Source: a virus
Direction: 5' to 3' (one strand)
Virus record (IMG/VR): IMGVR_UViG_3300030329_002635
Span: 1-22,937 of that record
Length of the DNA: 22,937 nucleotides
In this document: positions 1 to 22,937 of the stretch, piece after piece
How the letters are laid out: each line of letters opens with the position of its first letter
Position numbering within the stretch: position 1 is the stretch's first letter
Position numbers and translations under genes: made by a program
The notes under the pieces: model-generated
What the model saw: the letters and a program-made list of their open reading frames with translations, nothing else
The model's database searches: none
Told to the model about the DNA's origin: nothing

Positions 1-306
1 TTATATGAAGAGGCTTCTTCTAAGATTGATAGCTTAACCGCTACTGCTGAAAAATGGACTAAATACGAAGAAACAAGACGTGCTTCTTTATTAGAAAAAC
101 ATCCTGAAGAAGATAGAGAGTCTTTGGCAACCCTGCCTTTAGACACTCTTGAATTTGTTACTAATAAAATTAACGGTGCTAAAGCCAATGCTCCAGAAGT
201 TGCTGGTAGGACTAAAAAAGTGGTTTCTAATAAGTCTTATTCAGAAATGACTGACGCAGAAAAAAGAGAATGGCATAATAACGCAATCTCTGGCATTAAC
301 ACATAA
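1..306 (+). CDS. Probable head scaffolding protein, C-terminal part (5' end outside window)
   Basis: The frame is open from the first base to TAA at 304-306, so the gene begins upstream of the window and only about 101 C-terminal residues are visible. They are strongly charged and look largely helical, with many Lys, Glu and Asp residues, no hydrophobic segment and no enzymatic motif. A TTG at 124 could be mistaken for a start, but coding sequence clearly continues upstream of it. The gene lies 18 bp before the major capsid gene, the position where siphophages usually encode the scaffold or a scaffold-protease fusion. The function rests on position and composition only; a short head-assembly accessory protein is also possible. 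Confidence 0.5.
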   Translation, partial: LYEEASSKIDSLTATAEKWTKYEETRRASLLEKHPEEDRESLATLPLDTLEFVTNKINGAKANAPEVAGRTKKVVSNKSYSEMTDAEKREWHNNAISGINT

Positions 307-324
307 ATCTTTTAGGAGAAAAAA

Positions 325-1458
325 ATGTTTAATATAAGTAAAAATGGAGAAGGAGTATTTAACTACAATAATCCTTTTCACATAACAAATGAAGTGCAAT
401 TTGCACTTACAGATCCATTAGGGTCAAACATATTGATTGGTGGTGTTGGCGGTAGCTCTACTTTAGGTGCTGATGCAGACACTATTGGTGACCAATTTGT
501 TCCAGAGGTTTGGGGGCAAGCTGTTTTAGATTCTTTTAATAAAAACACAGTTATGTCTAAACTTGGAACAGACCTGTCTGCACTGGCAGCGGGTGGTGGC
601 GATAAAATTAATTTGCCGCACGTTGGTACTCCAATCGTTAAACCTGTTACTCAAAATGCAGAAGTTTTAACTCTTGATGTTTCAGGTTCTGATACTGCAA
701 CTTCTACAACTTTAACTATTGACCAGCATCACGCTGCTCCAATCTGGATTCCAGATGCAGTTAAAGCACAAGCTTCTTATGATTTGTTTAGTTTGTATGC
801 TAATCAAATGGGATACGCTATAGCAAGAGCAGTAGATAACTATATTGCATACTCAATCGTATCTAATCTTGAAACAGCCTTAGGATCAGGTGACGGTATA
901 ACAAGCTCAACAGCAGCAGTTGAGGTAGCCGAATCATTCACCGAAGCAAATCTTGCATCTTTAATGGGAATAATAGTAGGTGAGACTGGAGACACAAATG
1001 GCTGGACTTTAGTTCTTTCGCCTGTAACTTATGGTGCTTTAGCTAATCTTGGTGGGTCTTCATTTGATCAAGGTACAGCAAATGCTCCTTTAGGTGCAAA
1101 TTTTGCAAGCACAGGCGTAGTTGGAAGGCTTTTAGGTATGCCTGTAGTAATGTCTAATAATGCTTATATGGATGTTGCTTCAGTTACAGCAGATGCCGAA
1201 AAAGGATTGACAGCTTGGACTGGTTTTGATACTGGTAGTAGTGGTAGTGATACAGCAGATGATGACCATTTAATGGGATTTGCTATACACGAATCAGCAC
1301 TTTATACTGCTATTCAATCTCAAGGTGTTAAGCGTTCTTACCAACATACATATATGCAAGACTTAGTGTCTTATGACGCATTATATGGTTGTGTTGTTAG
1401 AAATGCGGATTCGGCTGGCGACAGAAGAATCATCGCATTGTACGATAGTTTAGACTAA
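325..1458 (+). CDS. Major capsid protein
   Basis: The 377-residue product has a typical coat protein size and forms the icosahedral shell. Its N-terminal region (about 1-50) is Gly-rich, followed by 'GDQFVPEVWGQAVLDSF' near residues 54-70. That pattern, an acidic stretch then an aromatic 'PEVW' and a helix, is common at the start of HK97-fold coat domains. Later come 'INLPHVGTP', a beta-rich central part and 'RAVDNYIAYSIV', compatible with the long spine helix and A-domain. The start has a strong ribosome binding site, TTAGGAG, seven bases upstream. The gene follows the scaffold-like gene and precedes a hairpin, as is usual for a highly expressed coat gene. The assignment comes from length, position and fold-like patterns, not from a database match. 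Confidence 0.78.
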   Translation: MFNISKNGEGVFNYNNPFHITNEVQFALTDPLGSNILIGGVGGSSTLGADADTIGDQFVPEVWGQAVLDSFNKNTVMSKLGTDLSALAAGGGDKINLPHVGTPIVKPVTQNAEVLTLDVSGSDTATSTTLTIDQHHAAPIWIPDAVKAQASYDLFSLYANQMGYAIARAVDNYIAYSIVSNLETALGSGDGITSSTAAVEVAESFTEANLASLMGIIVGETGDTNGWTLVLSPVTYGALANLGGSSFDQGTANAPLGANFASTGVVGRLLGMPVVMSNNAYMDVASVTADAEKGLTAWTGFDTGSSGSDTADDDHLMGFAIHESALYTAIQSQGVKRSYQHTYMQDLVSYDALYGCVVRNADSAGDRRIIALYDSLD

Positions 1459-1478
1459 TAATCTAATCTAATTAATAT

Positions 1479-1504
1479 AAAGGGGGTGGGAAACTGCCCC
1501 CTTT
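1479..1504 (+). terminator. GC-rich hairpin after the capsid gene (possible attenuating terminator)
   Basis: AAAGGGGG at 1479-1486 pairs with CCCCCTTT at 1497-1504 around a 10-base loop. It stands out in an AT-rich intergenic gap between the capsid stop and the next start at 1522. The downstream tract is TTTAAAA rather than a clean run of T, so it may only partly terminate transcription or may protect the 3' end of the capsid message. The stem is seen directly; its role is inferred. Confidence 0.5.
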
Positions 1505-1521
1505 AAAACAAGAGGAAAAAT

Positions 1522-1695
1522 ATGGCTAAAAAAGTTTATAAATATATGGGCAACAAAAGAGGAATGAATGGGTTTGAAAAAAGCTTTGATTCCTCTGTTT
1601 TAGATGATGCTAAAATTAAAAAATTAAAAGAAAAGGGGTGGGAAGAAGTTAAGCCTAAACCCAAACCTAAACCCAAACCTAAACCTAAAGACTGA
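1522..1695 (+). CDS. Small protein with Lys-Pro repeat tail, unknown function
   Basis: This 57-residue ORF starts at ATG 1522 behind AGAGGA. Residues 1-43 form a charged stretch (MAKKVYKYMG..., then KLKEKGWEEV) and residues 44-55 are six Lys-Pro dipeptides, followed by Lys-Asp. The Lys-Pro part is encoded by a hexanucleotide tandem repeat. The stop TGA overlaps the ATG of the next small ORF. Its place directly after the major capsid gene is where small head proteins or decoration proteins are often encoded, but I do not recognise the family. A stiff, basic Lys-Pro tail could contact DNA or a capsid surface; that is speculation. Confidence 0.65.
   Translation: MAKKVYKYMGNKRGMNGFEKSFDSSVLDDAKIKKLKEKGWEEVKPKPKPKPKPKPKD
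1654..1689 (+). repeat. Hexanucleotide tandem repeat (CCTAAA/CCCAAA)6
   Basis: Six consecutive hexamers, alternating CCTAAA and CCCAAA with two CCTAAA units at the end, lie inside the small gene at 1522-1695 and encode Pro-Lys units. Because the unit is six bases, gain or loss of copies would change tail length without breaking the frame. Confidence 0.85.
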
Positions 1696-1811
1696 TGAGT
1701 GAAATAAAAATAATAAATGAAATTTTAAATATAATTTGGGGGGGTTCTAATGTTCAGCCAAGCCCCAAGCCAAAGCCGAAAAAAAAGAAATCTAAAAAGA
1801 GTGCCAAATAA
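1695..1811 (+). CDS. Small Lys-rich protein overlapping the lysozyme reading frame, unknown function
   Basis: A 38-residue ORF begins at ATG 1695, which overlaps the TGA of the preceding gene (TGATG). No separate ribosome binding site is visible, so it would rely on translational coupling. The first 17 residues are hydrophobic or amphipathic (IKIINEILNIIWGG) and the rest is a Pro-Lys/Lys-rich tail (QPSPKPKPKKKKSKK). The composition therefore resembles the tail of the gene just before it. The 3' half is also open in the lysozyme frame if that gene starts at 1750. Either this ORF is real and the lysozyme starts later, or the region is dual coding. Confidence 0.45.
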   Translation: MSEIKIINEILNIIWGGSNVQPSPKPKPKKKKSKKSAK

Positions 1812-2247
1812 ATACGAATACTGGACAGAGCAATATAACATTATGAAAGATATAATAGAACAATTAAAAATACACGAAGGCTATGAACCTAAAGTATATA
1901 AATGCACAGCAGGTGTAGATACAATAGGGGTCGGCTTTGCTATTAAAGACTTAGAATTATCTGAAGATGTATGCGACTTGATCTTAAAAGAAAAATTAGA
2001 AGCTTTAGAAGAAAGGTTTGAAAAGAAATTTGATTGGTTTAAAATATCTCCTGTAGAAGTCAGGAATGTTATGCTTAATATGGCTTACCAGCTCGGATTT
2101 AGAGGTTTCTGTAAATTTAAAAAGACTATAGCATACCTTGAGGAAGCTAATTGGGAATCGGCTTCTAAGGAAATGTTAGATTCTAAATGGGCTAAGCAAA
2201 CGCCCAACAGAGCAAAAGAATTAAGCGAGATAATCGCATCTCTTTAG
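1750..2247 (+). CDS. Endolysin: T4-type lysozyme (glycoside hydrolase family 24) with E-C-T catalytic triad
   Basis: This is a muramidase that cleaves the N-acetylmuramic acid to N-acetylglucosamine bond of peptidoglycan at lysis. Counting from the internal ATG at 1843, Glu12 lies in 'KIHEGYEPKVY', Cys21 in 'YKCTAG' and Thr27 in 'DTIGVGF'. That spacing, E-8aa-C-5aa-T, is the GH24 active-site pattern with Cys in place of the Asp20 of T4 lysozyme. The C-terminal part keeps the family's 'NMAYQLGF' and a 'WAKQTPNRAKEL' segment near the end. The start is uncertain. ATG 1750 has seven G five bases upstream, GTG 1801 has no site, and ATG 1843 matches the start of T4 lysozyme but also lacks a site. 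No signal peptide is visible, so a holin would be needed for release. Confidence 0.9.
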   Translation: MFSQAPSQSRKKRNLKRVPNKYEYWTEQYNIMKDIIEQLKIHEGYEPKVYKCTAGVDTIGVGFAIKDLELSEDVCDLILKEKLEALEERFEKKFDWFKISPVEVRNVMLNMAYQLGFRGFCKFKKTIAYLEEANWESASKEMLDSKWAKQTPNRAKELSEIIASL

Positions 2248-2277
2248 TTGTTTATATCAACTGCTCAATAGTAATTT

Positions 2278-3492
2278 ATGTCATCGGAAGAATATCTAAA
2301 TAAGGCTTTAGCTTGCCCTAATTGCTATGGTACAACCTTAACTAAATGTGGTTGGGATAGCGGAAGGCAGAGATATAAATGCAAGGCTTGTGGGAGAAAA
2401 ACACAAAGACCTGTAGAAGATTTAGAGCTTCTCAGAGAAAATGTAAGGTATAGAAAAGAGAAGCAGAAAGCCCAAGATGTAAATAGAATAGAGAGAAAGG
2501 GCTTTAGAGAACACGCAAGAATTGAAAACGCTGTATCAGCATACAGCATAGAATTAATAAAGCTTTTTGAAAATAACAAATTACATAAGCTCACTAAAAG
2601 CCATAAGATTAGTAAAAGGGCGGTTGGGGTCATCCAATTTAGTGACGTTCACTTTAATGAATTAGTCGAGCTTCAGAACAATCGTTACGATTTTAAAGTT
2701 GCATCACAGCGATGCCAATACTTTGTACAAAAGGCATCAGCGTATTTCAAAATGAATGGAGTTAGCCAAGTTGTGGTTGCTTTAACTGGAGACCTAATGA
2801 ATAGTGATAGAAGGCTGGATGAATTACTGAATCAGGCTTCAAATAGGGCTAAAGCAACCTTTTTAGCAGTTGATATAATGCAACAAGTTATATTAGACCT
2901 AAATAAACGCTTTAATGTTAGTGTAGCTAATGTAGTTGGGAATGAAGGTCGTGCAAATAAAGAGTTGGGTTGGGCTAATTCTGTAGCGACAGATAACTAT
3001 GATTATACTATATTTAATTGCCTAAGGTATCTATTTAAAAGTTCAAAGATACATTTTATTGATGGGGATCCATCAGAGATAGTTATCAATGTCGCAGGTC
3101 AAAACCTTTTGCTTCTTCATGGGCATGGGGCAATAAGTGCAGGGGTAGAAAAGTCTATAAATCAAATTATAGGAAGATACTCAATGAAAGGAATCAAAAT
3201 AGATTATGTTATATTTGGTCACGTTCATTCCGCAAGAGTAGGAGATACATTTGGAAGAAGCTCAAGCATGGTAGGGGCTAACGACTACTCTGAAAAAGCT
3301 TTAAATTTAGGAGGAAGGGCAAGTCAGAATTGTTATGTGTTTTACGATAACGGAAACAGAGATGGGATTAAAGTTGACTTGCAAAATGTAGATTGTAAAG
3401 GTTATGATATTGATAAAACATTGGAGGCGTATAATGCAAAATCGGCTAAGAAGAAAAACAAAACCGAAACGATATTCAAGGTGGTCGTATAG
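2278..3492 (+). CDS. Zinc-ribbon metallophosphoesterase (calcineurin-like)
   Basis: A 404-residue protein with two parts. Residues 13-38 form a zinc ribbon (CPNC at 13-16, then CKAC at 35-38 in 'QRYKCKACGR'), similar to ribbons that open some transposase DNA-binding proteins. A charged linker leads to a calcineurin-like phosphoesterase domain at about 115-360, with metal-binding motifs in order: DVH (123-125), GD (171-172), GNE (221-223), HGH (281-283) and GHVH (314-317). These residues hold two metals and hydrolyse phosphoesters, possibly in nucleic acids given the ribbon. The usual GNH reads GNE here, replacing the histidine that normally helps catalysis. No good ribosome binding site precedes ATG 2278. 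It lies between lysozyme and membrane peptide genes rather than among DNA-processing genes. Confidence 0.9.
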   Translation: MSSEEYLNKALACPNCYGTTLTKCGWDSGRQRYKCKACGRKTQRPVEDLELLRENVRYRKEKQKAQDVNRIERKGFREHARIENAVSAYSIELIKLFENNKLHKLTKSHKISKRAVGVIQFSDVHFNELVELQNNRYDFKVASQRCQYFVQKASAYFKMNGVSQVVVALTGDLMNSDRRLDELLNQASNRAKATFLAVDIMQQVILDLNKRFNVSVANVVGNEGRANKELGWANSVATDNYDYTIFNCLRYLFKSSKIHFIDGDPSEIVINVAGQNLLLLHGHGAISAGVEKSINQIIGRYSMKGIKIDYVIFGHVHSARVGDTFGRSSSMVGANDYSEKALNLGGRASQNCYVFYDNGNRDGIKVDLQNVDCKGYDIDKTLEAYNAKSAKKKNKTETIFKVVV

Positions 3493-3586
3493 TACATCCT
3501 CGACTTTTGACTCTCCAGCGTATATGGCAAACTCGACATCTTGCAGTACGCTTCCAAACTTTTCGGAGAGTATATATGATAGATAG
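3434..3586 (+). CDS. Small Ser/Thr-rich basic protein, unknown function
   Basis: A 50-residue ORF starts at ATG 3434, six bases after a perfect GGAGG. It overlaps the last 59 bases of the phosphoesterase gene in another frame and runs 11 bases into the next gene. The N-terminal third is very basic (QNRLRRKTKPKRYSRW) and the rest is rich in Ser and Thr with a few acidic residues. No membrane segment or known motif is seen. An upstream in-frame ATG at 3404 exists but lacks a site, so 3434 is preferred. The strong ribosome binding site is the main reason to consider it real. Confidence 0.6.
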   Translation: MQNRLRRKTKPKRYSRWSYSTSSTFDSPAYMANSTSCSTLPNFSESIYDR

Positions 3587-3722
3587 TTTAAGAACAGTAA
3601 CAGCAGGAGCAAGTGGTATGGTTGTTACTTGGATGGAATGGTTGCCGATGATGGTTAGGGTTTTAGTTGGGTTGGCGACCTTTATTTATATATGTGTAAA
3701 AATTTATAAGTTAATGAAGTAA
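3576..3722 (+). CDS. Small membrane protein, holin candidate
   Basis: A 48-residue product with a short polar N-terminus, one long hydrophobic segment (about residues 22-42, 'LPMMVRVLVGLATFIYICV') and a basic end (KIYKLMK). This shape fits small single-span phage holins or antiholins, which open the inner membrane so that a leaderless lysozyme such as the one at 1750-2247 can reach the cell wall. GGAGAG lies six bases upstream of ATG 3576. The frame also has upstream codons back to 3507, but these overlap the preceding gene and lack a site. The role is inferred from size, topology and closeness to the lysozyme; other small membrane proteins are possible. Confidence 0.6.
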   Translation: MIDSLRTVTAGASGMVVTWMEWLPMMVRVLVGLATFIYICVKIYKLMK

Positions 3723-3725
3723 TGA

Positions 3726-4091
3726 ATGAACGAAGAGGAATTACAGAAACAGGCAGAAGGATTCTTAGGGAACTGGGTATGGCTATTTTTATCTGGGATT
3801 GCTCTTTTACTGTTTAAATCTACTATAGAGACTGTTGTAGAGGGTCTTAAAGTTTTTCTTGGTAAAGACTTAAATACAGATGATGTCGTTATATTAGATG
3901 ATAGACCTGCAAGAGTTATTAGGGTGGGTTTATGGAAGACAACATTTTTTGCTTATGATATAGGTGTTGCAGATGGCAAGCCTTATGTTAAAGGTGGAAC
4001 AAAATTGCAGATACAAAATGATAAGCTTAAAGACCATGTAATTGAAAGTCCTTTACAAATGTTAGATTTAAGCAAATGGGAAGGAAAATGA
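3726..4091 (+). CDS. Membrane-anchored protein with MscS-beta-like segment
   Basis: A 121-residue product with one transmembrane segment near residues 17-30 (WVWLFLSGIALLLF). An amphipathic stretch (FKSTIETVVEGLKVFLG) and a compact beta-rich region (about 50-105) follow. The pattern 'TDDVVILDDRPARVIRVGLWKTTFF' resembles the start of the MscS mechanosensitive channel beta domain, where a GDxI-like strand, a small turn and 'V..IGLR.T' follow the pore helix. It is far shorter than any full MscS, with a single span. The start overlaps the previous gene region (TAATGAATGA), suggesting coupling. The MscS resemblance is my reading of the pattern, not a search result. Confidence 0.55.
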   Translation: MNEEELQKQAEGFLGNWVWLFLSGIALLLFKSTIETVVEGLKVFLGKDLNTDDVVILDDRPARVIRVGLWKTTFFAYDIGVADGKPYVKGGTKLQIQNDKLKDHVIESPLQMLDLSKWEGK

Positions 4092-4258
4092 TAAGACAAA
4101 GTTTAGCAGAAAGAAAAATGATGGCAACAATAAAAGGTCTTGTTGATGTAAAGCTAAACTCTTTTGGTTTGAAGATTAGAAGGCTTGAATATGAAATGAG
4201 AGCTATTCGAGCCGAAAATATACAGTTAAAAAAATTAATAAAAGGAGATTCACAATGA
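4088..4258 (+). CDS. Small coiled-coil protein, unknown function
   Basis: A 56-residue highly charged product beginning MIRQSLAERK. Its second half (GLKIRRLEYEMRAIRAENIQ and following Leu-Lys-Lys-Leu) has the heptad spacing of a short coiled coil. ATG 4088 overlaps the end of the preceding gene by four bases (ATGATAAG) and has AAGG just upstream. An earlier in-frame ATG at 4076 is less likely. It has no hydrophobic span. It sits in a run of small genes with tight overlaps between the holin candidate and the appendage genes, so it may be a partner of the adjacent membrane proteins. Confidence 0.6.
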   Translation: MIRQSLAERKMMATIKGLVDVKLNSFGLKIRRLEYEMRAIRAENIQLKKLIKGDSQ

Positions 4259-4524
4259 TGGAATATATAGCTTTAGCAGGTGGTTTAAGTGGCGGAGGGA
4301 TGGCTCTTTGGGTACTTAAAAAAATACCAAATGATAAAATATGTTCAGTTGTAGAAGGGTTTTTTGAAAAGATTGGGATAGTAATGACAGCAGGATTAAC
4401 TAAGTTTTGGGCTACTAAGAAGATATGGAATAAAACAGTAGAACCTTATTTTATAGATCTTGTTGATAATGTAGTAGGTGGTGCATTAAGAGGATTAGTT
4501 AAAGGGCTGAGGTCAGATAACTAA
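4255..4524 (+). CDS. Small hydrophobic protein, possible membrane or lysis accessory
   Basis: An 89-residue product with a hydrophobic, Gly-rich N-terminus (YIALAGGLSGGGMALWVL) and two further amphipathic stretches (VEGFFEKIGIVMTAGL and DLVDNVVGGALRGLVKGL). AAGGAG lies upstream, and the start may be ATG 4255 or the adjacent ATG 4258. It overlaps the stop of the previous gene by four bases and shares one base with the next. One membrane span at residues 4-21 is plausible. I do not recognise the family. A holin or antiholin partner for 3576-3722 is one option. Confidence 0.6.
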   Translation: MMEYIALAGGLSGGGMALWVLKKIPNDKICSVVEGFFEKIGIVMTAGLTKFWATKKIWNKTVEPYFIDLVDNVVGGALRGLVKGLRSDN

Positions 4525-4712
4525 TGTTACAGAAGCTCGTTATAAACAAGATTATAGATTTACTATCTAAGCAGTTTAAGCTCTTTGATGTATTAAAGTA
4601 TGTCAAGGAGCCTAACGAGCTTGACCGTAAGGTTAAGCAGCTTGAGAGAAGAATTAAGAAGTTAGAGGCGATAGATTATGATTTGTACTTAAGGAAAGGA
4701 AGTGATGAGTAA
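4524..4712 (+). CDS. Small coiled-coil protein, unknown function
   Basis: A 62-residue product with an N-terminal amphipathic region (LVINKIIDLLSKQFKLFDVL) and a charged helical segment, 'ELDRKVKQLERRIKKLEAI', with clear leucine heptads typical of a short coiled coil. The start shares one base with the previous stop (TAATG). It is the last of the small-gene run and overlaps the following appendage gene by a few bases. The coiled coil suggests oligomerisation. No enzymatic motif is present and the family is not recognised. Confidence 0.6.
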   Translation: MLQKLVINKIIDLLSKQFKLFDVLKYVKEPNELDRKVKQLERRIKKLEAIDYDLYLRKGSDE

Positions 4713-6132
4713 ATCAATTACTATAGATAACACTTTAGATTCTAACTTAAAACCATTAAAGATAGACAATAAGCTAACTGGCATTGAATTATCTGATGAT
4801 GAATTAGCTATAAGAAATGAAACAAAATTTGATAAAAACTTATCTCTTGCTGGAGCAATTAAATTTGAGCAAGAAGATGCAGGAATAAATTTTGGCAATC
4901 AATTATCTTTAAGTGTAGATACCTCACTTGAGAGATTGCAATTTTATGGCACACAGATGATGATATCAGGAAGTTTATTTGCTAACCATGCTGATACTGA
5001 TGTAAAGTTATTACTTATACCTGATGGCACAGGTGATTCCACTATTACATTTTATGAAGATAATGTTTCAGCAAGATTTGCTATAGGGCATGATGCAACT
5101 GATACCACTTTTCAAATAGTTTCAGGCACTACAATGGGAACAAACACACTATTATCAATGGCTCAGACAGGTGCTAAAACATTTAATTGTACAGATGGTA
5201 ATACAGATTTAAAACTTACAAGCTCTGCCAACACTAATGATTATTGTTCAATAACAGTTGGAGCAGAAGGTGCTACTACTATAGCTACAGTTGATGCTGA
5301 TACTGCTGCTGCCAACTTAACTGTTGATGTTGATGGAGATATAACCTTAGATGCTGATGGTGGAGAGATTTATTTAAAAGATGGTGGAACTACATTTGGA
5401 GTACTAACTACTGCATCAAGCAGGTCAACATTACAGCTTTATGAATCAGCAGGTTCTTCAACTGATGATTATGTTTATATTCAATGTCAAGCAAGTGGCT
5501 CTACTAAATTTGTTACTAATGATGCAGCTGGTGCAGATGCAGAGTTAGAAATAAAGCCTGATGGAGATTTAACAATAGATGCACAAGGTGATATAAGCTT
5601 AGATACAAATTCAGGGAATTTTATAGCTAAAAAAGCAGGAACAGAATTTAGTGTAGCAAATAGTGCTTATGCTGGAATGATACTTGGGTATCAAATGATT
5701 GGTGAGAGTGCAGTTCATGGCTCTTATACATTTACAACATCTTATGCAGTTCCTGATTCAGCTATGAATGTTAAGTTTGTAGCTCCTCCAAGTGGTGTAG
5801 TTGAGATAGCAGTTCAATTTGGAATAGATGGTAGCTCAAATAGATATAACTATATAGGTTTATCTGATAATGCTACATACAATTCAATAGGAAATAGTTA
5901 TGAAGTAGCAGTTAATTTAACAGATGAATCAGACCAAAATACAATACACCATATTTGGGTTGTTACAGGATTAACAGCAGGAACAGCATATCAGTATTGG
6001 TTGGGAGCAAAATCAAGTCATGCTTCAGGCTATATAAGATGGGGTGGAACAGCATCAGGAAGGTATCAGGATTTTATTATGAAAGCAGTTGCATTACCAG
6101 CAGCAACAACAGATTATGCAGTATATGATTAA
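4705..6132 (+). CDS. Appendage protein, probable tail or head fiber
   Basis: A 475-residue protein built of short beta-strand units rich in Asp, Gly, Thr and Ala, such as 'VDVDGDITLDADGGEIYLKD', echoed later by 'KPDGDLTIDAQGDISLD'. Such D-G-D repeats mark beta-helical or stacked fiber shafts in many aquatic phages. The C-terminal part from about residue 325 changes character, with more aromatic residues ('IRWGGTASGRYQDF'), as expected of a globular tip that could bind the host. ATG 4705 follows AAGGAAAGGA and is preferred to GTG 4702. CpG is absent throughout, and Arg is encoded only by AGA or AGG, unlike neighbouring genes. The fiber role is inferred from composition and repeats. Confidence 0.6.
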   Translation: MSKSITIDNTLDSNLKPLKIDNKLTGIELSDDELAIRNETKFDKNLSLAGAIKFEQEDAGINFGNQLSLSVDTSLERLQFYGTQMMISGSLFANHADTDVKLLLIPDGTGDSTITFYEDNVSARFAIGHDATDTTFQIVSGTTMGTNTLLSMAQTGAKTFNCTDGNTDLKLTSSANTNDYCSITVGAEGATTIATVDADTAAANLTVDVDGDITLDADGGEIYLKDGGTTFGVLTTASSRSTLQLYESAGSSTDDYVYIQCQASGSTKFVTNDAAGADAELEIKPDGDLTIDAQGDISLDTNSGNFIAKKAGTEFSVANSAYAGMILGYQMIGESAVHGSYTFTTSYAVPDSAMNVKFVAPPSGVVEIAVQFGIDGSSNRYNYIGLSDNATYNSIGNSYEVAVNLTDESDQNTIHHIWVVTGLTAGTAYQYWLGAKSSHASGYIRWGGTASGRYQDFIMKAVALPAATTDYAVYD

Positions 6133-6141
6133 GGAGAATAA

Positions 6142-6912
6142 ATGGCATTAACAAACAAAACAATAGCAAGTACCTATGGAGATATACTACAAGTAGATAA
6201 TAGTGGTTCAGGAAGAACTGCTAATGGTACTGTAGTTAAGGATGGATTAGGGCAATCTACAGCATTAACATTAGGTGGGGATAAAGCTAAATTAACACCT
6301 TCATCAGATACTACTGCACTATTAACTATAGAAAATGCAGCTGGTACTGATTTGCTTACAGTTGATGCTACTAATACTGCTATCAAAGTAGGAACAACAC
6401 AGAGTTATGTAAACACACAGATTCAAAGATTTCAAGTATTTGATGCACAACCTACAGCAGACACACACCATCCACTTCATGTAGATGGTTCTTGGGAAAC
6501 AAGCATGACATTAAGTGATTTTGGAACAGGAACAGATCCTGCTGATACATTTACAATAAGTGGCAATGCAGAAAGATTAGTATTAGCATATTGGTATATT
6601 CCTGCTGCAATAACAATAGATGAAGTTAGGGTAATTAGTGCAGGAGAAGCTGCTGATACAATTAATTTCCATTTAAAATCTTACACATTAGGAACTGGAA
6701 CAGGTTCAACAGCAGGAGATTTAACAAGTGGAGCTTTACTTGCACATAATGGGAGTACATTAACAATAGGTGCAGACAGATTAACAACCACAACACTAAC
6801 AATAGATTCGGCTAATGTTGCCGCTGATAAAGTAGTATTAGCCTTCTTTGAGAATGTAGGTGCTAATACAGATGTTACAGCACAATTAATAGTAAAATAT
6901 CATTATCAATAG
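6142..6912 (+). CDS. Appendage protein, probable fiber or decoration
   Basis: A 256-residue beta-rich protein. The N-terminal 85 residues look like a fiber shaft (TTALLTIENAAGTDLLTVDA), a pattern often seen in front of trimeric fiber heads. The remainder (about 90-256) looks like a jelly-roll type domain, with 'AERLVLAYWYIPAAITIDEV' and a 'VVLAFFENVG' strand near the end. AAGGAG precedes ATG 6142, 10 bp after the previous gene. It shares the unusual CpG-free composition of its neighbours (only two CpG, near 6809 and 6822), which suggests that the three genes travel together. The exact structural role is unknown. Confidence 0.55.
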   Translation: MALTNKTIASTYGDILQVDNSGSGRTANGTVVKDGLGQSTALTLGGDKAKLTPSSDTTALLTIENAAGTDLLTVDATNTAIKVGTTQSYVNTQIQRFQVFDAQPTADTHHPLHVDGSWETSMTLSDFGTGTDPADTFTISGNAERLVLAYWYIPAAITIDEVRVISAGEAADTINFHLKSYTLGTGTGSTAGDLTSGALLAHNGSTLTIGADRLTTTTLTIDSANVAADKVVLAFFENVGANTDVTAQLIVKYHYQ

Positions 6913-6921
6913 GAGAAAAAA

Positions 6922-8481
6922 ATGGCAAGTTATACAAAAGAGATAAAGATAACAACACCCAAAGGTGATTATCTTAAAAGAATCACAGGGGCTTATAATG
7001 TTATCTTTGACAAGATTATTAAAGTAGATAATTCAAATGCAGGTATAGATCTGATTAATTATAGCAGAGATATAGCTAATGACACAATGGTTGCCCCTAA
7101 AGCTATACTTGTAGAAAATACAGGTAGTGTTGGGTGTGAATTGTTATTTAGTACAGCAGAATGGACTACAGATGCAGACAATACAGCTGATTCAATGAGT
7201 GATGCAACACATTATTTAGCAATGCTGCTACCTGCTGGAGAGTGTGTTTATTTGCCTAATAATAGACTGATTGGAACATCAGGAGCAGTTGGTGGTGGTA
7301 TGGGTGTATTAGTTGATAATGCAGCCCCTGATTCTAATGAATATACAGATAGTGGTGCAGATGTAGATACAGCTACAGATGGAGCAATAGCTTCAGGAAC
7401 AACAACTACTACACTTTACTTAGAAGATGGACATAGTAAATTTTTTAAAGTAGGTGATTTAATTAGATTAGAAAATGAAATATGTGAAGTAACAGCAGTA
7501 GGAACAGGAGCAGATTTAGCAAATAGTACTTGTACAATAGTTAGAGGTTTATATGGCTCAACAGCAGCTACTCATGCTGATGATGTTGCTGTAAGATTTC
7601 CTTTCTTTAATATGCACCATGACTTTGATGATACATCTTATAATGGTGGTGGTAATGGTAGTGCTACAGTAGCTAAAACAAATGCTTCAGGACTATTTAA
7701 AGCTATGAACTTCTTTGGTTATGCAAGAACAGCAGATACAGTTTGTGATGGGTTAGTTGCAGGTAGTGTGGCTATTAAATTCTATAATCATGGTTATCAA
7801 GAGTTTGGTTTGTCAGGCATAACAAGCTCTACCAAGACAGGCTTAGCAGTTAGTACGACATATACTTTTGCACTCACAATATCAGGTGGCTCATCAGATG
7901 ATGTGGCTTTTACAACAGATTCAAGTGATGTTACTTTTGGGAATGTAATAGCTAAGATTCAATCTGCTATCAATGATAAGTTTACAGCAGGTACTAACCT
8001 AAAGAATAAAAAAGCTACAATAGCAATAGTTAATGGTGATGTGAGAATTACAGATAGTTCAAGATTATCTACAGGAGCAATACTAATGGCTGCTCCAAGT
8101 TCAGGTGCTACACCATTTGGTGTTGGGATTATACCAGCAGTTGGAGTTTTAGAAGCAGCAGTTGCAGCTAAGTTACCTGATGACACTATTTACGACCCAC
8201 TAACTTATGCAAGCAGAAAGAATACAGGTGCCTTCTTAACTGATAATGGTAAAGGACAGCTTTCAGGTGCAGGTGGAACAGGCACTATTAATTATGAAAC
8301 AGGTGAGATTAACTTAAATGCTTATCCAAATGCAGAGTTTGTGGTAAGTGCTAATACTAAAGCTGCACATTCAGGTGGGGTGGAAAGTAGTGCTACTACT
8401 ATCAATGGTGTGGTTACACTTGAAGCAAGAAGTTGTAATGCAAAAGCAGATACAGATATTAGAGTAATTAGCTTAGGTTAA
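6922..8481 (+). CDS. Large appendage or structural protein
   Basis: A 519-residue protein. Residues 1-125 form a compact N-terminal domain. Residues about 165-225 contain the pattern 'VGDLIRLENEICEVTAVG' followed by 'TIVRGLYGSTAATHADDVAV', which recurs in phage surface and fiber proteins. Residues about 300-350 contain 'STTYTFALTISGGSSDDVAF' and 'KIQSAINDKF', resembling a small repeat domain used in tail and baseplate proteins. AGGAG lies eight bases before ATG 6922. Only two CpG occur in the gene. It is followed immediately by a 22-codon basic ORF and then the connector. Function beyond 'virion surface protein' cannot be read from sequence. Confidence 0.55.
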   Translation: MASYTKEIKITTPKGDYLKRITGAYNVIFDKIIKVDNSNAGIDLINYSRDIANDTMVAPKAILVENTGSVGCELLFSTAEWTTDADNTADSMSDATHYLAMLLPAGECVYLPNNRLIGTSGAVGGGMGVLVDNAAPDSNEYTDSGADVDTATDGAIASGTTTTTLYLEDGHSKFFKVGDLIRLENEICEVTAVGTGADLANSTCTIVRGLYGSTAATHADDVAVRFPFFNMHHDFDDTSYNGGGNGSATVAKTNASGLFKAMNFFGYARTADTVCDGLVAGSVAIKFYNHGYQEFGLSGITSSTKTGLAVSTTYTFALTISGGSSDDVAFTTDSSDVTFGNVIAKIQSAINDKFTAGTNLKNKKATIAIVNGDVRITDSSRLSTGAILMAAPSSGATPFGVGIIPAVGVLEAAVAAKLPDDTIYDPLTYASRKNTGAFLTDNGKGQLSGAGGTGTINYETGEINLNAYPNAEFVVSANTKAAHSGGVESSATTINGVVTLEARSCNAKADTDIRVISLG

Positions 8482-8491
8482 AGGAGATAAA

Positions 8492-8560
8492 ATGCCATAC
8501 GGTAAAAAGAGAAAAAAAGTTAAAAAGGCAAGAAAAATTAAAAGAAGAAAGAGGAGATAA
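8492..8560 (+). CDS. Ultra-basic 22-residue peptide
   Basis: ATG 8492 follows a perfect AAGGAG by six bases and opens a 22-codon frame, MPYGKKRKKVKKARKIKRRK plus two Arg. Fifteen of the 22 residues are Lys or Arg and none is acidic. The last codons also contain the GAGGAG ribosome binding site of the connector gene that begins four bases later. It could be a genuine protamine-like peptide packaged with DNA or bound to the head, or a short leader whose translation tunes the connector gene. Too short to assign by family; the ribosome binding site is the chief evidence. Confidence 0.5.
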   Translation: MPYGKKRKKVKKARKIKRRKRR

Positions 8561-8563
8561 TAG

Positions 8564-9547
8564 ATGGCTACAGCACCAACATACATAACACACGCAGAAC
8601 TTAAACGAATATTTCCTCAGATGGATGAATTTGACCAAAAGACTGCTATCTATGGATGGACAGAAGTAACAACTAATAAGTATGCTGCTCACGATAGCGG
8701 TCAAGTAACTCAATTATTTGTAGATGGAGAGGATTTAGGGGCGGCTCAATCAGCACATACTGATTTAAATGTTGAAGGAGAGTGGTTTTATAATTCGGCT
8801 GAAGATGTATGTTATTATTATTCAGCAAGCAGTCCACTTGACAAATTAATGGAAGGTGGAGAAGAATTTACAACTATGGTAACTCAGTATAGGGCAGATG
8901 CAAGCCGATACTTTGATTCAAGGGTTGACCCTTCTTTGCCTAAGAATCAATTAAAAGATAAGGCTGGAAACTATGACTATATGGTTGTTAGAACAGTTGG
9001 CTTGATTGCAGGTTGTTTTATGATAAGAACAAAAGACCATAACTCTGAGCTTGCTACATCTTTTATGGAAGAAGCCGAAAGAAATATAGAACTATTAAAT
9101 GAAGGGAAGGCTGCTTTATCTTGGCAAAACACAGCAGATGCACCTCAAGGAACTATAAGAGATGTAACCTATACAGATGGATCTATAAGACCTGTTGATA
9201 CCAGAGGAGAGTATTCTGGCACTTTTGACCTTATTAAAGTTAAAATTATAGCTGGTGGTGCAATAGATGGCACAGCTACTTACTCTGTTTGGGTTAAAGA
9301 TGGCGATAAATTAGGAAACCAAGAAGGCAATCAAGTTGTTACTGCTGAAAAAATTAATGGTGACTTTCAAGCTTTGGCTGGTGGGCTTCAAATAAGATTT
9401 GGTGGAGACACCAAAAGCTCTGTAGCTACTGCTAATAATGAATGGGAAGTTGAAGTCACAGGAAGAGGTGAATATGTTGATAGCTCTGATATGAAGTCTG
9501 TTAAATTAACAAGAACTGGAACGCCTGCAAGGAGATATTATAAATAA
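8564..9547 (+). CDS. Head-tail connector (adaptor) with extra C-terminal beta domain
   Basis: A 327-residue protein. Residues 1-190 carry adaptor-like features: an N-terminal 'AELKRIFPQMDEFDQ' helix, 'QYRADASRYFDSRVDPSLP' around 108-126, 'YDYMVVRTVGLIAGCFMI' near 138-155, and 'EEAERNIELLNEGKAALSW' at about 169-187. This is the usual arrangement of gp6-type connectors that form a ring below the portal. Residues about 215-315 form an additional beta-rich domain (GTFDLIKVKIIAGGAIDGTA...) absent from minimal adaptors, which may be exposed at the neck. The gene is followed directly by the tail terminator (TAATG overlap), the usual order. CpG frequency returns to normal here. Confidence 0.72.
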   Translation: MATAPTYITHAELKRIFPQMDEFDQKTAIYGWTEVTTNKYAAHDSGQVTQLFVDGEDLGAAQSAHTDLNVEGEWFYNSAEDVCYYYSASSPLDKLMEGGEEFTTMVTQYRADASRYFDSRVDPSLPKNQLKDKAGNYDYMVVRTVGLIAGCFMIRTKDHNSELATSFMEEAERNIELLNEGKAALSWQNTADAPQGTIRDVTYTDGSIRPVDTRGEYSGTFDLIKVKIIAGGAIDGTATYSVWVKDGDKLGNQEGNQVVTAEKINGDFQALAGGLQIRFGGDTKSSVATANNEWEVEVTGRGEYVDSSDMKSVKLTRTGTPARRYYK

Positions 9548-9981
9548 TGCCAGTAACATTTACAAATAATTGGAAGAACATACTTGACAAGCTAAGAAAT
9601 ATCCTTCGTACAGAATTTAAAGGTGCATTACCTGTATATATAGGAGATGAAGGTCAAGAAGGGAGTCAATATGTTCGGCTTGACCCTGTTGGGAGTGAGA
9701 TGTTGGAATACAACATTACTTCTGAATCAAGAGAATTTACAATCAATGTGTTCTATTATTTTGCTGAACATAACATAAAGAAAACAGCATTAGACCACGT
9801 TTTAAGATATGTATCAAGAATTGAAGCACTAATACACGACAACACTTCTATTACATTGACAGATAGTAGTAATCTATATAATTGTAGAATGGAAACGATG
9901 GAATTAAACCCTGATGAAGAATCAGGGGTGTATGTGGTTCAATGGGAATGGAAAGGACAACACACAGGAAATATCTCGTAA
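9547..9981 (+). CDS. Tail terminator / tail completion protein
   Basis: A 144-residue product starting one base inside the connector's stop. The pattern of an N-terminal helix (NNWKNILDKLRNILR), a strand 'LPVYIGDE', then 'ESREFTINVFYYFAEH' and a final 'GVYVVQWEWKGQHTG' matches the small alpha-beta fold of tail terminators (lambda U, HK97 gp10 type). These cap the tail tube and join it to the head. Length and position between the connector and the tail tube gene support this. It is assigned by pattern and gene order rather than strict motifs. Confidence 0.65.
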   Translation: MPVTFTNNWKNILDKLRNILRTEFKGALPVYIGDEGQEGSQYVRLDPVGSEMLEYNITSESREFTINVFYYFAEHNIKKTALDHVLRYVSRIEALIHDNTSITLTDSSNLYNCRMETMELNPDEESGVYVVQWEWKGQHTGNIS

Positions 9982-9990
9982 GGAGGGATT

Positions 9991-10173
9991 ATGAAAATAA
10001 AGCTAAAAAATCCACAAGCTCTTCCTAACGCTTGGAAAGGCTGTGGAATGACAATAGAAGAGTGGAAGGATTTAGAGGCAGGTAAAACTGTTGATGTTAA
10101 ATCTATTCCAGAATTAATTAAAGATAAAATAGATGTTGTTGGGTCAGCATCAAAAAAGAAAGGAGATAAATAA
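9991..10173 (+). CDS. Small protein between tail terminator and tail tube genes, unknown function
   Basis: A 60-residue product with an excellent ribosome binding site (AAGGAGG) before ATG 9991 and a stop that overlaps the next start. It begins MKIKLKNPQALPNAWKGC and ends with a basic tail (SASKKKGDK) that also contains the tail tube gene's ribosome binding site. The central part (EEWKDLEAGKTVDVKSIPEL) looks like a small folded domain. Short genes at this position occur in many siphophages and may act in tail assembly, but no function can be stated. Confidence 0.65.
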   Translation: MKIKLKNPQALPNAWKGCGMTIEEWKDLEAGKTVDVKSIPELIKDKIDVVGSASKKKGDK

Positions 10174-11174
10174 TGGCAACAGTAGCACACACGTTTTCTC
10201 CCAAAGAGTTTAAATGTTTCGTTATATCTGATGCGACCAACGCAGGTACTTCGGGAATACACTCATCTAATATGCAACAGCTTGATGTTGATTCGGTGTC
10301 ATATCCGTCACTTAATGTCAATCAAGTTCTTGATGTTAGAAGCGGTGTAGGGCATACTCTTAAGGATGAAGATTTTTTTCAAGACAATAAAATGAGAGTG
10401 GTTGAATTAAGCTTATCAGGCACATTACACGATGATGCAGGACACAGACTGCTTTTAGCTAATATTTGTGGAGCAGCTCAAGCAGACGACACGAATCAAA
10501 CTATTGCAAGCGGACATAAGATAGTGGCTCAAAAATATGGTGCAGCAGTAACAAATAACGCATCATCTTTAACTATCGTAATACAACCATCAGATGTTTC
10601 TAATCAAACAGGGTTAGAATTTCCAGGCTGTGTGGTTACCAATTTCTCAATTTCGGCTGATGCAGGAACAGAAGGGGGAAGATATAAATGGTCTGCCACC
10701 TTACAGTCAGGGAAAACGCCTGACTTATCATCTACTGCTGCCGCTGGAAGCACCGTGTACGCAAACACTACAGGAACAACTTTGGCTTCAGCAAGTGGGG
10801 TGAAAGTTTTTGCTCTTGATGCAGTATTAAATAGCTTTACCACTACAATAGATTATCCTGCTGTATTTACAGGGATAACATCAACAGGATATGAAGTTGT
10901 AAGCAGAGGATCCGAATGTTCTGTTACTCACGACTGTCAAGTCAAGTATGATGGAAACACTAAAGGTTTGGTGAACTCATTTGATACTCAAACAGCAGCA
11001 TTAGCAGAAAATATGTTTATTATTACAAATAATGGTAAATTTGGCATAGATACAGCAAATGGTGTATTGACCAACGTAGCTTATTCAGAAGGCGACATTA
11101 TGATGCTTGACTGTTCGATTAAAGCAGTAGATGACGGGACTGATGAATTACTTATTGTTGATTTAAGTGATTAA
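10173..11174 (+). CDS. Major tail tube protein
   Basis: A 333-residue, beta-rich, Thr/Ser/Ala-rich product in the canonical position between the tail terminator and the tail chaperones. It would polymerise as rings into the siphovirus tail tube. Notable segments are 'SVSYPSLNVNQVLDVRSGVG' near the start, 'RVVELSLSGTLHDDAGHRLL' at about 70-90 and 'SISADAGTEGGRYKWSATLQ' at about 155-175. These paired strands are typical of tube proteins that recognise the tape measure. It has a strong AAGGAG site. At 333 residues it is longer than the minimal tube fold of about 200, so it may carry an added surface domain. Assigned by position and composition. Confidence 0.7.
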   Translation: MATVAHTFSPKEFKCFVISDATNAGTSGIHSSNMQQLDVDSVSYPSLNVNQVLDVRSGVGHTLKDEDFFQDNKMRVVELSLSGTLHDDAGHRLLLANICGAAQADDTNQTIASGHKIVAQKYGAAVTNNASSLTIVIQPSDVSNQTGLEFPGCVVTNFSISADAGTEGGRYKWSATLQSGKTPDLSSTAAAGSTVYANTTGTTLASASGVKVFALDAVLNSFTTTIDYPAVFTGITSTGYEVVSRGSECSVTHDCQVKYDGNTKGLVNSFDTQTAALAENMFIITNNGKFGIDTANGVLTNVAYSEGDIMMLDCSIKAVDDGTDELLIVDLSD

Positions 11175-11198
11175 TAAATAAAAAAAAAGGATGTTTAA

Positions 11199-11483
11199 AT
11201 GGAGATTAAACTAAAAGATAAAAGAACCCTTAAAATAAAGGACTTAAGTATTGATGAAAGAGATGAGTTGTTAGATTTGGTTTGGGGGAAATTCAAACAA
11301 GATGATAATGGGGATTTCCAAATGGAAGCCCCTAATTCAACAATTACCAAATTTATAAGAGTTGGTGTTGATGGAGATACATCTGATAAATTTCTAAGAA
11401 CCTTAACCTTTGAAGACAGGACTAAAATCTTTACTGAAATGCAAAAGGTGCTTGGTGAGGGGGAAGGGAAGCCCTCCAAGTAG
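11199..11483 (+). CDS. Tail assembly chaperone G (short product)
   Basis: A 94-residue acidic helical protein located between the tail tube and tape measure genes, the fixed place of gpG-like chaperones that coat the tape measure during tail assembly. It begins MEIKLKDKRTLKIKDLSIDE and ends EGEGKPSK. The ribosome binding site is AAGG at 11187. Its last codons overlap a second frame that continues without stop into the G-T extension, and a G-rich slip site lies at 11459-11465. Most ribosomes would stop at TAG 11481-11483, giving the short form. Confidence 0.72.
   Translation: MEIKLKDKRTLKIKDLSIDERDELLDLVWGKFKQDDNGDFQMEAPNSTITKFIRVGVDGDTSDKFLRTLTFEDRTKIFTEMQKVLGEGEGKPSK
11459..11465 (+). promoter_or_regulatory. 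Candidate -1 ribosomal frameshift site G GGG GAA
   Basis: The zero-frame codons are GAG GGG GAA GGG AAG. A P-site tRNA on GGG can re-pair perfectly with the GGG one base back. The A-site tRNA for GAA would meet GGA, with a G-U pair in the middle. It lies within the only 25-base window where both frames are open. It is not a textbook slippery heptamer, so the exact site is inferred. Confidence 0.5.
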
Positions 11484-11917
11484 AACTTAATATACTTGGG
11501 TCTCCTTGTGGGGGCTGTCAGTATCATAGTTTTCCATATTCGGCTGAAATACCAGTCTTGATAGATGGGAAGCGAGAAAAAAGAACTTTTAAATGTAAAG
11601 AAGATGTTTTAGAGGTAATAGATCTAATTATCGCTGAAACCAAACAAGTAAACGAAGAGCAAGGAAAGGATTTTGATATTGCTCAATCAGTTGTATCTCA
11701 GATGCCTTTCTTTGCCTGTATGAACATCTTTTTTGACAATAAAATACAGAAAGATATACAAAGGTATATTTACTGTGAAAAGTTCGGAATACCGCCATAT
11801 AAAGGCTCTTATGGTGAGCAACCTGCAAAATGGGTTTCAAGAGCATTTGCAATTAAATCTGCTTTCGCAAAGAAAGAAAAAAGGGAAATAGATAATGTCA
11901 GAAAGAATACTAATTAA
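11459..11917 (+). CDS. Tail assembly chaperone T extension, expressed as G-T by -1 frameshift
   Basis: This frame has no good ATG start. It is open from just after a TGA at 11456-11458 and is in the -1 frame relative to chaperone G. A shift on GAG GGG GAA would join 88 residues of G to 151 residues of T, giving a G-T protein of about 239 residues. The extension begins GREALQVELNILGSPCGGCQ, with a CxxC followed by His, and ends with basic helices (AFAKKEKREIDN). It overlaps the tape measure start by 23 bases. G/G-T pairs made by -1 frameshift are conserved in siphophages. An internal TTG at 11558 is not needed as a start. Confidence 0.7.
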   Translation, partial: GGREALQVELNILGSPCGGCQYHSFPYSAEIPVLIDGKREKRTFKCKEDVLEVIDLIIAETKQVNEEQGKDFDIAQSVVSQMPFFACMNIFFDNKIQKDIQRYIYCEKFGIPPYKGSYGEQPAKWVSRAFAIKSAFAKKEKREIDNVRKNTN

Positions 11918-13814
11918 ATTTACATCCAAAGGCGATAAAAGATTATATAATTCTATATTAAGATTAGCCGCTGCTCAAGCTACATTAACGGGCGACTCTA
12001 AAAAACTTGATGCGGCAATAAGCAAACTTACAGCATCTCAAAAAAAATTAGGAAGGCGAAACAGATTATTAGATAATACTTTTGCCACATTACGTTCTAA
12101 AATGCTGCTTTTCTCTTTTGCTATGTCTCTTGGTGGTAGGCAATTAATAGCATTTGGTAAAAAGGCTGCACAAGTTGAATCTATGTCAAGAGCCTTTGCA
12201 ATGCTTTCTGGTGGTACTGAAGCCGCTACAACAGCAATAGATAAATTAAGAGAAGCCACAAACAACACAATGTCTGATTTTGATTTATTCCAGCAAGCGA
12301 ACAACGCTATGATTCTTGGTGTTAGTAAAAACTCAGATGAAATGGCTGAAATGTTTGATGTTGCTCAAAGATTGGGGCGTGCATTAGGAAGAGACACTCG
12401 TTCGTCTGTTGAGTCGCTTATTACTGGTATTGGTCGTCAATCTCGCCTTATGCTTGATAATATTGGTATTATTGTAAAATCAAGTGATGCTTATGAAAAA
12501 TTTGCAGCAAACATTGGGAAAACAGCCGAATCCTTAACAGATGCCGAGAAAAAACAAGCGTTTTTAAATGCCGCATTAGATGCGGGGAGAAGCACAATAG
12601 CCTTGTTTGGTGATGAAGTCACTAATAACCAAGATACTTTTGACAAGTTTTCAGCATCAATGGATAATTTAAGCGTCAGAGTTGGAAATGTCGTGAATGA
12701 CGGTATGGAGCCTCTTTTAAAGGCAATTTCTGACCTTGCAGACTCAGTAACTGAGGAAGGCTTAGAAAGCTTCATGGAGTTTTTAAGTAAAGGTATTTCT
12801 GATAATTTTACAAAAACTTTGCTTCAGTTTATGGCTGTTTCCTCTAAAGCTAACAGACAAGAAAGAGAGCAAGATAAACATGAGGTTGACGCTGCTGCGA
12901 GAAGAGTTGCTAAAATACAGGCTTTAAAAACAATTAATAAAGAAGAGTTGCAGAGGAATATAATTAATTTAGAGTTTACTGAAACGGTTGATCGTCAAGG
13001 CAAAAAAGCTCGTGAATTAACAGACATTGAAAGAGAGCTGCTAAGGGTATCAAAAGAATATTTCCAGGTCTTAGGAGATTCAAGCTTAACCTATGAAGAA
13101 TTTATAGCAATAGAAGACAAGCTAAACAAGTCCTTTACAGAGACAAATATTTCAAGGGAAAGAAATTTAAATAATATTTTAAAAGAAATGGATCTTCTGC
13201 CTTCCTATATGAAGCAAACAGAGGAATATCAAGCAGTATTACAAAATTTAAATAGTCAGCTTACAAATCTTGACCCAACCTTTAAGGCTACTAATAGTCA
13301 GGTAAACGCATTAGCTTCAGCTTTTACAAGTGCGGCTATGGCTGGTGACCATTTAGGAAGATCTGTTGAGAAAGCCATGAAACAAATAATAGCAACTTTT
13401 GCTGCTAACCAAATTGTATTCTCTGTTTTAACTAATATTTTCGGCTTTGGGGGGCTGCAAGCTCCAACACTTTTTGGAAAGACTTTAAAAAACCTGTTTG
13501 GGCATCAAGGCGGTCAGGTTCAAGGTTATGCAACAGGCGGGATTATCCCTCCTTTAGGGATGCCTTCATACCAAAGTGGTGGGAGTGTTGACAACGTGCC
13601 TGCAATGCTTCAAGAAGGCGAATATGTTATGAGAAGAAGTGCTGTGCAATCTATAGGCATTGAGAACTTAAACAGAATGAACAGAACAGGACAATCAGGT
13701 GGGGTTAATATTTCATTTACAGGGAATGTATTAAGCGATGATTTTATAACTAATGAAGCCATACCAAAAATTAAAACAGCGATTAGAAGAGGTGCTGATT
13801 TAGGTATATCATGA
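11895..13814 (+). CDS. Tail tape measure protein
   Basis: A 639-residue, mostly helical protein that sets tail length and later passes through the tube at infection. The N-terminal region contains coiled-coil-like Lys/Ala/Leu stretches ('SKLTASQKKLGRRNRLLDNT'). Hydrophobic segments lie near residues 70-90 and 480-530. The C-terminus has the pattern typical of tape measures: 'GYATGGIIPPLGMPSYQSGG', then 'VPAMLQEGEYVMRRSAV'. At about 0.15 nm per residue the tail would be near 95 nm. It starts inside the end of the T frame and its stop overlaps the next start (ATGA). No lytic transglycosylase or peptidase motif was noticed. Confidence 0.88.
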   Translation: MSERILIKFTSKGDKRLYNSILRLAAAQATLTGDSKKLDAAISKLTASQKKLGRRNRLLDNTFATLRSKMLLFSFAMSLGGRQLIAFGKKAAQVESMSRAFAMLSGGTEAATTAIDKLREATNNTMSDFDLFQQANNAMILGVSKNSDEMAEMFDVAQRLGRALGRDTRSSVESLITGIGRQSRLMLDNIGIIVKSSDAYEKFAANIGKTAESLTDAEKKQAFLNAALDAGRSTIALFGDEVTNNQDTFDKFSASMDNLSVRVGNVVNDGMEPLLKAISDLADSVTEEGLESFMEFLSKGISDNFTKTLLQFMAVSSKANRQEREQDKHEVDAAARRVAKIQALKTINKEELQRNIINLEFTETVDRQGKKARELTDIERELLRVSKEYFQVLGDSSLTYEEFIAIEDKLNKSFTETNISRERNLNNILKEMDLLPSYMKQTEEYQAVLQNLNSQLTNLDPTFKATNSQVNALASAFTSAAMAGDHLGRSVEKAMKQIIATFAANQIVFSVLTNIFGFGGLQAPTLFGKTLKNLFGHQGGQVQGYATGGIIPPLGMPSYQSGGSVDNVPAMLQEGEYVMRRSAVQSIGIENLNRMNRTGQSGGVNISFTGNVLSDDFITNEAIPKIKTAIRRGADLGIS

Positions 13815-15706
13815 TAAATCTTCCTGAGAAATTTCAAAGAGATATACAGAGCAAAAGTACATTTCTTGTACCTTTAATTGTTATTGATGACAGAATATTT
13901 TTATCAACATCTAAAGTTACCCTTGATGGCAAGAATTACGATCCTTTAGTTGAATCTTTAGGAAGTATAAGTGAATCAATAGATATAGAGAAAAGAAAGC
14001 CAAGAATATCAAGCACTTCTTTAAAACTTTTTAATTCAGAGTATAGAAACTCTACTTTATCTGAAAAAATGTTCTCACCCTCTGTTATGAACTCAGAACT
14101 AAAGATATACATCAAATCTCAATCTGCTCAAACATTAGATGATTGCCTAAATATATTTAATGGTAATGTTGTAGATATTAAAGGGAACAATAAAAGAATA
14201 GACTTAACTGTTGAAGATATATCTGAAGAAATATTGGGCATTGATTTGCCGAAAATTTATGTTGACGAAGAACAAGGATTGCCAGAGCAGCACAACAATA
14301 AATTTATACCTTTTGTATATGGGGTTGTAAATAAAGCTCCTTGTGTATATAAAGGGATATTTAAGTTCTCAAAATATTACAGCGATCAATACTCAATAAG
14401 CCCTGATTCTTGGTACTTAAAAAATGTTTCAAATCCTTATGTTTTTGCCGATAACGAGTATATGCTTATAAACGCTGATTCAAAAGCCTCTCTAACTGAT
14501 ACAATTTATGAAAACCCTATTGAATTACAGTACAAAATATTCCCCTACTCAAACGAAATACATATAGATAAAACTTTGGCTACTCCAGACCAAATTTTAG
14601 ATACTGAAATTGCTCCAAATATGCGAGGAAGCTTACCGTCTTATAATTTAGTGCAAGTAACTCATGTGGGGGATGTTACTTTTGATAAAAGTTATCATGT
14701 GTTAAGAACTCGAAAGGTTGGAGAAGATTCAAGCGAATTTAACACCTTTCCAATAAATTCTTTTGAAAATTGGATGGTGGGGGCTGAAAACAAAACCAAA
14801 CCCCCTTTTGTAGTGAGGCTTTCAGATAATGCAGATGTTAATACGGGAGCAATATCGTACATGATGCCTCTTGCCGCTGACGAAGACCCAGATAACGACT
14901 ATTACCCTATTTTATGGGGGGTTAATAGTGAAGGAAGGCAATTAGACCAATCCTTTGATTGGGATGGCTCTCATGGGGAATGTCTTTTACAGTTTTTATC
15001 TACGCCAATTTGTAGTGAAAGCAAAATTTTAACAGAGGCTGATAACATTAACCCTGATGAACAAAGCGTTCCTGTAAAAGGGTCTGCTCGTATAGAGTTT
15101 TCAATGTATGCTTGGGTGGCACAGCATTATAATGATGGGGCGTTCCCTAAAATGCACTTTATTTACGATGAAAAAAGCAACTTAATGTGGGATATGCACC
15201 AGGAATCTGAGGGGCTTTCAACTGGTGGGGCATTTCACAAGATTCCACAAAACGATGCCTTACATACCCATGAATCACATACTGGTGAAATCGGGGTTAT
15301 AGGGGTGTCAACATCTAATATTGCTTCTAATAAATTTGCTTTGTCAAACAGAATGAGAAACTCATTAAATGAGGGTTTTATAAACGATAACTCAGGGCAA
15401 GGGTTTATTTGGGATTTTACATTTGAGCATATAGCGTTTAAAAGAATTTTTATAATGAAAGATTTTACAACCTACGATATATATGCAGATGTCTTAGGGA
15501 GGGTTGATACTATTGATGGTAAATATACTTCAAACAGAGAGGTTAGAAGTTTGCAAGAAAGAGCCTTCCCTTCAGAGGGGCAAAGAGGGGTGTATAAAAC
15601 CTCTGTAACAAAGCCTATATCAAAGCCCGTTAGAAAGCCTATAAAAAAACCTATAAGAAAGCCTATAAAGAAAATTATTAAAACAAAAACAAAGGCTAAA
15701 TACTAA
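13811..15706 (+). CDS. Tail-tip protein with basic Lys-Pro C-terminus
   Basis: A 631-residue product directly downstream of the tape measure, the place of distal tail and baseplate proteins. Residues 1-130 (LVPLIVIDDRIFLSTSKVTL, then 'IEKRKPRISSTSLKLFNSEY') look like the beta domain that opens many tail-tip proteins. The middle contains 'NNKFIPFVYGVVNKAPCVYK', often seen in such proteins. The last 35 residues are a basic repeat of Lys-Pro-Ile/Val-Arg/Lys units (KPISKPVRKPIKKPIRKPIK) ending in TKAKY. The start overlaps the tape measure stop and the stop shares one base with the next ATG. The Lys-Pro tail echoes that of the gene at 1522-1695. Confidence 0.6.
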   Translation: MINLPEKFQRDIQSKSTFLVPLIVIDDRIFLSTSKVTLDGKNYDPLVESLGSISESIDIEKRKPRISSTSLKLFNSEYRNSTLSEKMFSPSVMNSELKIYIKSQSAQTLDDCLNIFNGNVVDIKGNNKRIDLTVEDISEEILGIDLPKIYVDEEQGLPEQHNNKFIPFVYGVVNKAPCVYKGIFKFSKYYSDQYSISPDSWYLKNVSNPYVFADNEYMLINADSKASLTDTIYENPIELQYKIFPYSNEIHIDKTLATPDQILDTEIAPNMRGSLPSYNLVQVTHVGDVTFDKSYHVLRTRKVGEDSSEFNTFPINSFENWMVGAENKTKPPFVVRLSDNADVNTGAISYMMPLAADEDPDNDYYPILWGVNSEGRQLDQSFDWDGSHGECLLQFLSTPICSESKILTEADNINPDEQSVPVKGSARIEFSMYAWVAQHYNDGAFPKMHFIYDEKSNLMWDMHQESEGLSTGGAFHKIPQNDALHTHESHTGEIGVIGVSTSNIASNKFALSNRMRNSLNEGFINDNSGQGFIWDFTFEHIAFKRIFIMKDFTTYDIYADVLGRVDTIDGKYTSNREVRSLQERAFPSEGQRGVYKTSVTKPISKPVRKPIKKPIRKPIKKIIKTKTKAKY

Positions 15707-18285
15707 TGGCAAATTTAATTTGGAAACCTTTAACCCAATCTATTGACCCTCAAAAACCATTTAGGTTTATTATAGAATTGGACACTCAAGATCCTTTTGA
15801 AGATGATCCAAATGGCTTACTGTTTAAGCAATGGATAGAAGCTGGTGAACCCCAAGGGAATGGTCTTGTTATCGATGAGATGATTTATTCTTTAGGGTAT
15901 GGGCATCAAAATTGGGGGAACGCCGAGTGGATGTCTTGGTTTTCTTCGGCAGAAGTAACAACTGACCCTAATGGGGTTTTACCAGGCGGGCAAAATGAGA
16001 ACCATCTTGAATCTCTTGGTGATGTAGGGGTAATAACATCTTGGCACTTAGATAAACTACCATATCTTAATAAAGTTTGGGAGAACAATAAATTTGAAGG
16101 GGTCTTTCACGACAACAATACTACTTATGGAGGATTTTTTGACCCAGCAGACCCACAGTCTATTTACTTAGAAAGCGATTCTCGTGCTATTGCAACTATT
16201 AGTCGGCAAAGGCTTGGTCTGTTAAACCAAAATGGTAATATAGTTGCCAATGATGGTTACGGTATTAATATCAACAACGCAACAGCAATAGCTTTGGACT
16301 ACTTTTACGGAGAGACTCCTTGGCAACATGATTCTACCATGAATATAAATCCTGAGAATGTTGATGGGTACACTATACTGTTTAGTTTAAAATTAAAATT
16401 CTTATCTAATTATGTGCATGGGCAAGGAACATCGGCTAACAATAATGTTGTTTTTTATATTGACTCTGCTGCACGTGCAGATATAGAAGACTCTACTCAA
16501 GATGTAAGCTATCATTCTGAAGATGCAATGATTCCTGGTACAAACATTGATAGTGGGCTTGACAATTATTATTCAACAGCTGTAACAAAACACGCTTTTC
16601 TTCCTATTAAATACGGGGGAGTACAAGACCTTATGATTTATGGGGATGTTGTTAGCTCTCCAAATTTTGCTATCGAAGGCATACCCTCTGTAATAAATTT
16701 ATCAATCCAATCTTTTGAATATACAGGTTATGTAGATATATTTGTTATCTCCTCTGAGGATACTCAAGCAATAGATTCTTTTAATCATCCATCAATAGAG
16801 TTAGGAGAGCAGCATATCGCACAATATGGAACATTCCAAATAGAGGGTCAAGAGCAACAAGGGTCAGGTCAAATATTTTTAAACAGAGACGAACTAAAGC
16901 AAGTAACAATATTTTATAGCCCTAATTATGTAAACGCAAACCAAACGGATACATTTGCAATATTTCTAAGGAAATCAGAACCTTCTTTTCACTTATATCC
17001 TGAAGATATGCAGGAAGAAATTACTAATATTTGGAATGAGACTTATAATGAGGAAAACTTATGGACTAATTTTCAAATTTTCTCGATTCAGATATTAGAC
17101 ATTTTAGATGAAGATGCCCAATTAACATTAGATGCTTTAGATTACAATCCTTCTTTTGAAACTCTTATTACAAAACCATCTGATATAATTTATCATATAT
17201 TAGGCGTAGAGTGTGGTTATATTGGAGAAGTAGATCAGGAATCTATATTAGAATCCAGAGAGCAACATAGTCAGATAGGGTTAGATTGGGATTTAGCTTT
17301 TTCTGTTAACCAAGAAATTCAATGTAAAAAGCTTATACAAGAAATATCCCAATCATCAAAATCTATTCCTATTTTATCTAACAATATTCTAAAGTTTATA
17401 AATATTAAAAATACATACGATGGTAGCGAGGAAATGCAACTTATTAATGCAAGAGATGTTATAAATTATAACTTTAAAAGAACTCCTATAGATAAGGTTT
17501 TGACTCGTGTAGAAGTTAAACATACCTTTGATTATGGGAGGGGTAATTATTTAAATTCTACAGACAGTATATCTGTTTCAGAGAATCATTTAGATGGTTA
17601 TTTTATCACAGGAACTTACAAGGATTATGTAGATAGAAATATTGAAATGCACAATTACTATAGATTTAAAGAAAACCCTCAAACAGGAGAGTTATTGCAC
17701 TCTACAAGTTATTTAATCACAGAGAATAACTATATAAGAGATGAGGGTGTCGCTAATCAGTTGGCAAAGTTTTTGTTGCTATGGAATTGTAATCAGCACA
17801 ATATTGTAGAGCTTACTTTACCTTTAAAATACTATGCCCTTCAAACTGGAGACTTGATTGAGTTTGACGAAATGATTTATGGAGAAAAGGCTTATAATGA
17901 AAATTATGTTCTTGACAGCCCAGATGATATGCCTATTAGATGTGGGCAATATATATTACCTTTGTTTATGGTTACAGAGACCACTAAGGGCTTGAGCAAT
18001 GTTAAAATAAAGGCGATACAAATGCACCACATGGAAGATACTCCTTTAACCTATAAGGGCAACACATACGAAGATGTTTCGGCTCAATATTTAACGAACA
18101 GTATGTCAGGAGATGCTTCTTTAAATTACGAAGTTAATGTAGGTGATGTTGTTTTAATGATAAAGCATATATTAGGAGAAATTACTTTAGAGGGGCAAGC
18201 ACTTTTAAATGCAGATATGACCAATGACGGTGAAGTTAGGATAAATGATGTCGTATTAGTTATTGCCAAAATATTAGAGGAATAA
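15706..18285 (+). CDS. Large tail-tip protein with C-terminal dockerin-like module
   Basis: An 859-residue protein. The central part, about 480-720, has the look of a tail hub or gpJ-like protein: 'DIIYHILGVECGYIGEVD', 'SVNQEIQCKKLIQEISQS' and 'TPIDKVLTRVEVKHTFDYGR'. The last 58 residues form two calcium-loop repeats each followed by a helix. Loop 1 is DASLNYEVNVGD with helix VVLMIKHILGE; loop 2 is DMTNDGEVRIND with helix VVLVIAKILEE. Asp, Asn/Thr and Asp sit at positions 1, 3, 5 and 12, as in type I dockerin modules. In cellulosomes these bind cohesins; on a phage tail the partner is unknown. It overlaps the previous gene by one base. Confidence 0.7.
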   Translation: MANLIWKPLTQSIDPQKPFRFIIELDTQDPFEDDPNGLLFKQWIEAGEPQGNGLVIDEMIYSLGYGHQNWGNAEWMSWFSSAEVTTDPNGVLPGGQNENHLESLGDVGVITSWHLDKLPYLNKVWENNKFEGVFHDNNTTYGGFFDPADPQSIYLESDSRAIATISRQRLGLLNQNGNIVANDGYGININNATAIALDYFYGETPWQHDSTMNINPENVDGYTILFSLKLKFLSNYVHGQGTSANNNVVFYIDSAARADIEDSTQDVSYHSEDAMIPGTNIDSGLDNYYSTAVTKHAFLPIKYGGVQDLMIYGDVVSSPNFAIEGIPSVINLSIQSFEYTGYVDIFVISSEDTQAIDSFNHPSIELGEQHIAQYGTFQIEGQEQQGSGQIFLNRDELKQVTIFYSPNYVNANQTDTFAIFLRKSEPSFHLYPEDMQEEITNIWNETYNEENLWTNFQIFSIQILDILDEDAQLTLDALDYNPSFETLITKPSDIIYHILGVECGYIGEVDQESILESREQHSQIGLDWDLAFSVNQEIQCKKLIQEISQSSKSIPILSNNILKFINIKNTYDGSEEMQLINARDVINYNFKRTPIDKVLTRVEVKHTFDYGRGNYLNSTDSISVSENHLDGYFITGTYKDYVDRNIEMHNYYRFKENPQTGELLHSTSYLITENNYIRDEGVANQLAKFLLLWNCNQHNIVELTLPLKYYALQTGDLIEFDEMIYGEKAYNENYVLDSPDDMPIRCGQYILPLFMVTETTKGLSNVKIKAIQMHHMEDTPLTYKGNTYEDVSAQYLTNSMSGDASLNYEVNVGDVVLMIKHILGEITLEGQALLNADMTNDGEVRINDVVLVIAKILEE

Positions 18286-18286
18286 G

Positions 18287-18718
18287 ATGAAGGATAAAAT
18301 AAACAGAGCAAACAAACCAATAGCAACGCAAGGTAAACTTATTTATGGAAGAGGAGATGTTATCTTTCAAACTAACGGAGAGGTTGCTGCTTTTGAAATC
18401 GATTACTCTGGTCTAATTCAAGGGGTAAAAAAGCTTGGAGATGGATGGACTATTAGATTTGGGAAGAATAAAATTATTATATTTAGCTTAGCACAAACAG
18501 AACTATCTGAGCTTTTGTTTACTTATGTTGGAGACTTAGAAATATCTAAGTGCAACTTTGTTACATGGAATAATAAGTCACATTCAGCCTCAGTCGTTTT
18601 TGAAGGGAGAAGTTCTTGGAGAGTTAATCGTGGATCGTGGGGTTCAGATGCGAGAAAATATGAAGAAATAAAAGACCCAAGCCTCCCACAGGCTACGGTA
18701 AGAAAATCAACTATTTAG
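18287..18718 (+). CDS. Tail-associated protein, unknown function
   Basis: A 143-residue, beta-rich product following the large tail-tip gene with one base between stop and start. GAGGAAT upstream serves as ribosome binding site. Recognisable features are only general: an N-terminal basic segment (DKINRANKPIATQGK), strands such as 'GDVIFQTNGEVAAFEIDYSG' and 'GWTIRFGKNKIIIFSL', and a basic C-terminus. There is no membrane segment. Its place in the tail operon suggests a minor tail or tip component, but the family is not recognised. Confidence 0.6.
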   Translation: MKDKINRANKPIATQGKLIYGRGDVIFQTNGEVAAFEIDYSGLIQGVKKLGDGWTIRFGKNKIIIFSLAQTELSELLFTYVGDLEISKCNFVTWNNKSHSASVVFEGRSSWRVNRGSWGSDARKYEEIKDPSLPQATVRKSTI

Positions 18719-18727
18719 GAGTTAAGT

Positions 18728-19813
18728 ATGGCAAAAAGAAGTATAGGGAAATGTAGGTTTTACGCAGACTATCCAAGCTATTTAAAATCATTAGGATATT
18801 ATAAAGGAACATTTGCACAGGGATTCAAAGATGAGGTTTCTGATGAAAGTGTAGAAGATGTGTTTAATATGAACCCTTCGCAACCTGTCAGCTTACCGCT
18901 TGATTATAATGGCTCTGTTGATTCTTTTAAAATAGGGATAAAAATACAAGACCAAAACGAGGATCCAAACATTCAATTAACACAGTTATTAAAACAAACA
19001 AATTACGCAGGACTATTGGGGCATAATTTAGCTAATATGGTGGGCGTGGCTGATGAATATGAGAATGTTGGTCTCAGGTTGATGATTGATGGGTTTTACG
19101 GTGAAAATAATAATGAATCAACTAAAATAGTTAATTTTAAGGATGTTGATTATAATGGTTATTCATTGTGGGAAACAGGTGCCTTCACTTCTGACGACCC
19201 CTCTTATTATAAGAATATTAGTATTTACTCTATATATCAAGCTGCTGAATCAGCAGTAGATTACAATCTTAAATTAGGAGCATTTACTTTCGGAAGATAT
19301 TTCGAGCCAAGCCATTCCCCAGATTTAAGCGTAAAGCTAATAAAATCTTATGAAGGAGTTGATGTGCAGACAACATTAGGGGGAAGCACTATAACTAACT
19401 TTAATCACTTAGGACAGCCAATGTGGGGAGATTTGCCAGCTTGGACATTAGAAAAGCAAAAAGGGCATGATTATAATGTAGGGGCAGACAGAGGAAGAAG
19501 AACTTGGCAAGTTAGTTTTAGCTATTTATCCGATACCGATATATTTAACACAGCTACCAATGAAAATAAGCTTTTTACATGGACAGATACATCAATAAGC
19601 GATAGTGGCGATAGAGAATATCAATTTGACACATCTATGGCAAGCTTTTTCTTGTTAACTCATAACGGAAATTTAAGATTTATCTTCTGTCCAAATACTG
19701 ATCTTAAGAATAAAGAGTTTGCTTTGTGTATGATTGACCAAGATTCTCTTACCTACACTCAAGTAGCACATCGTACTTGGAATGTGTCTATGAATATAAT
19801 GGAAGTTTGGTAA
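18728..19813 (+). CDS. Tail-associated structural protein, last gene of the rightward operon
   Basis: A 361-residue product with an AGGAG site before ATG 18728. It is rich in aromatic residues and Asp/Asn, mostly strands, with segments such as 'CRFYADYPSYLKSLGYYKGT', 'GRYFEPSHSPDLSVKLIKSY' and a C-terminal 'VAHRTWNVSMNIMEVW'. A segment like 'GRRTWQVSFSYLSDTDIF' is typical of distal tail or adhesion proteins that pack beta sandwiches. The stop codon touches the stop of the convergent operon without a gap. The role is inferred from operon position; a distal tail or fiber attachment protein is possible. Confidence 0.55.
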   Translation: MAKRSIGKCRFYADYPSYLKSLGYYKGTFAQGFKDEVSDESVEDVFNMNPSQPVSLPLDYNGSVDSFKIGIKIQDQNEDPNIQLTQLLKQTNYAGLLGHNLANMVGVADEYENVGLRLMIDGFYGENNNESTKIVNFKDVDYNGYSLWETGAFTSDDPSYYKNISIYSIYQAAESAVDYNLKLGAFTFGRYFEPSHSPDLSVKLIKSYEGVDVQTTLGGSTITNFNHLGQPMWGDLPAWTLEKQKGHDYNVGADRGRRTWQVSFSYLSDTDIFNTATNENKLFTWTDTSISDSGDREYQFDTSMASFFLLTHNGNLRFIFCPNTDLKNKEFALCMIDQDSLTYTQVAHRTWNVSMNIMEVW

Positions 19814-20155
19814 TTAGGTTCGGCGAGGGTCTTTGACTACAAAGCCTAATCCTGCTGAAAATCTAATAATTCTATCTAATAGCTCACTAAATTCTTCAGT
19901 ATCTAAATCTTTAGTAGATTGGATGCCGAATCTTTGTTTAATAACATCGTGCATTTCATCTTCATCATATCCTAAATGATTACCAATCTGCCTTATGATA
20001 TGCCTATAGTAGTTGTTTTGTTGCGTAGAACGAGTTTTAGGGGCTTCTTTTATGTCAACCCACACATCACCCTTAATTCCATTTAAATGCCTTTTTAAGC
20101 CAGCTTCGTCATGGAATATTAGGCTTCCATTCTTTACTTTGCCTGTAAATTTCAT
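19814..20155 (-). CDS. NinB-like recombination protein
   Basis: A 113-residue product starting MKFTGKVKNGSLIFHDEAGL. The segment 'KTRSTQQNNYYRHIIRQIGN' carries the R-S-x-Q-Q-N-x-Y-Y pattern of NinB/YbcN-type proteins, which bind single-stranded DNA and help phage recombination. A 'LGYDEDEMHDVIKQRFG' segment also fits the small phage members of this group. The gene is the last of the leftward operon; its start overlaps the previous stop by four bases (ATGA). Lambda NinB is about 146 residues, so this is a shorter version. The assignment comes from the motif and from neighbouring resolvase and HNH genes. Confidence 0.6.
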   Translation of the reverse strand: MKFTGKVKNGSLIFHDEAGLKRHLNGIKGDVWVDIKEAPKTRSTQQNNYYRHIIRQIGNHLGYDEDEMHDVIKQRFGIQSTKDLDTEEFSELLDRIIRFSAGLGFVVKDPRRT

Positions 20156-20469
20156 TCGTTAAACTCGAAATTATGAATCTCTACTTTATGTAGTTGGTCT
20201 TTCAACATATCAAAGCCTGCACAATGATCGTAAGTTGGAAAGAAATACATCCATTTCCCGCCACTCATATTTATCCAATAACAAAAAGCAAGCCCCAACT
20301 TTCCTGTAGATTTCTTAAATCTTATAATTGCAGTTGATTCACTTAAAGGTATAATCTTGCTAACCTCAAATGTTTCGTTAGTGTGGTTAAACTCTCTGTT
20401 TGGATTGCTAAAATTCTCAGCAATTCTTTTAGACAGCTCTTTTAATTTTATGGCTCTATCTTTCTGCAT
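20152..20469 (-). CDS. Unknown protein in DNA-processing operon
   Basis: A 105-residue product with AAGGAG seven bases before its ATG at 20469. It begins with a basic helix (QKDRAIKLKELSKRIAENF) and continues with strands such as 'STAIIRFKKSTGKLGLAFCY' and 'MSGGKWMYFFPTYDHCAGFD'. No catalytic motif or membrane segment is seen. It overlaps the preceding gene by 14 bases and the following one by four, so it is expressed with the recombination genes. Many phage operons carry small single-function accessories here, but the family is not recognised. Confidence 0.65.
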   Translation of the reverse strand: MQKDRAIKLKELSKRIAENFSNPNREFNHTNETFEVSKIIPLSESTAIIRFKKSTGKLGLAFCYWINMSGGKWMYFFPTYDHCAGFDMLKDQLHKVEIHNFEFNE

Positions 20470-20734
20470 AATAACTCCTTATTAGTTTAAATGCTTCTTT
20501 CCATACATTAATTTTATACTTGTCTTCAAATCTCGGTATCCCCAAAGCGTGTCTTTCAGTATGATGTAATCGGCAGAGGGGTATGCAAGAGAAGTGTTTG
20601 AGTGTAGGTTTTTTGCGGTTACCCCCCATACCAATAGCTTCAAGGTGGTCAGGGTCAGGGGAGGAGGCAAAACAGACCAAGCAAGTACATCCCCGAATAT
20701 AATCCAGATATTTTATTGAATCTGCTTTAGCCAA
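20456..20734 (-). CDS. HNH-like nuclease, DUF968/YbcO type
   Basis: A 92-residue product with the pattern C-x-C-x2-C at 16-21, 'PDHLEAIGMGG' at about 28-38, C50, C54 and 'CRLHHTERHALG' at 54-65. A Cys pair, an Asp-His, then Cys-x3-Cys-x2-His-His followed by Glu/His corresponds to the compact beta-beta-alpha metal nuclease fold of DUF968 and YbcO proteins. These occur in phage recombination modules and may cut branched DNA. The start is TTG at 20734, overlapping the previous gene by 22 bases; no in-frame ATG is near. The nuclease role is inferred from motifs. Confidence 0.65.
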   Translation of the reverse strand: MAKADSIKYLDYIRGCTCLVCFASSPDPDHLEAIGMGGNRKKPTLKHFSCIPLCRLHHTERHALGIPRFEDKYKINVWKEAFKLIRSYYAER

Positions 20735-21006
20735 TCCTCTAACCTGAACACAATATAAGCCTCGCCTCTGTTTTGTCTTATTACCTGAGCATCTACGTTC
20801 TCGTTCGGGATAAGGTAGGATGCTATATTCTTTCTTATTTTGGCTTGAACTTTGTAGTCCTCTATAACAAGATCAACTTCGGCGTGCATCCCTAATGACT
20901 CTCCATTGGATGCGTAGGCTCTTTTGGAGTCGAGACCAAACTCTTTTGCTTTATTAACAATATCTCTTTCAAATTTATTTCCTTTAACTTTACTTGGATG
21001 AGCCAT
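20713..21006 (-). CDS. PD-(D/E)xK nuclease, Holliday junction resolvase-like
   Basis: A 97-residue product in which 'KGNKFERDIVNKAKEFGLDS' (Glu13), 'GESLGMHAEVDLVIEDYKVQ' (Asp45) and the end of that strand, Gln54-Ala-Lys56, form the PD-(D/E)xK core, with Gln replacing the usual Glu. Phage proteins of this pattern are generally described as Holliday junction resolvases that cut branched DNA before packaging. GGAG lies eight bases upstream of the ATG. Its first residues, MAHPSK, are the same as those of the HNH protein encoded just upstream. It overlaps the small ORF before it and the gene after it. Confidence 0.75.
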   Translation of the reverse strand: MAHPSKVKGNKFERDIVNKAKEFGLDSKRAYASNGESLGMHAEVDLVIEDYKVQAKIRKNIASYLIPNENVDAQVIRQNRGEAYIVFRLEDWLKQIQ

Positions 21007-21118
21007 TTATCATCTCCATTTCTAAATCGTGTCGCAATAAATCTAAATGACCATCTTCAGTATCAACACCTTGATTTAATACATTTTGTATTCTATCTAA
21101 TATTTCTTGCTTTGTCAT
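20990..21118 (-). CDS. Small 42-residue protein overlapping the resolvase start
   Basis: ATG 21118 is preceded by AGAGGAAAG, a good ribosome binding site, and opens 42 codons (MTKQEILDRIQNVLNQGVDT and onward, ending MINGSSK). It is acidic and probably helical. The last 17 bases overlap the resolvase start in another frame, so its translation could couple to that gene, and the resolvase's ribosome binding site lies inside it. Family unknown. The clear site and tight placement support a real gene. Confidence 0.6.
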   Translation of the reverse strand: MTKQEILDRIQNVLNQGVDTEDGHLDLLRHDLEMEMINGSSK

Positions 21119-21151
21119 TTTCTTTCCTCTTTTTGTTTTTTCGCTTATATT

Positions 21152-21991
21152 TTATTTATCATAAAATTTATTCCAATAATCTAATTTTTCTTTATTCATT
21201 CTTTTATTTTTTTTTATTTCTGACGACACCGCCTCTTTCCATTCCTCCCAAGTGCTAAACCATCCTCCATTATAAAACACTTTCATTTCATCAATAGAAT
21301 ATAATTTATTTAATTTTTTTAGCAAACTTATCGTAGCCCCGTTCTGCCAATTAAAAACCTTGTTTCCATTTTCTTCTATCGTTTCAAATATTTTATCTGC
21401 CTTCTCATACAATAAATTATATTCATTCCTTACATCATTTTTCATATTATAGCAAATTCCACCTATCTTGCTAAAGGCTAACCATTTAGGATCAGGGCAA
21501 GGAACATCTCCATAATGATCAAAAGCCCTTTCTACCGCATCATACACTATGTTTAGTTCAAATTTATTAATTATTGTTTGCAGTTTTCTTTTCTTTACAA
21601 TATCAAGCTCATAACCCCATCCTTTTAATATAAAATCACAGAGCTTATCTGCCTTTAGATTACTAACAAACAACAACTCTTCCCTCCATTTTGCAATCAT
21701 TTCTATTTGATTCCTTCTCTCTTGCAATTCATCAAGGCTTTTCTTTTGCTTTTTAACTATATGATTATCACTTAAAAGCCTCGCACTTTTACCGCTGTTG
21801 CAACCAAAACAAGATGTTATTAAATTTGTAATACTATTATTTCCGCCATTTTTAACAGGATTAATATGATCTACATTTAAAATAACATCAGGAGCATCTT
21901 GCCCACAATATTGACATTTAAAACTATCCCTCTTAAAAACTTCAAATCTTAATTTCTTAGAAATTGGCTTTCTTTTGCTTGGATGTGCCAT
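21152..21991 (-). CDS. HNH endonuclease
   Basis: A 279-residue protein with a classical HNH domain at residues 16-70: a Cys pair in 'FKCQYCGQ' (26, 29), Asp41-His42 in 'NVDHINPVKNGG', Asn56 in 'SITNL', and a second Cys pair with Asn65 in 'CFGCNSGK'. The rest (about 75-279) is helical and basic, of unknown type, perhaps DNA-binding or specific to a lineage. Such proteins may be homing or packaging-linked endonucleases. As it sits inside the recombination operon in the same orientation, either role is possible. AGAGGA lies upstream of ATG 21991. The start overlaps a 44-residue basic ORF. Confidence 0.88.
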   Translation of the reverse strand: MAHPSKRKPISKKLRFEVFKRDSFKCQYCGQDAPDVILNVDHINPVKNGGNNSITNLITSCFGCNSGKSARLLSDNHIVKKQKKSLDELQERRNQIEMIAKWREELLFVSNLKADKLCDFILKGWGYELDIVKKRKLQTIINKFELNIVYDAVERAFDHYGDVPCPDPKWLAFSKIGGICYNMKNDVRNEYNLLYEKADKIFETIEENGNKVFNWQNGATISLLKKLNKLYSIDEMKVFYNGGWFSTWEEWKEAVSSEIKKNKRMNKEKLDYWNKFYDK

Positions 21992-22091
21992 TTTTTTTCC
22001 TCTGCTTTTTCTTCATTCGTTTATACTTCTTAATTTCTTCGTGTCTTCTCTTTTTATCTTGTTTTCTTTCTTTTGCTTTTTTATTCGGCAT
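21957..22091 (-). CDS. Small basic protein, 44 residues
   Basis: ATG 22091 follows AAAGGA and sits one base after the methyltransferase stop. It encodes a very basic peptide (MPNKKAKERKQDKKRRHEEI and onward), about half Lys or Arg. Short proteins beginning MPNKKAK occur in many phages, from memory, but their role is unknown; nucleic acid binding is a natural guess. It overlaps the HNH gene start by 35 bases in another frame, reading that start as NGTSK. Confidence 0.55.
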   Translation of the reverse strand: MPNKKAKERKQDKKRRHEEIKKYKRMKKKQRKKNGTSKQKKANF

Positions 22092-22092
22092 T

Positions 22093-22599
22093 TTATTGTC
22101 CTTTAAATATTACAATGGCAGAAGGGAAAGGGGCGGGCAAGCCAGCTTCAAAATTAATCGGCTTCTGTTCTTTAATCCCAAATATGTTTAATTGCTCCCT
22201 ATATTCAACCTTTTCTGTCTTTTCAAACTTTATTCTCCCCCTAACAAATCTTATATCATCGGCATAAGGGAATATATAATCGTGCCAATAAGATGTATCA
22301 GTCCTCGCAGGAATAAGGCAAACAACGACAGCCCCCTTTAAGGACTCATTATAAGCCTTTTTAACCCAATATTTTATCTCCCTTCCATAAGGAGGATTCA
22401 TAAAAACCACATCATTGCTCCAGTCCTGTTTCAATCCATCGTCTTTCATAGTATAATGTTTTTCACATTTGTAATTAAACTCTGAAGAGCAAGGATCAAG
22501 TGTGAAGTTAAATTCAAGGTTGAGCTTTTCATAGAAACTTACAGGGGTTTCCCACTCATTGCTCTCGCTACTATAATGAACATCCATTCCTTCACTCAT
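22093..22599 (-). CDS. Phage N6-adenine DNA methyltransferase (Dam-like)
   Basis: A 168-residue enzyme that would transfer a methyl group from S-adenosylmethionine to adenine in phage DNA. Residues in order are 'SNEWETP' (13-19), 'LDPCSSEFNY' (34-43, cofactor binding), 'NPPYGR' (68-73, catalytic motif IV of adenine methylases), 'LIPARTDTSYWHDYIF', and 'IRFVRGRIKFEK' near the target-recognition end. This order is typical of the phage Dam family (PF05869). The start is set by GGGAG six bases before ATG 22599; upstream in-frame Met codons lack a site. No restriction partner is apparent, so it probably protects phage DNA or acts in packaging. It overlaps the zinc-ribbon gene by eight bases. Confidence 0.92.
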   Translation of the reverse strand: MSEGMDVHYSSESNEWETPVSFYEKLNLEFNFTLDPCSSEFNYKCEKHYTMKDDGLKQDWSNDVVFMNPPYGREIKYWVKKAYNESLKGAVVVCLIPARTDTSYWHDYIFPYADDIRFVRGRIKFEKTEKVEYREQLNIFGIKEQKPINFEAGLPAPFPSAIVIFKGQ

Positions 22600-22744
22600 C
22601 TTCATCTCCCATATAAACAAGAACAAAAGCATTACATTTTGAACAAGAAAGATTGCTTACAACCCCTTCTCCTTCAATACAATAATCTTCGTATGTGTGA
22701 TCTCCACCCCAAATCAATTCAGATTGACAATGCCAACAATTCAT
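22592..22744 (-). CDS. Small zinc-ribbon protein
   Basis: A 50-residue product (MNCWHCQSELIWGGDHTYED and onward) with Cys3 and Cys6 and, later, Cys34 and Cys37 in 'NLSCSKCNAF', the two CxxC knuckles of a zinc ribbon. A segment 'EGEGVVSN' lies between. Proteins of this pattern are frequent in aquatic phages, from memory, but without known function. The ATG overlaps the previous stop (ATGA) and the TGA overlaps the methyltransferase start. GGAGG lies 13 bases upstream, which is long, so coupling is likely. Confidence 0.7.
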   Translation of the reverse strand: MNCWHCQSELIWGGDHTYEDYCIEGEGVVSNLSCSKCNAFVLVYMGDEDE

Positions 22745-22860
22745 CTTCTTTTATTAACCTCCTTTAGATGCTTCTCTGCTTTTTTCTTGTCAAGAAACTT
22801 TTTACCATCGACAATATAAACGAAGTGAAGCTCTTTGGTCATTATAACTTTATCTTTCAT
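22741..22860 (-). CDS. Small basic 39-residue protein
   Basis: ATG 22860 opens a 39-codon frame (MKDKVIMTKELHFVYIVDGK and onward) ending in a basic helix (EKHLKEVNKRR). The TGA overlaps the zinc-ribbon gene's ATG. No ribosome binding site is visible; instead a long hairpin ends 10 bases upstream. The internal strand-turn 'HFVYIVDGKKF' followed by a helix suggests a small folded domain. Family unknown. Confidence 0.5.
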   Translation of the reverse strand: MKDKVIMTKELHFVYIVDGKKFLDKKKAEKHLKEVNKRR

Positions 22861-22870
22861 AATAATTTAG

Positions 22871-22933
22871 TGGGGCGAAGGATATTTGGCGGGTAACCAA
22901 AAGAGAGTTAAGAGACCCTCGCCCCAATTTTTT
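22871..22933 (+). terminator. Inverted repeat followed by T-tract, possible rightward terminator or 5' leader structure
   Basis: TGGGGCGA (22871-22878) pairs with TCGCCCCA (22919-22926) and is followed on the plus strand by TTTTTT (22928-22933). GGGT (22891-22894) can extend the stem by pairing with ACCC (22915-22918), leaving a 12-base bulge. TTGG/CCAA (22886-22889/22897-22900) offers an alternative small hairpin. On the plus strand it reads as a terminator with a long apical region. On the minus strand it would sit directly before the first leftward gene. Confidence 0.4.
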
Positions 22934-22937
22934 ATAT

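Follow-up and report, generated by a model that had tools for sequence, protein, structure and literature searches.

We analysed a stretch of viral DNA of 22,937 bases, the whole of which we call the window (IMG/VR record IMGVR_UViG_3300030329_002635). Its gene order is siphovirus-like: capsid, lysozyme, tail tube, tape measure, an upstream tip protein, the hub, ds1 and ds2. The features are the following:

325-1458: major capsid protein (phrog_267)
1750-2247: lysozyme
10173-11174: tail tube (PF18906)
11895..13814, + strand: tape-measure protein (phrog_3779, E 1.6e-15)
13811..15706, + strand: upstream tip protein, in one ORF with the hub in many relatives (e.g. G001, G004, G013)
15706..18285, + strand: very likely the central tail hub protein, with dockerin, 859 aa (ORF; gpJ fold of the C-terminal half; PF13550 in relatives; 3' of the tape-measure gene)
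17170..18048, + strand: gpJ-like hub domain, aa 489-781, 293 residues (alignment; AF2 model; VIA Z 16.7 to 8iyk_F)
18109..18282, + strand: dockerin type I domain, aa 802-859 (PF00404 35.6 bits; VIA Z 12.0 to 2ccl_B)
18112..18147, + strand: putative calcium loop 1, D803, S805, N807, N811, D814 (sequence; conserved in relatives)
18148..18180, + strand: dockerin helix 1, VVLMIKHILGE (sequence; AF2 helix, model residues 324-334)
18214..18249, + strand: putative calcium loop 2, D837, T839, D841, D848 (sequence; conserved in relatives)
18250..18282, + strand: dockerin helix 3, VVLVIAKILEE (sequence; AF2 helix, model residues 358-368)
18287..18718, + strand: ds1, 143 aa, a candidate, possibly cohesin-like partner (conserved next gene; fusions; predicted fold of a relative's ds1; no cohesin profile match)
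18728..19813, + strand: ds2, 361 aa, a fast-evolving tip-cassette protein (conserved in the cassette; dN/dS 0.34; holds the dockerin in L112)

The upstream protein and the hub, which are two ORFs in the window (13811-18285), are encoded together in many relatives, by one ORF of about 1,000-1,600 aa. In the window, the upstream protein closes with a Lys/Pro-rich tail (15612-15706; KPVRKPIKKPIRKPIKKIIKTKTKAKY), and basic tails ending in KY or GGY also close many ds1 homologues.

The C-terminal end of the hub ORF is GDASLNYEVNVGDVVLMIKHILGEITLEGQALLNADMTNDGEVRINDVVLVIAKILEE; residue 802 begins at 18109. Tandem calcium loops are found there, with ligands D-S-N..D and D-T-D..D at positions 1, 3, 5 and 12. 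Loop 1 reads D803-A-S805-L-N807-Y-E-V-N811-V-G-D814 (18112-18147) and loop 2 reads D837-M-T839-N-D841-G-E-V-R-I-N-D848 (18214-18249), each being followed by a hydrophobic helix (VVLMIKHILGE and VVLVIAKILEE). Loop 1 carries a tyrosine in place of the usual Gly6, which makes loop 2 the more typical one. With a gathering cut-off of 22.9 bits, Pfam PF00404 (Dockerin_1) scores 30.6 bits against the whole hub ORF (E 3.9e-7) and 35.6 bits against its C-terminal 74 aa (E 1.1e-8). A dockerin profile made from relatives only, with the window excluded, gives 51.6 bits on the window segment and matches no other ORF of the window. Since the best of 5,000 same-residue shuffles of the segment reached only 15.0 bits with this profile, the match is not a product of chance.

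The structure of hub residues 489-859 was predicted with AlphaFold2 from a 26-sequence alignment (mean pLDDT 89.1). The three dockerin helices are present in the model, with pLDDT of about 83-94, and model residues 311-371 align with 2ccl_B at a VIA Z of 12.0 and an rmsd of 1.2 Å over 61 residues. Solved dockerins superpose on the model at 1.1-1.2 Å over 56-61 residues, and the solved sequences nearest to the segment are cellulosomal dockerins. By profile and by predicted fold, the last 58 residues of the hub are a genuine type I dockerin; that they bind calcium and a cohesin is inferred.

The carrier of this domain was identified by its fold. The hub domain aligns with residues 270-613 of the lambda tail tip protein gpJ (8iyk_F) at a VIA Z of 16.7 over 244 residues, and Foldseek matches it to the tail-tip hubs of lambda, T1, Chi and JBD30, with E down to 3.0e-11. 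Sequence identity of the hub domain is 32-37% among the first five members. Pfam Phage-tail_3 (PF13550) matches 6/26 relatives (best E 2.7e-7) and does not match the window protein itself. In lambda gpJ, two FNIII domains come after the hub domains, and then a central fibre and a receptor-binding domain (PMC10721106); the window chain ends in the dockerin about 20 residues past the hub domain. Given the gpJ fold, the 859-aa protein is therefore very likely a tail-tip hub in which the dockerin stands in place of the distal fibre and receptor-binding region, its location at the virion tip being inferred.

The earlier note, made from the sequence alone, had placed a dockerin-like calcium module at the end of a tail protein, at 18109-18285. 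This held, coordinates included, by profile and by fold. Its two loops with ligands at positions 1, 3, 5 and 12, each with a hydrophobic helix, also held, though loop 1 lacks Gly6. So did the type I dockerin layout: the PF00404 search was above cut-off, and neither of the outcomes named as refuting it (a predicted structure without paired EF-hand-like loops, or no match to dockerin profiles) occurred. The structure prediction that it proposed as a check returned the paired-loop dockerin fold, calcium binding itself remaining an inference. Finally, its assignment of the carrier as a tail-tip protein held, as the preceding domain is a lambda-gpJ-type hub.

The dockerin is not peculiar to the window. 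A search with the major capsid protein returned 18 relatives; four relatives were found to encode the hub, and all four also match the dockerin. An alignment of five hub domains reached 98 relatives in viral contigs, 80 of which were kept, and PF00404 matched at E <= 0.01 in 73 of these 80 records. Once truncated ends had been removed and the set clustered at 95% identity, 61 non-redundant hub cassettes remained, 57 of them with a dockerin; the proportion is 35/39 when clustering is done at 60% and 18/22 at 50%. In a separate scan made with a dockerin alignment, this hub accounts for 54 of the 79 viral dockerin loci examined, and ds1 was detected alongside in 52 of the 54; this set partly overlaps the hub-based one, some contigs being identical. 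The dockerin is thus conserved as a trait across a large uncultured group of tailed phages. The putative calcium ligands are its most conserved positions and are near-invariant among 48 non-redundant dockerins, with D1 and D12 present in 43/43 and 47/47 for loop 1, and in 47/48 and 48/48 for loop 2.

The position of the domain is less rigid than its ligands. In 54 of the 57 cases the dockerin is on the C-terminal side of the hub domain within one ORF, with at most 45 residues left to the C-terminus in 50. It is found on the N-terminal side of the hub domain in L064, as a protein of its own (217 aa) encoded between hub and ds1 in L035 (G015/L035), and inside ds2 in L112; these displaced dockerins always stay within the tip cassette. 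That the dockerin moves within the cassette but never out of it supports a docking role, as would be fitting for a portable plug. Some hubs have two tandem dockerin-like stretches, and four non-redundant hubs have retained ds1 but lack a detectable dockerin.

Two loci deserve a separate description. L158 (18-3671 and 4314-6128) has dockerins in both the hub (1155-1212) and ds2 (230-284). The dockerin-less hub of L073 (5989-7896) ends in another C-terminal domain (...QRWNLISG...YGFINGEY...AYWIRAS...) with no Pfam match, and the ds1 of the same locus has about 107 additional N-terminal residues.

We also compared the rates at which the cassette parts evolve. Over 26 close pairs, the hub domain has a dN/dS of 0.15, ds1 of 0.20, ds2 of 0.34 and the dockerin of 0.37, the last two being the fastest-evolving parts of the cassette. 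The dockerin is under purifying selection, yet it changes faster than its carrier. Its radical changes in close pairs fall at the exposed positions 7, 15, 18 and 19, none affecting the calcium ligands or the hydrophobic stripe at positions 10, 14 and 17. In known cohesin-dockerin complexes, the residues before Asp12 are key recognition positions (PMC5141474, PMC5301203); these are positions 10-11 in our numbering and 11-12 in that of the cellulosome literature. In the relatives they are V/I followed mostly by L, hydrophobic, conserved and similar in both repeats; the window has V-G and I-N. Both differ from the C. thermocellum dockerin, whose first repeat has Ser-Thr before Asp12, and positions 10-11 here are nearer to the hydrophobic type-II style than to Ser-Thr. 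Beyond what the hub explains, dockerin distance does not track ds1 distance (partial r 0.05). With ds2 distance it covaries weakly, the partial r being 0.16 overall and 0.31 in the window clade (p 0.001), these partial Mantel tests being inflated by shared ancestry.

The product of the next gene, ds1, is the candidate socket. The ds1 gene comes directly after the hub gene at almost every locus (median gap -1 base), and in L063 and L076 ds1 is fused to hub and dockerin in one ORF. Its fold is taken from one model only, that of the ds1 part of the L076 fusion and not of the window's own ds1. This part, mostly above pLDDT 90, is predicted to be a beta-sandwich. Cohesins occupy ranks 1-4 of its Foldseek matches, with a non-cellulosomal cohesin at the top, and make up most of its 20 best structural matches. 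The VIA Z is 8.9 to 2jh2 (2jh2_C, rmsd 2.8 Å, 95 residues) and 8.8 to 6kgc.

This resemblance must be read with care. At 8.9, the Z to cohesins is only modest and is near the value that the top hit usually reaches when a model has no clear match; the PDB is rich in cohesins, and rival matches come near in Z, with a GH20 N-terminal domain at 8.4 (within 1) and CBM2-like domains. The model of the L076 natural fusion (pTM 0.60) shows no dockerin-ds1 interface. The cohesin profile PF00963 gives no score above its cut-off in the window or in the records searched, ds1 from the window and from relatives giving no match at all, and a profile-profile comparison of ds1 with six clostridial cohesins was negative. 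The link between ds1 and cohesins is therefore one of fold resemblance only. It is possible, is predicted by a model for one relative, and leaves binding of the dockerin as an inference. The search for a cohesin-like fold among the other phage proteins, which the earlier note had suggested, was thus met in part: no profile match above cut-off was found in the window or its relatives, and in one relative a cohesin-like fold is predicted for the protein whose coding sequence comes next after the dockerin.

Another candidate cohesin, a head-region beta-sandwich protein of G094, scored 18.0 bits, under the cut-off of 24.1, and was rejected as a generic beta-sandwich. In some ds1 homologues (L099:8022-8648, L106:7791-8459), the C-terminus is extended by a stretch that contains a conserved FHIH...MSG-like motif.

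Dockerins were also observed on other proteins in viral contigs. In L131 (106-1272), L175 (4017-5273) and L188 (4074-5411), the encoded protein combines a lipoprotein-like start, a trypsin domain (PF00089, E down to 7e-61) and, at its C-terminal end, a dockerin. In L145, L153, L169, L190, L191 and L192, the dockerin forms an ORF of its own (118-119 aa), which adjoins a protease-like ORF in the two that were inspected, L145 and L190. An arylsulfotransferase-like protein (PF05935) of L136 (3921-5165) also has a C-terminal dockerin (49.6 bits).

The earlier note had offered three roles for the module, namely attachment of another protein, binding of a cell-surface partner and stiffening by calcium, and the evidence does not settle the choice among them. 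We propose the first. In this reading, two calcium ions would fix a two-helix plug at the end of the hub. The plug would bind a beta-sandwich socket on another protein, and a further tip component would thereby be attached to the hub non-covalently. The most likely socket would be ds1, with its predicted cohesin-like fold. We give a probability of roughly 0.5 to this reading, in which a calcium-dependent dockerin plug links the hub with a second tip protein, ds1 being the likeliest. Shown computationally are the sequence and predicted fold of the dockerin, the hub fold, the conservation of the domain and its ligands, the gene order, the hub-dockerin-ds1 fusions and the predicted fold of one ds1; calcium binding, presence at the virion tip, docking and partnership with ds1 are inferred. 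The case for ds1 as the partner is weakened because four hubs keep ds1 without a dockerin and because dockerin divergence does not track that of ds1. A bolder version, which we hold only tentatively and would not favour on present evidence, is that of a virus-encoded cohesin-dockerin joint internal to the tail tip, in which ds1 would be a diverged cohesin socket bearing further tip or receptor-binding parts.

The main rival is a serious one and remains possible: at adsorption, the dockerin would plug into a cohesin-like surface module of the host, whose own dockerin-cohesin display it would exploit or imitate. In its favour, the dockerin occupies the place of the lambda gpJ fibre and receptor-binding domain, and it evolves fast (dN/dS 0.37 against 0.15 for the hub), with exposed radical changes and fixed ligands. 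Moreover, C-terminal dockerins are carried by trypsin-like proteases and an arylsulfotransferase-like protein encoded on other viral contigs; some virus hosts therefore probably use dockerins outside the cell. Against it, the dN/dS of the dockerin is below 1, and the conserved ds1, with its predicted cohesin-like fold, and the two natural fusions suggest an internal partner.

An end-cap role, in which the dockerin would only stiffen the end of the hub through calcium, or lock its trimer, without any specific partner, appears unlikely. It is consistent with the C-terminal position of the domain in most members and with calcium ligands that are the most conserved positions in loops that tolerate divergence elsewhere. 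However, a plain cap would need neither to relocate within the cassette, as in L064, L112 and L035, nor to keep position 10, before Asp12, hydrophobic. Docking to ds2 or to a ds2-borne element, with ds1 as a separate structural protein, is very unlikely: dockerin distance covaries with that of ds2 beyond the hub, the L112 dockerin is inside ds2 and L158 has dockerins in both proteins, but the covariation rests on partial Mantel tests inflated by shared ancestry, and near-identical ds2 proteins go with diverged dockerins (L050/L051, 96% against 67% identity; L086/L089, 98% against 73%).

The host was not identified, since the hub alignment found no match in 84,980 bacterial and archaeal genomes and terminase similarity was too broad. 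Neither the 859-aa protein nor the dockerin segment, ds2 or the upstream protein, each searched singly, gave relatives in viral contigs, and the 859-aa protein had none in genome contigs or isolated phages. Isolated phage records hold no related hub and PHROGs no family that matches it. Dockerin queries against 50,697 phage records matched only unannotated faecal contigs. Relatives that are 54% identical exist in UniProt, where an automatic dockerin label is possible. The literature searched mentions gene 40 of Vibrio phage VvAW1 as dockerin-like (PMC3558961), a carbohydrate-binding region modelled structurally in HSE2 (PMC5967307) and bacterial dockerins (PMC9377139), and describes no dockerin borne by a phage tail. 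Thus, the dockerin domain itself is known, and the hub-dockerin architecture is likely to be unreported.

Bacteria use dockerins to assemble cellulose-degrading machines, and cohesin-dockerin pairs, among the tightest non-covalent protein joints, have been studied almost only in cellulosomes. If the docking reading is true, such a joint would be used to build or aim a virus particle, and a simple biochemical test would be at hand of how fibre-less hubs attach their adhesion parts. Surface cohesins would be a possible type of receptor for phages with unidentified hosts, and the phages may be a viral source of new orthogonal docking pairs.

Among known systems, the hub shares with the central tail hubs of lambda (gpJ) and T5 (pb3) the fold of the hub domain and the position in the tail-gene order, and differs from them in that its hub domain is not followed by FNIII domains, a central fibre or a receptor-binding domain. 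With the type I dockerin (PF00404; C. thermocellum Xyn10B, 1OHZ/2CCL), the segment has in common two calcium-loop repeats, three helices, a length of about 60 residues, a C-terminal position, a profile score above cut-off and an rmsd of 1.1-1.2 Å. The difference lies in the carrier, a phage tail hub here and secreted enzymes in the known cases. A cellulosome component would be a secreted enzyme, or a scaffoldin with cohesin repeats in the same system; a tail hub does not qualify. The comparison of ds1 with cohesins (PF00963) rests on a predicted beta-sandwich in a relative, best structural matches that are cohesins and a dockerin encoded beside it, whereas about 95 residues are aligned out of about 140 and there is no similarity in sequence or profile. 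Finally, contig L174 (IMGVR_UViG_3300017963_000283) differs in being an unrelated virus with separate small proteins, a dockerin with a signal-peptide-like start and a hub without a dockerin; as in the cassette described here, a dockerin is encoded close to a putative partner, a Pfam-level cohesin (PF00963, 32.0 bits, cut-off 24.1) whose gene overlaps that of the dockerin (47 bits), the two genes (4668-5844) lying shortly 3' of the hub gene.
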